Origin: Candidatus Methylomirabilis lanthanidiphila
GTDB lineage: Bacteria; Methylomirabilota; Methylomirabilia; Methylomirabilales; Methylomirabilaceae
Direction of reading: 5' to 3'
Assembly (NCBI GenBank): GCA_902196205.1
Contig: CABIKM010000005.1
Location: 1 to 64,000 of the forward strand
Length of the DNA: 64,000 nucleotides
Shown here in pieces: positions 1-64,000 of the stretch. Under the pieces are notes generated by a model, which did no database searches, had not been told where the DNA came from, and worked only from the letters and a program-made list of their open reading frames with translations. Every line of letters starts with the position of its first letter. The first letter of the stretch is position 1. The translations under genes were made by a program, and so were the position numbers.

Positions 1-413
1 AAAGGGGGGAACGGGGGGATTTCGGGACCGGAGCAAGAGACTTTCGAAGCAATGACGTCCGTTGTTGTGATGCATAACTCATTGTGTCGGGCCAGCATCG
101 TCCGTACCTCTCCACCTACCAACACCCGATCATTACCACGAAAGTCTTCGGGGTCAATGCCTACAAAATCTCCCGCCAGCGTCATTGCGAGGGAGCGTAG
201 CGACCGAAGCAATCTCACCGTTTTTCAGGACAACAACGATGAGATTGCCGCGCTCCCAATGGTCGCTCGCAATGACTGGTACTGCAACCAGTGATAAGGT
301 CGTAAGTCTGTTCCTGGTAGGGTCGCCGTGTATCCCGGCTGCCACGGTCTTGACAAGTGGCCGCAACTGGCGGATATTACACGTGTTTTCCGGAGACATA
401 CATGCGAACTGGA
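1..413. other. Intergenic start of window, no gene recognised
   Basis: No open frame here resembles a protein I recognise. The first 22 bases resemble one end of the G-run repeat found again between nuo genes, and bases 180-276 carry a palindromic repeat listed separately. The rest shows nothing I can name. Confidence 0.5.
180..276. repeat. Palindromic interspersed repeat, copy A
   Basis: The ends GTCATTGCGAG (181-191) and CTCGCAATGAC (266-276) are perfect inverted repeats, and an inner pair GCAATCTCA/TGAGATTGC (209-217, 240-248) extends the fold. A second copy lies at 23366-23455. It has no coding content, so it is a small non-autonomous repeat of MITE or REP type. Confidence 0.8.
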
Positions 414-896
414 ATGAGTGAGATAGAGTGCGCAGTAGTCGGAGTAGTTCGGATGAAAATACAAGGAAACGTTGCGGAGACATTTCGGGCGGCGGAGCCG
501 TTTGAGGCGGCCTATCTGAAGCGTTTTGAGTCGGGGGAGCTGCGGCGGAAGGTCGAAGAGGCCGTCGCCTCACTGGGGAAATGCCGGGTCTGTCCCTGGA
601 ATTGCGAGATCGATCGTCTGGCGAACCAGGCGAAGGTCTGCAGGACCGGCCGGTATGCGAGGGTGGGGAGCTATTTTCCTCATTTTGGCGAGGAGAGTTG
701 CCTGCGGGGGTGGAACGGAAGCGGCACCATCTTTTTCGCCTGGTGCAACCTCCGCTGCGTCTTCTGCCAGAACTTCGATCTCAGCCAGCAGGGAGCAGGG
801 CGAGAGGTTAGGCCGGACGAACTGGCGCGAATGATGCTGGCGCTTCAGGCGCAAGGCTCGCACCGGTTCGATCTTCAGGATTCGTGGCAGAATTAA
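414..896 (+). pseudogene. PflX-like radical SAM protein, 3' truncated
   Basis: The reading frame encodes about 160 residues matching the N-terminal half of the COG1313 (PflX) family, radical SAM iron-sulfur proteins related to the pyruvate formate-lyase activase. An N-terminal cysteine region (CRVCPWNC) is followed by the SAM-cluster motif CNLRCVFCQN. Family members are roughly twice as long. Here homology ends near base 850, at a point where family members continue, and about 15 unrelated residues lead to a stop. The next gene is on the opposite strand and overlaps by 4 bases, so the missing half is not in the window. The start ATG at 414 is one of several possible (402, 453). The truncated product lacks most of the TIM-barrel and is probably inactive. 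Confidence 0.75.
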
Positions 897-1318
897 GTTA
901 AGGGCCGAATCGCCCGCAGTCGTGCCTGGGCCTTTGCCAGGAGATCTTGGGAGTTCTTGAAGGTCAACCGGCTCATGGCGAGGTCATAGGGAAGCCAGTC
1001 AAAGCCGATATGTTCATGGGAGAGGGTGACCTCAGACTGATCTGTTTCCGCAAGGAAGTAGATGACGATCTTGAAGATCCCGACCCCTTTCTGGCGAAAA
1101 AAATATCGGAGCGTCTGTTTGTAGCCGTCGATAAAGCTGAGCTCAGAGACCCCGGTCTCCTCCTTCAACTCGCGGGTGGCCGTTTGCTGCGCGTCTTCGC
1201 CGGATTCAATATGCCCCTTGGGAAAGTCCCAGTGGCCTGACTCGTAATGGAGCAGCAGGTAGGACGGTTCCGGCGTCCGCCTGAACAGAATTACCCCTGC
1301 CGAGATCTCGCGCGGCAT
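893..1318 (-). CDS. Nudix hydrolase (Ap4A-hydrolase-like)
   Basis: This 141-residue protein has a complete Nudix box at residues 35-57 (GHIESGE, then RELKEETGV), fitting GX5EX7REUXEEXGU, with the metal-binding glutamates present. The motif KGHIESGED and the small size resemble the bis(5'-nucleosyl)-tetraphosphatase/MutT group, which hydrolyses nucleoside diphosphates linked to another moiety; the substrate cannot be told from sequence. It stands alone, its 3' end abutting the truncated radical SAM gene. No clear promoter was found upstream. Confidence 0.88.
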   Translation of the reverse strand: MPREISAGVILFRRTPEPSYLLLHYESGHWDFPKGHIESGEDAQQTATRELKEETGVSELSFIDGYKQTLRYFFRQKGVGIFKIVIYFLAETDQSEVTLSHEHIGFDWLPYDLAMSRLTFKNSQDLLAKAQARLRAIRPLT

Positions 1319-1428
1319 ATTCCCTCGAGCTCACTCAGTCTAGTTACGCTGTGGCGAATATAGACGGCATGAAATGACTGGCGATTTTCTACTTCCCTCA
1401 GGATACCTATTATGCTATATAGTATCAT

Positions 1429-1746
1429 ATGAATAACAGGTTGGCTTCATGCCCACCGTTTAAAGTCTACGGCATCAATCTGGTGGTCCGGATGCTTCGG
1501 GAACCGCCGGACAGCCTGACCATTCACTGCCCGCGAGGCGCCTCTATTAGATACGGCCAGGTAGTGATGGCCGGTGATGGTTTCGACGAAGGGTCCAATT
1601 CCTTCCGAGAGATGCCCCCGCCTGAAGCGATTGTCGCCTTCGAGGAAGCCTCCGAAGGCGTAGAAGGGCACTATTTCTACCGGAACAACGAGGAGTATCG
1701 AGTCCTTTCGCTGGATTCGATCATCATCGCCTTCCCCCAACCATAA
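1429..1746 (+). CDS. Small GroES-like protein, function unknown
   Basis: This 105-residue ORF lies alone. Its layout resembles a divergent GroES/Cpn10 fold: an N-terminal strand (VVRMLREPPD), a middle segment YGQVVMAGDGFD in the place where GroES has a RGEVLAVGNG-like strand, a stretch ending AIVAFEEA like the GroES VGDIVIF strand, and a C-terminal segment EEYRVLSLDSIIIAF like EEYLILRESDILAI. No groEL is adjacent. No Shine-Dalgarno sequence precedes the ATG, which sits in an AT-rich palindromic stretch (CTATATAG). The fold assignment is inference from motif order; a plain hypothetical protein is the alternative. Confidence 0.55.
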   Translation: MNNRLASCPPFKVYGINLVVRMLREPPDSLTIHCPRGASIRYGQVVMAGDGFDEGSNSFREMPPPEAIVAFEEASEGVEGHYFYRNNEEYRVLSLDSIIIAFPQP

Positions 1747-1827
1747 CCTGAAGCCTCTGTGGCTTGACCCCAGTTTGCACACCCTTGAACCGACCACCAA
1801 CTCTGCCTGCCGTCTATGAAACCGTTA

Positions 1828-2802
1828 TCACGCGGGTATTCCTGCCAGTAACCTCTCAATCTCGACCTTGGTGGGGAGTGATTCTTGTGCGCCGCGTCTA
1901 GTGGTGGCTAAGGCACCGGCTGCGTTGGCAAAGCGCACGGCGTCCTCTAATACCTGTATTCGGCTCGTGCCGGAGGTGTCGGCCTGAGGTGTCTCAGCGA
2001 TGGCCGTGGCGAGCGCGCCATTGAATGCGTCACCGGCAGCGGTTGTATCGATAGCCTCGACCGGGACAGCCGGCAGATGCCGTACGTCAGAGGCGGTACA
2101 CAACAGCGCACCCTGAGGACCAAGCGTCACGATGACGACGTCAGGACCCCGCAACAGCAGGGCCTTGGCCGCTACTGTTGCGCTGGACAGGTCGGAGACT
2201 GCGATCCCCGTCAACGCTTCGATTTCGATTTCGTTCGGTGTCAGCAGATCGACGTACCGGAGCAGATCATCCGGAAGAGGGGTAGCCGGCGCCGGATTCA
2301 GGATGGTCGTCATGCCGTGGGATTTGGCGAATTGTAGTGTGTGCTCGACAGTGGCGATCGGAATCTCAAGTTGCACAAGCATGACCGCCCCATGGGCCAG
2401 GAAGGACTCGTGCCGCTTAATAACGGCCGGCAGGAGTAACTCGTTACTGCCTGGCGCTACGGCGATCTGATTCCGCCCTTGCCGATCCACGACAATCAGG
2501 GCGACGCCCGTCGGGGCCGACGTATCACGGAGCAAGCCGTCGGCAGGCAGTCCCGCTATAGTGAGGTCTCGAGAGATCCGATCGCCGAACGGATCGCGGC
2601 CGAGCATGGTGAGGAATCGAACCTCGGCTCCGATCCGACGCGCCGCAACGGCCTGATTCGCTCCCTTGCCGCCGTTCGAGAGCAGCAACCCACCGCCGAG
2701 GACGGTCTCTCCCTCTCGCGGCAGTCTGGAGACAGCGACCGTCAGATCAAGGTTGGCGCTACCGACTACGACAACCTGTCTGCTCAGGCGGGCAAGCGGC
2801 AT
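1828..2802 (-). CDS. rbsK: Ribokinase (PfkB family)
   Basis: The product (324 residues from the ATG at 2802) is a PfkB-family sugar kinase that would phosphorylate ribose at O5 with ATP. It shows the N-terminal signature GSANLD, the GGKGANQAVAA motif near residues 44-54, and the C-terminal ATP/anion-hole motif DTTAAGDAFNG with its catalytic Asp. The frame stays open upstream to 2880, but those residues overlap the nucleoside hydrolase gene and do not look like the family; starting at 2802 gives a 19-base overlap. Downstream of a nucleoside hydrolase, it would use the ribose that enzyme releases. Confidence 0.9.
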   Translation of the reverse strand: MPLARLSRQVVVVGSANLDLTVAVSRLPREGETVLGGGLLLSNGGKGANQAVAARRIGAEVRFLTMLGRDPFGDRISRDLTIAGLPADGLLRDTSAPTGVALIVVDRQGRNQIAVAPGSNELLLPAVIKRHESFLAHGAVMLVQLEIPIATVEHTLQFAKSHGMTTILNPAPATPLPDDLLRYVDLLTPNEIEIEALTGIAVSDLSSATVAAKALLLRGPDVVIVTLGPQGALLCTASDVRHLPAVPVEAIDTTAAGDAFNGALATAIAETPQADTSGTSRIQVLEDAVRFANAAGALATTRRGAQESLPTKVEIERLLAGIPA

Positions 2803-3770
2803 ATTCGCTCGAGGAAAAGGGCTACAAACCGCCCAGCGTCCACTTCCATACACACCTGGAGGTTCGGCGGCCGCTTCCATTGCCCCCCAACCTGGCGTCT
2901 ATCGGCAATCGTCATCCCTTGGGCCGGACCCTCGCCCGTCTCTACCTGGACATCGAACGGCCGACGTGTCACCAGTGACGGATCGATCACGGCACCGATG
3001 GCGAGCGGATCATGGAGCGGGGTTGCAGCGCGGCCCGTCTGCTCTTTTTCGACGCCAAACAGTCGCTCGGTGGTATCGCGGACGAACTGGGTCACGTGAC
3101 TGCCGACATGTCGGACCAGGGTGTCGACCAGCTCCGCCGTAAGCAGGACCCGCTGTGTCACATCTAAAGGGACGAGGGTAATCGGCAAGCCGGAGGCGAA
3201 CACAAGGCTGGCGGCCTCAGGATCGGTGTGCACATTAAACTCTGCCGCGGGTGTCACGTTGCCCGGCGCTTGAATCGCTCCGCCCATGACGATGATCTCT
3301 TTGACTTTGGCCATCTCCGCCGGGGCCGTCCGGATTGCCATCGCCAGGTTGGTGAGCGGTCCAATGCAGATCAGGACGATCTCCCCGGGAGCCGCGCCGA
3401 TCTGTTCGATCATAAGGGCCTGGGCGGATTGGGGCGAGAGGAGTTGTTGCGGTTCGGGGTATCGGAGCATTCCGCCCTCCGCCTTAAAACGGGAGAGATT
3501 TCCCAGGCCGTCCTCGCCGTGATAATGCTGAGCGGTGCGCAGCGGCCGTGTCATGGGGTGCGCCGCACCCTTCGCCACCGAGGGTCGTAGATGGGGACCC
3601 ACCACGTCAAGCAGCAGGCAGGCGTTCCGCGTCGCCTGCGATACCGCGACATTGCCGGCCACGGTTGTGATCGCCTCAACCGATAACTCAGGCGAGGCGA
3701 AGGCGAGAATCAACGCCAGCGCATCGTCAATGCCGGGGTCGGTGTCGATAATGATGCGTGTCGGGGGCAT
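2784..3770 (-). CDS. Inosine-uridine preferring nucleoside hydrolase
   Basis: The 328-residue protein begins with the calcium-binding signature DTDPGIDDALAL (residues 9-20), diagnostic for the IUNH family, which cleaves the N-glycosidic bond of nucleosides to base plus ribose. Further family features are the IGPLTNLA segment, the VMGGA segment and a C-terminal HDPLA motif carrying another metal ligand. It overlaps the ribokinase gene by 19 bases, so the two form a nucleoside-to-ribose-5-phosphate salvage operon. AAAGGAG precedes the ATG at a good distance. Purine or pyrimidine preference is not evident. Confidence 0.93.
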   Translation of the reverse strand: MPPTRIIIDTDPGIDDALALILAFASPELSVEAITTVAGNVAVSQATRNACLLLDVVGPHLRPSVAKGAAHPMTRPLRTAQHYHGEDGLGNLSRFKAEGGMLRYPEPQQLLSPQSAQALMIEQIGAAPGEIVLICIGPLTNLAMAIRTAPAEMAKVKEIIVMGGAIQAPGNVTPAAEFNVHTDPEAASLVFASGLPITLVPLDVTQRVLLTAELVDTLVRHVGSHVTQFVRDTTERLFGVEKEQTGRAATPLHDPLAIGAVIDPSLVTRRPFDVQVETGEGPAQGMTIADRRQVGGQWKRPPNLQVCMEVDAGRFVALFLERICRLPA

Positions 3771-3946
3771 CTATTTGGCTCCTTTGCGGTCATTGTAATC
3801 GAGTTTGGCCGAATCTGCTACCTTCTTGAGCTGTCCGAGGCCTGTAATCCTGTCCATTTTCCTGTTGACCCTCTGGCGCTCTTTTTGTTAGGGTATAACG
3901 CTTCTCGGCAACACGGCTATTCGATCTACAATCTGTGGAGGTTAGG

Positions 3947-4513
3947 ATGTCGGGATCGACTCATCATCACTGGACACGAAGATCCTTCCTCAAGGCTTCT
4001 CTCGTTTCCGCCCTTGCACTGGTCGGCAGGCCGGTGTGGGCGCAGGAGCTGACCCCTACGCCGGTTACCGAGGGAAGGCTCACGCTCTATAACACCCACA
4101 CTCACGAACGACTGGATGTGACATACCGGCAGCCATCCGGCGAGTACGACGCGGAGGCGCTCAACGCCATTGATCAGCTTCTGCGGTGTCACTACACCAA
4201 TAAGGTTACCAAGATCGATCCTGATGTGATTGAGTTTGTGAGCGCCCTGGACAAACGGTTAGGCGGCGGCAACGAGATTCACGTGATCTCAGGTTTCAGA
4301 TCGCCCGAATATAATCGACTGTTGCGACGAACGGGAAGACGTGTCGCCCGTCACAGTCTGCATCAGTTTGGGAAAGCGATAGATCTCCGTATTCCCGGGG
4401 TCGGCTTGAGGGAAGTTCGAAAAACGGCCCTGGCATTACGGCACGGCGGAGTCGGATACTATCCTCGCAGAGGGTTTGTCCACGTAGATTCCGGGCAGTT
4501 CAGGTACTGGTGA
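3947..4513 (+). CDS. DUF882 / M15-type murein endopeptidase, Tat-exported
   Basis: The 188-residue protein starts with a twin-arginine signal (RRSFLK at 11-16, then a hydrophobic stretch ending ...VWA). The mature part matches the DUF882/YcbK family of zinc D-Ala-D-Ala-type peptidases: SGFRSPEYN, then HQFGKAIDLR, then HVD near the C-terminus, which together supply the His, Asp and His metal ligands. In E. coli the family member cleaves peptidoglycan cross-links. The ATG at 3947 is preceded by GGAGG at 3937-3941; a GTG at 3935 is in frame but lies before that ribosome site. It overlaps the next gene by a GTGA junction. Confidence 0.9.
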   Translation: MSGSTHHHWTRRSFLKASLVSALALVGRPVWAQELTPTPVTEGRLTLYNTHTHERLDVTYRQPSGEYDAEALNAIDQLLRCHYTNKVTKIDPDVIEFVSALDKRLGGGNEIHVISGFRSPEYNRLLRRTGRRVARHSLHQFGKAIDLRIPGVGLREVRKTALALRHGGVGYYPRRGFVHVDSGQFRYW

Positions 4514-5397
4514 GTAGCCGCCATCTGTGGCGTACCAGTATTGTCGTTGTCCTCCTTCTTATCTCTGCGCCCGGTAAATCCTGGGGCTCGAGTTCTCCTC
4601 TTTACTCCGGTTGCGCCATTCGATACCCCAGCGACGCCAACGTCGAATGGGAGTGCCGACGGCTGCGTGTCCGCGATACACTGGAGACCCTCTTCGGGAA
4701 CCGGTGGGCCGATGTAGCTCGGTTCAACCGGATCGACCGACGTCATACCGCTCCCGGTGTCTTTCTCAAGGTCCCCAAGCGTCTTGAGGACGTTCGAGGC
4801 TTCACGCCGATGCCCTTGGAGTATCCCTCAGCAGCAGCGGAGGCCAAGGTCATGGTGATCGATCTCACAGAGCAATTTCTCGGGGCCTATGAGCATGGTC
4901 GGTTGGTCTTTTCGGCGCCGATCGCCTCAGGCGAGCGGAAGAACGAAACTCCCGCAGGCGAGTTTGTCATTACCGCCGCCCATCGTCATCATCATTCGTC
5001 CCGCTTTACCATCGAGAAGACCAAGATCCCATATCCGATGAACTATGCTCTTCGATTCTATACTAGCGCGATGGGCTACGCATATTGGATCCATGGACGC
5101 GATATGCCCGGATATCCGGCCTCGCACGGCTGTATTGGACTGTATGACGAACTGATGCAGAAGACATATTACGGACACCCCCGCGAACCGATCCTTGAAG
5201 ACGCGAGGGTTCTCTACGACTGGGTGTTGGCGCCTCTGCCTGAGGACCGAAAGTACCGAATCCTGGACAATGGGCCGCGAGTGCTGATCGTCGGCCGGGC
5301 GCCGGTTCCAATGCGTCATCCGAGCCGGGATGGCTCACGTACCCGACCCATCCCTCGCATTGCTCCCCAAGCGGGACAGCAAGACTCATTCATGTAG
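4510..5397 (+). CDS. L,D-transpeptidase (YkuD domain)
   Basis: This 295-residue exported protein has a signal peptide (residues 1-26) and a YkuD catalytic domain. IHG at 194-196 and SHGCIGL with H206 and C208 provide the active-site His and Cys. A region before the catalytic domain (DTLETLFGNRWADVARFNRI) resembles a LysM-like wall-binding module. The enzyme would form L,D cross-links in peptidoglycan or attach proteins to it. Its GTG start overlaps the stop of the DUF882 peptidase (GTGA), so a cross-link cleaver and a cross-link maker are translationally coupled. The C-terminal 30 residues are basic and Pro-rich and look non-conserved. Confidence 0.92.
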   Translation: MSSRHLWRTSIVVVLLLISAPGKSWGSSSPLYSGCAIRYPSDANVEWECRRLRVRDTLETLFGNRWADVARFNRIDRRHTAPGVFLKVPKRLEDVRGFTPMPLEYPSAAAEAKVMVIDLTEQFLGAYEHGRLVFSAPIASGERKNETPAGEFVITAAHRHHHSSRFTIEKTKIPYPMNYALRFYTSAMGYAYWIHGRDMPGYPASHGCIGLYDELMQKTYYGHPREPILEDARVLYDWVLAPLPEDRKYRILDNGPRVLIVGRAPVPMRHPSRDGSRTRPIPRIAPQAGQQDSFM

Positions 5398-5409
5398 GAA
5401 CCGCCTCCG

Positions 5410-6948
5410 ATGACACAGCGCTGGTTCGTTCGAGGCGATATCGACGGTTTCTTCGGCCTGTTCATCGACAATCTGCTCCAGCTCATGGTGATCGCCGTAC
5501 TGGGGCCGCTTGTGAGCGGGCTGCCATCCGAGCTGATCACCGGGCGGATCCTCCCCGGTGCGGCGGTATCGATCCTGATCGGCAATCTCCTCTATGCGTG
5601 GCAGGCGAGGCGGCTGATGCGGGAGAGCGGCCGAACCGACGTCACCGCCCTGCCGTACGGCATCAATACCCCAAGCCTTCTCGCCTTCCTGTTTCTGATT
5701 ATGGGGCCGATCTATCAGGAGACCGGCAATTCTACCCTGGCCTGGCAGGCCGGATTGCTGGCCTGCCTGCTCAGCGGCATCATGGAGACGGCGGGGGCCT
5801 TTGTCGGGGACTGGATGAGACGCCATACACCACGGGCAGCGTTGCTGTCGGCACTCGCGGGTGTAGCGATCACCTTCATCGCCATGGGGTTCACCTTCCA
5901 GATCTTTGCTTCCCCCGCGATCGCACTGCTTCCGATGCTGATTATTCTGATCTCGTATGCCTCCCATGTTCGCCTGCCGCTCGGGATACCCGCCGGGCTG
6001 GTCGCCGTCCTTGTCGGTACCGGTCTGGCGTGGGTCCTGCGCGCGTTTGGATTCATATACTTCGAGCCCTCAGTGGAACCTTATCGCCTGGTTCTTTACC
6101 CCCCGATTCCAGCCGTGGGAGAGATCCTTGCGGTGCTGCGGGGGCCGATGGGATGGCGGTTCCTCTCGGTTATTGTGCCGATGGGGCTGTTCAACGTAAT
6201 CGGTTCGCTGCAGAACCTGGAGAGCGCAGAGGCGGCGGGCGATCGTTACCCCACGCGGTCGTCGCTCTTAATCAACGGGATCGGCAGCTTGACGGCTGCC
6301 CTGTTTGGCAGCGCTTTTCCGACAACGATCTATATCGGACATCCGGGCTGGAAGGCGATGGGCGCCAGGGCGGGCTACTCGATCCTGAACGGCGCGATCA
6401 TCGCCGCCCTATGTCTGCTTGGAGGGGTGACCCTGATCCTGCGTTTTATTCCGATCGAGTCTACGCTCGGCATCCTGTTGTGGATCGGGATTATCATGAC
6501 AGCCCAAGCCTTCCAGGAGGTGCCGAAACGGCATACCCTGGCCGTGGCCTTCGGCCTGGTCCCGTCGCTGGCGGCCTGGGCGCTCACCTTGATCGAGACG
6601 AGTGTACAGAAGGCAGGGAAGACGCTGTTTGAGGCGGCGCCGGCCTTTGGGCGAGACCTGCACATTCACGGCATCATCGCACTGAGCCAGGGGTTTCTGC
6701 TCAGTTCCATGATCCTTTCAGCGGCTCTGGTAGCGGTGATAGAGCGGGAGTTCCTGAAGGCCGTTGTCTGGACCGTAATCGCCGCAGGACTGTCGATGAT
6801 CGGCCTGATCCATGCCTTTGAGCTGGTCCCCTCAGGGGTACAGAACAAATTTGGGATCGCCGCGGCGCCCGAGTTCGCCCTGATGTATGGGCTGAGCAGT
6901 CTGTTTCTGCTGATGCTGCACCTGAGCAACAGTTGGCGGCGTCGCTAG
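5410..6948 (+). CDS. NCS2/AzgA-type nucleobase permease
   Basis: The 512-residue protein is almost entirely hydrophobic with about 12 predicted membrane spans. It has features of the nucleobase:cation symporter-2/xanthine-uracil permease superfamily of AzgA type: the TDVTALPYGINTPS segment after the second span, and a second-half segment with ...NLESAEAAGDRYPTRSSLLINGIGS followed by FPTTIYIGHPGWKAMGARAGYSILNG. Members import purines or uracil with protons. It follows the two cell-wall genes by 12 bases and lies near the nucleoside hydrolase and ribokinase, so base uptake is plausible. The precise substrate is not determinable. Confidence 0.85.
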   Translation: MTQRWFVRGDIDGFFGLFIDNLLQLMVIAVLGPLVSGLPSELITGRILPGAAVSILIGNLLYAWQARRLMRESGRTDVTALPYGINTPSLLAFLFLIMGPIYQETGNSTLAWQAGLLACLLSGIMETAGAFVGDWMRRHTPRAALLSALAGVAITFIAMGFTFQIFASPAIALLPMLIILISYASHVRLPLGIPAGLVAVLVGTGLAWVLRAFGFIYFEPSVEPYRLVLYPPIPAVGEILAVLRGPMGWRFLSVIVPMGLFNVIGSLQNLESAEAAGDRYPTRSSLLINGIGSLTAALFGSAFPTTIYIGHPGWKAMGARAGYSILNGAIIAALCLLGGVTLILRFIPIESTLGILLWIGIIMTAQAFQEVPKRHTLAVAFGLVPSLAAWALTLIETSVQKAGKTLFEAAPAFGRDLHIHGIIALSQGFLLSSMILSAALVAVIEREFLKAVVWTVIAAGLSMIGLIHAFELVPSGVQNKFGIAAAPEFALMYGLSSLFLLMLHLSNSWRRR

Positions 6949-6987
6949 CGTGTCTCACGCCTCGTTACATCCATTCCGGAGCCGTCA

Positions 6988-7016
6988 TTGTACTCTCGTA
7001 TCCTAATTTATGTTAT
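6988..7016 (+). promoter_or_regulatory. Candidate gltA promoter overlapped by an inverted repeat
   Basis: TTGTAC (6988-6993) is separated by 17 bases from TGTTAT (7011-7016). The inverted repeat CCTAAT-N10-ATTAGG (7002-7007, 7018-7023) spans the -10 box and could be an operator. It is a weak consensus match about 100 bases from the gltA start. Confidence 0.35.
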
Positions 7017-7117
7017 TATTAGGTGGTTTGAATTACCCGCCTTACCAAATACCAACTGGACTCTATGGCCAAAGAATAAGGATGTGAGAGAGATCGCCCG
7101 GCGCGAGGAGGAGCGAC

Positions 7118-8410
7118 ATGGCTGACAGCTTGACCATCATCGACAATCGAACCGATAAGAGGTACGAAGTCCCTATCGAGCACGGGACGATCAAGGCCAT
7201 GGATCTCCGACAGATTAAGGTCTCAGACGGCGATTTCGGACTGATGAGCTATGACCCGTCGTTTGGCAACACCGCTTGCTGTAAGAGCCAGATCACGTTT
7301 ATCGACGGCGAAAAGGGGATTTTGCTGCATAGGGGCTATCCCATCGAGCAGCTAGCCGAGAAAAGCACCTTCCTGGAGACCGCATACCTTCTGATCTACG
7401 GGGAACTCCCCAGCGGCGAACAGATGGATGATTTCGTCAGTCAGATCACACGTCATACTATGGTCCATGAAAACATTAAGAAGCTAATGGACGGCTTTCA
7501 CTACGACGCCCACCCGATGGGTATCCTCCTGGGGACGGTTGGCGCCCTCTCGACCTTCTACCCGGATGCCAAGAACATTATGGATCCGGAGGCCCGTCAA
7601 CGGCAGATCATTCGCCTGATCGCCAAGATGCCGACGCTGGCGGCGTATGCCTACCGGCATAGCCGCGGGCTGCCCTACGCCTATCCGGACAACAGCCTGA
7701 GTTTCACCGGCAATTTCCTCAGCATGCTGTTCCGGGTGACAGAGCCGACCTACTATCCGCATCCTGTGTTAGAACGAGCCTTGGATGTGCTATTTGTTCT
7801 CCACGCCGACCACGAACAGAACTGCAGCGGCAATGCGATGCGCTCCGTCGGCAGCTCTCATGTCGACCCGTTCTCCGCTGTGGCCGCGGCGATTGCAGCC
7901 CTCTACGGTCCCCTGCACGGCGGGGCCAATGAGGCGGTGCTTCGGATGCTGAAGGAGATCGGGTCCGTAGACAAAGTGGCTGCGCATATCAAGAGGGTCA
8001 AGACCGGCGAGGTGCGGTTGATGGGATTTGGGCACCGGGTCTACAAGAACTACGATCCCCGGGCTAAAGTCATCAAGCGCCTGGCTGAGGAGGTCTTTGA
8101 AGTCACAGGAACAAATCCCTTGCTGGAGGTGGCGCTCGAGCTGGAAAGAATCGCACTCCAGGATGAGTACTTTGTCGCGCGTAAGCTCTATCCAAACATC
8201 GATTTTTATACCGGCTTGATCTACGAGGCAATGAAGTTTCCAATGGACATGTTCCCGGTACTCTTTGCCATTCCCCGCACAGCCGGGTGGGTTGCCCAAT
8301 GGGAGGAGATGCTCCTCGACCCGGAACAGAAGATCGCGCGTCCCAGGCAGATCTATCTTGGTCAACAGCGGCGCGACTATTACCCGATGGCCAAACGACA
8401 AAGCCAGTAG
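7118..8410 (+). CDS. gltA: Citrate synthase
   Basis: The 430-residue length and sequence fit the hexameric, NADH-sensitive type of bacterial citrate synthase. Active-site segments are visible: HADHEQNCS carrying the first His, GPLHGGANE, GHRVYKNYDPRA, and the C-terminal catalytic Asp/Arg region. It condenses oxaloacetate with acetyl-CoA at the entry to the citric acid cycle. GGAGG lies a few bases before the ATG. It is monocistronic or followed loosely by the kinase-like gene 45 bases on. Confidence 0.97.
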   Translation: MADSLTIIDNRTDKRYEVPIEHGTIKAMDLRQIKVSDGDFGLMSYDPSFGNTACCKSQITFIDGEKGILLHRGYPIEQLAEKSTFLETAYLLIYGELPSGEQMDDFVSQITRHTMVHENIKKLMDGFHYDAHPMGILLGTVGALSTFYPDAKNIMDPEARQRQIIRLIAKMPTLAAYAYRHSRGLPYAYPDNSLSFTGNFLSMLFRVTEPTYYPHPVLERALDVLFVLHADHEQNCSGNAMRSVGSSHVDPFSAVAAAIAALYGPLHGGANEAVLRMLKEIGSVDKVAAHIKRVKTGEVRLMGFGHRVYKNYDPRAKVIKRLAEEVFEVTGTNPLLEVALELERIALQDEYFVARKLYPNIDFYTGLIYEAMKFPMDMFPVLFAIPRTAGWVAQWEEMLLDPEQKIARPRQIYLGQQRRDYYPMAKRQSQ

Positions 8411-8455
8411 CCATTCATCCTGCCGCTGCTACCCTTTCTGCGCTCTGTAAATAGC

Positions 8456-9394
8456 ATGGCCATCATTACCATTTCCAGACAGATCGGAAGCGGCGGCGAT
8501 GAGATTGCCGTCAGACTGGCCGAAGAGCTTCGGTTCACGCTCGTAGACCACACGTTACTAATCGAGTTGCTGAAAGCGCAGGATCTCTCGCAGTCGGAGG
8601 TCGGAGCGGCGGATGAGGAAGAGTTCGGAGAGACGCATACGCACCATGACCAGGATCAGGTATATGCAGAACTCCTGCCTACGTTGATTACGGATCTTGC
8701 CACCGAAAAGGACCTGGTGGTGCTGGGTTGTGGGGGTCAATGTATCTTCCGAGGGTTTTCAGGCGCACTGCATGTGCGGGTAGTGGCCGGCGCGAAAGAA
8801 CGGGTCACACGCCTCGTGGACGAACGTGGCATAGAAGAGCAGTCCGCGATTCGTCTGATCGAGGAGAGTGATGACTCCAGACGGCGCTTCCTCCGGTCTC
8901 ACTACGGCGAAGATATCGACGCCACTGCTCACTACGATCTGGTCGTGAACACCGAACGCCTGGGCGTTGAGACAGCGACACGCCTTATCCGACTCGCAGC
9001 AGAGATGGTAGATCTCATTGGGAAGGGGAGGGACATTGAACGTTGGCTTGGGGTAACTCGTCCGCTCCCTTTCGCTCATCCCAGTGAAGCGGAGTTCGCG
9101 AAGGTTTTGGATTTCTACCGGATACGATGGGAGTATGAACCGAGGACATTTCCCATTGCGTGGGATGAGGCGGGTAATGCGACCGAAGCCTTCTCACCAG
9201 ACTTCTATCTGGTTGACTTCGATCTCTTTATTGAGCTGACCACCCTCAAGCAAAGCCTGGTAACCGTGAAGAATCGAAAGATCAGGCGATTTCGTGAGCT
9301 GTATCCGGAGGTCAAGTTGAAGGTATTTTACGGAAGAGACTATCAGAGCTTACTCGCCAAGTACGGTTTTACACAAAGAAGTAGCTCCAAGTGA
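8456..9394 (+). CDS. Cytidylate-kinase-like protein fused to a PD-(D/E)xK-like domain
   Basis: The first ~200 of 312 residues match the cytidylate kinase-like family (Cytidylate_kin2): ISRQIGSGGDEIA forms the nucleotide-binding loop and is followed by the typical LVDHTLL strand and a RRRFLRSHYG segment. The last ~100 residues are a separate domain, beginning around SEAEFAKVLDFYRI, with ...SPDFYLVDFDLFIELTT, where a PD followed after a strand by E-x-T and nearby lysines resembles the nuclease core of the PD-(D/E)xK superfamily. The canonical ExK lysine is not in place, so activity is uncertain. Upstream of hpt, a nucleotide-related role is likely; the substrate is unknown. Confidence 0.75.
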   Translation: MAIITISRQIGSGGDEIAVRLAEELRFTLVDHTLLIELLKAQDLSQSEVGAADEEEFGETHTHHDQDQVYAELLPTLITDLATEKDLVVLGCGGQCIFRGFSGALHVRVVAGAKERVTRLVDERGIEEQSAIRLIEESDDSRRRFLRSHYGEDIDATAHYDLVVNTERLGVETATRLIRLAAEMVDLIGKGRDIERWLGVTRPLPFAHPSEAEFAKVLDFYRIRWEYEPRTFPIAWDEAGNATEAFSPDFYLVDFDLFIELTTLKQSLVTVKNRKIRRFRELYPEVKLKVFYGRDYQSLLAKYGFTQRSSSK

Positions 9395-9631
9395 CCCGTT
9401 AGCCTCCATGCTTTCCCAGGAACACAACCTTTCAGCTTCTCCTGGGCTACCGGGATCTTTCCATCAGCTTAACCAGCCTGATGTGTTACCCTCGAACCCA
9501 GAACTGTCTGAAATACCCCCGGTACTTGGTGGTGGCCTCCAGACCTCTTGGAGCTACTTGAATATAGGGCGAGCTCCAGTTGTTGTCAAGAGACCGCAGA
9601 TACATTTTCCGTCATTTTTTTGGAGTCCACG

Positions 9632-10183
9632 ATGGACCATAACATGATTCAGGATCTTGCTGAGGTGTTAATATCTGAAGAGGCCATTTCGCACCGCATC
9701 AGAGAACTGGGGGCTGAAATTTCACGGGATTATCTCGGTAAAGAGCTTGTCCTGGCCGGCGTGTTAAGGGGAGCCTCTTTTTTTATGGCCGATCTGGCAA
9801 GAGCCATATCTATCCCGCTTATTATCGATTTTATTTCTATTTCCAGCTATGGTCCCGCAACCAAAGCCTCCGGTGTTGTCGGTATCAGGAAAGACCTCGA
9901 TGAAAGTATTGGCGACCGGGACCTCCTTGTCGTAGAAGATATCGTAGATACCGGCCTTACGCTGAGTTACTTGCTGAAGATCTTTCGAGCACGCCAGCCA
10001 TCCAGTCTGCAGATCTGCACACTCCTGGACCGAAAGGTACGTCGTATTATTGACCTCCCCATCGCCTATCGAGGATTTGAAATTCCCGAGAAGTTTATCG
10101 TGGGCTACGGCCTCGATTACCATCAACGCTATCGTAACCTTCCCTGCATTGGTGTCCTGAAGCCCGAGATGATGACCGGCTAA
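9632..10183 (+). CDS. hpt: Hypoxanthine phosphoribosyltransferase
   Basis: The 183-residue enzyme belongs to the type I phosphoribosyltransferases, with the PRPP-binding motif VVEDIVDTGLTL in the middle, an N-terminal GVLRGASFFMADLARA loop and the C-terminal VGYGLDY-YRNLP signature typical of hypoxanthine-guanine enzymes. It makes IMP or GMP from the base and PRPP, completing the salvage implied by the nucleoside hydrolase, ribokinase and permease upstream. The ATG at 9632 follows TGGAG; the frame is open further up to 9548 but that stretch is not family-like. The 237 bases before it hold no other gene I can recognise. Confidence 0.95.
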   Translation: MDHNMIQDLAEVLISEEAISHRIRELGAEISRDYLGKELVLAGVLRGASFFMADLARAISIPLIIDFISISSYGPATKASGVVGIRKDLDESIGDRDLLVVEDIVDTGLTLSYLLKIFRARQPSSLQICTLLDRKVRRIIDLPIAYRGFEIPEKFIVGYGLDYHQRYRNLPCIGVLKPEMMTG

Positions 10184-10257
10184 GGGCTTGCGCCCGATTC
10201 TCGACATTCTCTTGCGAATATGGTAGAAGAGTCAAGTTCCTTGTTCACTCTCGTTAT

Positions 10258-10344
10258 GCCGGGGTGGTGAAACTGGTAGACGCACGGGACTCAAAATCCC
10301 GCGGGCTTCGGTCCATGAGGGTTCGACTCCCTCCCCCGGCACCA
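10258..10344 (+). tRNA. tRNA-Leu (anticodon CAA)
   Basis: The acceptor stem GCCGGGG (10258-10264) pairs with CCCCGGC (10334-10340), followed by discriminator A and an encoded CCA. The anticodon loop CTCAAAA inside GGGA/TCCC gives CAA. The T-loop GGGTTCGACTCCC is intact and a long variable arm marks it as a class II leucine tRNA. Its last bases are repeated at 16793-16812, the far side of a glycan gene block. Confidence 0.95.
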
Positions 10345-10345
10345 C
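10326..10345 (+). repeat. att-like direct repeat, tRNA side
   Basis: ACTCCCTCCCCCGGCACCAC, the 3' end of tRNA-Leu plus one base, is repeated exactly at 16793-16812. Duplicated tRNA 3' ends are the standard mark of tyrosine-recombinase integration. Here it would be the left attachment site of a 6.5 kb island. Confidence 0.75.
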
Positions 10346-10406
10346 GAATACGCCCTGATTACCGACGATATCACCGGCTCGTTTTGCGTTCTCGGGGGGA
10401 GCCGTC

Positions 10407-11315
10407 ATGACCACGCGTTCCCTCATTTCCATCGTTATTCCCGTCCGGAACGGCGCCGCACCCATTGCGCGATGCCTGGACTCGATCATGGCCCTCGATT
10501 ATCCTGCCGGTCAGCGCGAGGTTGTCGTGGTCGACAACGGCTCGACCGATGGAACCGCCGCCACGGCGCGAACCTATCCCGTTACCGTCGTATCGCATCC
10601 CCAGGCGGGCGTCGCCCGCGCCAGGAATGCGGGTATCCGCGCCTCGCAGGGGGAGATCGTCGCCTTCATCGACGCCGACTGCGTTGCCGAAAAGGACTGG
10701 CTGCGGGAACTGCTGAATGGAGCGGATAACCCGACAGTCGGCTGTTTTGTGGGTCCCATTGCTGCGCTCGACACGAGGCGCCTTGTCGCCCGCTGGGTCA
10801 AAGACCGCGAACTGATCAGCCAGGAGCGTCTTTTATCAAGCCATCCGGCGGTGGCGGCTACCGGCAACATCGCGTACCGTAAAGCGGTGTTTGATGCCAT
10901 TGGCGTGTTCGACGAAGAGATGATCGCTGCGGAGGATGGCGACCTTTTCTGGCGCATGATTCGATCCGATCGGTTTCTCGTGCGATACAATCGGAAGGCG
11001 CGCGTCCGCCATGCCCATCCTGATCGCGTTGTCCCCCTGCTCCGCCGTGCGTTCACTGAGGGGCGCGGGCTCGCGCTTTTCAGACTTAAGCACCGCGGTG
11101 ACCTGAGCCGGCGGCTAACCTCTCTTTCCTGCGCGGCGGCGGGGCTCGCCGAGATCATCGCGGGTACCCTGCTCTGCCCCGGCAGGATAGCAAGGAATCT
11201 GCTCCAAAGAAAACCCGCTGCGCAAGGCATTGCCTATCCTCTGCTCGACAAGGCCTATTCCATCTGTCGCAGCAGCGGAGTCTGCTATCAACTCGCTCGT
11301 AGAGCGTGCGACTGA
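10407..11315 (+). CDS. Glycosyltransferase family 2
   Basis: The 302-residue GT-A fold enzyme has the family order IVIPVRNGA (8-16), VVDNGSTDGT with D43, and the metal/nucleotide-binding FIDADC (D89, D91), then ATGNIAYRKAVFDAIGVFDE and an ED general-base region EDGDLFWR. It would transfer a sugar from a nucleotide donor onto a cell-surface glycan. It is the first gene of a six-gene head-to-tail block after the tRNA and overlaps the next one at TGATG. There is no membrane anchor apart from a mildly hydrophobic C-terminal helix. Donor and acceptor are unknown. Confidence 0.92.
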   Translation: MTTRSLISIVIPVRNGAAPIARCLDSIMALDYPAGQREVVVVDNGSTDGTAATARTYPVTVVSHPQAGVARARNAGIRASQGEIVAFIDADCVAEKDWLRELLNGADNPTVGCFVGPIAALDTRRLVARWVKDRELISQERLLSSHPAVAATGNIAYRKAVFDAIGVFDEEMIAAEDGDLFWRMIRSDRFLVRYNRKARVRHAHPDRVVPLLRRAFTEGRGLALFRLKHRGDLSRRLTSLSCAAAGLAEIIAGTLLCPGRIARNLLQRKPAAQGIAYPLLDKAYSICRSSGVCYQLARRACD

Positions 11316-12466
11316 TGCCATCACGCATTCCAGAATCTTGTCTCCCGGCCGTCAGCGACTGGCCACCCGTTTTTGCGGATCATATTTCGATGGATCTGGC
11401 GACAGCCCGGCTGTTTCGTACCCCTGTGGCCGGCATTGGCGAGCGCGCGAGACGGGAGCTGATTGCCATCCGCGATCTCCTGGTTCGGTCATTTCCCGGA
11501 GCCGCCATCGTACTGCACGGAAGTTTCTTCGTAGGAGAAGGCGCTGTGCGCCATGAGGCGGGCGAGACCCGGATCCTGAGCGATTACGATTTTTTTGTGG
11601 TCAGCCCCAGCTTTATCGCTACGAGTGCCGGCCTGGCCGGCCGTCGACTCGCGGACTCGATGAGCCGTCTCTCCCTGTCGACTCGTCTGGAGATCGGTCT
11701 GGTGTGGGAACCCCTGCTGCGCCGAGGCCTGACGACCATCGGCGGCGCGGTGGTCGGAGGGCGGGACCTTAGGCCTCTGCTCACTCGGCTTCCGGCTCCA
11801 AGCGCGCACAGCGTCTTGCTGCAGGCGTATCGGGCGCTTTCCGCCGCTCCGCTGTACCCGGAGCGCTACGCCTGGTTGTGCAGCAAGGGTGTGGTGCGGG
11901 CCGCGTACGCGCTTCTGCTTGACCGCTGCCGCGGTCTCCCGAGACATGCCTGGATCGGACTGTCCAGCGTCCCGTATGTGAAGGCTGCCATCCTTCCCTA
12001 TACCAGGTTGCTGGGCGCTGAGACCGTACACGCCGTGGCGCAGGCCTGCGACTTCATCGGAGGCGCAGACGAAGCCGCGCCGCTACGTGCGGACCATGCC
12101 CGGTTTGCCGCCCTGGTCGGTCGCCTGGCGGAACAGGTTCCCGCGGGTCCGTCGCGGCTGTTTTTGCTCAAGCATTTTTTCTGGTTATGCCGTGAGCGAC
12201 GGTTAGGATTCCCCCGTTCGGATGCGGGCGTACTGACACTGAGAGGATTGCGGGCGCTGGCGGACGCATGGTCCCAAGGATTGGTACCCTCCGCCGCATC
12301 GAGTGAAACTGCAACAGAGGCCGTGCGCGGCCTCTGTTTTGGCGGAACCGGCGGGCCGGTATCCGACCGGCTTGCCGGCTACGCCCAACTGAGAGATATC
12401 CTGTCGAGTCTGGCCGAATTCAAACCGCATGCGCTTTCATTCGGCCCGCCCGCCGTCATCCCATGA
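11315..12466 (+). CDS. Predicted nucleotidyltransferase-fold protein
   Basis: I do not recognise a named family over the full 383 residues. Near the N-terminus LHGSFFVGEG (G69-S70) followed by LSDYDFFVV (D90-Y-D92) fits the GS...DxD motif of DNA polymerase beta-type nucleotidyltransferases, which supplies the two metal-binding aspartates. The rest is helical, Leu/Arg-rich and without membrane spans. The ATG at 11315 overlaps the preceding stop (TGATG) and the gene ends in an ATGA overlap with the next glycosyltransferase, so it is translated as part of the glycan block. It may attach a nucleotide or phospho-group to a small substrate or protein. Confidence 0.65.
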   Translation: MPSRIPESCLPAVSDWPPVFADHISMDLATARLFRTPVAGIGERARRELIAIRDLLVRSFPGAAIVLHGSFFVGEGAVRHEAGETRILSDYDFFVVSPSFIATSAGLAGRRLADSMSRLSLSTRLEIGLVWEPLLRRGLTTIGGAVVGGRDLRPLLTRLPAPSAHSVLLQAYRALSAAPLYPERYAWLCSKGVVRAAYALLLDRCRGLPRHAWIGLSSVPYVKAAILPYTRLLGAETVHAVAQACDFIGGADEAAPLRADHARFAALVGRLAEQVPAGPSRLFLLKHFFWLCRERRLGFPRSDAGVLTLRGLRALADAWSQGLVPSAASSETATEAVRGLCFGGTGGPVSDRLAGYAQLRDILSSLAEFKPHALSFGPPAVIP

Positions 12467-13392
12467 GTACGCGCCTTGTCTCTGTTGTTATCCCCTGCCT
12501 CAACGTCGCCGGAACTGTATGCCGCCTTGTCGAGTCGCTGCTTGTTCAGGAACTGCCGGAAGGCGTGGCCATGGAAATCATCGCCGTGGACAACGGCAGC
12601 TCGGACGGCACATCCGCCCTTCTCGCGGCCCTGCCGGTGCTCCGCATACACGAACCGCGCCGCGGCCCTGCCGCCGCGCGGAACGCCGGGATCCGCGCCG
12701 CCCGCGGAGAGGTGATCGTATTGCTCGATGCCGATACCCGCGCCGCCGACCGGCACCTGATCGCCGAGCATCTCCGCGCACTGGACATGCAACCCGATAC
12801 GGGAATTTCCGGCGGCGCCATCACCCACGATCCAGAGCAGCGCAGCCTGCTGGCATTCGCCGAAAACGCGACAGGGCATTTCAACTGGCACAACCGGCTT
12901 CCCGCCCGCGAACTGACGTTCCAGCCGACCCCCAATCAAGCCTTCCGTCGCAATCTCATGGAGGAACTCGGGCCGTTCGACGAATCGCTGTTGACTCTTG
13001 AGGATTTCGAATGGAGCCAGAGAGTTGTGCGGGCGGGATATAAGGTTGTGTTCAATCCCAAGGCCGGCGTCTATATTACCGGCCGCGAGCGATTCGGCGC
13101 CATCATGAAAAAATTCTACAGGTGGGGATTGAACGTACGCGGTACCTACCTACCCGGCCGCTCAGGGCAGTTCTGGCTGTTCCGGGATCATCCTGTATTG
13201 TTCGTGCTCAACGCGCCGCTGCGCACGGTCAATGAAACATGGGTGACAGTGAAACGCTGGTTTCCGGCCGCCCCGGCCAGGACGTTGCTGGTGATCCCTC
13301 TGTTCCTGCTGTACCGGGCCGCATGGGCCATTGGCATCGCAGTCGGTGCGTACCGAGATCTCCGGCTCCGCCGCCGCGGGGAGGCCGCATGA
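12463..13392 (+). CDS. Glycosyltransferase family 2 (second)
   Basis: This is a 309-residue GT-A enzyme with VVIPCLNVAG, VDNGSSDGT and LLDADT (D89, D91), followed by FRRNLMEELGPFDES and LEDFEWSQRV in the acceptor region, and a hydrophobic C-terminal segment (TLLVIPLFLLYRAAWAIGIAVG) that could associate with the membrane. It overlaps the nucleotidyltransferase-like gene at ATGA and belongs to the same translation-coupled block. It is clearly paralogous in layout to the first GT2. Donor and acceptor are unknown. Confidence 0.92.
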   Translation: MSTRLVSVVIPCLNVAGTVCRLVESLLVQELPEGVAMEIIAVDNGSSDGTSALLAALPVLRIHEPRRGPAAARNAGIRAARGEVIVLLDADTRAADRHLIAEHLRALDMQPDTGISGGAITHDPEQRSLLAFAENATGHFNWHNRLPARELTFQPTPNQAFRRNLMEELGPFDESLLTLEDFEWSQRVVRAGYKVVFNPKAGVYITGRERFGAIMKKFYRWGLNVRGTYLPGRSGQFWLFRDHPVLFVLNAPLRTVNETWVTVKRWFPAAPARTLLVIPLFLLYRAAWAIGIAVGAYRDLRLRRRGEAA

Positions 13393-13433
13393 ACAGGATC
13401 GCGTTGTGTTTGCGGAGCCTGGGGACAGGCTGA
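13389..13433 (+). pseudogene. 14-codon remnant of a GT4 glycosyltransferase start
   Basis: An ATG overlapping the previous stop (ATGA) opens a frame reading MNRIALCLRSLGTG then TGA, which itself overlaps the next ATG (TGATG). The peptide looks like the first strand and glycine-rich turn of GT4-type enzymes, which usually run on as GGAERV. It may be the fossil of a lost gene retained as a translational coupler. Confidence 0.45.
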
Positions 13434-14590
13434 TGAGTCCTGCGCCCGCACGCTCGCGGCGCGGCATCCGGTACATTGCGCCGTACGACCTGGGAGGCTA
13501 CAGTACGGCAGCCCGCCGCAACCTGATCGGTCTTCGGAATGCAGGCGTGCCGTTCACCTGGACCCCCATGATTTCCGGATTTGACTGGCATCTCGGCTAT
13601 CAACCGTTCACAGGCCGCTATATCGGCGATCCCGACCTCGACCCCTTCTGCAATCTCCCGATCGACTATGACACCGTTATCGTACACACGGTTCCCGAGT
13701 ATCTTGTTCGCTGGCGCTCGCAAGAACCGGACCGGATGTTGGTCGCCCACACCGTCTGGGAAACAGACCGGCTGCCCCATCACTGGGTGGTCTCGCTCGA
13801 GCAGGCAGATCACATCCTCGTGCCCTGCACATGGAACAAGGCGGTATTCGAGCAGCGAGGCTTGACGGCTGGCGTCAGCATCTTTCCCCATATCGCGGTG
13901 GCGCCCGAGCCGATCCAAGGCCCGTCGATTCAGGACATCCCCGACGATCACTTTGTGTTTTACACCATAGAGGTCTGGAGCGCTCGCAAGGCGTTGTGGA
14001 ATACGCTTACGGCCTATCTCGACACTTTCACGGAAAGCGATCCGGTGATGCTGGTGCTCAAAACCTCCGATCACGCGATGTGTTGCCGGGGACTGTTCGG
14101 CCGTTTCGGCAGGACGCGGGATGCCGTGAACCGGATTCTCCGCCGTTATCACCGCCCCGCTCGGGTGAAACTGCTCACCGGCCATCTTTCGCGCCAGGAT
14201 ATCAGCCGCTTGCATGCCCGGGGCGACTGTTATGTCTCCCTTTCCCGCGGCGAGGGCTGGAACCTGGGCGCGTTTGATGCCACCGCTCATGGCAAACCGG
14301 TGATCGTTACAGGATTCGGCGGACCGACGGACTACCTGCCACCGGATACCGCCTACCTCGTCGACTATCGCCTCACCCCCGTACAGGTTGAATTCGGCAA
14401 ACCTTCATTCGCAGAGGATCAGAACTGGGCCGAGCCGTCCATCACGCACGCTTCCGCCCTGATGCGTGAGGTTGTGTCCAATCGTGCGGATGCTGCCCGC
14501 CGCGGCGCAGAACTGCAGACCCGCGTCCTCGCGCGATTTGCCGAGCAGACTGTGATCGGACACCTGCGGGACACCCTGGACGCGTTGTGA
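13433..14590 (+). CDS. Glycosyltransferase, GT-B fold (GT4-like)
   Basis: The 385-residue protein has a GT-B layout: an N-terminal Rossmann half beginning IRYIAPYDLGGYSTAARRNL, and a C-terminal half with the donor-site segment ...GDCYVSLSRGEGWNLGAFDATAHGKPVIVTGFGGPTDYL, in which the Glu of the EGWNLGAFDA stretch corresponds to the EX7E region of GT4 enzymes. It sits inside the island, its start overlapping the short remnant frame, and ends in a GTGA overlap with the DXD glycosyltransferase. The frame is open further upstream but that part overlaps the preceding gene and is not conserved-looking. Confidence 0.85.
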   Translation: MSPAPARSRRGIRYIAPYDLGGYSTAARRNLIGLRNAGVPFTWTPMISGFDWHLGYQPFTGRYIGDPDLDPFCNLPIDYDTVIVHTVPEYLVRWRSQEPDRMLVAHTVWETDRLPHHWVVSLEQADHILVPCTWNKAVFEQRGLTAGVSIFPHIAVAPEPIQGPSIQDIPDDHFVFYTIEVWSARKALWNTLTAYLDTFTESDPVMLVLKTSDHAMCCRGLFGRFGRTRDAVNRILRRYHRPARVKLLTGHLSRQDISRLHARGDCYVSLSRGEGWNLGAFDATAHGKPVIVTGFGGPTDYLPPDTAYLVDYRLTPVQVEFGKPSFAEDQNWAEPSITHASALMREVVSNRADAARRGAELQTRVLARFAEQTVIGHLRDTLDAL

Positions 14591-15567
14591 GCGCTACTCC
14601 ATCAACACGCATTCCTCGGATCTTTCACTTCGTGTATGGACTGCGCCGGCAGACCGAACCGTTCCACCTCGTCCATTATCTGTGTCTTGAGTCTTGTCTT
14701 CGCGCGAATCGGCCCGACCGGTTACTTTTTCATTATCACTACGAACCGTGGGGCGAATACTGGGACCTGGTGCGCGACCGGATTCAACTCGTGCGGATTC
14801 CACGGCCCGAATTTCCCAAGGGGTACCGATACGCTGATCGGCGTGTGGAGAAATGCCGTTACGCGCACGAATCGGATTTTGTGCGGTTGGACGTCTTGAT
14901 CGAGCACGGCGGCGTCTATGCCGATATCGACACGCTGTTCATCAATCCCGTCCAGGACTCGCTTTTCGAGAAAGTGTTTATACTGGCAAAGGAGAGCGAT
15001 GTGCCGGACATGGCCGGCGGGCGGCTGCGTCCATCTCTCTGCAATGCGTTCATTATGTCTGCGCCCGGCGCGGAATTCGGGCGGCTCTGGAGGAGTAAGC
15101 TGATACAGGCATTTGACGGTTCATGGAGCCGCCATTCTACGCTGCTGCCGGCCGATCTGGCCCGGGAGCGTCCGGAACTGATCCACATCGAACCAGCTCG
15201 CACCGTCTATCCGTTCATGTGGGCCCGCGAGGACCTGCGCAGGCTGCTGGAAGGCTGCGAGCCTGTCGATGCTCGCGTCGCGAGCATTCACCTCTGGGCC
15301 CACTTGTGGTGGGCGGAGCAGCGGAGGGATTTTTCGGATTTTCACGCCGGACTCATGACGGAGCGGCACGTTGGCATCGTAGATACGACGTTCAACGTAC
15401 TCGCGCGTCCGTTTCTGCCGCGTGCAGCGCGTTCCGTTCCGTCGTGGCGTCGCATGGCCTACATCGCGGCTGCGACAAGAGCCCGCGCCGGCGTCCTTGG
15501 CGCGCGCATAGCCGCCCGGATCCGCCGCGAGATGGAAGCCCCATTCGGTCCTGATGCAACCCCATGA
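14587..15567 (+). CDS. DXD-type glycosyltransferase (GT32-like)
   Basis: The 326-residue protein begins IPRIFHFVYG, typical of GT32/capsular sugar transferases, and carries LDVLIEHGGVYADIDTLF with the DXD pair D113 and D115, the metal-nucleotide-sugar site. A later CNAFIMSAPG segment and a His/Trp-rich stretch HLWAHLWW are also usual for the family. It starts with GTG overlapping the previous stop and ends with ATGA into the next GT4 gene. It would add a hexose to a lipid- or protein-linked glycan; the acceptor is unknown. Confidence 0.85.
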   Translation: MSATPSTRIPRIFHFVYGLRRQTEPFHLVHYLCLESCLRANRPDRLLFHYHYEPWGEYWDLVRDRIQLVRIPRPEFPKGYRYADRRVEKCRYAHESDFVRLDVLIEHGGVYADIDTLFINPVQDSLFEKVFILAKESDVPDMAGGRLRPSLCNAFIMSAPGAEFGRLWRSKLIQAFDGSWSRHSTLLPADLARERPELIHIEPARTVYPFMWAREDLRRLLEGCEPVDARVASIHLWAHLWWAEQRRDFSDFHAGLMTERHVGIVDTTFNVLARPFLPRAARSVPSWRRMAYIAAATRARAGVLGARIAARIRREMEAPFGPDATP

Positions 15568-16778
15568 AGCCGCGCCTTCTTTTCATCTCGCCGTTTATCC
15601 CTGCGCATTCCGGGAATGGACCCGCCAAGCGGGCTGCCAGCACGCTCCAGGTTCTGGGCGACCGCTTTGATATCCATCTTCTTGTGGCAAGCTCGGGTCC
15701 CCGCCTGAACGGGGCGGTTGAAACGATGCCCGGACACCCGCGCGAAGTCGCCACCGTACCCGTACGGCTCTGGCCCGATCCCCGCGCCGGACTAAAGCGT
15801 ATGATGGCCGCCTTCCCATGGCTCTACCGGCGATGCTTCGCGGCCCCCTTTGAGTGGCAGGTGATGTCGCGAGCAGCCTTCGACTATCCGTTCCGTGAGA
15901 CCGTATTTGACGTCGTGCACGTGTTCCGGCTGTACTCAATTCCCGTGCTCGATTTCATCCGTGCCCGTGCCACCGTGGGCGCTGTATGGCTCGATCTGGA
16001 TGACGTCGAGTCGTCCACGCGCCGGGAACTCGCCGCCTTGCGCCGGTCGCGCGGGGAATATCTCGCTGCGGCGCAGTGCGCGGCCGAGGCCGAGCAGTAT
16101 GCCCGTATCGAGGCCGATCGCGTGCCGTCTTTTGACCGCGTGTTTGTGTGCTCTTCGGAAGATTGCGAGCATCTTCGAACTCTACGCATCCATGCTGCGC
16201 CGGAACGGGCCCCGAACGTGGTATCGGCGCCCGCGAGCCCTCCGGCGGCCAAGCCCCGCCATTCGCCTTTCCGATTCCTTTTTGTCGGGACCCTGGGGTA
16301 TCTACCAAACATGGATGGGCTAGAATGGTTCGCGTCGGATATCCTGCCCCGATTGAAAGAAGCCGCTCCGGCGCCTTTCGTGATCCATGTCGTGGGCGGC
16401 GGACTACCCCGGCACGTTGCCGCTGTGCTCGCTTCCCGGCCGGAGATGAAGATCGACGGCTGGGTACCGGACATGGAGCCGGTCTATCGTGATGCCGATG
16501 CGGTAATCATTCCCCTCCGCGCCGGTGGTGGGACGCGGATCAAGCTGCTCGAGGCGTTCGCCCATGGATGCCCGGTCATTTCCACCGTTGCCGGCGCGCG
16601 TGGCATCGACGCTGATCCGGGACGACATTTGCTCATCGCAGACCAACCTGCGGAGTTTGCGGCCGGCTGTGCGCGCTTGATGACCGACGCCGAGCTTTCG
16701 GCCTGCCTCTCAGCCTCAGCCGGTAGCCTGGTTCGCGAGCGTTATGGGGCGGCGGCGCTGACGGAGGTACTTGGATAG
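15564..16778 (+). CDS. Glycosyltransferase family 4
   Basis: This 404-residue GT-B enzyme has the N-terminal strand RLLFISPFIPAHSGNGPAKRA, a middle FRFLFVGTLGYLPNMDGLEWF motif frequent in GT4 enzymes of the sugar-transferase/PEP-CTERM group, and the donor-binding stretch DADAVIIPLRAGGGTRIKLLEAFAHG with its conserved Glu, followed by PVISTVAGARG. It is the last gene of the island block; 14 bases after its stop lies the duplicated tRNA 3' end. Substrate unknown. Confidence 0.92.
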   Translation: MKPRLLFISPFIPAHSGNGPAKRAASTLQVLGDRFDIHLLVASSGPRLNGAVETMPGHPREVATVPVRLWPDPRAGLKRMMAAFPWLYRRCFAAPFEWQVMSRAAFDYPFRETVFDVVHVFRLYSIPVLDFIRARATVGAVWLDLDDVESSTRRELAALRRSRGEYLAAAQCAAEAEQYARIEADRVPSFDRVFVCSSEDCEHLRTLRIHAAPERAPNVVSAPASPPAAKPRHSPFRFLFVGTLGYLPNMDGLEWFASDILPRLKEAAPAPFVIHVVGGGLPRHVAAVLASRPEMKIDGWVPDMEPVYRDADAVIIPLRAGGGTRIKLLEAFAHGCPVISTVAGARGIDADPGRHLLIADQPAEFAAGCARLMTDAELSACLSASAGSLVRERYGAAALTEVLG

Positions 16779-16792
16779 AGAGGGCAACCTTC

Positions 16793-16812
16793 ACTCCCTC
16801 CCCCGGCACCAC
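16793..16812 (+). repeat. att-like direct repeat, distal side
   Basis: This is an exact 20 bp copy of the tRNA-Leu 3' end (10326-10345), without the rest of the tRNA. It marks the far border of the glycan gene block. No integrase gene lies between the two copies. Confidence 0.75.
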
Positions 16813-16875
16813 AACTATCCGCTGTTGCGATCGTCTCTTGCAGGGTCCACGAACCGAACGACAATACAAAACTTC

Positions 16876-16904
16876 TTGCCTTAGGTAGGGCTCTCTGATA
16901 TAAG
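16876..16904 (+). promoter_or_regulatory. Promoter for lptD
   Basis: TTGCCT (16876-16881) lies 17 bases from TATAAG (16899-16904), which is preceded by TG one base upstream (extended -10). It lies 85 bases before the lptD start and just outside the island border. Confidence 0.55.
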
Positions 16905-16988
16905 GCGAAGGCACCTTACACCACGATGCGACGGGGGCGCGCCACGCTCCTACAAAGGTCTTTCGGCGCCAGCACGAGGTCTTTGTCG

Positions 16989-19280
16989 ATGCCACGCTTT
17001 CTCTTGCCTGTGTTGTTGGTACTCTTGTTGCTTGCCTCGCCTTGGTTCACGCCGGCAGTCTTGGCGCAAGACACGGGGTCCCGGGGTCTCCTTGATGAAA
17101 TCAACACGCTCAAATCGACCGTTCGGATCGAGGCGAATGAGCTCGAGCGCCGCGAGCGCGACAAGCTTACGATCGCGAGAGGTGACGTCCGAATCCAGAT
17201 GGAGAATCGCATTCTCAATGCCGACGAGGTCGAGGTGGATGAGGCGCATGAGATCCTTCGGGCCAGAGGGAGGGTTCAACTGATCGACGGGAAAAGCCGT
17301 CTGGACGGCGACCGACTCGAATATCACTACCGGACCAATACGGGTGTCATGTATCAGGCCAAAGGCGTGATGCCTCCGGCGACCAGCTTTCAGGGTGTCG
17401 AGGTTCACAAGGAGGGCGATCATCGGTATCGGCTGGTCGATGGTAGTTTCACCACCTGTCGCGTCTGTCAACCCGAACCCGCCGGTGTCGATTGGGAGAT
17501 TCACGCGAAAGAGGCGTTCCTTGAAGAGGACGAGTACCTTGAGGCAAAGTCCGCAACCTTCCGGATTCGGGGTATCCCTTCCCTGTATACTCCGTACGTT
17601 GTCTACCCTGTCGGGCCGCGGCGTACCGGCTTCCTGATTCCCAGTATCGGTGCGGGCGGGCGGTCCGGGTTCACGTTTAAGCAGCCGTTCTTCTGGGCCA
17701 TTGATGAGTCCCAGGATCTGACGCTGACCGGCGTCTACAGGAGCAAACGGGGCCCTGAGGCTCAGGTCGGCTATCGGTACGTGTTAGGGCCGGAGGCGAG
17801 TGGCTTTGTGGACGGTCGGATCATGAAAGATCGGGACAGTGAGAGGCGGAGCGACGTGCGAGCCACCCTTACGGCCCGCCACGATCAGCAGCTCACCCCC
17901 GAACTGAGCCTCAAGGCCGATATCAACTATGTGAGCGACCGGGTGTTTCGTCGAGCGTTTGCCGATTCCCCGCCAGAAGCGAGAACCGCGAGCTTCACCG
18001 ACTCGCGGGTCTTTCTCACCCAGATGTGGCAGCAGTACGGCGTCGAGCTTCGGCTTGAGGATAGCCGCACACTGAATCCTGATACCAACGACAGCCGGCT
18101 CAGCCGCGTTCCTGGGGCAAGCTTCTTCGCCGCTCCGCAGCGACTGTTCGGCTCGCCCATCCTTCTGGAGGGTCAACTTTCCGGAACCTATCTCCAGCGG
18201 AAAGAGACGCCAGACAGCGGCCGGGTCGATCTGTTTCCGAAACTGTTACTGCCGTGGCGGTTGCTGGGCTGGGCGACCATGACACCGTCGATCGGCTTCC
18301 GTGAGACTGCCTACACGAAACGCCCCGGTGGTGGAGGGGGCGGCACGAGCCGCGAGCTGTTTGAGGCCCGAAACGAGCTGACCGCTCGATTCTTTCGCAA
18401 CTTTGATGTGGCAGGGGCGCGGGTCGATCGGCTGGTGCATCTGCTCGAACCGCGACTCAGCTACTGGTACATCACTGCCGGGAATCAGCGGAAGATCCCG
18501 CAATTTGATGGCGTCGATTACATCAGCCCGCAGAACCGGATCACGTACTCTCTGACGAACCGGCTGCTGACTAAGTTCAAGGAGGCCGACGGCGCTACGC
18601 GCACCCATGAGTTCCTCTCCTTTGCGCTTAGCCAGAGCGTCAATCTGAATCCTCAGACGCGAACCTTCTCCGACCTTTTTCTGAATGCGCTGACGCCGGA
18701 ACGAATCGACCAGGCGGTCCGTGAAGGGACCCGTACGGAAGCCAGCCGTGAGGGCTTCTCGCGGGTGCGGGAGCGCCGCTTCTCCAACCTGGTGGCCGAC
18801 CTTCGCGCGTCCCCCTTGCAGAACCTCGGTCTGTATGGAGTTGCCGCTATCAATACTGAAAGGAGTCGGATCGATGGGGTCGAGGCCGGCGTTCGACTTG
18901 CGTACCCTGAGTACGGACGGCTGGAGCTGGCCCACTCCTTTATCCGCGGCGGAGATACGGCCGATCAGGACGAGGGTCCGTTTCGCGATCGAAAAACTTC
19001 CGGCATCATCGGCCGACTGTTGCTTACGCCGGTCAAGAATGTCGCCGTCAACTACTACGGTCGGTATGATCCCCGCCAGGATACCAGCCTGGAGAACAAT
19101 GTCGTCCTGACGTATGCGACCTGTTGTTGGATGGTGGGGATTCATTTCTTGAATCGTACCAAGCGCTTTTTTAGCGACAGGATTCAGGACCACGAAAACA
19201 GCGTCGAGATCTTTTTCGATCTGCTGACCGGCGGGGCCCCGCCGCCTCCGGAACGAGGCGCCAGGTACCTGCGGCGCTGA
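16989..19280 (+). CDS. lptD: LPS-assembly outer membrane protein LptD
   Basis: The 763-residue precursor begins with a signal peptide (MPRFLLPVLLVLLLL...VLAQ), then an OstA/LptA-like beta-jellyroll (about residues 30-160: IEANELERRERDKLTIARGDVRI, LRARGRVQLIDG) and a long beta-barrel LptD domain to the C-terminus. Two cysteine pairs are visible, CRVC near the jellyroll and CC near the C-terminus, matching the disulfide-bonded pairs known in LptD. It inserts lipopolysaccharide into the outer leaflet. The frame is open to 16926 but the signal peptide sets the start at 16989. Its presence marks a Gram-negative with LPS. Confidence 0.93.
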   Translation: MPRFLLPVLLVLLLLASPWFTPAVLAQDTGSRGLLDEINTLKSTVRIEANELERRERDKLTIARGDVRIQMENRILNADEVEVDEAHEILRARGRVQLIDGKSRLDGDRLEYHYRTNTGVMYQAKGVMPPATSFQGVEVHKEGDHRYRLVDGSFTTCRVCQPEPAGVDWEIHAKEAFLEEDEYLEAKSATFRIRGIPSLYTPYVVYPVGPRRTGFLIPSIGAGGRSGFTFKQPFFWAIDESQDLTLTGVYRSKRGPEAQVGYRYVLGPEASGFVDGRIMKDRDSERRSDVRATLTARHDQQLTPELSLKADINYVSDRVFRRAFADSPPEARTASFTDSRVFLTQMWQQYGVELRLEDSRTLNPDTNDSRLSRVPGASFFAAPQRLFGSPILLEGQLSGTYLQRKETPDSGRVDLFPKLLLPWRLLGWATMTPSIGFRETAYTKRPGGGGGGTSRELFEARNELTARFFRNFDVAGARVDRLVHLLEPRLSYWYITAGNQRKIPQFDGVDYISPQNRITYSLTNRLLTKFKEADGATRTHEFLSFALSQSVNLNPQTRTFSDLFLNALTPERIDQAVREGTRTEASREGFSRVRERRFSNLVADLRASPLQNLGLYGVAAINTERSRIDGVEAGVRLAYPEYGRLELAHSFIRGGDTADQDEGPFRDRKTSGIIGRLLLTPVKNVAVNYYGRYDPRQDTSLENNVVLTYATCCWMVGIHFLNRTKRFFSDRIQDHENSVEIFFDLLTGGAPPPPERGARYLRR

Positions 19281-19286
19281 AGACAG

Positions 19287-19315
19287 TTGACCGAGATGGG
19301 GGGCGCAGGTAGAAT
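19287..19315 (+). promoter_or_regulatory. Promoter for hemB-hemL
   Basis: TTGACC (19287-19292) and TAGAAT (19310-19315) are separated by 17 bases, 55 bases before the hemB ATG. It lies immediately after the lptD stop. Confidence 0.55.
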
Positions 19316-19369
19316 GGCCGGTATAAGGAAGGGACTACGTTGCACGAGCCGCCCTTTCGAGGAGGAGTC

Positions 19370-20350
19370 ATGTACTACCCGGTATTTCGGCCACGGCGCC
19401 TGCGGCAGAATGAAACCCTTCGCCGATTGGTGCGAGAAACTCACCTGCACCGTGAAGATCTGATTCAGCCGCTTTTTGTCGTTCACGGCCGCGGCGTACG
19501 CCAGGAGATCCCTTCAATGCCTGGCTGTTTTCATCTGTCGGTGGATGAGCTGGCCAAGGAGGCGAAAGAGGCCGCGGCGATGGGGATCCCTGGGGTCATC
19601 CTGTTTGGCATTCCGGCTGCCAAGGATGCCGTAGGCTCTGAGGCCTACGCGGAGGATGGAATTGTCCAGCAGGCAGTGCGGGCGATCAAGGATACGGTAT
19701 CGGACCTGTTGGTGATTACCGATGTCTGTTTATGCGAATACACCAGCCACGGCCATTGCGGTGTGGTGGAGCGGGGTCAGGTCAAAAACGATCCTACCTT
19801 GGAACTGCTGGCCAGAACAGCGCTCTCCCATGCCGAGTCCGGCGCCGATATTGTGGCGCCCTCGGATATGATGGATGGCCGGGTGTCGGCTATCCGTGAG
19901 ACGTTGGATGAGGAGGATTTCGAGGATACACCGATTATGGCCTACTCCGCGAAGTATGCCAGCGCCTTCTACGGTCCCTTCCGCGATGCGGCTGCCTCAG
20001 CACCACAATTCGGTGATCGCCGTACCTACCAGATGGATCCGGCGAACAGCGACGAGGCGTTGCGGGAGGTGGGACTCGACCTCGAGGAGGGGGCAGACAT
20101 CGTGATGGTGAAGCCGGCCCTTCCGTACCTGGATATCCTCTGGCGGGTGAAGCAGGAGTTTGGCGGGCCGGTCGCAGCCTATCATGTAAGCGGCGAGTAC
20201 GCGATGTTGAAGGCGGCCGGGCGACTCGGGTGGATCGATGAAGAGCGGGTCCTGATGGAGACGCTGACGTCAATCAAGCGAGCCGGCGCCGATCTGATCC
20301 TGACCTATGCCGCCAAGGAGGCGGCGCGCCTCTTGGAGAATAGACCGTGA
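19370..20350 (+). CDS. hemB: Delta-aminolevulinic acid dehydratase (porphobilinogen synthase)
   Basis: The 326-residue enzyme condenses two 5-aminolevulinates to porphobilinogen. It has the zinc-binding cysteines C120, C122 and C130 in [13 protein letters not shown], so it is the zinc-type enzyme, and the Schiff-base lysines in YSAKYASAF (K195) and [10 protein letters not shown]. The ATG at 19370 follows GGAGG (19361-19365). It is translationally coupled to hemL by a GTGA overlap, giving two adjacent steps of the C5 heme pathway in one operon. Confidence 0.97.
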
Positions 20351-21660
20351 CCAGCATGCTTGTGCGCTCTACGCGGACCGGCCCTCGCTCGAAGGCGTAC
20401 TTTGAAGAGGCGGCACGCCTGCTGCCTGGGGGCGTCAACAGCCCCGTGCGGGCATTCCGAGCTGTGGGCGGGGATCCGGTAGTCGTCGAGCGTTCCCAGG
20501 GTTGCCGCCTCTACGATGTCGACGGTCAAAGCTACATCGACTATATCGGCTCCTGGGGGCCGATGATCGTCGGTCATGCCCATCCCGCGGTCGTGAAGGC
20601 GATCCAGGAGGCGGCCGCTCAAGGCGTCAGTTACGGCGCGCCGACGGTCTGGGAGACGACGCTGGCTCGGATGGTAGTCGAGGCGATCCCCTCCATCGAG
20701 TTGATCCGATTTGTCAATTCCGGGACTGAGGCGACCATGAGCGCCATCCGATTGGCCCGCGGTGTCACAAGGCGCGATCGGATCATCAAGTTTGAGGGGT
20801 GTTACCATGGGCATGCCGACAGCCTGCTGGTAAAGGCCGGCTCCGGCGCCATGACCTTTGGCGTGCCGGACAGCCTCGGTGTTCCGCCCGACCTCGCCCG
20901 CTTGACGATGACGCTTCCATATAATAACGTTGACGCCGTCCGGTCGGCTTTCGAGTCGACGGGCAAAGAGATCGCTTGTGTCATCGTAGAGCCCGTCGTG
21001 GGTAACATGGGCGTCGTTCCGCCGAGGCCGGGATTTCTTGCGGCGTTGCGAGAGATCACCGCCGCTCACGGCTCGCTGTTGATCTTCGACGAGGTCATGA
21101 CCGGATTCCGGCTGAGCAAAGGCGGCGCCCAGGCGCTCTACGGGATTCAGCCGGACCTGACCTGCCTCGGAAAGATCATCGGCGGCGGCCTGCCGGTCGG
21201 CGCGTACGGCGGTCCTCGCGGGATCATGGAGCAGGTCGCTCCTTTGGGTGGTGTCTATCAGGCCGGGACCCTCTCCGGCAATCCCTTGGCGATGAGGGCC
21301 GGTATCGAGACCCTTCGCCTTCTCGACGAGCCCGGATTTTACGAGCGGCTTGAGGCGAAGGGAAAGCAATTGGAAGTCGGACTGCGAGAGCTGGCGGCAA
21401 AGGAAGGCATTGCGCTTCAGTGCCAACGGGTCGGCTCGATGTGTACCCCCTTCTTCACCGAGCAGCCTGTTCTCGACTATCAGACAGCTCTGGCCGCGGA
21501 CACCGGTCGCTATGGGGCATTCTTCTGGGCTATGTTCGAGCGCGGGGTCTATCTCCCGCCCTCTCAGTTTGAGGCAGCGTTTCTGTCCGATGCCCACACC
21601 GCCGCCGACATCGAGACCACCCTGCTGGCAGCCAAGGATGCCTTGGCTGCACTATCGTAA
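20347..21660 (+). CDS. hemL: Glutamate-1-semialdehyde 2,1-aminomutase
   Basis: This 437-residue fold-type I PLP enzyme turns glutamate-1-semialdehyde into 5-aminolevulinate, the substrate of HemB. It shows [36 protein letters not shown] and the PLP lysine K276 in [13 protein letters not shown]. The start is GTG at 20347 overlapping the hemB stop; an ATG nine bases later is an alternative. The C5-pathway enzyme is expected in a bacterium that makes ALA from glutamyl-tRNA. Confidence 0.97.
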
Positions 21661-21717
21661 ACATCTTATCACTCATCATCATGCATCACTTACTTAAACT
21701 GAAGGAGGGCTGTTGAG

Positions 21718-22194
21718 TTGCGTACCAATGTTCTGTTCCGGCTCCGTTACTGGCGGTGTATGGCAGTTCTGCCGTTGCTTATCGTAGGGGCGGCTCCCGC
21801 GTTTGGTGCGGGGGACGAAAAAGCGCCGGCAAGCGCTCAATCAACCTACGCGGAGAGGTGCGCCTTATGCCACGGCGTAGGCGGTAAAGGCGATGGGTGG
21901 CAGGCAAAGATGGTGTTTTGGATGAAGATGCCGAACTTCACCGATTCGGCCTACATGCAAACACGGTCAGATGAAGCCCTCCTGCAGATACTGAAGGCGG
22001 GTGGTAAGACGGGAATGCCCGCGTATGGACTGAAGTTGACTGAGCCCCAGATGAAGGAGTTGACGGTCTTAGTGAGAGGCTTTTCCAACGCACCAGCACC
22101 GCAGAAGCCTGCAAGTACCGCGGCACCAGCACCGCAGAAGCCCGCAGGTGGGGCAGCGCCTGGGCCGCAGAAGCCGACCGGTGCGAAGCGGTAA
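21718..22194 (+). CDS. Periplasmic monoheme cytochrome c
   Basis: The 158-residue precursor starts at TTG 21718, set by AAGGAGG at 21702-21708. It has an N-terminal hydrophobic export signal ending near residue 30, a single heme-binding CALCH (C48, C51, H52) and a GMPAYG segment that could supply the axial Met, so it is a small class I cytochrome c. The C-terminus carries three Ala/Pro-rich repeats of about ten residues (APAPQKPAG-like), probably an unstructured tether. It precedes the complex I promoter and is probably a separate transcript. Its electron partners are unknown. Confidence 0.88.
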   Translation: MRTNVLFRLRYWRCMAVLPLLIVGAAPAFGAGDEKAPASAQSTYAERCALCHGVGGKGDGWQAKMVFWMKMPNFTDSAYMQTRSDEALLQILKAGGKTGMPAYGLKLTEPQMKELTVLVRGFSNAPAPQKPASTAAPAPQKPAGGAAPGPQKPTGAKR

Positions 22195-22210
22195 ACAACT
22201 GCTTTTGTCC

Positions 22211-22240
22211 TTGACAGGGTACGAGGGGGTGTGCTAGTAT
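22211..22240 (+). promoter_or_regulatory. Promoter for complex I cluster 1
   Basis: TTGACA (22211-22216) and TAGTAT (22235-22240) are 18 bases apart. The predicted transcript would carry a leader of roughly 195 bases before nuoA, containing hairpins and an intrinsic-terminator-like structure. Confidence 0.6.
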
Positions 22241-22314
22241 GCGCTAAATTTCACGAAGTCGTTTCTGAAATCCCGGAAGGCCCTGCAGCGAACAGCCGGC
22301 ACACTCTTCAGCAT

Positions 22315-22338
22315 GCCCTGCGCGGGGCAATTTTTTTT
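22315..22338 (+). terminator. Intrinsic-terminator-like hairpin in the nuo leader
   Basis: GCCC (22315-22318) can pair with GGGC (22325-22328), followed after AA by eight T residues (22331-22338). It lies between the cluster 1 promoter and nuoA, so it would act as an attenuator rather than an end-of-gene terminator. The stem is short. Two further inverted repeats follow (CGCCGGG/CCCGGCG and GAGGCC/GGCCTC) before nuoA. Confidence 0.45.
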
Positions 22339-22442
22339 GTCGCCGGGATGTATCCATGGACCCGGCGATCCCCTCTACGAGGCCAAGCCGGAAGGCTCGG
22401 CCTCGTCTATGTCGGACGCGCACAGCGAATGCAGGTAGTGAG

Positions 22443-22802
22443 ATGGCAGCAGATTATGCAATCGTAGGCATTTTTCTGATCGTTGGTCTGCTTTTCGTAG
22501 TGGTCAACGTTGACGTCGTTTCCCGACTGCTGCGTCCCACCAACCCTGAGCCGGAAAAGTTGACCACCTACGAGTGCGGTGAAGACCCCGTCGGCGCCTC
22601 CTGGATCCGTGTTCACGTCCGGTACTATCTGTATGCGTTGGTCTATGTCATCTTCGCAGTAGAGACGATCTATCTGTTGCCGTGGGCTGTCGTCTTCCGG
22701 AAGTTGGGGATGTTTGCCTTTGTGGAGATGATGCTCTTTATCGCCATCCTGTTGGTGGGTTTCGCCTATGCCTGGCGTAAGGGCGCCCTGGAGTGGGTCT
22801 GA
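22443..22802 (+). CDS. nuoA: NADH-quinone oxidoreductase subunit A (cluster 1)
   Basis: The 119-residue membrane subunit has three predicted spans and the family signature YECGEDPVGASW in the loop after the first span, and FAVETIYLLPWAV in the second. NuoA forms part of the quinone-site lining at the junction of the two complex I arms. The ATG at 22443 is the natural family start; open frame upstream is leader. Its stop overlaps the next start at TGATG. nuoC follows directly: the usual nuoB is missing. Confidence 0.95.
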   Translation: MAADYAIVGIFLIVGLLFVVVNVDVVSRLLRPTNPEPEKLTTYECGEDPVGASWIRVHVRYYLYALVYVIFAVETIYLLPWAVVFRKLGMFAFVEMMLFIAILLVGFAYAWRKGALEWV

Positions 22803-23266
22803 TGACGCCGGACGAGGTCATTGAAGCCGTCAAGTCCCAGTTCGGCGATGCCGTCAAGGCGTCGGAGGTCAAGGGTGTCGAGGTCCGGATGGATATCCAT
22901 TGGGAGAAGAATGTCGAGATCCTGATGGCGTTGAAAGAGATGGGGCTCGACTATCTGAACTGCCTGAGTGCTGTGGACAGGATTGCGAGCGGCGAACTCG
23001 AGGTGGTGTATAACCTCTCCTCCCTGACGCTGCCGACGAAGGCCCTGGTGAGAGCGCGGATTCCGCGTGAGAATCCGATGATCCGAAGTGTGGCGTCGCT
23101 GTGGGGTACGGCAGACTGGCACGAACGGGAGGCCTTCGACATGATGGGGATCCGCTTCGACGGTCATCCTGACCTCCGGCGGATCCTGCTTTCTGAGGAC
23201 TGGGTCGGGTTTCCGTTGCGTAAAGACTATCAGGACGAGCGGCTGGTTCCGTACGAGCCGGTATAG
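22802..23266 (+). CDS. nuoC: NADH-quinone oxidoreductase subunit C (cluster 1)
   Basis: The 154-residue peripheral-arm subunit has the 30 kDa-subunit signature [26 protein letters not shown] and the closing PLRKDY. It contacts NuoB and NuoD near the quinone site. The ATG at 22802 overlaps the nuoA stop. A second, more divergent paralog lies in cluster 2 at 34061. It is separated from nuoD by a spacer containing an interspersed palindromic repeat. Confidence 0.95.
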   Translation: MTPDEVIEAVKSQFGDAVKASEVKGVEVRMDIHWEKNVEILMALKEMGLDYLNCLSAVDRIASGELEVVYNLSSLTLPTKALVRARIPRENPMIRSVASLWGTADWHEREAFDMMGIRFDGHPDLRRILLSEDWVGFPLRKDYQDERLVPYEPV

Positions 23267-23365
23267 CAGCGCGTTGCGCTGCACGCGTATTCGCAATACC
23301 ACATGCGCCGCCGGCGCGCTTACGGGCATGAAAATTTCTGACTACGCCCCACAACTCAACGGGTC

Positions 23366-23455
23366 GTCATTGCGAGCGACCTACGGGAGCGCGGCAATCT
23401 CACCGTCGTTGTTCTGAAAGACTGTGAGATTGCTTCGGCTTCGCCTCGCAATGAC
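23366..23455. repeat. Palindromic interspersed repeat, copy B
   Basis: The termini GTCATTGCGAG and CTCGCAATGAC are the same as in the copy at 180-276, with the inner GCAATCT/AGATTGC pair. It sits between nuoC and nuoD, ending about 36 bases before the nuoD start. Confidence 0.8.
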
Positions 23456-23491
23456 GTGGACGGGGACGTTCGAAGCAATGAAGATAAGAAA

Positions 23492-24631
23492 ATGAATTCG
23501 CACGAACACGAGGCAGAGATCGCTGAGCGTACCCATGAGACGATGGAGGAGATGTACGTCAACATGGGGCCGCAGCACCCCAGCACGCACGGTGTGCTCC
23601 GCCTCCTGTTGAAGTTGGATGGCGAGGTCGTCACCGAGGTCGTTCCGTACATCGGTTACCTGCACCGCTGTCATGAAAAGATCGGCGAGAACCGCGTCTA
23701 TACCCAGATCATTCCGTACACCGATCGACTGGACTATCTGGCGTCGATGTATAACAACTGGGGCTTCGTGTTGACGGTGGAACGGCTTCTCGGGGTTACG
23801 GTACCGGAGCGGGCCGAGTATATGCGGGTCATCCTGGGCGAGCTGCAGCGAATCGCCAGCCACCTGATCTGGTTGGGGACCTTCGGCCTCGACCTGGGCA
23901 ACTTCACGATCTTCTTGTACTGCTTCCGGGAGCGTGAAAAGATCCTGGATCTGTTCGAATCGGTTTGCGGTCAACGACTGAACTACGCCTTCTACCGGAT
24001 AGGCGGGATGCCGCTGGACCTCCCTGATTCCTTCGTGGCCGATTGCAAGGCGTTTCTGGAATGGTTTAAGCCGCGCCTGTCGGAGTACGATGCCGTGATG
24101 AGCGACAACATCATCTTCCAAAAGCGGGTGCAGGGTCTTGGCATACTTGACCCTAAGACCGCCATCAACTACGCCATCAGCGGGCCGGTGCTCCGCGGCT
24201 CCGGGATCAAGTGGGACCTGCGCCGGAACGATCCATACTCTATCTACGATCGTTTTGAATTCGACATCCCCGTTGGGACCTCCGGCGACGTCTGGGACCG
24301 ATATATGGTCAGACGCATCGAGATGGAAGAGAGCGTGAAGATCGTTGAGCAAGCCCTCCAGGGGCTGCCGTCCGGCGAGATCATGGCCAAGATGCCGAAG
24401 AAACTGAAGCCTCCGGTCGGAGACATCTACAGCAGGGTGGAGACGCCCAGGGGTGAGCTGGGGTTCTATATCGTATCCGACGGCTCCGAGAAACCGTACC
24501 GGTACAAGGTCCGCGCGCCGACCTTTGTTAACCTGAGCGTACTGCCCCTCATCGGGAGGGGCTACCTTGTCGCCGATCTCGTGGCTATCCTGGGGAGCAT
24601 CGACATCGTGCTGGGCGAGGTGGATCGCTAA
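23492..24631 (+). CDS. nuoD: NADH-quinone oxidoreductase subunit D (cluster 1)
   Basis: The 379-residue 49 kDa-type subunit has [14 protein letters not shown] near the N-terminus, where the His is at the quinone head-group site, then IGYLHRCHEK, and the C-terminal end [12 protein letters not shown] shared with hydrogenase large subunits. The ATG at 23492 is chosen because a GTG upstream lies at the edge of the palindromic repeat. The HRCHEKIGEN variant differs from cluster 2 ([10 protein letters not shown]), so the two clusters are old paralogs and not a recent duplication. Confidence 0.95.
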   Translation: MNSHEHEAEIAERTHETMEEMYVNMGPQHPSTHGVLRLLLKLDGEVVTEVVPYIGYLHRCHEKIGENRVYTQIIPYTDRLDYLASMYNNWGFVLTVERLLGVTVPERAEYMRVILGELQRIASHLIWLGTFGLDLGNFTIFLYCFREREKILDLFESVCGQRLNYAFYRIGGMPLDLPDSFVADCKAFLEWFKPRLSEYDAVMSDNIIFQKRVQGLGILDPKTAINYAISGPVLRGSGIKWDLRRNDPYSIYDRFEFDIPVGTSGDVWDRYMVRRIEMEESVKIVEQALQGLPSGEIMAKMPKKLKPPVGDIYSRVETPRGELGFYIVSDGSEKPYRYKVRAPTFVNLSVLPLIGRGYLVADLVAILGSIDIVLGEVDR

Positions 24632-24635
24632 AGAC

Positions 24636-24712
24636 AGTTTCGAGTTTCTAGTTTTGAGTTCTGAGTTACGAAACTAAAAACTAAAAACTAGAAACTAAAA
24701 ACTCAAAACTTG
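24636..24712. repeat. Low-complexity inverted repeat (AAACTAGAAACT type)
   Basis: The nuoD-nuoH spacer is made of TTTCTAGTTTTGAG-like units followed by their complements (ACTAAAAACTAGAAACT...), forming a long imperfect hairpin. The same letter pattern recurs at 35735-35771, 39653-39690 and 43170-43199. Confidence 0.7.
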
Positions 24713-24726
24713 TTTACGGAAGGTTG

Positions 24727-25734
24727 ATGGAGATCGTCTACGATACCTTAAGCGGGTGGGGTCTGCCCTCGTTCGTCTCCCAGTTGATCGTGATGCTGGC
24801 GGTGGCGACCGCTGTGCTCATCTTTACCGCTATCTCGGTCATGTTTATGGTCTGGTGGGAGCGGAAGATCAGCGCTCACATCCAGGTCCGCTTCGGGCCG
24901 ATGCGGGTCGGCGGCTGGCACGGCTGGGCCCAGAGCATCGCCGACGGGATCAAGCTCCTCATCAAGGAGGATATCGTCCCGGCGGGGGCCGACCGGTTGG
25001 TGTTCGCCCTTGCGCCGATGGTGGTCTTCGCGGCCTCGCTCGCCGCCTTTGTCATCATCCCGTTCGGTCCGGGCCTTATCGCCAGCGACCTGAACATCGG
25101 CGTGCTCTTCTATATCTCGATCTCCTCTCTGACGGTCGTCGGGATCATTATGGCCGGCTGGAGCTCCAATAATAAATATTCGGTCCTGGGCGCCCTCCGC
25201 TCGGCGGCGCAGTCAGTCAGCTATGAGATCCCGCTTGTGGTCTCGGTCATTGGGGTCATCATGACGGTCGGGTCCATGAGTATGACCCGGATTGTGGAGG
25301 CACAGCAGGGGATCTGGTTTGTGGTTCCGCAATTCTTGGGCTTCCTGATCTATCTGACTGCCGCGATTGCCGAGTGCAACCGGACGCCGTTTGACATCCC
25401 GGAGGCCGAGTCGGAGCTGGTGGCCGGCTTTCACGTGGAGTACAGTGGGATGCGGTTCGCTATCTTTTTCCTGGCGGAGTACGCCAATATGTTTGTCGTC
25501 TCGGCCATCGCCACGACGCTGTTTCTCGGCGGGTGGCACGGGCCGTTGCTGCCGGGGTGGCTCTGGTTCCTGCTGAAGACCTATTTCATCATCTTTGTGA
25601 TGATGTGGCTGCGCTGGACATTGGCCAGGCTGCGAGTCGATCAACTGATGAATCTTGGGTGGAAGTTCTTGCTGCCGCTGGCGTTTCTGAATATGGGGAT
25701 TACCGGATTGATCCTGGTGCTGCAGGGTCAGTAG
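24727..25734 (+). CDS. nuoH: NADH-quinone oxidoreductase subunit H (cluster 1)
   Basis: The 335-residue membrane subunit has about eight to nine spans. It shows the N-terminal ...WWERKISAHIQVRFGPMRVG, the IADGIKLLIKEDI loop and the conserved AECNRTPFDIPEAESELVAGFHVEYSGM region that forms the quinone channel. The ATG at 24727 follows GGAAGG; a TTG one codon earlier is possible. The usual nuoI gene is absent after it: nuoJ follows directly. Confidence 0.95.
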   Translation: MEIVYDTLSGWGLPSFVSQLIVMLAVATAVLIFTAISVMFMVWWERKISAHIQVRFGPMRVGGWHGWAQSIADGIKLLIKEDIVPAGADRLVFALAPMVVFAASLAAFVIIPFGPGLIASDLNIGVLFYISISSLTVVGIIMAGWSSNNKYSVLGALRSAAQSVSYEIPLVVSVIGVIMTVGSMSMTRIVEAQQGIWFVVPQFLGFLIYLTAAIAECNRTPFDIPEAESELVAGFHVEYSGMRFAIFFLAEYANMFVVSAIATTLFLGGWHGPLLPGWLWFLLKTYFIIFVMMWLRWTLARLRVDQLMNLGWKFLLPLAFLNMGITGLILVLQGQ

Positions 25735-25749
25735 GATGGAGTAGCGCAC

Positions 25750-26253
25750 GTGACTGTGACGCATGTCATATTTTTCTTGATGGCAGCCTTTACGGTGGGC
25801 GCCTCCCTTCTGGTGGTCTTAGCCAAGAACATCGTGCATTCTGCCATTGCGCTGGTCTTTGCCTTCTTCGGTGTGGCCGCGCTCTTCGTTCTGCTCGATG
25901 CCGAATTTCTCGCGGCTGCGCAGGTGCTGCTGTACGTAGGGGGAATCACCATCCTCCTGCTGTTCGCTATTATGTTGACCAGCCGGATCTCGGCCACAGG
26001 GGCCAAGATCATGAACGAGCAGGTGGGGATAGCCGCGGTGGTCGTCCTCGCGATCGTCGGGCTCCTGGCCTACGCGAACCTGAAGGGCTTTCCCGCTCTA
26101 GTAGCGCCTCTGACTATGCCGGATAACACCGCCTCGCTCGGGAAGCTCCTGCTGACCACGTACGTTCTGCCGTTTGAGGTCGTATCGCTGCTCCTGCTGG
26201 CGGCCATGGTGGGTGCGATCATCCTGGCTCGACGCGAGCGAGGGAAAGACTGA
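25750..26253 (+). CDS. nuoJ: NADH-quinone oxidoreductase subunit J (cluster 1)
   Basis: The 167-residue membrane protein has five predicted spans. It has the conserved NIVHSAIALVFAFFGVAALF-type second span and VLLYVGGITILLLFAIML, the third span with its flexible glycine. It starts at GTG 25750. It is followed by nuoK after 3 bases. Confidence 0.93.
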   Translation: MTVTHVIFFLMAAFTVGASLLVVLAKNIVHSAIALVFAFFGVAALFVLLDAEFLAAAQVLLYVGGITILLLFAIMLTSRISATGAKIMNEQVGIAAVVVLAIVGLLAYANLKGFPALVAPLTMPDNTASLGKLLLTTYVLPFEVVSLLLLAAMVGAIILARRERGKD

Positions 26254-26256
26254 CGA

Positions 26257-26565
26257 ATGATACCGCTGTCGTACTACTTGATTCTTAGCGTCATACTGTT
26301 CGGCATTGGGATGTTCGGCGCCCTGACCCGCCGCAACGCTGTCGGCATACTGATGGCGTTGGAGCTGATGTTCAACGCAGTCAACCTGAATTTTGTGGCC
26401 TTCTCCCGGTATCTCCCCGAGTCACTGCTGCAAGGGCAGATCTTTGCCATCTTTGTCATTACAGTGGCGGCGGCCGAGGCCGCGGTGGGGCTGGCGATTG
26501 TCCTTGGACTGTATCGGAACTTCCAGACGATCAACGTCGACGAAATCAACCTGATGAAGTGGTAA
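26257..26565 (+). CDS. nuoK: NADH-quinone oxidoreductase subunit K (cluster 1)
   Basis: The 102-residue, three-span subunit contains [22 protein letters not shown] with the proton-channel Glu in the second span and a second Glu in [11 protein letters not shown] of the third. This is the MrpC-like proton-translocating module. The stop is followed by a spacer filled with GAACCTTGAAC-type repeats before nuoL. Confidence 0.95.
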
Positions 26566-26570
26566 AAATG

Positions 26571-26673
26571 TTCAACGTTCAAGGTTCAACGTTCCACCCC
26601 GTCTATATTTTTGAAACCTTGAACCTCGAACCTCGAACCTTGAACGTTGCACGTTGAACCTTGAACCTTGAAC
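26571..26673. repeat. GTTCAACGTTCAAGG-type intergenic repeat
   Basis: The nuoK-nuoL spacer consists of repeats of GTTCAACGTTC and the complement GAACCTTGAAC, giving a self-complementary segment of about 100 bases. The same units recur at 32072-32165 and 39119-39140. Confidence 0.75.
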
Positions 26674-26691
26674 GGATCAACGGGAATTGAG

Positions 26692-28728
26692 ATGAAACTG
26701 GTTGCGCTTGTGCCGTTGCTACCGCTGATCGGGGTGCTGATCAACGGCCTGTTCGGCGCAAAGATTAAAGATCGTGCCCACCTGATCGCCGTCCCGGCGG
26801 CGGGCCTGTCGTGTGTTGTGGCGTTTGTCGTGTTCTTTCAGACGCTGGGCGGCGAGACACTCGATTGGGACGTCTATCCGTGGCTGGCGGTGGGCGATAT
26901 GAAGGTGCCGGTCGGGTTCCTGGTCGACCCGCTGTCGACCGTCATGATGCTGGTGGTCACCTTTGTCGGATTTCTCATCCATGTCTACTCGATCGGCTAT
27001 ATGCACGGCGATCGGGGCTATGCCCGCTTCTTTACCTACCTCAATCTATTCATGTTCTCCATGCTGATGCTCGTCCTCGCCAACAATTACCTGCTGATGT
27101 TTCTGGGGTGGGAGGGGGTCGGGCTCTGTTCGTATCTGTTGATCGGTTTTTGGTATGAGAAGAAATCGGCCGGTGACGCCGGGAAAAAGGCGTTTGTCGT
27201 CAACCGGATCGGCGATGCCGGATTCATACTCGGGCTCTTTTTCATCTGGACCACGTTCGGGTCGCTGAAGTACACGGAGGTGTTTGCGGCTGTCGATCCC
27301 GCATTGGGCGCCGGGATTTACACGACTATTACGCTGCTGCTGTTCGTGGGCGCGACCGGCAAGTCGGCCCAGCTTCCGCTCTATGTCTGGCTTCCCGACG
27401 CCATGGAGGGCCCCACTCCGGTTTCGGCCCTGATCCATGCCGCCACAATGGTGACGGCCGGCGTGTATATGGTCGCGCGGTCCAACGCCCTGTTCAACCT
27501 GGCCCCGTTCAGTCTCGAGGTCGTGGCCTGGGTCGGCGCGCTGACGGCGGTCTTCGCCGCCACCATCGCGCTGGTTCAGAATGATATCAAGAAGGTCGTG
27601 GCTTATTCCACGATCTCCCAGCTCGGCTACATGTTTCTCGGTGCCGGCGCGGGCGCCTACCCATCTGCCGTATTTCACCTCGCCACCCACGCCTTCTTCA
27701 AGGCGCTTCTGTTCCTCGGCGCCGGCTCGGTCATCCATTCGCTGCACGGCGAGCAGGACATCAGGAAGATGGGCGGACTCTGGAAGGCGATGCCGATTAC
27801 GACCTGGACCTTCCTGCTGGCCTCGCTGGCGAACGCGGGAATCTTTCCCCTTGCGGGCTTCTGGTCCAAGGATGAGATCCTGTTCAATGCCTTCGTGCGT
27901 GGGCTGACAATCCCCTGGATTCTGGGACTGATCGGGGCCTTCATGACGGCGTTCTATATGTTCAGGCTCTTCTTTCAGGTCTTTACGGGACATTTTCGCG
28001 GCGACCACCATACCGCCCATCACCTGCATGAATCGCCGCCGAACATGGCGTATCCGTTGCTGGTACTCGGCGTGTTTTCTGTGGTTGCGGGATTGGTGTT
28101 CGGTTTTCCCCCGGATCATGGACTGTACCATCGCTTTGTCGCGCCGATCTTTGAGGCCGCCCATCAATCAGAAGCGGTTGCCGGACATGCCGTCGGCGAG
28201 GTTGCAGAGCATGCGGCGGAAGGGGGCGCTGAGCATGCGGTGGCTGCGGCTGCCGGGCATGCGGCGGGCGCCTCTGAAATCGGCATGGCGGCGCTGTCTC
28301 TGGCCATTGCGCTGGCCGGAATCGGCCTCGCCTATCTGTTCTATGTCAAGCGACCGGATATACCGGCCGCGTTGGCTGATAAGTTACGAGGTCTCTACAA
28401 CCTGCTGCTGAATAAGTATTGGGTAGATGAGCTGTATGAGGCGATCTTCATCGATTTCGGCAAGGTCTTCTGTCGCTTCCTGTGGGGGGTTGACGCCCGG
28501 GTTGTGGATGGCGCCGTCAACGGCAGTAGCTGGCTTACCATGCGGTTGAGTGCGATCTCGTCCTGGCACGATATCAAGATTGTCGATGGCCTGGTCAACG
28601 CCATCGCCGACCTGATCCAGGGCGGAAGCGGGACCCTCCGGCGGCTGCAGACAGGGGCGATCCAGAACTATATTCTGGCGATGGCGCTGGGCGTCGTCGG
28701 CATGGCGGTCTTCTATCTGTTTCTCTAA
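26692..28728 (+). CDS. nuoL: NADH-quinone oxidoreductase subunit L (cluster 1)
   Basis: The 678-residue antiporter-like subunit has the core GWEGVGLCSYLLIGFWY, LPLYVWLPDAMEGPTPVSALIHAATMVTAGVYM, and the lateral helix and C-terminal span expected for NuoL, the distal proton pump. Near residues 485-545 lies an Ala/His/Glu-rich stretch with repeated EHA/GHA units that is absent from the paralog in cluster 2. The ATG at 26692 is preferred over a TTG inside the repeat. Confidence 0.95.
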   Translation: MKLVALVPLLPLIGVLINGLFGAKIKDRAHLIAVPAAGLSCVVAFVVFFQTLGGETLDWDVYPWLAVGDMKVPVGFLVDPLSTVMMLVVTFVGFLIHVYSIGYMHGDRGYARFFTYLNLFMFSMLMLVLANNYLLMFLGWEGVGLCSYLLIGFWYEKKSAGDAGKKAFVVNRIGDAGFILGLFFIWTTFGSLKYTEVFAAVDPALGAGIYTTITLLLFVGATGKSAQLPLYVWLPDAMEGPTPVSALIHAATMVTAGVYMVARSNALFNLAPFSLEVVAWVGALTAVFAATIALVQNDIKKVVAYSTISQLGYMFLGAGAGAYPSAVFHLATHAFFKALLFLGAGSVIHSLHGEQDIRKMGGLWKAMPITTWTFLLASLANAGIFPLAGFWSKDEILFNAFVRGLTIPWILGLIGAFMTAFYMFRLFFQVFTGHFRGDHHTAHHLHESPPNMAYPLLVLGVFSVVAGLVFGFPPDHGLYHRFVAPIFEAAHQSEAVAGHAVGEVAEHAAEGGAEHAVAAAAGHAAGASEIGMAALSLAIALAGIGLAYLFYVKRPDIPAALADKLRGLYNLLLNKYWVDELYEAIFIDFGKVFCRFLWGVDARVVDGAVNGSSWLTMRLSAISSWHDIKIVDGLVNAIADLIQGGSGTLRRLQTGAIQNYILAMALGVVGMAVFYLFL

Positions 28729-28774
28729 GGGGCTCTATTATTAACGTATGAATGGAAGCGTCATTGTCTTGACA

Positions 28775-28861
28775 GTCCCCTCACCTTCATCCTCTCCCCA
28801 TAGGGGAGAGGAGACGTAATTGTTGGCCCTCGCCCCTTGTGGGGGAGAGGGCGAGGGGGCC
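28775..28861. repeat. CCTCTCCCC inverted repeats
   Basis: CCTCTCCCC-ATA-GGGGAGAGG (28791-28811) is a perfect 9 bp hairpin, and a second GC-rich arm set follows (28825-28861). It lies in the 200-base nuoL-nuoM spacer. There is no T-run, so a terminator role is not supported. Confidence 0.7.
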
Positions 28862-28929
28862 TTCCTGGGCAATGACAGCGTAATGGTTCGTACAATGACT
28901 ACAGTAACGACAGGAGGTCTGTCGCTCCC

Positions 28930-30621
28930 ATGAATGCACTTGAGTTTCCGATCTTATCCCTGATGACGTATCTGCCCCTCGCCGGGGTGGTCGTGCTTGC
29001 ACTCCTTCCGAAGGAGTCCAAGGGGGCCATCCGCGTGACCGCACTGGCCTTCACGGCCGCCGACCTCCTGGTGTCCCTGTGGATCCCCGCCTACTTCGAT
29101 TCGACGACGGCAGAGATGCAGTTCGTGGAGAAGGTCTCATGGATTCCCTCGCTTGGTGTGACCTACTTCTTCGGTCTCGATGGGATCACCCTATGGCTGG
29201 TCATGCTGACCACCTTCCTCTCCGTTATCACTGTCGTCTGTTCATGGGAATCGGTAAGCATGCGGTTGAAGGAGTATTATGCCTTCATGCTGATGTTGGA
29301 GACCGGCATGCTCGGCGTCTTTTTCTCTATGGACTTTTTTCTGTTTTACATCTTTTGGGAAGTGATGTTGGTGCCGATGTATTTTCTGATCGGCATCTGG
29401 GGCAGCGATCGCCGCCTCTACTCGGCCATCAAGTTCTTCCTGTATACGCTGTTCGGCGGCGTCATCATGCTGTTGGGGATCCTGGCGGTCTATTTCTATC
29501 ATGGCGCCGAGACGGGGACCTACACGTTCGACATTTTCGAGTTGATGAAGCTGTCATATCCGTCAACGCCGGTCTTTACGTTGCTGGGTGTTCCATTCTC
29601 GTTTCAGGATCTGGTCTGGCTGGCGTTCTTTCTGGGCTTTGCCATCAAGGTTCCGATGTTTCCCTTTCACACGTGGCTGCCTGACGCCCACACCGATGCC
29701 CCGACGGCCGGCAGCGTGATCCTGGCCGGTGTCCTGCTGAAGATGGGGACGTACGGCTTCATCCGGTTTAACCTGCCGATGCTTCCGGAGGCCACCCAGC
29801 ACTTTGTTCCGATGATCATGATCCTGTCGATTATCGCGATCATCTACGGGGCGCTGGTCTGCATGGTTCAGACCGACATGAAGCGATTGATTGCCTACAG
29901 CTCCGTCAGCCACATGGGATTTGTCATGTTGGGCATGTTTGCTCTGAATTTTCAGGGAGTTCAGGGCAGTATTATCCAGATGATCAATCACGGTCTGTCG
30001 ACCGGCGCCCTCTTCCTGATCGTCGGTCTGATCTATGATCGCCGACATACGAGGCAGATCTCGGAGTTCGGGGGTCTGTCCAAGCAGATGCCGGTCTACT
30101 CGACGCTGTTTGCGATCATCATGTTTTCTTCGATGGGGCTTCCCGGACTGAACGGCTTCATCGGCGAGTTTTTGATTCTGGTCGGCGCCTTCAAGGTCAG
30201 TTATGTCTGGGCTGCCTTTGCGGTCACAGGAATTGTGCTGGGTGCGGCCTACATGCTCTGGCTGTTTCAGCGGACCATGTTTGGAGCGCTGGAGAACCCA
30301 AAGAATGCGGCGCTTCCCGACCTCAACGCCAGAGAGATCAGTACCCTTGTACCGATCGTGATTATGTGTTTCTGGATCGGCATCTATCCCTCTCCTTTTC
30401 TCAGTCGGACGGAGATGTCGGTCAATTATGTCCTGGCACGGGTCCACAAACAGGCTGTTGCCGAGGAGCCGTACCTGAGTGATTCGACGCGACCCGCCAC
30501 AGGCCCGGCTGAAACCGGTCACGAGTCGGGTGGAGGAGCGGCGGCCATCTTGCCGGTTCGAGCGCCCGCCTCTGTCCATGCCGAAGGGCGGGACCTGAAC
30601 ACTGTCGAAAGGTCCCGATGA
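28930..30621 (+). CDS. nuoM: NADH-quinone oxidoreductase subunit M (cluster 1)
   Basis: The 563-residue antiporter-like subunit contains FYIFWEVMLVPMYFLIGIWG, the LPDAHTDAPTAGSVILAGVLLKMGTYG lysine/histidine channel region and the KRLIAYSSVSHMGFVMLG helix. AGGAGG at 28911-28916 precedes the ATG. It has a C-terminal tail of about 70 hydrophilic residues beyond the last span that the cluster 2 paralog has in shorter form. It overlaps nuoN at ATGA. Confidence 0.95.
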   Translation: MNALEFPILSLMTYLPLAGVVVLALLPKESKGAIRVTALAFTAADLLVSLWIPAYFDSTTAEMQFVEKVSWIPSLGVTYFFGLDGITLWLVMLTTFLSVITVVCSWESVSMRLKEYYAFMLMLETGMLGVFFSMDFFLFYIFWEVMLVPMYFLIGIWGSDRRLYSAIKFFLYTLFGGVIMLLGILAVYFYHGAETGTYTFDIFELMKLSYPSTPVFTLLGVPFSFQDLVWLAFFLGFAIKVPMFPFHTWLPDAHTDAPTAGSVILAGVLLKMGTYGFIRFNLPMLPEATQHFVPMIMILSIIAIIYGALVCMVQTDMKRLIAYSSVSHMGFVMLGMFALNFQGVQGSIIQMINHGLSTGALFLIVGLIYDRRHTRQISEFGGLSKQMPVYSTLFAIIMFSSMGLPGLNGFIGEFLILVGAFKVSYVWAAFAVTGIVLGAAYMLWLFQRTMFGALENPKNAALPDLNAREISTLVPIVIMCFWIGIYPSPFLSRTEMSVNYVLARVHKQAVAEEPYLSDSTRPATGPAETGHESGGGAAAILPVRAPASVHAEGRDLNTVERSR

Positions 30622-32069
30622 CTCAAGTCTTCAACATGGCGGATCTCTCCACGACCTCGCCAGAGGTGATCATGAGCCTGGCGGCCATGGTGATCCTTAC
30701 GCTTGACTTTATCGCCCCGAAGGGCGGACGAGACTGGCTGGGGTATCTGAGCATTCTTGGCGTTGCCGGCACCTTTATAGTCCTGATGCGCCAATGGGGG
30801 GTCACGCAGGCGGCTTTCAGCGGGCAGTACGTGAGCGATCCATTCGCGTTCTTCTTCAAGATCGTGTTTCTGGTCTCCGCGGCGCTGATCCTGCTCATGT
30901 CGATCGGCTACCTGAAGAGTGAACGGATTGATAAGGGCGAGTTCTATCCGCTGATCCTCTTTGCCACACTGGGGATGATGTTGATGGTCAGCGCGGTAGA
31001 CCTCCTGATCCTGTACATCGGCCTTGAGATGATGTCGATTTGCATTTACATTCTGGCCGGTTTTATGAAGCGGGAGCGACGCAGCAGCGAGGCGGCCCTG
31101 AAATACCTGCTGATGGGAGGATTTTCTTCTGCGATTATGCTGTATGGTATTGTCATGCTGTATGGCCTGACCGGCACCATCGGCCTGCGAGAGATCGCCT
31201 CGATGATCTCAGCGGACACCGTCTCAAATCCGGCGCTTATCCTGGGCATGGTCATGTTGGTGGCCGGCTTCGGGTTCAAGATTGCGGCGGTTCCGTTCCA
31301 CATGTATATCCCTGACGTGTATGAGGGCGCCCCGACCCCTGTGGCAGCCCTCCTGTCGGCGGCTTCAGAGGTTGCCGGTCTCGCCATCCTCCTGCGGGTG
31401 TTCCTGGTGGCCATCCCGGACTTGCAGGATCGCTGGACGCTCCTCTTTTATGTCCTGTCGTTGCTCACGATGACGGTGGGCAATGTCGTAGCGATTGCGC
31501 AGAGCAATATCAAGCGGATGCTGGCCTACAGCTCCATTGCCCACATTGGCTACCTGCTGATCGGGTTGGTGGCGGGACACGAGCTGGGGATCTCGGCCGT
31601 ACTGCTGTATACCCTGATCTACGCCCTGATGACGCTTGGCGCCTTTGCCATGGTGATCCTACTCTGCGTCGGAGAGGTCAAAGGGGAGCGGATCGACGAC
31701 TTTACCGGTCTGGCTCAGCGAAGTCCCCTGGCCGCCGCCGCCATGCTGATCTTTCTCCTCTCATTGGCAGGCGTGCCTCCGACCGCGGGCTTTGTCGGGA
31801 AGTTCTATCTGTTCGGCGCCGCCATCGAACGAGGGTATGTCTGGCTCGCGATCATTGCCGTCATCAACTCCGCCATCTCGCTCTTCTATTACATGAAGGT
31901 GACGGTGGCGATGTACATGCGCGACCTGCCGCCCCAGGGTCTGACCTTGAGTTCCTCCATGCCGCTGCGTGTGGCGCTCGTGGTGACCCTGGTGGCTACC
32001 ATCGCGATCGGTATCTACCCGGGCCCCTTCCTGGAGTTGGCCAGGGCCTCGGTCGTCGGGCTCTGGTAA
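30618..32069 (+). CDS. nuoN: NADH-quinone oxidoreductase subunit N (cluster 1)
   Basis: This 483-residue antiporter-like subunit has GLEMMSICIYILAGF, the KIAAVPFHMYIPDVYEGAPTPVAA channel region and NIKRMLAYSSIAHIGYLL. It is the last gene of cluster 1. The cluster contains A, C, D, H, J, K, L, M and N only: no NADH-input module (E, F, G) and no B or I. Confidence 0.95.
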   Translation: MTQVFNMADLSTTSPEVIMSLAAMVILTLDFIAPKGGRDWLGYLSILGVAGTFIVLMRQWGVTQAAFSGQYVSDPFAFFFKIVFLVSAALILLMSIGYLKSERIDKGEFYPLILFATLGMMLMVSAVDLLILYIGLEMMSICIYILAGFMKRERRSSEAALKYLLMGGFSSAIMLYGIVMLYGLTGTIGLREIASMISADTVSNPALILGMVMLVAGFGFKIAAVPFHMYIPDVYEGAPTPVAALLSAASEVAGLAILLRVFLVAIPDLQDRWTLLFYVLSLLTMTVGNVVAIAQSNIKRMLAYSSIAHIGYLLIGLVAGHELGISAVLLYTLIYALMTLGAFAMVILLCVGEVKGERIDDFTGLAQRSPLAAAAMLIFLLSLAGVPPTAGFVGKFYLFGAAIERGYVWLAIIAVINSAISLFYYMKVTVAMYMRDLPPQGLTLSSSMPLRVALVVTLVATIAIGIYPGPFLELARASVVGLW

Positions 32070-32071
32070 TG

Positions 32072-32165
32072 CACCGTTCAACGTTCAAGGTTTCGAACTC
32101 TGAATCCGGAACCTGGAACGCGAAGCCCAACCTTGAACGTTGAACATTGAACCTTGAACGTAGTT
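32072..32165. repeat. GTTCAACGTTCAAGG-type intergenic repeat, second copy
   Basis: It has the same AACCTTGAACGTTGAAC units as at 26571-26673, downstream of nuoN and directly upstream of the atp promoter. Confidence 0.7.
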
Positions 32166-32172
32166 CCGAACC

Positions 32173-32201
32173 TTGACAGGGCGGAGGGGGAGGGCTAGAG
32201 T
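32173..32201 (+). promoter_or_regulatory. Promoter for the atpZ-atpB-atpE block
   Basis: TTGACA (32173-32178) and TAGAGT (32196-32201) are 17 bases apart. The -35 box and the purine-rich G stretch after it resemble the cluster 1 promoter at 22211. Confidence 0.6.
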
Positions 32202-32222
32202 AAAGTTGAACGCGGCAGGAGG

Positions 32223-32268
32223 AAATCTGCCCATCCCCCCTTTAATAAAGGGGGGTGAGGGGGGATTT
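32223..32268. repeat. CCCCCCTTT/AAAGGGGGG hairpin repeat
   Basis: A perfect 9 bp stem (32235-32243 with 32247-32255) is flanked by AAAT and ATTT. The same element occurs at 35772-35819 and 39141-39186. The two later copies also share the flank GGTGCGAGGT. Here it lies in the leader of atpZ. Confidence 0.8.
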
Positions 32269-32281
32269 TATCGGCGGGACG

Positions 32282-32497
32282 ATGAAGGACAATCAGGTAC
32301 GACTGTGGCGGCAGCTCGCAGGGTTAAGCTCACTGGGGATTACCCTCGCCGCTTCGATTGCGATCGGGACCGCAATCGGTATCGCCCTGGATCGTTGGCT
32401 GGGAACATCGCCGTGGTTGATGATTCTGTTTTTCATCTTTGGGGTTGCGGCGGGCTTTACCAATCTCATGAAGGATCTCAAGCGTTGGGGAAGTTGA
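32282..32497 (+). CDS. atpZ: ATP synthase-associated AtpZ/AtpI protein
   Basis: The 71-residue protein has two membrane spans separated by a short polar turn, as in the AtpZ/AtpI family that assists F0 assembly or c-ring formation. The first span has SSLGITLAASIAIGTAIGIALD and the second LMILFFIFGVAAGF followed by a basic end. It leads a block of F0 genes only; no F1 genes are in the window. The start is ATG 32282, 13 bases after the hairpin repeat. Confidence 0.8.
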   Translation: MKDNQVRLWRQLAGLSSLGITLAASIAIGTAIGIALDRWLGTSPWLMILFFIFGVAAGFTNLMKDLKRWGS

Positions 32498-32546
32498 TTT
32501 TTTTACAGCCCGTATGTGATTTCCCGCACAAAAACCTGGAGGCGTG

Positions 32547-33266
32547 ATGGAGCATCATCCGACAATCTTTCAGATTCCTAATTTTCTCGGGGCGATCGGG
32601 ATTTCCGGGGCTTGGATACCAGAACATATCGCGATGGCATGGCTGGTGATGGCCATTCTCATCGTGGTATCGCATCTGGCCACGCGGCGGCTCCAGGCGG
32701 TGCCGGGGCCGATACAGAACTTTATGGAGGTTGTGATCGAGACGTTTGTGGACCTGCTCACGCAGATGATCGGACACAACGGGAAACGGTACCTCCCCCT
32801 GATCGGAACAGCCGGCCTTTTCATTCTTGTAGGCAATCTTTTGGGTGCGCTGCCCGGTCTTAAGCCCCCGACAGCGAACCTGAACACGACGGCCGCCCTC
32901 GCCATCACCATCTTCCTCTCCTATAACTACTTCGGCATTCGGGAACAGGGAGTTGTCGCCTATCTCCGTCATTTCTGCGGACCAATCCTGTGGTTGGCGC
33001 CGATTATGTTTCCGATTGAACTGATCGGTCATCTTGCCCGGCCGATCTCTCTGTCGATCCGACTCTTCGGCAATATCTTCGGGGAGGAGAGCGTCATTGC
33101 CATCCTGCTGTCGTTGATCTGGTTAGGGATTCCGTATGTCATCTATCTGGGCATCATGATGCCCCTGAGTCTCTTTACCAGTTTTGTCCAGGCATTCATC
33201 TTTGTCATGCTGTCTATGGTGTATATCGCCGGAGCCGTCCAAGTTGAACACGAGGAGCACCACTAA
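32547..33266 (+). CDS. atpB: ATP synthase F0 subunit a
   Basis: The 239-residue membrane protein has five to six spans and the essential arginine in LSIRLFGNIFGEE of the fourth span, which faces the c-ring carboxylate. The C-terminal span contains QAFIFVMLSMVYIAGAV with the conserved Gln. The start is ATG 32547 (a GTG lies one codon upstream), with TGGAGG just before. It is followed by atpE after 30 bases. Confidence 0.95.
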   Translation: MEHHPTIFQIPNFLGAIGISGAWIPEHIAMAWLVMAILIVVSHLATRRLQAVPGPIQNFMEVVIETFVDLLTQMIGHNGKRYLPLIGTAGLFILVGNLLGALPGLKPPTANLNTTAALAITIFLSYNYFGIREQGVVAYLRHFCGPILWLAPIMFPIELIGHLARPISLSIRLFGNIFGEESVIAILLSLIWLGIPYVIYLGIMMPLSLFTSFVQAFIFVMLSMVYIAGAVQVEHEEHH

Positions 33267-33296
33267 CCCCATTTCATTCTGAAAGGAGTTGTGCCG

Positions 33297-33662
33297 ATGA
33301 GTCGCACGCAAGGAGCGCTCACCCTGCTGTTGGTAACCATTATGCTGACCTTTGGGTCCCAGATTGCGTTCGCCGCCGAAGGGGCCGTGCCGGAATCTTC
33401 TTCAACATTCTTCGTCGTGTCGGTTCTCACGGGCGGATTTGCCATGGCCATTGCCTCTGGTGCAGCCGCTATCGGCCAGAGCCGAGCCATTGTCAGCGCG
33501 CTGGAGGCGATGGGACGGCAGCCGGCAGCAGCGCCGAAGATCCAGGTTGCGATGATCATCGGTCTCGCGTTGATCGAGTCGCTGGCGATCTATGTTCTGC
33601 TCGTTGCGCTGATCATCTTCTTCGCAAATCCCTTCATTAAGTACGTGGTGCCCGGTGCGTAA
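33297..33662 (+). CDS. atpE: ATP synthase F0 subunit c
   Basis: The 121-residue proteolipid is longer than the usual 75-90 residues because of an N-terminal signal-like hydrophobic segment (about 28 residues, ending ...IAFAAEGA). The hairpin then follows: glycine/alanine-rich first helix, loop GRQPAAAP and second helix with the ion-binding Glu (E94) in ALIESLAIY. Q61, E94, S95 and Y99 are spaced as in sodium-binding c-rings, but the threonine after Ser is Leu here, so ion choice is open. GAAAGGAG precedes the ATG. Confidence 0.95.
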   Translation: MSRTQGALTLLLVTIMLTFGSQIAFAAEGAVPESSSTFFVVSVLTGGFAMAIASGAAAIGQSRAIVSALEAMGRQPAAAPKIQVAMIIGLALIESLAIYVLLVALIIFFANPFIKYVVPGA

Positions 33663-33713
33663 CGAAGGATGAGACGTTGGGGGCGATAACCGATCGCCCA
33701 GGAGAGGGACGCG

Positions 33714-34073
33714 GTGCTGCTGTCGTACCTGCCGATCTTTATCCTGATCCTGTTGGCGACCGGTTTTGCCCTTGCAACCCTCTTTCTATCACACGTACTT
33801 GGGCCTCGGCGACCCACGCGTGCGAAGCTCACCCCGTACGAGTGCGGGATCGACCCCGTAGGCTCCGCCCGGGAGCGGTTCTCGGTCAAGTTTTACCTGG
33901 TCGCGATGTTGTTCATCATCTTCGACATCGAGATCGTGTTCCTGTATCCCTGGGCGGTGATCCTGAATAGTCTCAAGCTATTCGGGTTGATAGAAATGAT
34001 TCTCTTCCTCGGTATCCTCCTGATCGGACTCCTATATGTCTGGAAGAAGGGGGGACTGGAATGGGTCACGTAA
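33714..34073 (+). CDS. nuoA2: NADH-quinone oxidoreductase subunit A (cluster 2)
   Basis: The 119-residue, three-span subunit has [21 protein letters not shown] and [14 protein letters not shown], closer to the standard NADH-dehydrogenase NuoA than the copy in cluster 1. It starts at GTG 33714, 51 bases after atpE, so it may be co-transcribed with the atp block. Its end overlaps nuoC2 by 13 bases; again there is no nuoB. Confidence 0.93.
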
Positions 34074-34567
34074 AGGGGGCGGAGGAGAATCTCACCGTTT
34101 CAAAGCTGCGAGAACAGTTGCCCGAGGCAGCTTTATCGAGCAGGGACTTTCGCAACGAAACGACCCTCTTGGTCAGGTCCGGCGATCTCATTCGTATCTG
34201 TCGCTATCTGAAAGAGGACCCCGGTCTTCTCTACGATTTCCTGTCTGATCTCACCGCAGTCGATCGGCTCGGAGACCACCCACGTTTTGAGGTGGTCCAC
34301 CATCTCTATTCCCTTCAGTATAAACGGCGGATTCGGCTCAAAGTACAGGTTGAGGAAGGTGAAGCGGTGCCAAGCGTCACGTCGGTCTGGGGCGCCGCCG
34401 ATTGGCCCGAACGTGAAGTGTTCGATATGTTCGGGATTCGCTTCGAGGGCCACCCGGATCTTCGGCGGATCCTCATGCCGGAGGAGTGGGAAGGATTTCC
34501 GCTTCGGAAGGACTACCCGGTGCAGGCCTCGCCGAAATGGTGGGAAGAGGGGGCGACAGGTGGCTGA
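34061..34567 (+). CDS. nuoC2: NADH-quinone oxidoreductase subunit C (cluster 2)
   Basis: The 168-residue subunit carries [26 protein letters not shown] and the FPLRKDYP end. It differs from the cluster 1 copy throughout its N-terminal half. It overlaps both neighbours: nuoA2 by 13 bases and nuoD2 by 8, indicating tight translational coupling in the A-C-D order. Confidence 0.95.
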
Positions 34568-35732
34568 GCGGCGCACCATGACCATCAACATGGGGCCTCA
34601 GCACCCCAGCACCCACGGGGTGTTGCGGCTGGTCCTGGAACTGGACGGGGAGATTATTGTCCGATGTACGCCGCACATCGGCTACCTGCACACGGGGATG
34701 GAGAAGATTGCGGAAAGTAAGCGATACCAGCAGGTCATCCCCATTACGGACCGGATGGATTACCTGGCCCCCCTCAGTAATAACCTGGCCTATGTGCTGG
34801 CCGTTGAGAAGCTGCTCGGCATCGAGGTGCCTCCGCGGGCGCAGGTCATCCGCGTCATGCTGACGGAGCTGACGCGGATAGGAAGCCACCTGGTCTGGCT
34901 CGGGACCCATGCGATCGATATCGGAGCGATGAGCGTCTTCCTGTACGCCTTTCGGGAGCGCGAAGCGATTCTGGATATGTACGAACAGGTATCCGGCGCC
35001 CGGATGATGTCCAGCTACTTTCGGGTCGGCGGTCTGTTTGCCGACCTGCCCGAGGGGTTTGAGAAGACCGTTCAATCGTTCATTGACAGTTTTCCCGATC
35101 GTCTGGCTGAGTACGAAGATCTCTTGACGCACAACCCGATCTGGATTGGGCGAACCAGGGGGGTCGGTGTGATCAAACCGGTAGAGGCTGTAGATCTCGG
35201 CTTAAGCGGTCCAAGTCTGCGGGCCTGCGGGGTCGCGTGGGACATTCGCAAGTCGAATCCCTATTCCGGCTATGAGCGATTTCACTTCGAGATGTCCAGA
35301 GGCAGCCATGGCGATGTCTACGACCGATACCTCTGCCGCATCTTTGAGATGCGGCAGAGCGTTGCCATCGTTCGCCAAACGCTGGAAAACCTTCCGGATG
35401 GGCCGATCGTCGTTGCCGACCCGAAGCTCATCCCGCCGCCCAAGCCGAGGGTCAAGCAGAGTATGGAGGCGCTTATTCACCATTTCCTGCTGTGGTCGAC
35501 GGGATTTACCGTGCCGGCTGGAGAGGTCTATCAGAGCATCGAGTCGCCGAGGGGTGAGTACGGCGTCTATCTGGTGAGCGACGGCAGCAACACACCGTAC
35601 CGCGTCCATTTCCGGGCGCCCTCCTTTGTCAACCTGCAGTCGTTGCCGCGGATGGCGGAGGGGCGGCTGGTAGCCGATCTGGTGGCGATCATCGGCAGCA
35701 TCGACATTGTGCTCGGCGAGGTGGATCGTTAA
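34560..35732 (+). CDS. nuoD2: NADH-quinone oxidoreductase subunit D (cluster 2)
   Basis: The 390-residue 49 kDa-type subunit has [20 protein letters not shown] at its N-terminus and ends [10 protein letters not shown]. The start is GTG 34560 with GAGGGGG seven bases upstream; an ATG six codons later is possible. Frames open further upstream belong to a different reading of nuoC2. It lies in the normal place of nuoD, with the B subunit missing between A and C. Confidence 0.93.
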
Positions 35733-35734
35733 AA

Positions 35735-35819
35735 GCAGTTTTGAGTGTCGAGTTTTGAGTTTCGAGCCACGAAATCCCCCTAGTCCCCCCCTTTAATAAA
35801 GGGGGGTGCGGGGGGATTT
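35735..35819. repeat. Two intergenic repeats in the nuoD2-nuoE spacer
   Basis: A TTTTGAGTGTCGAGTTTTGAG-like stretch (35738-35768) is followed by a CCCCCCTTT/AAAGGGGGG hairpin (35772-35819). The GGTGCGAGGT flank after the hairpin supplies the ribosome-binding region of nuoE. Confidence 0.75.
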
Positions 35820-35832
35820 GGTGCGAGGTGAG

Positions 35833-36306
35833 ATGACGGAAGAGACGATTCAGCGCATCCTGTCCAAATATCCTGATCAGCGTTCCGCCCTGTTGCCGCT
35901 CATGCACCTGTATCAGGAAGAGGCAGGGTATCTGACAGAGGATGCCATGCGTGAGCTGGCCGCCCGTCTTGACGTGCCGCCGATCCAGGTGGCGGAGGTG
36001 GCTACATTTTACGATATGTTTCGCCTGAAGCCTGGCGGGCAGCGAGAGATCTGGGTCTGTCACAACCTGAGTTGCGCCCTCTTAGGCGCCGAACAGGTGA
36101 TCCGGCGTCTTGAAGAAACGCTGGGGGTCAGCGCCGGAGAGACGACGCCCGATGGGTTGTTCACGATCAAGCGGGTTGAGTGCCTTGCGGCCTGTGGACG
36201 TGCGCCGGCGATCCAGGTGGGGCCGGATTACTATGGTCCGGTTTCGACCGATGATGTCGACACACTGGTGGCGCAGTTGAAACAGCAATCAGGATCACAT
36301 CTATGA
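35833..36306 (+). CDS. nuoE: NADH-quinone oxidoreductase subunit E
   Basis: The 157-residue thioredoxin-fold subunit holds a [2Fe-2S] cluster through C76, C81, C117 and C121 (VCHNLSC and ECLAAC). The N-terminal helical part includes LYQEEAGYL and EVATFYDMF, as in the family. It works with NuoF as the NADH-input module. The ATG at 35833 follows GAGGTGAG, which is part of a repeat flank. It overlaps nuoF at ATGA. Only cluster 2 has this gene. Confidence 0.95.
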   Translation: MTEETIQRILSKYPDQRSALLPLMHLYQEEAGYLTEDAMRELAARLDVPPIQVAEVATFYDMFRLKPGGQREIWVCHNLSCALLGAEQVIRRLEETLGVSAGETTPDGLFTIKRVECLAACGRAPAIQVGPDYYGPVSTDDVDTLVAQLKQQSGSHL

Positions 36307-37586
36307 CCGAAAAGATACTTACGAAGCGGTTTGAGATCCCGGGATACCGGGGGACCCTCGACGAGTACGAGGCCACGGGAGGGTATCAGGCCATTGCGAA
36401 GGCGCTCAAAGAGCATACGCCTGCCGGCCTGATCGACCTGGTGAGGCGGTCAGGGCTCAGGGGGCGGGGAGGCGCAGGCTTCCCTACCGGCGTCAAATGG
36501 GGCTTTATTCCCAAGGATCCGGAGCTGCCCAAGTATCTCGTCTGTAATGCCGATGAGAGCGAGCCGGGGACGTTCAAAGATCGGGAGCTGATCATGCGGG
36601 ACCCGCACCAGCTTATCGAGGGGATCATGCTGGCCAGTTTCGCCATCGGGTGCCGGATCGCCTTTATCTATATTAGAGGCGAGTTCGTTGCGGGTGCGCG
36701 GATCCTCGAACAGGCGGTCACCGAGGCGGCTGCCCGTGGCCTGGTGGGGAAGAATATCCTGGGGAGCGGCTTCAGTCTGGATCTCCACGTACACCGGGGC
36801 GCCGGCGCCTACATCTGCGGCGAGGAGACCGCCCTGCTGGAATCGTTAGAGGGTAAGCGGGGGTTGCCGCGGCTCAAGCCGCCGTTTCCTGCTACGTCGG
36901 GGCTCTATCGCAAGCCCACCGTCGTCAATAACGTTGAAACCCTCAGTAACATTCCGCATATCGTGATGCGTGGGGCAGAGTGGTTCTCGAGCATCGGGAC
37001 GCCCAAGAGTACCGGTACCCGGATTTTCGGGGTGAGCGGCCACGTTCGCCGGCCAGGTATCTACGAGTGTCCGATCGATGTGCCGATGCGGGAGCTGATC
37101 TTTGAGCATGCCGGCGGGATGCGCGAGGGACGCCGCCTGAAGGCTGTGATTCCCGGCGGTTCCTCGGTGCCGGTGCTGACCGAGCAATTTCTTGATACCA
37201 GGATGGACTTCGAGTCGCTGGCGACGGCAGGCTCTATGGCCGGGTCCGGCGGCGTCATTGTGATGGATGAGACTACCTGTATGGTGCGTGTGGGTCAGAT
37301 CGTCTCTCGATTCTATCATCACGAATCGTGCGGGCAGTGTACGCAGTGCCGGGAGGGGACGGCGTGGCTTCACAAGACGCTGAGGCGGATTGAAGAGGGT
37401 CGCGGGCGACAGGCCGATCTCGATCTGCTCCTGGATATCTGCGACAACATGAAGGGCAAGACCATCTGCCCCTTAAGCGACGCCGCGGCCATGCCGATTG
37501 AAAGTTATCTGAAGTACTTTCGCGATGAATTCGAGCAGCACGTTGTGGAACGCGGCTGCCCGTTCGGATCCACACACCGATCGTAG
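36303..37586 (+). CDS. nuoF: NADH-quinone oxidoreductase subunit F
   Basis: The 427-residue flavoprotein oxidises NADH. It shows the FMN/NADH-binding motifs GRGGAGFPTGVKW (54-66) and GAGAYICGEETALLESLEG, and the [4Fe-4S] ligands in ESCGQCTQCREGT with a further Cys in KTICPLSDA. It is coupled to nuoE. The gene for NuoG, which normally follows and carries the next Fe-S clusters, is absent: nuoH2 starts 20 bases on. Confidence 0.97.
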   Translation: MTEKILTKRFEIPGYRGTLDEYEATGGYQAIAKALKEHTPAGLIDLVRRSGLRGRGGAGFPTGVKWGFIPKDPELPKYLVCNADESEPGTFKDRELIMRDPHQLIEGIMLASFAIGCRIAFIYIRGEFVAGARILEQAVTEAAARGLVGKNILGSGFSLDLHVHRGAGAYICGEETALLESLEGKRGLPRLKPPFPATSGLYRKPTVVNNVETLSNIPHIVMRGAEWFSSIGTPKSTGTRIFGVSGHVRRPGIYECPIDVPMRELIFEHAGGMREGRRLKAVIPGGSSVPVLTEQFLDTRMDFESLATAGSMAGSGGVIVMDETTCMVRVGQIVSRFYHHESCGQCTQCREGTAWLHKTLRRIEEGRGRQADLDLLLDICDNMKGKTICPLSDAAAMPIESYLKYFRDEFEQHVVERGCPFGSTHRS

Positions 37587-37606
37587 ACGGGCGACAGGAG
37601 AGCACA

Positions 37607-38593
37607 ATGCCGGATGGCGCCTTCTTCGTCATCATGGTGACGAAGATCGTTGTAGTCTTCGGGCTGATGTTGCTGAGTGTCACCTACCTGACCTGGCTGG
37701 AGCGCAAGGTCATCGGCGATATTCAGGTGCGGCTCGGTCCGATGCGGGTCGGCCCCCACGGTCTGTTGCAGCCGATTGCCGACGGGATCAAGCTCCTGTT
37801 CAAGGAGGATATTGTTCCCCAGGCGGCAGACCGGGTGCTGTACCTCCTGGCCCCCGTGGTCGCACTGATTCCCGCCTTCATCTCCTTTGCCGTGATCCCG
37901 TTCGGAGATCATATCCGACTCTTCGGACAGACCATCGACCTGGTCATCACCGACGTCAATATCGGGCTGTTGTATGTGTTCGGTGTGGCCTCGCTCGGCG
38001 TCTATGGGATCGTCCTGGGCGGGTGGGCCTCGAACAACAAGTACGCGCTGCTTGGGGGGCTGCGTGCCTCAGCCCAGATGATCAGCTACGAGCTCTCCTT
38101 AGGCCTGTCGGTGATCGGCGTGGTGATGCTGTCGCAGTCGCTGAGCCTGGTGGAGATTGTGGGCGCCCAAGCCAGGACATGGTTTATCCTCCTACAGCCT
38201 GTCGGGTTTCTCATCTTCCTGATCTGTGCGGTCGCCGAGACCAACCGCGCCCCCTTTGATCTCCCGGAGGCCGAGACGGAACTGGTGGCCGGCTTCCACG
38301 TCGAGTACAGCTCAATGAAGTTCGCCATGTACTTCATGGCTGAGTACGCCAATATGATCACCGTGTCGGCCATGGCGACCACACTGTTCCTGGGCGGGTG
38401 GAGGGGGCCGTGGCTGCCGCCGGTCGTCTGGTTTCTCGTCAAGCTCTACCTGCTGATCTTCCTCTTTATCTGGCTTCGAGGCACGCTGCCGCGTTTCAGG
38501 TACGACCAACTGATGCGGTTCGGGTGGAAGGTGCTGCTGCCCGTCGCGCTGGTCAACATCATGATTACGGCCGTATTCGTGGCGCTGAGGTAA
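37607..38593 (+). CDS. nuoH2: NADH-quinone oxidoreductase subunit H (cluster 2)
   Basis: The 328-residue membrane subunit has LTWLERKVIGDIQVRLGPMRVGPHG, IADGIKLLFKEDIVPQ and AETNRAPFDLPEAETELVAGFHVEYSSM. It is paralogous to the cluster 1 copy and equally complete. nuoJ2 follows after two bases; nuoI, usual between H and J, is missing. Confidence 0.95.
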   Translation: MPDGAFFVIMVTKIVVVFGLMLLSVTYLTWLERKVIGDIQVRLGPMRVGPHGLLQPIADGIKLLFKEDIVPQAADRVLYLLAPVVALIPAFISFAVIPFGDHIRLFGQTIDLVITDVNIGLLYVFGVASLGVYGIVLGGWASNNKYALLGGLRASAQMISYELSLGLSVIGVVMLSQSLSLVEIVGAQARTWFILLQPVGFLIFLICAVAETNRAPFDLPEAETELVAGFHVEYSSMKFAMYFMAEYANMITVSAMATTLFLGGWRGPWLPPVVWFLVKLYLLIFLFIWLRGTLPRFRYDQLMRFGWKVLLPVALVNIMITAVFVALR

Positions 38594-38595
38594 AG

Positions 38596-39102
38596 ATGGA
38601 ATGGCTGGTGTTTGTGCCCCTGGCTGCTGTGGCGCTCGTGACCGCGGTGCTGGTCATCATCCTGCGGAATCCGGTTTACTGCGCCCTCTCGCTGGTCGGG
38701 ACGTTCTTCGCGCTGTCTGGGCTCTATCTGCTGCTGCACGCGCAGTTCATCGCCGTCGTACAGGTGATCGTCTACGCCGGGGCGATCATGGTCCTGTTTC
38801 TGTTTGTCGTGATGTTGCTTGACCTGGGGCATGAACTGCCCGCCTGGCTGCAGCGTGATCGGTCCAGGCTCCTGCTCGGGATCGGTGTGGCGCTACTCCT
38901 GCTCATTGAGCTGGTCATCCCTGTCGGCTCCTGGACCGCTCGCGCACCCCAAGGCCCCCATACTTCCGAACTCGCCGGTACCTTCGGCAATACACAACTT
39001 GTCGGCCGCCTCTTATTCACCGATTTTCTCGTCCCATTTGAAATCACCTCCATCATCCTCCTCATCGCCATTATTGGCGCCATGGTCCTGGCCAGGAGGT
39101 AG
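38596..39102 (+). CDS. nuoJ2: NADH-quinone oxidoreductase subunit J (cluster 2)
   Basis: The 168-residue, five-span subunit has RNPVYCALSLVGTFFALSGLYLLL and VVQVIVYAGAIMVLFLFVVMLL, the typical J-subunit spans. The ATG at 38596 is the family start; the frame is open upstream in the nuoH2 region by chance. A hairpin repeat and a GTTCAACG unit fill the spacer to nuoK2. Confidence 0.93.
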   Translation: MEWLVFVPLAAVALVTAVLVIILRNPVYCALSLVGTFFALSGLYLLLHAQFIAVVQVIVYAGAIMVLFLFVVMLLDLGHELPAWLQRDRSRLLLGIGVALLLLIELVIPVGSWTARAPQGPHTSELAGTFGNTQLVGRLLFTDFLVPFEITSIILLIAIIGAMVLARR

Positions 39103-39118
39103 TCATTCATGTGCGAGG

Positions 39119-39186
39119 TGCAACGTTCAACGTTCAAGGTAAATCCCCTCTCGCCCCCCTTTATCAAAGGGGGGTTAGGGGGATTT
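39119..39186. repeat. Intergenic repeats in the nuoJ2-nuoK2 spacer
   Basis: A short GTTCAACGTTCAAGG unit (39119-39140) adjoins a hairpin repeat with CCCCCCTTT/AAAGGGGGG arms (39141-39186), followed by the GGTGCGAGGT flank as at 35820. Confidence 0.75.
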
Positions 39187-39206
39187 GGTGCGAGGTCTGA
39201 AGTGCA

Positions 39207-39518
39207 ATGACAGCGACCGTGCCTTTGAGCGCCTATCTGATTCTGAGCGCTGCCCTCTTTGTCATCGGGGTAGCCGGGGTACTGATTCGGCGCAATGCGC
39301 TGGTGATCTTTATGGCGATCGAGCTGATGCTGAATGCGGTCAATCTTACCTTTGTGGCGTTCTCGAGGTTTCTCTACTCGATGGATGGGCAGATCATTGT
39401 GTTGTTTGTGATGGCGGTGGCGGCCGCCGAGGTGGCAGTAGGGTTGGCCATCATCATTGCGCTGTACGGAAACAAAGAGTCCGTGAATGTCGACGACATC
39501 AATCTTCTCAAGGGATAG
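39207..39518 (+). CDS. nuoK2: NADH-quinone oxidoreductase subunit K (cluster 2)
   Basis: The 103-residue, three-span subunit has [22 protein letters not shown] and [16 protein letters not shown] with the two buried Glu residues of the proton path. It lies between repeat-filled spacers. Confidence 0.95.
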
Positions 39519-39560
39519 TGTCCAGTTTTTCTATATAGCGTCATACACCGCAACAATAGC

Positions 39561-39624
39561 CGTCATTCCCGCGAAAGCGGGAATCCAGAAAGGCACTGGA
39601 TTCCGGGTCAAGCCCGGAATGACG
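39561..39624. repeat. CGTCATTCCCG palindromic repeat
   Basis: CGTCATTCCCGCG...GGAATCCAG and CTGGATTCC...CGGAATGACG form a nested palindrome. It is of the type common in many proteobacterial-like genomes and is unrelated in sequence to the GTCATTGCGAG element. A short CCCGAAACTC stretch follows (39653-39690). Confidence 0.8.
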
Positions 39625-39692
39625 AACTGTCGGAGACTTGCGTCGTCATGTATAGTTTCGAGCTCGCAACCCTAAACCCGAAACTCTGAGAC

Positions 39693-41585
39693 ATGGTCTG
39701 GCTGATTCCAGTTATTCCGTTGGCGGGTAGTCTCGTCGTCGGCTTGATGGGCCGCCGGATGCCGCGCAGTCTGGTCGCGGTGATTGCCTGCGGTACCGCG
39801 TCGCTTTCGCTGCTGCTGTCCCTGATGGCGTTTATCCGTCTCCTTCAGATGCCGGCGGAAGGTCGCGCGCTCCGCGCCTCCCTCGGCTCATGGATCGCCT
39901 CCGGCGATTTCTCGGTCTCGTTCGGGTTCCTGTTCGATCCTCTCTCTGCCGTCATGGCGCTGGTGGTGTGCGGCGTGGGCCTGCTGATCCACATCTACTC
40001 GATCGGCTATATGGGGGAGGACCGCGACTATCACCGCTTCTTTGCGCTGCTCAATCTCTTCCTGGCCGAGATGCTGGTCCTGGTCCTGGCCGATAACTAT
40101 CTCCTGCTTTTTGTGGGATGGGAGGGGGTGGGCCTCTGTTCGTACCTGTTGATCGGTTTCTGGTTTGAGCGACCGGCGGCGGCAGCCGCCGGGACCAAGG
40201 CCTTCCTGGTCAACCGGATCGGTGACAGCGCAATCGTTGTAGGACTGATCTGGATGATCCTGCTGTTCGGGTCGCTGGACTTTCAGACCGTGTTGGGGGA
40301 TGCGCCGAATGTGCTGGTATACGGCTCTGTAACCGTGTCGTTGCTGACGCTTCTCCTGTTTATCGGGGCAACCGGTAAGTCGGCGCAACTGCCGTTGTAT
40401 GTCTGGTTGCCCGATGCCATGGAGGGTCCCACGCCCGTCTCGGCGCTGATTCATGCCGCCACCATGGTGACGGCCGGTGTCTACCTGGTCGCGCGTTCCG
40501 CGCCGCTGTTCCAACTGGCGCCCGTGAGTCTGGAGATTATGGCCTGGGTTGGCGGCCTCACGGCCCTGTATGCTGCGAGCATCGCCATGGTACAGACCGA
40601 CATCAAGCGGATCATCGCCTACTCGACCATCTCCCAGCTCGGCTATATGTTCTTAGGCTTGGGAGTCGGGGCCTACGCCGCGGGCATCTTTCACCTGATG
40701 ACGCACGCCTTTTTCAAGGCCCTCCTCTTCCTGTCTGCGGGGTCGGTGATTCATGCACTGGCCGGCGAGCAGGATATACGGAAGATGGGGGGGCTGCGGC
40801 AGTCCCTTCGCGTCACGGCGGGGAGCTTTCTGGTCGGCGCGCTGGCGAACGCCGGCATCGCCCCTTTCGCCGGCTTCTGGAGCAAGGACGAGATCCTCTC
40901 TGCTGCCTATGGCTCCGGACACCAGTTGCTCTGGGTCATTGGGGCGCTGACCGCCGCAGGCACCGGATTCTATATGTTTCGCCTCTACTTCCTTGCCTTC
41001 GAGGGAAAGTCGAGGCTTGACGCGCATACCCTCGGCCACGTACACGAGGCGCCGTGGAGTATGCGCCTGCCGCTGGTGTTGCTGGCGCTCGGATCGGCGA
41101 CTGTCGGGTTTGTCGGCGTTCCACCAGGATCGGGCCTGTTGCAGCGCTTCCTGGAGTCGGTCTTCCCCGCGTCGGCGCATGAGGCCTCGGCCGAGCCGAG
41201 CTCCGAGGCCGTGCTGGCGGTGGCGGCCCTTGTGATAGCAGTCGGCGGGATCGTCCTAGCCTTTCGGTACTATCTTCGGGATCCTGCCGGATCCGAGGCG
41301 CTGGCCGCGCGGTACCCTACCTTCTACCGTATCCTCCTGCGCAAATATTGGGTTGATGAGTTGTACGATGCGGCCGTCATCCGACCGATCGTCGGTTCCG
41401 CTCGCGCCATATCGGAGTCGTTCGACACGCGCATGATCGACGGGTCGGTCAATGGCGTTGCGGCGCTTACCATGCGCGCTGCGGGCCTGCTGAGGCGGTG
41501 TCAGACCGGCCAGGTTCCGGCCTATATCCTGTCGATTCTGGTGGGCGCAGTCGTCGTATTGGGATACCTGGCGTTTTCCGGATAG
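39693..41585 (+). CDS. nuoL2: NADH-quinone oxidoreductase subunit L (cluster 2)
   Basis: The 630-residue distal antiporter-like pump has GWEGVGLCSYLLIGFWFERP, LPLYVWLPDAMEGPTPVSALIHAATMVTAGVYL and KRIIAYSTISQLGYMFLG. It is about 50 residues shorter than the cluster 1 paralog because it lacks the Ala/His-rich insertion. nuoM2 begins 15 bases later. Confidence 0.95.
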   Translation: MVWLIPVIPLAGSLVVGLMGRRMPRSLVAVIACGTASLSLLLSLMAFIRLLQMPAEGRALRASLGSWIASGDFSVSFGFLFDPLSAVMALVVCGVGLLIHIYSIGYMGEDRDYHRFFALLNLFLAEMLVLVLADNYLLLFVGWEGVGLCSYLLIGFWFERPAAAAAGTKAFLVNRIGDSAIVVGLIWMILLFGSLDFQTVLGDAPNVLVYGSVTVSLLTLLLFIGATGKSAQLPLYVWLPDAMEGPTPVSALIHAATMVTAGVYLVARSAPLFQLAPVSLEIMAWVGGLTALYAASIAMVQTDIKRIIAYSTISQLGYMFLGLGVGAYAAGIFHLMTHAFFKALLFLSAGSVIHALAGEQDIRKMGGLRQSLRVTAGSFLVGALANAGIAPFAGFWSKDEILSAAYGSGHQLLWVIGALTAAGTGFYMFRLYFLAFEGKSRLDAHTLGHVHEAPWSMRLPLVLLALGSATVGFVGVPPGSGLLQRFLESVFPASAHEASAEPSSEAVLAVAALVIAVGGIVLAFRYYLRDPAGSEALAARYPTFYRILLRKYWVDELYDAAVIRPIVGSARAISESFDTRMIDGSVNGVAALTMRAAGLLRRCQTGQVPAYILSILVGAVVVLGYLAFSG

Positions 41586-41600
41586 GGCACAGGGGCACGC

Positions 41601-43208
41601 ATGAGTCTGACAGGCGGTCCGATCCTCTCAATACTGATTGCCATTCCGCTGTGTGGCGTCCTCTTACTCGTCTGTGTCGATGGGACGCGCGAGGCGCTGA
41701 TCAAGCGGCTCGCGCTGGCCATTTCATCCCTGGATTTTTTCCTGTCCCTGATGGTGTATGCGCAATTCGATCCGGCTACGGCCGGGATGCAGTTCGTCGA
41801 GCGGGCGCCGTGGATCGAGTCGATCGGGAGCAGCTATCTTCTTGGCGTGGATGGAATCAGCCTCCCGCTGCTGCTGCTTACGACGTTTCTGACACCCATT
41901 GCGATCCTTGCCTCCTTTTCCGGGATCACCAACCGGGTGAAGGCGTACATGGTCTGTATGCTGCTGCTCCAGGCCGGCATGATCGGCGTGTTTGTGGCCC
42001 TGGATCTGGTACTCTTTTACCTCTTCTGGGAGGGGATGCTGATCCCGATGTATTTCCTGATCGGGATCTGGGGCGGCCGGCGGCGGGTCTATGCCACCTT
42101 GAAGTTTGTCCTCTATACGATGGCGGGAAGCGTCCTGATGCTGCTGGCGATGATCGTCGTTGCCTTTCTGCATCAGGAGAGCATGGGTCGGTTGACATTT
42201 GACCTCACGGAGTTGATCGGCCGGCCGATTCCGTATGGCACGCAACTGTGGCTCTTTGCCGCCTTTGCCCTCGCCTTTGCCATCAAGGTGCCGATGTTTC
42301 CGTTTCACACATGGTTGCCGGATGCCCACGTGGAGGCGCCGACGGCGGGAAGCGTCCTGTTGGCCGGGGTGCTCTTGAAGATGGGGACGTACGGGTTCCT
42401 CCGATTCGCGCTGCCGCTCTTTCCGGAAGCGGCTGTCGCCTTTACCCCGTTGATCTCTGTGCTGGCCGTCATCGGTATCCTGTACGGCGCGCTGGTCGCC
42501 ATGGTGCAGGATGACCTCAAGCGACTGGTCGCGTATAGTTCAGTGAGTCACCTGGGATTCGTGATGCTTGGGATCTTTGCGATGAACCTGCAGGCCGTGG
42601 AGGGCTCCATCCTCCAAATGGTCAATCATGGCCTCTCCACCGGCGCCCTTTTCCTGCTGGTGGGGATGATCTATGAGCGGCGCCACACGAGGATGATAGA
42701 GGAGTTCGGCGGACTCTCGCGGGCGCTTCCTCGCTTCGGTCTCTGCTTTCTGGTGGTGATGATGTCGTCCATCGGCCTGCCGGGCCTGAACGGGTTTGTC
42801 GGAGAGTTCCTGATCCTGGCGGGAACCTTCCGTGTCCACAAAGGGTATGCGGCGCTGGCGGCCATCGGCATCATCCTGGCGGCGGTCTATATGCTCTGGA
42901 TGTGGCAACGCGTGATGTGGGGGCAAAGCCGACGGGCAGATAATCTCACGCTCAAGGATATCGGCGGCCGTGAGATGGCGATGCTGATCCCGATCATCCT
43001 GCTTATTGTGTGGATCGGCCTGAATCCCAATCCCCTCCTCAGGAAGATGGATGCGTCCGTCGCTCAGCTCATCGAACAGGTCGCCGGTTCACCACAAGCT
43101 GATCGGCTGTTGCCGCTTCGCGGTTCCAGGTTCCAGGTTCCACGGTCTGAAATTGCACATCCTATCTTTAACCCGAAACCCCAAACCCGAAACTCTAGAC
43201 CGATGTGA
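41601..43208 (+). CDS. nuoM2: NADH-quinone oxidoreductase subunit M (cluster 2)
   Basis: The 535-residue pump subunit has FYLFWEGMLIPMYFLIGIWGG, LPDAHVEAPTAGSVLLAGVLLKMGTYG and KRLVAYSSVSHLGFVMLG. The last 30 residues are encoded by repeat-like DNA (GGTTCCAGGTTCCAGG and CCCGAAACCCC) and are probably an unconserved tail acquired by reading into an intergenic repeat. nuoN2 starts 3 bases after the stop. Confidence 0.94.
   Translation: MSLTGGPILSILIAIPLCGVLLLVCVDGTREALIKRLALAISSLDFFLSLMVYAQFDPATAGMQFVERAPWIESIGSSYLLGVDGISLPLLLLTTFLTPIAILASFSGITNRVKAYMVCMLLLQAGMIGVFVALDLVLFYLFWEGMLIPMYFLIGIWGGRRRVYATLKFVLYTMAGSVLMLLAMIVVAFLHQESMGRLTFDLTELIGRPIPYGTQLWLFAAFALAFAIKVPMFPFHTWLPDAHVEAPTAGSVLLAGVLLKMGTYGFLRFALPLFPEAAVAFTPLISVLAVIGILYGALVAMVQDDLKRLVAYSSVSHLGFVMLGIFAMNLQAVEGSILQMVNHGLSTGALFLLVGMIYERRHTRMIEEFGGLSRALPRFGLCFLVVMMSSIGLPGLNGFVGEFLILAGTFRVHKGYAALAAIGIILAAVYMLWMWQRVMWGQSRRADNLTLKDIGGREMAMLIPIILLIVWIGLNPNPLLRKMDASVAQLIEQVAGSPQADRLLPLRGSRFQVPRSEIAHPIFNPKPQTRNSRPM
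43122..43200. repeat. Repeat units inside the nuoM2 tail
   Basis: GGTTCCAGGTTCCAGG followed by AACCCGAAACCCCAAACCCG resembles the low-complexity intergenic repeats of the other nuo spacers, but here it is within the coding frame just before the stop. Confidence 0.6.
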
Positions 43209-43211
43209 GCC

Positions 43212-44666
43212 ATGGAACTTGTGCTGCCTCAGATTGATTGGACTCCTTTTGCGCCGCTCATACCGGTGGCCGTAGGCGGACTCACAACGTTGGTGGTCGA
43301 TCTTTTTCTTCCGCCAGGGCGGAAACAATTCATCGCCCTCCTGAGCCTGATCGCGCTTGCGGCGTCGATCCTTCTCGCGATCAACTCATGGGGATTGGTT
43401 CGCTACGGGGTTCATGACGCGGTCGTGTTGGATCGGTTTTCGCTCTTCTTTTATCTCGTACTTGGCCTGGTCGGCATACTGACCATCCTGCTGTCGATGG
43501 GGCATCTTGACGCAGCGGCGGCTGACCAGGGCGAGTATTACAGCCTGGTGCTCTTCTCGATATTGGGGATGATGCTGATGGCCGCAGGTGGGGACCTGGT
43601 CGTCATTTTTCTGGGGCTGGAAACCTTCTCGCTTGCCCTGTACATTCTCGCCGGGTTCTGGAAGACAGAGCTTCGCTCGAACGAGTCGGCGCTGAAGTAC
43701 CTCCTACTGGGGGCCTTTGCCAGCGGCTTTTTCCTCTACGGCATTGCCCTGGTGTATGGGGCGACCGGCACGACCGTCCTCCGACAGATTGTGGCCGTTC
43801 TGGCCGATGGACATTCGCCCGAGCCCCTGTTCCTGGTCGGGGGCGGATTGCTGCTGGTTGGGTTCGGCTTCAAGATCGCCTCCGTCCCGTTCCATATGTG
43901 GGTCCCGGACGTATATGAGGGGGCGCCTACCTCCGTGACGGCGTTCATGATCGCCGGGACCAAGGCCGCTGCCTTCGCCGCCTTCCTGCGGGTATTCCTT
44001 CTGGCAGTGCCTGCGCTGCACATACGTTGGTCGGCAGCGATCTGGGTGCTGGCGGTCCTCACGATGACCGTAGGCAATCTGGTAGCCCTGGTACAAAGCA
44101 ACATCAAGCGGATGCTCGCCTACAGCTCGATCGCTCATGCCGGGTATCTGTTGGTCGCATTGGTCGCCGGCGGATCATCCGGAGTGACCGGCATTCTCTT
44201 CTACCTGGTCGCCTATGCCTTAATGAACCTTGGCGCCTTCGCCGTCATCATCGCGGTACAAGGTCGTGATCAGGAGCGGCTGTTGCTGACCGACTATGCC
44301 GGTCTTGGATGGCAGCGTCCGGCCCTGGCCGCCTGCATGGCTGTCTTTATGTTTTCGCTGGCCGGCATCCCTCCGACAGCCGGTTTCATGGGTAAGCTGT
44401 ATATCTTCAGCGCCGCGCTTGAAGGCCACTATCCCGGCCTGGCAGTGATCGGTGTCCTGAACAGCGTCATCTCAGTCTACTTTTATCTTCGCGTCATCGT
44501 CATCATGTACATGAGTGAGGCAGCCTCCCCGCCGCCGCTGGTCCCGGCCTCTGCAGCGGCTGTCCTGGCCGTGCTGGTATCTGTGCTGGGAACCCTTCAC
44601 CTTGGCCTCTTCCCGGCGAGGTTGCTCGATCTGGCGCGGCAGTCGGTCTCCGCGATTACAGGATGA
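43212..44666 (+). CDS. nuoN2: NADH-quinone oxidoreductase subunit N (cluster 2)
   Basis: The 484-residue pump subunit contains GLETFSLALYILAGFWK, KIASVPFHMWVPDVYEGAPTSV and NIKRMLAYSSIAHAGYLL. It is the last structural gene of cluster 2 and overlaps the rex start at ATGA, so the redox regulator is made from the same message. Confidence 0.95.
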   Translation: MELVLPQIDWTPFAPLIPVAVGGLTTLVVDLFLPPGRKQFIALLSLIALAASILLAINSWGLVRYGVHDAVVLDRFSLFFYLVLGLVGILTILLSMGHLDAAAADQGEYYSLVLFSILGMMLMAAGGDLVVIFLGLETFSLALYILAGFWKTELRSNESALKYLLLGAFASGFFLYGIALVYGATGTTVLRQIVAVLADGHSPEPLFLVGGGLLLVGFGFKIASVPFHMWVPDVYEGAPTSVTAFMIAGTKAAAFAAFLRVFLLAVPALHIRWSAAIWVLAVLTMTVGNLVALVQSNIKRMLAYSSIAHAGYLLVALVAGGSSGVTGILFYLVAYALMNLGAFAVIIAVQGRDQERLLLTDYAGLGWQRPALAACMAVFMFSLAGIPPTAGFMGKLYIFSAALEGHYPGLAVIGVLNSVISVYFYLRVIVIMYMSEAASPPPLVPASAAAVLAVLVSVLGTLHLGLFPARLLDLARQSVSAITG

Positions 44667-45331
44667 AAGGGTCTCTATCCATGAGAGCGATCAAGATTCC
44701 CGAAAAGACCGTTACCAGGCTGTCGATCTACCTGCGCTGTGTGGAGGAGTTGGAGGGTGAAGGGACGGCGAGCGTCTCGTCCAAGCAGCTCGCCGACCGT
44801 TTCGGCCTGAACTCTGCTCAGGTGCGAAAAGACCTGGCATACTTCGGCCAGTTCGGTATCCGGGGTCTGGGGTACTACATCACCCCGCTCCGGCATAGTC
44901 TGGAGGAGATTCTCGGCCTCAAGCGGGCATGGGAGGTGGCTCTGGTCGGGTTGGGGAATCTGGGCTCTGCGTTGATTGCCTACAGGGGGTTCCAGGAGAA
45001 AGGATTCAAAATCTCTGTCGTGTTCGACCGGGACCCGGGCAAGGTCGGTCGGCGGATTGACGGGATCCCGGTAATGGATACAGGGACGATCGTCTCGGTT
45101 GTCCGCAAGCGGAAGATCAAGATCGGAATTTTAGCGGTTCCCGCCGCCGGCGCTCAGGCCGTCCTCGATGCGCTCGTAAAGGGCGGGGTCATTGCGGTCT
45201 TGAATTTCGCCCCCGCCCAATTGACCGCCCCCGATTCGGTGAAGGTCCAGAATGTCGACCTGTCAGCCCTCTTGAAAACGCTGAGCTACCATATCGCCCG
45301 GGCCGAGCAGCCGAAACCCCGCACCCCTTGA
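44663..45331 (+). CDS. rex: Redox-sensing transcriptional repressor Rex
   Basis: The 222-residue protein has an N-terminal winged-helix domain (SSKQLADRFGLNSAQVRKDLAYFGQFG) and a Rossmann NAD(H)-binding domain with VGLGNLGSAL (GxGxxG at about 96-101), ending in the domain-swapped helix. Rex senses the NADH/NAD+ ratio and represses respiratory genes when NADH is low. Translational coupling to nuoN2 (ATGA) suggests control linked to complex I. An internal ATG at 44681 is an alternative start. I found no clear TTGTGA-N6-TCACAA Rex operator in the upstream promoters. Confidence 0.95.
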   Translation: MKGSLSMRAIKIPEKTVTRLSIYLRCVEELEGEGTASVSSKQLADRFGLNSAQVRKDLAYFGQFGIRGLGYYITPLRHSLEEILGLKRAWEVALVGLGNLGSALIAYRGFQEKGFKISVVFDRDPGKVGRRIDGIPVMDTGTIVSVVRKRKIKIGILAVPAAGAQAVLDALVKGGVIAVLNFAPAQLTAPDSVKVQNVDLSALLKTLSYHIARAEQPKPRTP

Positions 45332-45340
45332 CCCCGTCGC

Positions 45341-45844
45341 CTACGGCTTTCCTTTCTGACTGAGGAGGGCGTCAATCGATTTGTGAAACTCCTCCTCGGT
45401 CATTGCCCCCCTCGACCGTCCATAGAGGCTTCCGTCTGGATTGATCAGGAAGGTGGTCGGCGTACCTTCGATTTGATAGCGTCTGCCGATCTCGCCGTCG
45501 GTATCGCGTCCCACAGGGTAAGGGAGCTTATACGTCTCGATAAACCTGCGCGCGTCGGCTTCGTTGTCCCAGGCGACGTTGACGCCCAGCATCACGAGGC
45601 CCTTGCCATTGTACTGCTGGTAGATCTTTGCCAGAACGGGAGCCTCCCGTTGACAATGGGGTCATTTGGAGTGAAAGAAGTTGATCAGCACCGGCTTGCC
45701 GCGAAAATCCTTCAGCGCGATCGACTTGCCGTCCAGCAGCGGCATCGTAAAGTCCGGGACAGGCGCCGCGTGGGCCGCCTGCGCAACCAGCAGTGTGCCG
45801 ACCAACAAAGCTGTGAACATCGCTTTTCGCATGGGATTGCTCAT
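45341..45844 (-). CDS. TlpA/ResA-like thiol-disulfide oxidoreductase with in-frame UGA (candidate selenoprotein)
   Basis: Read through one UGA, this is a 167-residue exported thioredoxin-fold protein: signal peptide (MSNPMRKAMFTALLVG...AHA), then PVPDFTMPLLDGKSIALKDFRGKPVLINFFHSK, UGA, PHCQREAPVLAKIYQQYNGKG, VMLGVNVAWD and GTPTTFLINPDG. The UGA (complement of 45662-45664) falls exactly on the first cysteine of the CPHC redox motif; frame and homology continue unbroken on both sides. Seventeen bases after it is a 7 bp hairpin (45635-45651) with a GGC loop, in the position of a bacterial SECIS. GGAGG precedes the ATG at 45844. The alternative is a nonsense-mutated pseudogene. Confidence 0.75.
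45635..45656 (-). promoter_or_regulatory. Candidate bacterial SECIS hairpin
   Basis: In the sense of the gene, AACGGGA-GGC-TCCCGTT forms a perfect 7 bp stem with a G at the loop start, beginning 10 bases after the UGA and with its loop 17 bases after it. An outer TTG/CAA pairing across an internal loop extends it to 45628-45656. Bacterial SECIS elements sit about here, with an apical G. Confidence 0.55.
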
Positions 45845-45873
45845 CTCTGATACCTCCAATGTCAGTGGGGTCT

Positions 45874-45961
45874 ATAGAGTCAATCGAGTCTGTTGGGTCT
45901 ATTGGGTCATTGAGTCCGTTGAGTCAACTCAATAGACTCAATACACTCGAAGGACTCAATT
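45874..45961. repeat. GAGTCAATCGAGTC-type intergenic repeat
   Basis: Units of GGGTCTATTGGGTC and ACTCAATAGACTCAAT make an imperfect inverted repeat in the spacer between the TlpA-like gene and ubiD. It is a different family from the nuo spacer repeats but of the same low-complexity style. Confidence 0.65.
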
Positions 45962-45973
45962 AACGGTTGTTCC

Positions 45974-47419
45974 TCAATCCAGACCATACTCTTGCCAGCG
46001 TCGGTCTACGGCAGCCTTGGTCTCATGATCCATGACCTGTTCATCCGGCCAGTCGCGCATGAACCCCTCCTCTTTCCACTTTCGCGTTCCGTCGATCCCC
46101 ATCTTTGAGCCATACTTGGGCAGCCGACTGGCATGATCCAGGGTTTCGACCGGGCCCATGACAAATTCGATATCGCGCTCCGGGTCGATGTGGTTGAGGA
46201 CCTTCCAGACCACTTCCGCCGGGTTGCGGACGTTCACGTCCTTGTCGACGACGACGATCACCTTCGAGAACATCGCCTGGCCCATGCCCCAGATCGCGTG
46301 CATGATCTTACGCGCGTGGCCCGGGTACGCCTTGTCGATGCTGACGATAACAAGATTGTGAAAGACCCCGGCAAACGGCATGTGGAAGTCCACGATCTCC
46401 GGCAACTGTTTTCTGAGGAGGGGGAGGGACATCCGCTCCACGGCCGTCCCCATGTGGCAGTCCTCCATGGGCGGGCGGCCGACGATAGTGGTTTGGTAGA
46501 TCGGGTCCCGGCGGTGGGTGATGGCCGTCAGATGAAAGACGGGGTAATAGTCGGGGAGGGAGTAAAAGCCGGTATGATCGCCGAACGGCCCTTCCAGGCG
46601 CAACTCATCCGGTTCGACATACCCTTCCAGCACGATTTCGGCGTTGGCCGGGACCTCCAGATCAACGGTCTCGCACGGGACGAGTTCGACTGACCGTTTT
46701 CGCAGGAAGCCGGCGATCAGCATCTCGTCGATCCCGTCGGGCGCCGGGATGACTGCCGACAGGGTCGTAGCCGGATCGGGCCCAATGGCCACGGCGACCT
46801 CGGTGCGGCGCCCAAGCCGTCGGTTTTTTTCGTAGTGTCTCGCGCCGCCGTGGTGGATGTGCCAGTGCATCCCCGCGGTCCGTTCATCGTAGATCTGCAT
46901 CCGATACATACCGCAGTTGCGCGTGCCGGTGTCCGGATCTTTGGTGAAGACCAGGGGAAACGTGATGAACCGGCCGCCGTCCAGCGGCCAGCACTTGATG
47001 ACCGGCAACAGGTCAAACGAGGGCTCTTGCGTGATGCGCACCTCCTTACACGGGCCGTCCTTCACCCGTTTGGGCAGGTAGCTCGCCATCTCCGTCAGCT
47101 TCGGCAACATTTTGAGTTTCTCGAGCCACCCTTCCGGACTCTTGATCTCGAGAATGCCGTCCAGCTCCCCGGCCAGTTCGTCCAGCGAGGCGCGCTGCAG
47201 CGCCAGGCACAGATGCGCCTCCGAGCCGAAGGCGTTGATCAGGAGCGGCATGGGCGAGCCCTTGACCCGCTCGAACAGCAGCGCCGGTCCAAGACGCTTG
47301 CTGACCCGATCAGTGATCTCGGTGACCTCGAGAATCGGATCGACCTCGGTCTTAATCCGCCTCAGCAGCCCCCGCTGCTCCAGCGCCGCAATAAACGCCC
47401 GCAGATCCTCGTATGCCAT
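45974..47419 (-). CDS. ubiD: UbiD-family (de)carboxylase
   Basis: The 481-residue protein matches UbiD, a prenylated-FMN-dependent decarboxylase; in quinone synthesis it removes the carboxyl of polyprenyl-hydroxybenzoate. Family segments visible are DLLPVIKCWPLDGGRFITFPLVFTKDPDTGTRN, the metal/prFMN-binding HHGGARHY, and the E-x6-R region with EGPFGDHTGFY. The length fits the family. ATG 47419 is preferred to a GTG one codon earlier. UbiX, which makes the cofactor, is not in the window. Confidence 0.93.
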   Translation of the reverse strand: MAYEDLRAFIAALEQRGLLRRIKTEVDPILEVTEITDRVSKRLGPALLFERVKGSPMPLLINAFGSEAHLCLALQRASLDELAGELDGILEIKSPEGWLEKLKMLPKLTEMASYLPKRVKDGPCKEVRITQEPSFDLLPVIKCWPLDGGRFITFPLVFTKDPDTGTRNCGMYRMQIYDERTAGMHWHIHHGGARHYEKNRRLGRRTEVAVAIGPDPATTLSAVIPAPDGIDEMLIAGFLRKRSVELVPCETVDLEVPANAEIVLEGYVEPDELRLEGPFGDHTGFYSLPDYYPVFHLTAITHRRDPIYQTTIVGRPPMEDCHMGTAVERMSLPLLRKQLPEIVDFHMPFAGVFHNLVIVSIDKAYPGHARKIMHAIWGMGQAMFSKVIVVVDKDVNVRNPAEVVWKVLNHIDPERDIEFVMGPVETLDHASRLPKYGSKMGIDGTRKWKEEGFMRDWPDEQVMDHETKAAVDRRWQEYGLD

Positions 47420-47422
47420 CAC

Positions 47423-47854
47423 AACTCCAGCTATTAGCTATCAGCGTTCAGCTTTCAGCTAGAATCCGGAAAGAATTAGGCCCTAAATGCCCACAGAAAG
47501 ACGGCTGAGACAGCTCTGGCTGACCGCTGAGAGCTGACGGCTGATCGCTGTCCTATTGAACGCTGCCACTATAGCGGAGGGGGGTGAGGTCGGCAAGCAA
47601 AAATGGGTCAACCGAGACCAGTCAAAACGCATGGTCTTTGGTCCCTGCGCTGCGACGCGATCAGTGCGGGCGGAGAGTATGTCTTGGCCGTCGCCCGCAG
47701 CGCCTCTTGTTGACACAGGAGCCCAGCCCATGTGGATCGATACGTCACCCGGAAGGGTACACCGCCTTTCTGCTATTTTCATACCTTTTGAATCGGGGTG
47801 GGTTCATTCCCCGCGGAGTGACAAACGTCATTTGACAGGTTACACTTGAAATAG
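47423..47854. other. Intergenic region, no gene recognised
   Basis: It holds an inverted low-complexity repeat (AGCTATCAGCGTTCAGCTTTCAGCT, 47431-47460, with its complement-like GCTGAGAGCTGACGGCTGATCGC at 47524-47548), then about 300 bases with no convincing coding frame. A TTGACA at 47832-47837 precedes the higA-like gene but has no well-spaced -10 box. Confidence 0.5.
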
Positions 47855-48163
47855 ATGCCGATCAGGAGTGTTAGACATAAAGGACTGAAGCGCCTCTTTG
47901 AACACGATGGGAAGGAGAGAACTGCGATATCCATGAAGAATCCCCCTCACCCCGGCGGCGTGATCCGCCGCCAAGTGATCGAGCCCCTCGGTCTTTCGAT
48001 CACGAACGCCGCAGATATCCTCGGTGTCACTCGGCAAACCCTGTCATTGCTGCTGAATGAGCGCACCGACCTGTCGTCGGAGATGGCACTACGGGTCGAG
48101 AAGGCGTTCGGCCCGAAGATGGATCACCTGATGAAAATACGGGGACACCATACTCATTTCTGA
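47855..48163 (+). pseudogene. HigA-like antitoxin fused to a HigB toxin remnant
   Basis: From about residue 27, NPPHPGGVIRRQVIEPLGLSITNAADILGVTRQTLSLLLNE is a typical HigA Xre-type helix-turn-helix. The preceding SVRHKGLKRLFE is the conserved start of the HigB toxin, which in intact modules is followed by about 75 more residues. A deletion appears to have joined the toxin start to the antitoxin. The HigA C-terminus is also altered: after ALRVEKAFGPKMDHLMK it ends in unrelated residues. HigA alone could be translated from ATG 47933, preceded by GGAAGGAG. This is an eroded module; DNA binding may persist. Confidence 0.65.
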
Positions 48164-48236
48164 ACTTCAGTGGCGCTTCCCTTGTCTCGCCGTTTACAAG
48201 ACGGGTGCAACCGATCTGTCATTGGCTTGTTGTGGT

Positions 48237-48572
48237 TCACGCTGACTGGGCTCGTTTTTCCGCGGGAACGAAACGAATCTCGACCCGGCGGTTCAACGCC
48301 GCCGCGATGCGATTGAGCATCGCCAGGGAATGTCCTTCGTAATCGGCGTCTTCAAGACGGCAAATCACCGATGCGGTGGTACCGACCAGCCGTGCCAGTT
48401 GCCGTTGAGTCAGGCCGGCCTTGGTGCGCAACGCGACGATTTTGCGCGCGACATGGTCGTCGGCCCGCGCCTTCTCCAAGGCGGCAAGCCGCTCCGGTTG
48501 CCCCTCGTAGTAGCGCCGATGGAGAATGTCTACCGCGTCCGTCGCGGTTCTCTTAGTAGTGGACTTAGCCAT
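48237..48572 (-). CDS. Xre-family antitoxin (HigA-like)
   Basis: The 111-residue protein has a helix-turn-helix in its C-terminal half: ALRTKAGLTQRQLARLVGTTASVICRLEDADYEGHSLAMLNRIAAAL. It follows the toxin gene by two bases, the toxin-first order typical of HigBA-like modules. It would bind and neutralise the toxin and repress the operon, probably through the palindrome at 48957-48980. Confidence 0.88.
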   Translation of the reverse strand: MAKSTTKRTATDAVDILHRRYYEGQPERLAALEKARADDHVARKIVALRTKAGLTQRQLARLVGTTASVICRLEDADYEGHSLAMLNRIAAALNRRVEIRFVPAEKRAQSA

Positions 48573-48574
48573 GA

Positions 48575-48943
48575 TCAGCCCTCCTTATACGTGTGCCGCT
48601 CGGGATCCAGTGCCAACTTTCGCTTTCTCCGGATCGCTTCCTCGATGTCGCGCGCCGGCACCTCGCGCTCCTTGATAAGCCCATGGGTGAGAATAGCAGC
48701 GACACGCCCGTGAAAGAAATACAGGATGCGATAATTCACTCCCCGCCGCACGACGCGTAACTCGTAGATACCATCCCGCAAGTAATCTGCCTCCGGTCGG
48801 CGGAGTTCATGGCCGAGATCGCGGAGTCGTTCGATGCGGACGCGGCACTTGTCTTGGACCTTGGCAGGTAGTCGGTCCAACCAATCGAGCACGGGAACCT
48901 CTCCCGTTTCCTCCTGGTAAAAGACGACCTTAACCTTAGGCAT
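48575..48943 (-). CDS. RelE/HigB-type toxin (gp49-like)
   Basis: The 122-residue protein has the RelE/ParE-superfamily layout of the phage-derived gp49-like group: VLDWLDRLP, a two-helix hairpin with KCRVRIERLRDLG, then YLRDGIYELRVVRRGVNYRILYFF strands and a C-terminal HGLIKEREVPARDIEEAIRRKRK. Such toxins are mRNA endonucleases acting at the ribosome. It is the first gene of a two-gene module with the antitoxin at 48237. A strong palindrome lies 13 bases upstream. Confidence 0.9.
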   Translation of the reverse strand: MPKVKVVFYQEETGEVPVLDWLDRLPAKVQDKCRVRIERLRDLGHELRRPEADYLRDGIYELRVVRRGVNYRILYFFHGRVAAILTHGLIKEREVPARDIEEAIRRKRKLALDPERHTYKEG

Positions 48944-48956
48944 GCCACTACGTTCT

Positions 48957-48986
48957 TATGTTCGCATTATTGCGAACATAGGTCAA
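48957..48986 (-). promoter_or_regulatory. Operator palindrome and -35 box of the HigBA-like module
   Basis: TATGTTCGCA-N4-TGCGAACATA (48957-48980) is a perfect 10 bp inverted repeat. A -35-like TTGACC for the minus strand (48981-48986) abuts it. Antitoxin binding here would block transcription of the module. Confidence 0.6.
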
Positions 48987-49246
48987 GAACAGATTGGGCC
49001 GTCGCTCGGACGAACTGTCGTGAGGAACCATACCGTAGTACCAGTAGAACTTAGTGGATTGCTGGACTTTCTCGTGTTTGCCGAGGACTTCGAGAGCCGA
49101 TTTCAGTATCTGTTCGATGGACGTGTCCATAAATTTTAAAATTACCAGATTCAGAACCACAAGTTGGCAGAAATGAACACGCGAAGTCGCAGTCATCGGT
49201 AAGGACTTGGGGGTGGAGATCGAACACGCTCATATGATACCCCCAC
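48987..49246. other. Spacer, no gene recognised
   Basis: A minus-strand frame of 82 codons (48948-49196) runs through the operator palindrome and contains a plausible helix (SIEQILKSALEVLGKHEKV) but matches nothing I know. It may be a remnant; I do not claim it as a gene. Confidence 0.3.
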
Positions 49247-50563
49247 TCAATCCGCGTCCAGCAACCACTGATACGCCGCGTGGACTGTGACACCGGGAGG
49301 CACCTTGAGGGACAACTGGTCGAAATTCAGCACGATCAGCGTCTGTGTGGCCCGCGGATGCTCGCGTGACGCGTCCTCCAACGCCCGCACCTCGCGCTCC
49401 CTGGTTTCTGCTGTGCCGATGTCGGCGCACACCTGGATGAGTTCCTCCCGCCCATCGTGAAATCGCGCCAAAAAATCCACTTCGTAACCGGCTTCCGTTC
49501 GCACGTAACCTACCTCGGCCTGGCGACGATCCAACTCGTGCAGCACCACCGTCTCCAGGGCGTATCCTACATTTGACCGGCCTGTTCGATCAAACGCCCC
49601 GATCATGCCGGTGTCTACCGGGTATACCTTGCGCGGGTTCGAATTGCGGCGCCGTTCCGATTCCGTGGCCAGGGGGACACATCGCAGCAAGAAAGAGTCT
49701 TCCAAATACCCCACCATCGCGTGCAACGCATCCTTGGCTACACCCAGCCCTTGAGCCTTCAGGTCCTGATGGAGCCGATGCACGCTGAACCGTCCGGTGG
49801 GGTTCTTTAGGCACTGCCGGGTCAACCAGCGGAGCGCTGCCACCTGCGTGACACTGCGGCGTTCCACGATATCGCGGAACAGCACCGTGTCCACATAGCC
49901 CTGCAACAGATCGATGCGCAACCCCGACGCAAGCCCTTGCGCCTCCGGAAATCCGCCTGCTGTCAGGTACTCACCTAAGAGTTGTTCTACCCGCGACCGC
50001 TCTGGGGCAGCCAGTGATCTGGCCTCCCCTTCGGGTTCCTGTCCGCGATGCCGCAGAAACTCCCGGAAGCTGAACGGCCGGATGATGGTTTCGGTGCCGC
50101 GTCCCCGCAACGAGGTATGCACCTCTCGGCTCAACATCCGCGCAGACGACCCGGACACCACCATTTGGACTCGCTCTGTGTCCATGACCCGCCGCACAAA
50201 GCGTTCCCACCCGTTCACCACTTGGATCTCGTCTAGCAGCCACCACACTGTTGCCCGCCGGCGCCAGTCGGGGTACCGTCGATAATATTCCTCCAGCAGC
50301 ATCCCCAATTGCTCCAATGGCAACCCCGCCAAGCGATCGTCATCGAAGCTCAGGTACACCACGCGCGCGGCCTCGGCCGATGTCCGCCACTGCGACTGTA
50401 GCTGTCTAAGGTAGGTTGTTTTCCCTGCGCGCCGCATGCCGACGACTGCATGGACCTTACCGGGGATCGGCGGCAGCGTGACATCACGCGGCGTCGCCGC
50501 CAGTTCCAGACCGGGAGCGACCGCCGCGCTCAGCTTGTCATTTAATACAGGGTGGAGGCTCAT
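49247..50563 (-). CDS. AAA ATPase with DUF4143 domain
   Basis: The 438-residue protein has Walker A GMRRAGKTT (42-50), Walker B WWLLDEIQ, a sensor-like VVSGSSARML, and then a DUF4143 C-terminal domain (GFPEAQGL..., YVDTVLFRDIVERR, ending with a restriction-fold-like segment TEAGYEVDFLARFHDGREELIQVC). This large family of orphan ATPases is common in accessory DNA and among archaea and bacteria; its function is unsettled. It stands alone between toxin-antitoxin genes. An inverted repeat lies upstream at 50591-50609. Confidence 0.9.
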   Translation of the reverse strand: MSLHPVLNDKLSAAVAPGLELAATPRDVTLPPIPGKVHAVVGMRRAGKTTYLRQLQSQWRTSAEAARVVYLSFDDDRLAGLPLEQLGMLLEEYYRRYPDWRRRATVWWLLDEIQVVNGWERFVRRVMDTERVQMVVSGSSARMLSREVHTSLRGRGTETIIRPFSFREFLRHRGQEPEGEARSLAAPERSRVEQLLGEYLTAGGFPEAQGLASGLRIDLLQGYVDTVLFRDIVERRSVTQVAALRWLTRQCLKNPTGRFSVHRLHQDLKAQGLGVAKDALHAMVGYLEDSFLLRCVPLATESERRRNSNPRKVYPVDTGMIGAFDRTGRSNVGYALETVVLHELDRRQAEVGYVRTEAGYEVDFLARFHDGREELIQVCADIGTAETREREVRALEDASREHPRATQTLIVLNFDQLSLKVPPGVTVHAAYQWLLDAD

Positions 50564-50590
50564 TGTTCTTGTGATACTCTATAATATAGG

Positions 50591-50609
50591 TGTCCTTTAT
50601 ATAAGGACA
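50591..50609. promoter_or_regulatory. Inverted repeat upstream of the DUF4143 ATPase
   Basis: TGTCCTT-TATAT-AAGGACA is a perfect 7 bp inverted repeat 28 bases upstream of the ATPase start, next to the AT-rich CTATATTATAG (minus strand). It may be an operator. Confidence 0.4.
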
Positions 50610-50858
50610 GAATACCAGTAATCAGTCACTAATACAAGGACACCCTGCTATCTTCCCGTATTTGCTGTTCCCACGTGATGGGCCGCCTCGGATCGACCCT
50701 GAGCGGCGTTACGTGCCGCAATCTCCAGGTTCAGGATTAACAGCGGGCTAGAGATGAGGTGGGGTCGGCAAGCCGAAATTGATCGACGACCGCGCCTTCG
50801 ACCTTATTCGACGAGCGGATTGCGCACGGCAAGATCCGGAAACCGTCCGAAATGGCGA
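50610..50858. other. Spacer downstream of an orphan antitoxin, no gene recognised
   Basis: This is where a toxin partner would be expected for the minus-strand antitoxin at 50859-51104, but no intact PIN-domain or MazF-like frame is present. Nothing else is recognisable. Confidence 0.4.
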
Positions 50859-51104
50859 TTACCCGCCGCGCCCCTCATAGATCGAATCTCGGATGCGATC
50901 CCATGAGGCCGTAGCCAGGCCTGGTTGAATCCCGCTACCTTTGAACGTGGCTTTTCGGAGATGAAACCTGCCATCTTGTGCCCGCTCAGTGAGAATCCGG
51001 CGCAACCCCTCTTCTACAAGGGCTCGCAATGTGGTGCCTTCGTTGGCAGCCAATTGTCTGGCATCACGCAGAAGTGAATCAGTCACCTCTATGGTAGTCT
51101 TCAT
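50859..51104 (-). CDS. Ribbon-helix-helix-type antitoxin (VapB-like), orphan
   Basis: The 81-residue protein begins MKTTIEVTDSLLRDARQLAANEGTTLRALVEEGLRRIL, the N-terminal DNA-binding ribbon-helix-helix layout of VapB/DUF2191 antitoxins, followed by a short tail that usually binds a VapC toxin. ATG 51104 is the family start; the same frame stays open for nearly 2 kb upstream only because it is the complement of the large TPR gene. No vapC is found on either side, so it is an orphan. Confidence 0.75.
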   Translation of the reverse strand: MKTTIEVTDSLLRDARQLAANEGTTLRALVEEGLRRILTERAQDGRFHLRKATFKGSGIQPGLATASWDRIRDSIYEGRGG

Positions 51105-51287
51105 ATGGGACGATGTATCAGGAGCCCATACCGCTGTCAAGTTAAGTAGCGTTCGCGTCTCTGAACATCTTGACAGGTCAGTGGAAAGGCGAGAGAATCG
51201 CCCTAATTTTTCAAGGCTTTTTCGAGCGAGTTCGGTCGACCCATCTACTCCATCATAATTGGTGATACTCATATCCGGGATTAAATC

Positions 51288-53231
51288 ATGAGCCCCGTCT
51301 CTCCGCTCCTCATTACACGATTTATGCAGCTCCCGCGACGCCCGGACGAGGTCTGGCAGGGCGGCCTCGTGCGGCTGCCGGCCTGGATAGAGGACGGCCC
51401 CGATGGCAGGCCCTACCGACCATGGGCCGCGATCTGGATCAGCCTGCGTACCGGATGTGTGCACATGAAGATGCAGCCGGAGGCTGGGATGCGCGACCCC
51501 GGCCTGGCGCTGGAGACGCTGTTGGAGCTCGGACTCAAGAAGAAGCTCGCCGGATGTCGCCCGGCGCGCCTCGACGTAGCCAACGACGAGGTCGGCGCCT
51601 ATCTTGTGCGCGCGTTGGATGATGAGCAGCTTACCTATACCGTGTCCGGCGATCTGGGGGAGGTCAAGCAGGTGCTGACCCTTTACAGGGAGAGTATGGG
51701 CGGCGCGCCGCCGCTGCCGGATGCGCTGGATGCGCCCGGCGTGACGATCGAGAGGATGCGGGCCTTCGGCGAAGCGGCGAGGCGTGTCTATCTGGCAGCG
51801 CCATGGCGTTATCTCAGCGATGAGGACCTGATCCATATCGAGGCGCCCACGGCGGCGCGAGACCTTCGGCATGTCACGGTGCTGGGCGGAGCAGGGCAGG
51901 TGTGCGGTTTGGGGTTCTTCGAGACGCCGGAGGATTTCGAGGCCGTCCAGGCCGACCCGGATCCGGAGAGATTCATGCACACCCGAGCCCGGTGGGCAGT
52001 GTGGTACGGTTCGATTGATGAGATGCCGTTCGGCGACGCAGACCTCTGGGAGGATCACGGGCTCCCGGTGGCCGCAGATCGCGCGTATCCGGTCGCGGTG
52101 CGGGTCGGTCCCGATGCCGCGGTTGCGCGTCCGGACGCGAAGGTCCTCGCCTACCTGGAAGGGCTGCTGCTTGCGTTGGCGGACACGAGCGAGGGGGAGA
52201 TTGACAAGGGACGCTGGAGTCGCCAAGTTCGAAGTGATGACGGGCCACAGACGTTTACGCTCTGCATCCCCGCGCTGCTGGAGCCGCTCGATGCCCCGCC
52301 GCAGGCGCCGCGCGGCGGTATCCCCGACCGGCGGATCATGGAGCGGATTCTGGCCGAAATGGAGCGGTTTACGGCTCAATCCGAGTGTACCGATCCGGAG
52401 GAGGTCAACCGGGTGATGCAGGAGCGGTTCGTCGGCCCGTTCGACGCGATCCCGTCTACCGCCGCTACACCTCTCGAGCGGGCGCAGGATCTTATGTATC
52501 GGGCGGTTGAGGCGCGTGGCCGCCGCCGGACGCAACTGGCCCGCAAGGCCCTGGAGCTGTCGGCCGACTGCGCTGATGCGTATGTGACGCTGGCGGAGCA
52601 GGCTGCGGACCCCGAGACGGCTCGTGACCTGTATGCGCAGGGGGTCGCGGCCGGGGAGCGCGCGCTGGGGCCGCTGGCCTTCGAGGAAGGTGCGGGGCAT
52701 TTCTGGGGAATCGTCGGAACCCGACCCTACATGCGTGCCCGTTTCGGGTTGGCGCAGTGCTTGAAAGAACTGGGCCAGGTAGACGATGCGATCGGCCACT
52801 TCCAGGCGCTGCTCCACCTTAACCCCACCGATAATCAGGGCGTCCGGGACGTTCTCCTGCCGGTCTTGCTTGCCGCGGGTCGAGATGATGAGGCTGGCGC
52901 GCTACTCGAGCAATTCGGCGATGACATCAGCGCGACCTGGACATACGGGTGGGCCCTCTGGACGTTTCGTCGGGAAGGGGACAGCCGGGTTGCGCGGGAC
53001 CGATTGCGAGCGGCGGTCCGCGCGAATCGGTACGTGCCCAAGTATCTCACCGGCAAGGCGGGATGGCCGGGTCCCTTGCCGGAATCGTACGCATTCGGCA
53101 GCGAGGAAGAGGCCGTGCTCTGCGCCGACGATCTTGGCGACGCCTGGCAGGCAACCCCAGGCGCAGAGGCATGGCTGACGGCATCCACGCCAAAGCCTAA
53201 GCGAACATCTCGGACCCGCCGCAGTCGGTAG
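51288..53231 (+). CDS. TPR-containing protein of unknown function
   Basis: The 647-residue protein has no signal peptide or membrane span. The first ~360 residues form a mixed alpha/beta region I do not recognise. Residues from about 395 on are helical repeats of tetratricopeptide type, for example RARFGLAQCLKELGQVDDAIGHFQALLHLNPTDNQGVR. It resembles the ST7-like/TPR proteins that sit among accessory genes. The C-terminal tail is Lys/Arg/Thr-rich. It is monocistronic, with no partner gene evident. Confidence 0.75.
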   Translation: MSPVSPLLITRFMQLPRRPDEVWQGGLVRLPAWIEDGPDGRPYRPWAAIWISLRTGCVHMKMQPEAGMRDPGLALETLLELGLKKKLAGCRPARLDVANDEVGAYLVRALDDEQLTYTVSGDLGEVKQVLTLYRESMGGAPPLPDALDAPGVTIERMRAFGEAARRVYLAAPWRYLSDEDLIHIEAPTAARDLRHVTVLGGAGQVCGLGFFETPEDFEAVQADPDPERFMHTRARWAVWYGSIDEMPFGDADLWEDHGLPVAADRAYPVAVRVGPDAAVARPDAKVLAYLEGLLLALADTSEGEIDKGRWSRQVRSDDGPQTFTLCIPALLEPLDAPPQAPRGGIPDRRIMERILAEMERFTAQSECTDPEEVNRVMQERFVGPFDAIPSTAATPLERAQDLMYRAVEARGRRRTQLARKALELSADCADAYVTLAEQAADPETARDLYAQGVAAGERALGPLAFEEGAGHFWGIVGTRPYMRARFGLAQCLKELGQVDDAIGHFQALLHLNPTDNQGVRDVLLPVLLAAGRDDEAGALLEQFGDDISATWTYGWALWTFRREGDSRVARDRLRAAVRANRYVPKYLTGKAGWPGPLPESYAFGSEEEAVLCADDLGDAWQATPGAEAWLTASTPKPKRTSRTRRSR

Positions 53232-53276
53232 TTCATCCGGCTGTGCTTCGCAGGGCGCTCTCAACGCATTTCTTTC

Positions 53277-53306
53277 TTGACACTTCCCGGCGCTTTCCGA
53301 TACAAG
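53277..53306 (+). promoter_or_regulatory. Promoter for mfnB
   Basis: TTGACA (53277-53282) and TACAAG (53301-53306) are 18 bases apart, about 40 bases upstream of the mfnB ATG. Confidence 0.5.
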
Positions 53307-53347
53307 ACAACGGTCACACGTGAATGCACCGCGTTTGGAGGAGCACG

Positions 53348-54118
53348 ATGAAGCTCATGATCAGCGTGCGGGATGAGCACGAGGCGACAGCCGCTTTGGT
53401 CGGCGGAGCAGATATCATCGACATCAAGAACCCGGCGGAAGGATCGCTGGGCGCCGGGCGGCCGGAGACTATCGCAGCGGTTGTACGAGCGGTTCGGGCC
53501 GCTGCCCCTGTCAGCGCCTCCATCGGCGACGTCCCGAATCTTCCGGGAACCGTGGCTCTTGCCGGTCTGGGTGCCGCCACCTGCGGGGTTCGATTCGTCA
53601 AGGTGGGATTGCTGGGGGCCAGGACAGACGCGGAGGCGGCTGGCCTGCTTGATGCTGTCAGCGGCGCGTTGCGGATGGCAAACGATACCGTGGGTCTCGT
53701 TGCCTGCGCGTACGCCGATGCCGCCCTCGTCGGTTCGCTCGATCCGTTTGCGCTTCCCGAAGCGGCCGCCCCTTTTGTCGAAGGGTGCCTCATCGATACC
53801 GTCATTAAGGACGGGCGTACGCTGTTCCAGTGCCTCCCCGAGGAGGCCATCAGTCGCTTCATCCGGCAGTGTCACGACCGGGGGCTCTTCTGCGGTCTGG
53901 CGGGTTCCCTGCAACAGGCCGATCTCTCACGAGCCCTGGCGCTCGGGGCGGATATTGTGGGTGTCCGAACCGCGGCCTGCGAAGGGGGACAGCGGAGCGG
54001 CGCTATCTCTGCGAAGCTGGTAGAACGCCTCAAAAACAGGGTAAAGGGTTTAGGGTGTAGGGTGTGGGACGAAGAGAAAGAAAAGAGCACAGGAAGGAAG
54101 CTGCTCCCGACCCACTAG
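53348..54118 (+). CDS. mfnB: MfnB-like (5-formylfuran-3-yl)methyl phosphate synthase
   Basis: This DUF556-family protein (256 residues) has the TIM-barrel signature MKLMISVRDEHEATAALVGGADIIDIKNPAEGSLGA with the Lys after DI, and a second Lys in LIDTVIKDGRTLF, the two lysines important in MfnB. MfnB makes the furan phosphate precursor of methanofuran from glyceraldehyde-3-phosphate. In bacteria this family goes with tetrahydromethanopterin-dependent formaldehyde oxidation. GGAGGAG precedes the ATG. The last ~25 residues come from low-complexity DNA (GGGTTTAGGGTGTAGGG) and are likely an unconserved extension. It converges on mfnE. Confidence 0.88.
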   Translation: MKLMISVRDEHEATAALVGGADIIDIKNPAEGSLGAGRPETIAAVVRAVRAAAPVSASIGDVPNLPGTVALAGLGAATCGVRFVKVGLLGARTDAEAAGLLDAVSGALRMANDTVGLVACAYADAALVGSLDPFALPEAAAPFVEGCLIDTVIKDGRTLFQCLPEEAISRFIRQCHDRGLFCGLAGSLQQADLSRALALGADIVGVRTAACEGGQRSGAISAKLVERLKNRVKGLGCRVWDEEKEKSTGRKLLPTH

Positions 54119-54132
54119 GCTCCCCTCTACCC

Positions 54133-54819
54133 TCAATCCTGTTTGTTTTGCCTCACGCCTCGCATGACCACGCACGTCCCCACTGTCTTCCCGGACTCCA
54201 GCCACTCCTTCACGCGGGCCTGGCGCGTTCCATTGATGATCCAACAGCAGTCAATCCCATTCAGCCACCTGCCGAACTCGCGGTCCACGCCGCTGTACCG
54301 CGAAAGGTGTGAGCGTGCGACGCTCGGAAGCAGGGGCGCCGACGGGTCGATTTTCGGATCACGCGCGAAGATTCCATCCACGGATTTCAGCAGCAGCAGG
54401 GCGTCCGCCTTCACAAGCCCGGCGATATAAGCGGCGATCGAATCCGAGGTGACCTCCCACGAAGGCTTGAAGGGATCCCGGCGTGCAAGGGATCGGGAGG
54501 GGAGGTAGACCGGAAGTCGGCCTCCTCGGATTACCTGCATGACCTGATTCAGACTGGAGGCGGGCTCAGCCCGGGAGGCGAGGTCACACAACTGAAGACC
54601 GTACTGATCCATCGCCAGGACAGCCATCCGATGTGCGGCGCGTTCGGAAAGTCGTGATCGGCGATACTCCGCCCGCACCAGATCGGCAAAGACCCCGCCA
54701 CCCGGAACCACCAACACGTTGGTGGAACCCTTCCACCGCTCGATAGAGTCGAGCAGCTTCCCTATACCTTTCCACGTACCGAGACTCCCGCCCACCTTGA
54801 TGACGACATCGATCTTCAT
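54133..54819 (-). CDS. mfnE: MfnE-like amino acid kinase family protein
   Basis: The 228-residue amino acid kinase-fold protein starts VVIKVGGSLG and has VLVVPGGGVFADLVR, TSDSIAAYIAGLVKADALLLLKSVDGIF, the nucleotide-binding parts of the fold. In methylotrophs and methanogens a kinase of this size (MfnE, [5-(aminomethyl)furan-3-yl]methyl phosphate kinase) acts in methanofuran synthesis. The adjacent convergent mfnB supports the assignment; a general aspartate/uridylate-type kinase is the alternative. Confidence 0.8.
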   Translation of the reverse strand: MKIDVVIKVGGSLGTWKGIGKLLDSIERWKGSTNVLVVPGGGVFADLVRAEYRRSRLSERAAHRMAVLAMDQYGLQLCDLASRAEPASSLNQVMQVIRGGRLPVYLPSRSLARRDPFKPSWEVTSDSIAAYIAGLVKADALLLLKSVDGIFARDPKIDPSAPLLPSVARSHLSRYSGVDREFGRWLNGIDCCWIINGTRQARVKEWLESGKTVGTCVVMRGVRQNKQD

Positions 54820-55279
54820 GATTCAGCTCTCAGTAGTCAGTGGTCAGCTTTCAATGCTCCGTCAGCGGATTGTATATGAGGCGTCTCAAATTGGGTGCTC
54901 CGTGAATTGCATATTAATTCTTTGTCGCATATAATAAAATTTGATAATTTATGTCAAGCTCTTCCTCCGCTTTGGGAGGACCAGGGACACGAAACCGACC
55001 GCTTCGCGGCGGCTGAGCCCCGTGGTACACCCCAAAAGAAATAGCCGCAACAGCTATTTGCGAACGAAGAGTGTAACTGTTCAATTCACTTCGCATTTCT
55101 GCTGAATTAAAAGGTAGTCCTACAAGGATGGATGGACGGCGGCAGCAGCAGAAACCAATCAAAATGGCTGCGCAGCGTTGAGCTGTTTTACAGTGTGGCA
55201 GCGCCCTAATCACATGTGGTAAGTGCTCTATAAGTAGCTGAATGTAAACATCTTAGCAGCCCTACACAGGTGCCTCAAG
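54820..55279. other. AT-rich spacer with repeat remnants
   Basis: It contains a CAGCTCTCAGTAGTCAGTGGTCAGC stretch (54826-54852), an AT-rich block, and 54961-55022, a diverged copy of the right half of the attC-like elements near 62.8 and 63.7 kb (ACGAAACCGACCGCTTCGCGG...). AAATAGC/GCTATTT at 55038-55058 could form a hairpin. No coding frame is convincing. GC falls sharply here, marking the start of differently composed DNA. Confidence 0.5.
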
Positions 55280-56671
55280 ATGCAGATCCTGCACAGATTG
55301 GACGAGTTTCTATTCGGGTTGTTTCCCAAAGCGCAGGAATCAGGGAACGACGCTGAAGTCCTGAAGGACGAAATGACCAAGTTCTATACGTTCGGACCCT
55401 ACAAACCCATTGTTACGCTCGAGGGTGGCTGGGTCAAAGTCGAAATCAACACGCCAGTCATACTATCCGAAGAATCTGACTTTAGAAAAGTCGTTGCATT
55501 AGCTGAAAAACGGAAATTTGCGGAAGTCAAACCAATCCTGAGAAATCTCATCTCGAAGAATAGGACGAACTCTGAATATTATAGGATTAACGGTCAAATT
55601 CTATCGGAAGAGGGAGACCAGGAAGGTGCCATCAATTCTCTTATTGACGCTTTAAGATGGGACCCAAAGAACGCATGGGCGTTACTGATGATGGGAAACA
55701 TCTTTGCAAAATATAAGGACGACATCGCGACTGCGATGAAATACTACGACCAAGTTCTGAAAGTCGATTCGCGAAACAATATTGCAATGAACAACATAGG
55801 CGCGAATCTGATGCGGCAAGGAAAAACCGAGGCTGCAAAGAAGTATTTTCATGAGGCGCTGAAGATAAATGCCAACTATGCCAATACTTATTATGCGCTT
55901 GGACTGGTCGCCGAAGTCGAGAATGATCCGTTTAGCGCATTTGACCATGCAATAACCACTTTGAAGAAGAGCGCGAATCCCAAGGATGCCCTGTTCCAGA
56001 ACGCATTGCAACTCGCGCTCAGCTCAGCAAAGAAAGTTGTCGAAACGGGAAGTGGAGCCGAAATACTGTCTGAGTATGTACATCGACTCGAATCCCAATG
56101 TGGCACGAAGATCGAGTTGGTCGAAGATCCCTCAATTCCAGTTGCTGCAAAGTTTGAACTTGCCGAAAACTACGGCAGATCAAACCATGTTGTACGATAC
56201 AATCCGAATAACCCAGCAGTAGTCCATTTACAGATGCATGAGCTTGTCCATTTGTCTTACATTATTGAGGCCCGAAGAGCCGACGCAAACCTGTTGTTTG
56301 TGACGTCCCAAAAGCAGAAGGCGGAGTTCGTACAAGGGATAGACTATTCCATCAGGAAATTGCGCAAAAAGGGGTTTTCTGAAGAATCCATCTCATGTTT
56401 CTGCGCGACTCTTTTTGATGGAATCAATCTGCAGATCTTCAATGCCCCCATAGACCTTTGCATAGAAGACTTTCTTTACCATCAATCCAAGGAGCTACGG
56501 CCATATCAATTCGTCTCCCTGCTTGGTTTGTTGAAGCAAGGTTTGTATGCGGTCACAAACAAGGAAATCGTTGAACATGCGCCGCCAAATGTACTGCGGA
56601 GTAGCAAGATCTACAATAAGGTAGTTCACCGCGGGTTGGGAAACTGCTGTACTCCCTTCTCCAGAAGCTGA
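55280..56671 (+). CDS. TPR protein with HExxH metallopeptidase motif
   Basis: The 463-residue protein has TPR-type helical repeats from about residue 70 to 240 (GDQEGAINSLIDALRWDPKNAWALLMMGNIFAKYKDD and following units). A C-terminal region then carries MHELVHLSYIIEA, an HExxH zinc-peptidase motif (H320, E321, H324). There is no signal peptide, so it is cytoplasmic. Its base composition is clearly lower in GC than its neighbours, indicating transfer. The C-terminal residues (about 15) read into a different frame that belongs to the next gene remnant, so the protein may be truncated. Function unknown. Confidence 0.7.
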   Translation: MQILHRLDEFLFGLFPKAQESGNDAEVLKDEMTKFYTFGPYKPIVTLEGGWVKVEINTPVILSEESDFRKVVALAEKRKFAEVKPILRNLISKNRTNSEYYRINGQILSEEGDQEGAINSLIDALRWDPKNAWALLMMGNIFAKYKDDIATAMKYYDQVLKVDSRNNIAMNNIGANLMRQGKTEAAKKYFHEALKINANYANTYYALGLVAEVENDPFSAFDHAITTLKKSANPKDALFQNALQLALSSAKKVVETGSGAEILSEYVHRLESQCGTKIELVEDPSIPVAAKFELAENYGRSNHVVRYNPNNPAVVHLQMHELVHLSYIIEARRADANLLFVTSQKQKAEFVQGIDYSIRKLRKKGFSEESISCFCATLFDGINLQIFNAPIDLCIEDFLYHQSKELRPYQFVSLLGLLKQGLYAVTNKEIVEHAPPNVLRSSKIYNKVVHRGLGNCCTPFSRS

Positions 56672-56829
56672 AAGGCGATGTTGGCGCGCCCCAACTCGAA
56701 GATCCTAATTTCGATCAACGTCTGGCAGAGTTGCGAAGCAATGGCAACGCGTCCTCGATTGTCCACAAAATTGTCGGGATGCTGCTCATCTTTCGAGAGG
56801 AGAATTTCACCTCGTTCTGGCTTGTGTGA
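56620..56829 (+). pseudogene. C-terminal remnant of the partner gene of the DUF2357 protein
   Basis: In the frame one base off the TPR gene, codons from 56620 read GKLLYSLLQKLKGDV...NFDQRLAELRSNGNASSIVHKIVGMLLIFREENFTSFWLV and stop at 56827-56829 in a GTGA overlap with the next start. Smooth coding character and the coupled stop suggest the 3' end of a former upstream gene, perhaps an AAA/McrB-type ATPase that usually pairs with DUF2357 proteins. No ATP-binding motifs remain. A frameshifted end of the TPR gene is the other reading. Confidence 0.45.
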
Positions 56830-59363
56830 CCATGCGCGCCGAAGCCGAACTGCTTGCAGTGAAGCTGCCCGGACTGGCAACGTTCTTAGTGTGTGGACCA
56901 ACACCTCGCGAGCACCTCGCAACCAGCCCGACCCTCGCATGCACGACCGTGTCCCATACAGACAACGCCGCCATTGTCGAATTGAGTGTACTTTCTGAAT
57001 CGGCCAATGGCGGACGCACCGCAACGACAATCCCATTCCTGTTTGAGCAGACCGACTATCTATTCAACCTGGCGCTAGACCCCGATAATGAATGTAAGCC
57101 TCGACTGCTATTGCGTGGTCAGGATTTGCTCTCTGGCCGGCGACGGATTGGCGGTCTCAACGTCTATTCCGTGCCGGTTAATTTCCAATCAGAGATAGGG
57201 TACTCCGACGTTGAGCTGTGGCTTGGCAGCAGGCGATGTTTCACCCTGCGACTTGAGGTCTTCCCGACCAAACTCGACTACAGAACCGATCTACTCGAAC
57301 TGCGGGCGGACCTTCAGATGGAGGTGCGCTCGCTTGTGTTTGAGTTGTATGGGCGTACGTTTCAAACCCTACACCGCAAATCAGGACAACGTCCGACGGA
57401 CATCGAATGGCTGACACTGCTTCGCGGCGAGTTCCAAAAACTTACCCGTGCGTTGGAAATTATTGCACGCTCTCCATTGCAGCACGTCGAAGTCACTCAT
57501 GTGCTTGACTGTTCACTTCGTCCGGTACGCCCAAGCGCTGAAGTCCGGAACTATCTGCGGAGAAACAGCAACAAATGTGTCCAGGCCGCGAAAGGACATT
57601 TCACAGCAGGTGGGCGCTCATGGTTGTCGCCTGAAGTGCCGCGGATGAGTAAGACGCTCACGCCGAATACCGCTGAAAACCGGTTTGTCGCTTCCACGAT
57701 CAGCCGAATCCGCAGCCGATTGGGTCGTCTTCAAAGTCAACTCGCAGGAGTTCCAAGTCGCGAACGCTTCGCGCAGTGGACAAATTTCCTGACGGATGCC
57801 GACCGAAAGCTGCACCGTTTTCAGACGCAGACTTTCCTTGCCAATCTTCCGGCGCAACAGTCCCATCCAGCGCCGACGCTTGCGTTGCATCTGACGTCGG
57901 GTTATCGAGAATTCTTTTCCTCCTCGCTCGCTTTGGAATCGGTGTTAGAGGTTGGCGGCGGACCACTCGAACTGCCCGAAAAGGATCTTGCGACACTGTA
58001 CGAATTGTGGTGCTTTGTCGCTCTAGCCAGTATCCTGCGTCAAGAGCTTGGCCTGACCCCTCGCCCTCCAACGTGGCTACGCGTCACCCAACGCCGGGTT
58101 GCGTTGGAACTCGTTCAGGGCAAAACTTCGGTTTTGAGCTTGGAGCGGGACGGCGAGGAATGCGTTCGCGTGGTGTATAATCGTGAGGACCCTACACCAA
58201 CGGGAAGCTGTCGGCCCGACAACACGCTGGAAATTTTCAAACACGGCGCGAGGCGCCCCTTCCGTTACGTCTTTGACGCCAAATACCGCTTGCAGGACGA
58301 TCCCGATTACATTCGCACGCATCACGCGCCAGGCCCGCCGCCTGATGCGATTCATCGAATGCATGCCTATCGCGATCAAATCGTCGCAGAACAAGCCGCG
58401 AGCATTCCGGGGCAATCTGTGGAAGCCACGGTATGGGATCTCGGTTACCGCCAATGGGTGCAACAGACCGTCGGTGCGTTCGTGCTGTATCCGTATGCTG
58501 GAGCCGACGCTGACAGGAATCGATTTGTAGAAGCCATTGGCAAAGTCGGCGTTGGTGGTGTTCCCTTCCTGCCTTCGCGGCGCGGAGAGGTCACACATCT
58601 TCTGCGGAACATCATTCAAATGTCAACTGAAGCTGTCGAAGATACGGCGGTGGAGTTGAGCACCACCGATGAGCGGAAGCGAATCGAGTGGGCGCACGAT
58701 TACGGGCTCATTGCCATCGTGCCGTTGCGGGAACAACTCGAGTATATCCTCCGGTCCGGGATTTACCACACCCCTTACGACAAACACCGGAAGTGGGGTC
58801 TGCGACTGCGGGCGGACTTCATATTGTTCCTACTGAGCGAATCCAAATTTCCTGATCAGAGCGGCGTGGCGTATCAGGCTGAAATCAAGTCCATCCACTT
58901 CGGAGACCGGCGAGAAATTATTCCTCCGCCACCACCCTCTCAGCGCGGCAGCAGTGAGACTGATCGCTACGTTTGGTTCACACTCACAAAGATAGAGCCC
59001 TTACCCCGACCGTTGACTTACACTGGTCAGCCGCCGCGCTTTGCCTTCACGACGCGTCTGGCTTTCAAAGAAGCGTCAAATGTCGCCGAACTTATCCTCA
59101 TCCGCGAGCCGGAGCGCCGATTTTACAGTGAATGTCGGCTCGCCGGATTTGATGTAGCGGTCTACGATGAATCCAGCGGTACGGAACAAGTATTTGATGT
59201 CGGACAGTTGCGCTTGCGCTTTTCTGTCAAGAAACCGAGTAGCCCGGCGGTTACCGTACGGTTTGATCCTTGGACAGCCCGGTTCAGCGGATTTGGATTC
59301 GAGTTTACGTGGAGCGAGTTGATGTTCAGACCGAAAGACTGTCTTGAGTCCTTTTCCTTATAG
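56826..59363 (+). CDS. DUF2357/PD-(D/E)xK restriction-endonuclease-like protein (McrC-like)
   Basis: The 845-residue protein has an N-terminal beta-rich region of DUF2357 type and a nuclease-like core (DUF524/PDDEXK_7) around residues 370-580. RPDNTLEIF supplies the acidic residue and RYVFDAKYR (D484, K486) the D-x-K. The region after 640 may be a second domain (YQAEIKSIHFGDRREI also has E-x-K). Such proteins act with a McrB-type GTPase/ATPase in restriction of modified or foreign DNA. Here the partner seems reduced to a short remnant, so the system is probably inactive. The start is GTG 56826 overlapping the preceding stop; ATG 56832 is possible. Confidence 0.75.
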   Translation: MTMRAEAELLAVKLPGLATFLVCGPTPREHLATSPTLACTTVSHTDNAAIVELSVLSESANGGRTATTIPFLFEQTDYLFNLALDPDNECKPRLLLRGQDLLSGRRRIGGLNVYSVPVNFQSEIGYSDVELWLGSRRCFTLRLEVFPTKLDYRTDLLELRADLQMEVRSLVFELYGRTFQTLHRKSGQRPTDIEWLTLLRGEFQKLTRALEIIARSPLQHVEVTHVLDCSLRPVRPSAEVRNYLRRNSNKCVQAAKGHFTAGGRSWLSPEVPRMSKTLTPNTAENRFVASTISRIRSRLGRLQSQLAGVPSRERFAQWTNFLTDADRKLHRFQTQTFLANLPAQQSHPAPTLALHLTSGYREFFSSSLALESVLEVGGGPLELPEKDLATLYELWCFVALASILRQELGLTPRPPTWLRVTQRRVALELVQGKTSVLSLERDGEECVRVVYNREDPTPTGSCRPDNTLEIFKHGARRPFRYVFDAKYRLQDDPDYIRTHHAPGPPPDAIHRMHAYRDQIVAEQAASIPGQSVEATVWDLGYRQWVQQTVGAFVLYPYAGADADRNRFVEAIGKVGVGGVPFLPSRRGEVTHLLRNIIQMSTEAVEDTAVELSTTDERKRIEWAHDYGLIAIVPLREQLEYILRSGIYHTPYDKHRKWGLRLRADFILFLLSESKFPDQSGVAYQAEIKSIHFGDRREIIPPPPPSQRGSSETDRYVWFTLTKIEPLPRPLTYTGQPPRFAFTTRLAFKEASNVAELILIREPERRFYSECRLAGFDVAVYDESSGTEQVFDVGQLRLRFSVKKPSSPAVTVRFDPWTARFSGFGFEFTWSELMFRPKDCLESFSL

Positions 59364-59430
59364 GCACTTCAGTAACAGACAGTACAGACAGTAACAGTAC
59401 ACATACACATAAAGGGGTTAAAGGGGTCTA

Positions 59431-60454
59431 AAGGGGTCAAATATTTTGTTGACTAATTGTCGTTGCCCTGCTACGTGATTACCGTATGTCACGGCCACTG
59501 CGGATCGAATTTCCGGGGGCGGTGTATCATGTGATGAACCGGGGCACCTCCCGCCGGAAGACCTTCCTGGGCAAAGCGGACTATGAGGAATTTCTCCGCA
59601 CGCTCAGCGAGACGCATGAGCTGTGGGGTGTGGAGGTGTTCGCGTACTGTCTGATGGACAATCACTACCATGTGTGTCTGAGGACACCGGATGGGAATCT
59701 CTCCCGCATCATGCGTCATGTGGATGGCCTGTACACGCAGCGGTTCAACCGTGCGCACCGAAGCGACGGCCCGCTTTTTCGAGGCCGGTATAAAGCGCTT
59801 CTGATTGATGCGGACGAGTACTTGACTGCGGTAGTGCGGTACATTCATTTGAACCCAGTGGAGGGAGGATTCGTGAGGGAACCGGACGCGTATCGTTGGA
59901 GTAGTCATCGTTTCTACAGTAGTGGCAAGGACATTCCTGAATGGCTCAGGACCGGAGAGATATTGGAACGATTCAGCAGTGATCCAAGAGCGTTTCACCA
60001 ATTTGTGCGATCCGGCAACGACGACGGGATTCGAGAGTTTTATGCTCGGAGTCGGAGGAGTCCAGTGTTGGGCGGGGAGCGATTTGTTGAGCGGATCCGC
60101 CAGCATGTCAGCCGACTGACGCCTGAGCATCCTCGGTATGAGCGGAGGGAGGTGCGGCCCGGGGTTGATGACGTGCTGAGGGAGGTGGCCAGGGTGTATC
60201 AGGTGGCTGTGGAGAACCTGGTGCGCGGGGGTCGAGGGCAGGCAAGCGAGGCGAGAAAAGCAGCGATGTATCTGGTAAAGCGGTTGTGTGATTTGACGCT
60301 CGCAGAGACGGCGGAGCATTTTGGAGTTGGGAGTTACGGTGCCGTGGGATGGGCCTGCCACGCAGTTCGTTCAGCGATCAAGGTGGATGGGCCATTCAGA
60401 GAGCGGGTCGAACAGGTTCAGGCGCTTATCAATCAACAAAAGATTTGACCCCTT
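59431..60454. mobile_element. RAYT-type transposon with 22 bp terminal inverted repeats
   Basis: The left end AAGGGGTCAAAT... (59431-59452) and right end (60433-60454, complement) match at 21 of 22 positions and enclose one transposase gene. Just outside the left end are two more TAAAGGGGTY units, so this motif is tandemly repeated three times (59410-59440). RAYT elements normally act on REP palindromes; here the gene keeps flanking inverted repeats of its own. Confidence 0.75.
59486..60448 (+). CDS. REP-associated tyrosine transposase (Y1, HUH type) with DnaA-like C-terminus
   Basis: The 320-residue protein has an N-terminal Y1_Tnp domain: MSRPLRIEFPGAVYHVMNRG, the HUH pair in MDNHYHVCLRT (H60, H62), FRGRYKALLID, and the Tyr region RYIHLNPVEGG. 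Residues from about 230 form a helix-turn-helix resembling the DnaA C-terminal domain (EVARVYQVAVENLVRG...RKAAMYLVKRLCDLTLAETAEHFG). It is a single-strand transposase. ATG 59486 starts the conserved N-terminus. Confidence 0.93.
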   Translation: MSRPLRIEFPGAVYHVMNRGTSRRKTFLGKADYEEFLRTLSETHELWGVEVFAYCLMDNHYHVCLRTPDGNLSRIMRHVDGLYTQRFNRAHRSDGPLFRGRYKALLIDADEYLTAVVRYIHLNPVEGGFVREPDAYRWSSHRFYSSGKDIPEWLRTGEILERFSSDPRAFHQFVRSGNDDGIREFYARSRRSPVLGGERFVERIRQHVSRLTPEHPRYERREVRPGVDDVLREVARVYQVAVENLVRGGRGQASEARKAAMYLVKRLCDLTLAETAEHFGVGSYGAVGWACHAVRSAIKVDGPFRERVEQVQALINQQKI

Positions 60455-60508
60455 CTCGGCGTACTTGCTGTGGTCGCCGCCGCCGCGTTTGCGGAAAGTC
60501 AAATAGCT

Positions 60509-60537
60509 TGACAGTGTGTAATCGACCGATTACACTA
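60509..60537 (+). promoter_or_regulatory. Promoter and operator of the RelE/HigA-like module
   Basis: TTGACA (60509-60514) and TACACT (60532-60537) are 17 bases apart. The perfect palindrome GTGTAATCG-AC-CGATTACAC (60517-60536) fills the spacer and the -10 box. The toxin ATG (60543) lies only five bases beyond, so the message would be leaderless. Confidence 0.6.
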
Positions 60538-60542
60538 CATTC

Positions 60543-60836
60543 ATGCTCTCAATCAAACCCCTTCCAGAGTTCTCCACGTGGCTCGCCGGCCTGACGGATG
60601 TAACCGTGCGGAGTGTGGTCGTGGCTCGCCTCAAGCGTCTGGAGCTTGGCTTGCTGGGCGATGCGGAGCCGGTGGGTGACGGGGTGTCGGAACTGCGTAT
60701 TCATCTTGGCGCGGGCTGGCGTGTGTATTTCACGCAGCGCGGCGCGCAGTTGATCGTGTTGCTGGTGGGCGGCTCCAAGCGCACCCAGACACGCGACATC
60801 AAACGCGCCAAGGCACTGGCCGCGCTGCTTGACTGA
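60543..60836 (+). CDS. RelE/HigB-family toxin (COG3657 type)
   Basis: The 97-residue protein is of the addiction-module killer family: PEFSTWLAGLTD..., ARLKRLELGLLGDAEPVGDGVSELRIHLGAGWRVYFTQRG, and the closing GGSKRTQTRDIKRAKALAA. Related toxins cleave mRNA on the ribosome. It is followed by its antitoxin after 15 bases (toxin-first order). The ATG at 60543 is the family start and there is no room for a Shine-Dalgarno within the predicted transcript. Confidence 0.92.
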   Translation: MLSIKPLPEFSTWLAGLTDVTVRSVVVARLKRLELGLLGDAEPVGDGVSELRIHLGAGWRVYFTQRGAQLIVLLVGGSKRTQTRDIKRAKALAALLD

Positions 60837-60851
60837 CCGGAGGAAACGAAC

Positions 60852-61157
60852 ATGAGTAAACGTATCAAAGTGTCCGATCTGCCCGACTTCGATGCCGCGC
60901 CCTATCTCGACAGCGAGGCGGCTATCGCGGCCTATCTGACCGACATCCTGGCGGCGAACGATCCAGCCTTGCTGGCGGCCGCGCTGGGCGACATCGCCCG
61001 CGCTCGAGGCATGAGCGACATCGCCCGCGCATCCGGTATTACCCGCGAGGCGCTGTACAAGGCGCTGCGGCCCGATGCGCAGCCGCGCTTCGATACCGTA
61101 TCCCGCGTGTGCGCGGCGCTCGGCGTCAAGCTGGTGGCGCAGGCGATTCATGCCTGA
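60852..61157 (+). CDS. HigA-like antitoxin (COG3636 type)
   Basis: The 101-residue protein shows the family pattern DAAPYLDSEAAIAAYLTDILAANDPALLAAALGDIARARGMSDIARASGITREALYKALRPDAQPRFDTV, a helix-turn-helix regulator. GGAGG precedes it. It would neutralise the toxin and bind the GTGTAATCG palindrome upstream. Confidence 0.92.
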   Translation: MSKRIKVSDLPDFDAAPYLDSEAAIAAYLTDILAANDPALLAAALGDIARARGMSDIARASGITREALYKALRPDAQPRFDTVSRVCAALGVKLVAQAIHA

Positions 61158-61194
61158 GTTCGCCGGCGTTTCTGTCATCGCTTCATCCTCCGTG

Positions 61195-61250
61195 GTCTAA
61201 CTCCGCGCTCCAGGGGACGCTTTACTACGCGTCACGCCCCTGAGTTGTGG
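61195..61250 (+). other. Candidate degenerate integron attC site
   Basis: GTCTAAC (61195-61201) fits the RYYYAAC left core. CAGGGG-ACGC (61211-61220) pairs with GCGT-CACG-CCCCTG (61229-61242) leaving a bulge, and AACT/AGTT continue the stem. The right core GTTGTGG departs from GTTRRRY. It follows a toxin-antitoxin pair. Confidence 0.35.
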
Positions 61251-61280
61251 CGTTCTCCCCAAATATAGCAAGGCTGAAGT

Positions 61281-61522
61281 ATGATAGACTTCGAGTGGGA
61301 TCCGACGAAAGCGATGGGGAATCTTCGAAAGCACGGTGTTGCTTTTTCAGGGAGGCGGCCACCGTCTTTCGAGACCCACTGAGCATTACGGTGTACGACT
61401 CGGATCACTCAGAGGAGGATCGGTACATCACTGTGGGGACCTCGATGGCGGGTCGATTTCTGATCGTTGCCCATACGGACCGTGAGGCCTATGAAAGCGA
61501 GATCCAAAGGCGAAAAGGCTAA
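61281..61522 (+). pseudogene. BrnT-like toxin with a frameshift
   Basis: The first frame reads MIDFEWDPTKAMGNLRKHGVAFSG and then leaves the family pattern and stops at 61380. Shifting by one base at the T5 run (61343-61347) restores EAATVFRDPLSITVYDSDHSEEDRYITVGTSMAGRFLIVAHTDRE, the rest of a BrnT ribonuclease toxin. It is either a frameshift mutation or, less likely, a -1 slip on the T run. It overlaps the antitoxin gene. Confidence 0.75.
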
Positions 61523-61739
61523 CGAACTTCGACCAGAATATAACCTTGGCAAGCTTCTTAAGGGCGGGATCCAAGGCAAGTACGCAGATCGGTATCAGGA
61601 AGGAACGAATCTCGTTCTGCTGACCCCCGACGTTGCAAAGGCGTTTCGGACCGATGAGGCTGTCAACGAGGCCCTTCGGTTGGTGATCCTGTTGAGGAAC
61701 CTTCCAGGGGCCGGAAAGAAATCGGCGGCCAAGGCGTAA
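61491..61739 (+). CDS. BrnA-like antitoxin
   Basis: The 82-residue protein contains EYNLGKLLKGGIQGKYADRYQEGTNLVLLTPDVAKAFRTDEAVNEALRLVI, matching the antitoxin partners found after BrnT, with a ribbon-helix-helix-like C-terminal part. ATG 61491 lies inside the end of the toxin gene. With the toxin frameshifted, it may survive as a repressor only. Confidence 0.75.
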   Translation: MKARSKGEKANELRPEYNLGKLLKGGIQGKYADRYQEGTNLVLLTPDVAKAFRTDEAVNEALRLVILLRNLPGAGKKSAAKA

Positions 61740-61814
61740 ATCGTAGAAGCAGCAGGTGATTGCAGGTCATGTCCTGGCGCCTCTTCTTTGTTGAGGCAAC
61801 AAGAGGCACAAGCG

Positions 61815-61985
61815 ATGCGGATGCAGGTCCGGAAATGGAGTAATAGCGTGGCGCTGCGAATCCCCAAGCCCTTTGCCGAAGATGCCGACGTTCAGGAGGG
61901 GACCGCTGTCGATTGCTCCGTGTCAAAAGGTCAACGTGTGGTCGCACCGGTCAGATACAGAAAGGCCAGATCTTCGGAATATTAA
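61815..61985 (+). pseudogene. MazE/AbrB-type antitoxin, orphan and C-terminally truncated
   Basis: MRMQVRKWSNSVALRIPKPFAEDADVQEGTAVDCSV is the swapped-hairpin DNA-binding domain of MazE. The toxin-binding tail, usually 25-30 residues longer, is cut short, and no mazF follows: the next gene is on the other strand and overlaps by four bases. Confidence 0.65.
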
Positions 61986-62269
61986 AAGAACGCGTCGATA
62001 TCCATCCTGCCATGCAGAACCCTGACAATCTCAATACCGCCGCGAATCGGCATATAAAAAATCAGGTACTTGCCGACTGGAAAACTTTGCAAGCCGGGAT
62101 GGAGTTCATCCCGGTTTCTCCCCATATTTGTAAACTGGGCGAGCTTTCGGCTTGTTTTCTCAATTTCGTCAAGGAGTTTGTCCGCATTGTCTGGATTGTC
62201 TTGAGCTATATACCACCAGATTTCGTCAAGGTCGTGTTCAGCCTCAGGGTTCTTGAGGATTCTCAACAT
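61982..62269 (-). CDS. parE: ParE-type toxin
   Basis: The 95-residue ParE/RelE-superfamily protein has ILKNPEAEHDLDEIWWYIAQDNPDNADKLLDEIE, then LHPGLQSFPVGKYLIFYMPIRGGIEIVRVLHGRMDI, a typical ParE layout; ParE toxins inhibit gyrase. It overlaps the antitoxin gene by one base (antitoxin first). Confidence 0.92.
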   Translation of the reverse strand: MLRILKNPEAEHDLDEIWWYIAQDNPDNADKLLDEIEKTSRKLAQFTNMGRNRDELHPGLQSFPVGKYLIFYMPIRGGIEIVRVLHGRMDIDAFF

Positions 62270-62535
62270 CAGCCATTAGCTTTGTTTTGTTGCGCCTCAA
62301 GCCGTTTACGGCCCCGTGCCTTAATGGCTCCTACGTCTAAAGCTGTTGGCTTGCCGCTGTCCAGGCCTTTCTTGATTTCGGCCTTGAGTTCCTCAACACG
62401 CAAGGCGTGTCTTCGGTCTCGTTCTTCAAGAAGGCGCAAGGCTTCGCGCATTACTTCGCTTGCGGAACCATAAAGCCCGCTCTCTACTTTGTTTTTCACC
62501 AGTTTTTCAAGTTGTGGCGTCAGTGAAATGTTCAT
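62269..62535 (-). CDS. parD: ParD-type antitoxin
   Basis: The 88-residue protein begins MNISLTPQLEKLVKNKVESGLYGSASEVMREALRLLEERD, the ribbon-helix-helix of ParD, then a charged tail that wraps ParE. ATG 62535 follows AGGAGG at a proper distance; the frame is open further upstream but this is the family start. It is an intact module with the toxin at 61982. Confidence 0.92.
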   Translation of the reverse strand: MNISLTPQLEKLVKNKVESGLYGSASEVMREALRLLEERDRRHALRVEELKAEIKKGLDSGKPTALDVGAIKARGRKRLEAQQNKANG

Positions 62536-62580
62536 TATGTTATCTCCTCCTTTGAGTTGTATGATAACATCAAATGTCAA

Positions 62581-62763
62581 TCTTTGTTATAAGAAAGAGA
62601 AGCATGAAAAAGCGCTCCGCTCCTGGAGAACGAGGAGTTGATACATAGGGACAGCGACCATTTAAGCTTGATACACAAAGAGGATGTACCCAACAAATCA
62701 CTCCGGCGGATAGCGTAAACGCCGCCGCCGAACTCGATCCGTTCTCTCTTCGCCCCACTCAGG
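62581..62763. other. Spacer, no gene recognised
   Basis: These bases lie upstream of parD on one side and before the attC-like element on the other. No coding frame is convincing. Confidence 0.4.
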
Positions 62764-62854
62764 GAGCACGCGGAGCTGAGCCGTGCCCCTCCGCTCCGGG
62801 AGAACCAGGGGCACGAAACCGACCACTACGCGGCGGCTCAGTCCCGCGTTAGCC
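62764..62854 (+). other. attC-like site at the left border of the hicAB cassette
   Basis: The arms ACGCGG...CTGAGCCG (62768-62783) and CGGCTCAG...CCGCGT (62834-62849) are complementary over about 16 positions with two mismatches, enclosing a GC-rich apex. The right core is GTTAGCC (62848-62854). The sequence between recurs at 63637-63704. The left core is degenerate. Confidence 0.55.
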
Positions 62855-62863
62855 GCCCCTTCA

Positions 62864-62915
62864 AAGTGATATCACTTCTGCTTGTATTTGATAGCAATTT
62901 ACGCTAGCATATATC
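62864..62915 (+). promoter_or_regulatory. Cassette-borne palindrome and promoter for hicAB
   Basis: AAGTGATATCACTT (62864-62877) is a perfect 14 bp palindrome. TTGATA (62888-62893) and TATATC (62910-62915) are 16 bases apart, just before the hicA GTG at 62919. Confidence 0.4.
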
Positions 62916-62918
62916 CTC

Positions 62919-63173
62919 GTGAACGCAAAGCACCGAAAAATACTTCAAGCCATCTTTGCCAGGCCGACTTCGCCATCAGTGGTTTTCTCTCACATGGAGG
63001 CCTTGATTGTCGCCTTGGGCGGGTTGGTCGCTGAGCGCGAGGGTTCACGCGTCAAGATCGTGTTTCATGGTGAGCAATGGCACTGTCATCGCCCTCATCC
63101 GGGTAAAGAAGCCAAGCGCTATCAGGTCGAAGAGGCTCGCGAGTTGCTGGAACGTGTAGGAGTCAAACGATGA
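62919..63173 (+). CDS. hicA: HicA toxin
   Basis: The 84-residue HicA-like mRNA interferase has the short dsRBD-like fold with SHMEALIVALGGLVAEREGSRVKIVFHG and the key HRPHPGKEAKRYQVEEARELLERVG stretch holding the catalytic-type His. It starts at GTG 62919 with no clear Shine-Dalgarno. It is coupled to hicB (ATGA). The pair sits inside an integron-type gene cassette. Confidence 0.93.
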   Translation: MNAKHRKILQAIFARPTSPSVVFSHMEALIVALGGLVAEREGSRVKIVFHGEQWHCHRPHPGKEAKRYQVEEARELLERVGVKR

Positions 63174-63502
63174 ATACCATGAATCACAAGGGCTACACCG
63201 CAAGAGTAGAGTTCGACGAACGCGACAGCATCTTTGTAGGTCGCGTTCTTGGGCTGCGCACTATGATTAGTTTTCACGGTGAAACCGTGGCTGAGCTGCG
63301 TTCTGAGTTTGAGACTGCTATCGAAGAATTCTTGCGAGACTGCAAGGAGCAAGGCGTCCGCCCTGAAAAGCCCGCATCCGGCAAGCTCATGCTGCGAGTG
63401 CCACCTGAAGTGCACGGAGCTGCTTTGGTCGCGGCGCAAGCCGCTGGCAAAAGCCTGAATCAGTGGGCAACTGAGGTACTCGAAGAGGCCACTCATTTGT
63501 GA
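63170..63502 (+). CDS. hicB: HicB antitoxin
   Basis: The 110-residue protein has a degenerate RNase H-like domain (GYTARVEFDERDSIFVGRVLGLRTMISFHGETVAELRSEFETAIEEFL) and a C-terminal DNA-binding ribbon-helix-helix (MLRVPPEVHGAALVAAQAAGKSLNQWATEVLEEA). It neutralises HicA and represses the module. Its stop is 10 bases before the left core site of the cassette attC. Confidence 0.93.
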   Translation: MNTMNHKGYTARVEFDERDSIFVGRVLGLRTMISFHGETVAELRSEFETAIEEFLRDCKEQGVRPEKPASGKLMLRVPPEVHGAALVAAQAAGKSLNQWATEVLEEATHL

Positions 63503-63512
63503 GTTCCAATCA

Positions 63513-63574
63513 GGCGGCTAACCCATCCATCGACACCGACGCCGCGCGATGAAGCCTCGCCGCGTCGGTTAGGT
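63513..63574 (+). other. attC site of the hicAB cassette
   Basis: The left core is GGCTAAC (63516-63522), the inner arms CCGACGC (63536-63542) and GCGTCGG (63562-63568) are a perfect 7 bp inverted repeat, and GTTAGGT (63568-63574) matches GTTRRRY. CTAACC also pairs with GGTTAG. Its length of about 62 bp is typical of attC sites. Confidence 0.7.
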
Positions 63575-63599
63575 CAAACGTTCTCCCTTCACCTCGCCC

Positions 63600-63704
63600 A
63601 GGGAGAGCGCAAGGCTGAGTCAGCGTTCCTTTCTACCGCTCCGCTCCCGGAGAACCATGGGCACGAAAGCGACCGCTTCGCGGCGGCTCAGCCCCGCGTT
63701 AGGG
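63600..63704 (+). other. Second attC-like element of the 62.8 kb type
   Basis: It shares the stretch from CCGCTCC... through CACGAAA to CTCAG-CCCGCGTTAG with the element at 62764-62854. The outer arms GGCTGAG (63613-63619) and CTCAGCC (63687-63693) are complementary, and the right core reads GTTAGGG. No gene lies between it and the hicAB attC. Confidence 0.5.
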
Positions 63705-64000
63705 CAATAAAATATGAGAATTGGATTGTTTAAGGTATCATTGCATCATCTGAAAGGATTTCAATAAAGAGTGTCTGTCTCTATATTAAGCACGCCGATT
63801 CCGAAGCGATAGCCGCAACGGGGAAGAGGGCCGCCGGTCACGGAGGAAGCTGAACCGCTGCTCATGTACGCCGAGAGTGGGGATGGCTGACATGGTGGTC
63901 GCTTCGAAAAGCTTTGCCGCAAATGGATCGATCCCGTCTCTTGACACCTGCGAGGGAAAGGACACTTCATGGCGCTCGCCTAGTCCCACTTGCCGGAGGG
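63705..64000. other. End of window, no gene recognised
   Basis: An AT-rich stretch (63708-63785) is followed by GC-richer DNA. A minus-strand frame (63786-63989) reads without stops but matches nothing I know; it could be a gene fragment cut by the window edge. Confidence 0.4.

Follow-up and report, generated by a model that had tools for sequence, protein, structure and literature searches.

Prokaryotic selenoproteins combining a thioredoxin-type domain with a UxxC motif are already catalogued: a 2026 inventory lists Prx-like thiol:disulfide oxidoreductases (PF00578, UxxC), alongside thiol-disulfide isomerase-like proteins (cd02966) and a redoxin family protein, both likewise with UxxC, as well as TlpA proteins of the UGC type (PMC13188914). 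The thiol-disulfide isomerase-like form is known from marine metagenomes of the Sargasso Sea, where four sequences were found (PMC1088965). Moreover, 63 selenoproteins have been predicted in one genome of the Methylomirabilota (Deng et al. 2026, as cited in PMC13188914). The titles and abstracts that join Methylomirabilis or NC10 with selenoproteins apparently hold no description of the gene considered here. Since UxxC selenoproteins of the PF00578/TlpA type are catalogued, and a Sec-rich Methylomirabilota genome is on record, the gene adds to a known type. The sequence-only reading from which this work departs had proposed a new selenoprotein; this holds for the member, which is new, and for its lineage-specific subfamily, but not for the kind, as the UxxC AhpC-TSA/TlpA type is already present in the inventory (PMC13188914, Table 1).

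The gene is located at 45341-45844 of the window, i.e. the entire 64,000-nucleotide stretch of Candidatus Methylomirabilis lanthanidiphila DNA that was analyzed, and these previously given boundaries are correct, although the strand, which is minus, had been left unstated. As read from the sequence, the frame opens with ATG (45844-45842) and closes with TAG (45343-45341), yielding 167 residues when UGA is read as Sec, and the proposed Shine-Dalgarno sequence, GGAGG, is indeed found 8 nt upstream of the ATG (45853-45857, minus strand). The only internal in-frame stop of this thioredoxin gene is the TGA of codon 61 (45664-45662, minus strand), which falls at the first Cys position of the CxxC motif, exactly where it had been noticed, and which is predicted to encode selenocysteine as the first redox residue (UPHC). 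With TGA translated as U, the product starts with MSNPMRKAMFTALLVGTLLVAQAAHA, continues with the thioredoxin domain including FFHSKUPHCQREAP, and ends at the TAG. Residues 1-26 (45767-45844, minus strand) form a predicted N-terminal signal peptide, judged from the sequence and from a hydrophobic helix of residues 5-21 in the structural model, with putative cleavage between AHA and AP. A heuristic scan of the window for further UGA-containing genes returned nothing convincing, with a mask that also hid the true gene.

Upstream and codirectional lies a UbiD-type decarboxylase gene (45974-47422, minus strand), the function of which was assigned by eye. Inspected members of the genus have it next to the Sec gene, as at L017, L022, L024 and L028; as this neighbor is kept in several members of the genus and not in other families, it offers no clear functional clue. 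The interval between the two genes is occupied by a tandem array with a period of approximately 9 bp (45861-45960, GAGTC-containing), which becomes its own inverted copy near 45925 and whose unit pair gives 6 matches versus 0.18 expected. The window also contains arrays of 7-bp units at 24671-24710, 26615-26673, 32129-32159, 43122-43142, 43170-43193 and 47428-47461, with the units AAACTAA, AACCTTG, GGTTCCA, AACCCGA and CAGCTAT.

The best Pfam match of the window protein is AhpC-TSA (PF00578; 96.5 bits, cut-off 26), with Redoxin also matched. Among NCBIfam families the best match is ResA, at 107.5 bits and hence under the 170-bit cut-off of that family, and the genome holds no match to ResB; the protein was thus not assigned as the ResA of cytochrome c maturation System II, and the absence of ResB means that a role in that system is not supported. 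An AlphaFold2 model (pLDDT 87.8) most closely matches Bacillus ResA, with a TM score of about 0.93 (by target), an rmsd of 1.2 Å and approximately 32% identity.

The genome, assembled into 90 contigs totaling 3,048,664 bases, encodes a complete Sec machinery, on which the sequence-only reading depended: selA (603.6 bits), selB (377 bits) and selD (405.6 bits) are all present, as is a tRNA-Sec with anticodon tca (UCA), recovered in an RF01852 search. Furthermore, selD has an in-frame TGA of its own, placed in a canonical GUACK motif, which separately points to UGA being decoded as Sec in this genome. Across the genomes bearing the TGA-plus-hairpin signature described below, selB over threshold is missing in four that are 63-93% complete (G020, G021, G024 and G032), and in G024 a selB fragment is located at a contig end.

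From this genome and its relatives 30 homologue loci were fetched, the window locus included, one of which encodes Cys and 29 of which carry TGA. In all 29 Sec-type homologues, which stem from 28 genomes, not counting that of the Cys locus, and share about 41-99% identity with the window protein, the TGA occupies the same alignment column, and it aligns with the catalytic Cys of homologues, a feature by which bacterial selenoproteins are recognized. Close relatives thus retain TGA, with neither TGT nor TGC at the site and no further disabling change. A 28-base signature that links the TGA to the second Cys and the downstream hairpin gave 37 matches in 29 of the 35 genomes of the order, while the remaining 60 genomes of the class gave none, and neither did a reversed-pattern control. 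Scanning of the wider genome contigs with Cys-based patterns, which favor Cys homologues, returned just two UGA loci, both already known, and could have missed UGA relatives outside the phylum.

Downstream of the UGA, a bacterial SECIS-like hairpin is found at 45635-45651 (minus strand), with 45651-45645 paired to 45641-45635. The 7-bp stem with a GGC loop from 17 nt after the UGA, as originally described, is real and correctly positioned, and its geometry agrees with the published bSECIS rules (PMC13188914) in stem length, loop and distance. The predicted energy is -13.3 kcal/mol, a value that is not significant for the single sequence (z = -1.17), and so the case is carried by comparative evidence. 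Among 33 distinct sequences, standard pairing occurs in 97.8% of the pair cells, as opposed to 40-54% for slid controls, and four stem pairs display changes on both sides. The covariation score of 0.252 is above those of all slid controls and exceeds the 0.113 obtained on shuffling, with none of 500 shuffles scoring as high, although such tests overstate the significance because the sequences are related. Of the two lines of support suggested for the hairpin at the outset, covariation was recovered, but the folding energy of the single sequence was not significant.

Seen in one genome only, a single TGA interrupting a CxxC thioredoxin of normal type would resemble a nonsense mutation, as in a pseudogene, or a sequencing error. 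The same TGA is however shared by the 28 genomes, distributed over four families, and its conservation in independent genomes rules out such an origin. The conserved hairpin and the selection pattern also speak against it: among the genus orthologues, dN/dS has a median of 0.084 upstream of the UGA and of 0.143 downstream of it, indicating purifying selection on both sides and that the downstream part is evidently translated and selected. We thus assign a negligible probability to this explanation. We consider it equally far-fetched that translation stops at the UGA, giving a short product, and that an internal GTG (45595) starts a separate C-terminal protein of 84 residues, even if the open frame from this GTG was listed by ORF calling, as the thioredoxin fold would then be split and the strongly constrained PHCQREAP codons between UGA and GTG lost. 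Reading of the UGA as Trp or Cys, via a changed code or natural suppression, would also fit a conserved frame that is open through the UGA. Yet of 40 long open frames within the window, 20 close with TGA, which is the commonest stop among them and so is not generally reassigned; every part of the Sec machinery is encoded, tRNA-Sec (UCA) among them, and the hairpin follows the UGA rather than the protein family, which together leave this reading very improbable.

The hairpin could also be a mere by-product of codon preference over QREAP, lacking SECIS action, considering that the QRE[AS]P residues are themselves conserved, which limits variation. This would scarcely explain that at least six of the seven stem pairs form in all 35 Sec sequences as compared to only 2 of 85 Cys homologues, nor the compensatory changes among the Sec sequences. 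Synonymous variation is zero in 29 sequences at codons +5 to +8 (Arg, Glu, Ala/Ser, Pro), whereas other sites average 0.45, and these codons lie in the five-codon stretch with the least such variation in the gene; we regard a by-product as very improbable. Aggregated, the machinery, the conserved TGA, the covarying hairpin, its near-absence from Cys homologues and the purifying selection make decoding as Sec very likely, and the initial proposal that the UGA represents Sec and not a nonsense codon is supported by the complete machinery and the TGA of the relatives, with decoding itself predicted from sequence.

In a tree of 135 sequences, the window gene belongs to a clade (support 100/97) that unites 34 Sec sequences with a single Cys sequence and spans four families of the order. 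The Cys member, L135 (G028:C155), is a paralogue inside the Sec clade with a broken hairpin, and it likely represents a Sec-to-Cys reversal accompanied by hairpin loss, although its genome (G028) shows 7% contamination. Changes from Sec to Cys are rare, and are documented mainly in FdhA and SelD (PMC13188914). Separate UGA-bearing TlpA-like lineages also occur in the class, namely L143, L142, L145 and L146 together, and L147 and L148, with downstream hairpins of their own; in L143, L145, L146, L147 and L148 the in-frame TGA stands at the first redox Cys. A further paralogue flagged with TGA, in G000:C44, was rejected, as it is a Cys protein in which the TGA is an ordinary terminal stop. As a separate observation, a related thioredoxin (L129, G000:C44:3496-3912) and its genus orthologues L137-L141 harbor an unusual, genus-conserved CxxxC motif, CFPAC/CYPAC.

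With high confidence, we predict that the gene encodes an exported thiol-disulfide oxidoreductase of the ResA/TlpA type with Sec as the attacking residue, the UGA being decoded via SelB and the hairpin. Selenocysteine would be supplied by SelA and SelD, as suggested by the genes present, and tRNA-Sec (UCA), delivered by SelB, would decode the UGA at codon 61, with SelB recognizing the hairpin directly downstream. The protein is probably exported to act as a thiol-disulfide oxidoreductase in the periplasm. For the catalytic direction and substrate we infer that the U61 selenolate would attack a substrate disulfide, or a related oxidized thiol, and that C64 would then resolve the selenenyl-sulfide. 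CcdA-type proteins are the usual reductants of ResA/TlpA thiol-disulfide oxidoreductases, and a CcdA-type protein is present in the genome (DsbD_TM); it may serve as partner and re-reduce the U61/C64 pair. In a more far-reaching and doubtful scenario, the protein would represent a Methylomirabilales-specific family of exported Sec thioredoxins, ancestral to at least four families of the order. Its redox function in the periplasm, such as reduction of apocytochrome c or copper-site thiols, would be linked to the oxygen-forming nitrite/methane metabolism, and Sec would confer resistance to over-oxidation.

In practical terms, routine gene calling in Methylomirabilis genomes would break this gene in two or cut it short. 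Read with Sec at this codon, the gene shows that throughout the order NC10 methane oxidizers keep a thiol redox protein that depends on selenium and is probably periplasmic, which suggests that selenium may matter in their growth media.

Among described proteins, Bacillus ResA (PDB 1st9 and 3c71) shares the fold of the window protein, but its first redox residue is Cys. The best structural match, 3c71, is an engineered CPHC variant of ResA, while the Sec protein naturally possesses the PH dipeptide (UPHC). Prx-like thiol:disulfide oxidoreductase selenoproteins (PF00578, UxxC; PMC13188914, Table 1) have the same Pfam domain and the same Sec position, and the window protein, with its PF00578 domain and UPHC motif, combines the two features that define these Prx-like/TlpA-like selenoproteins, a likeness (representative WP_010940744.1) that rests on the listed domain and motif. 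The thiol-disulfide isomerase-like selenoprotein (cd02966, UxxC; PMC1088965), likened here by its description, shares the TlpA-like thioredoxin fold and the UxxC motif. The WAxxUGC ResA-like selenoproteins of NF041054 and the UGC-containing TlpA disulfide reductases are likewise ResA/TlpA-like with Sec in the redox motif, but the window protein scores 43.8 bits against the NF041054 cut-off of 300 and thus falls outside that family, with the UxxC motif UPHC in place of UGC.
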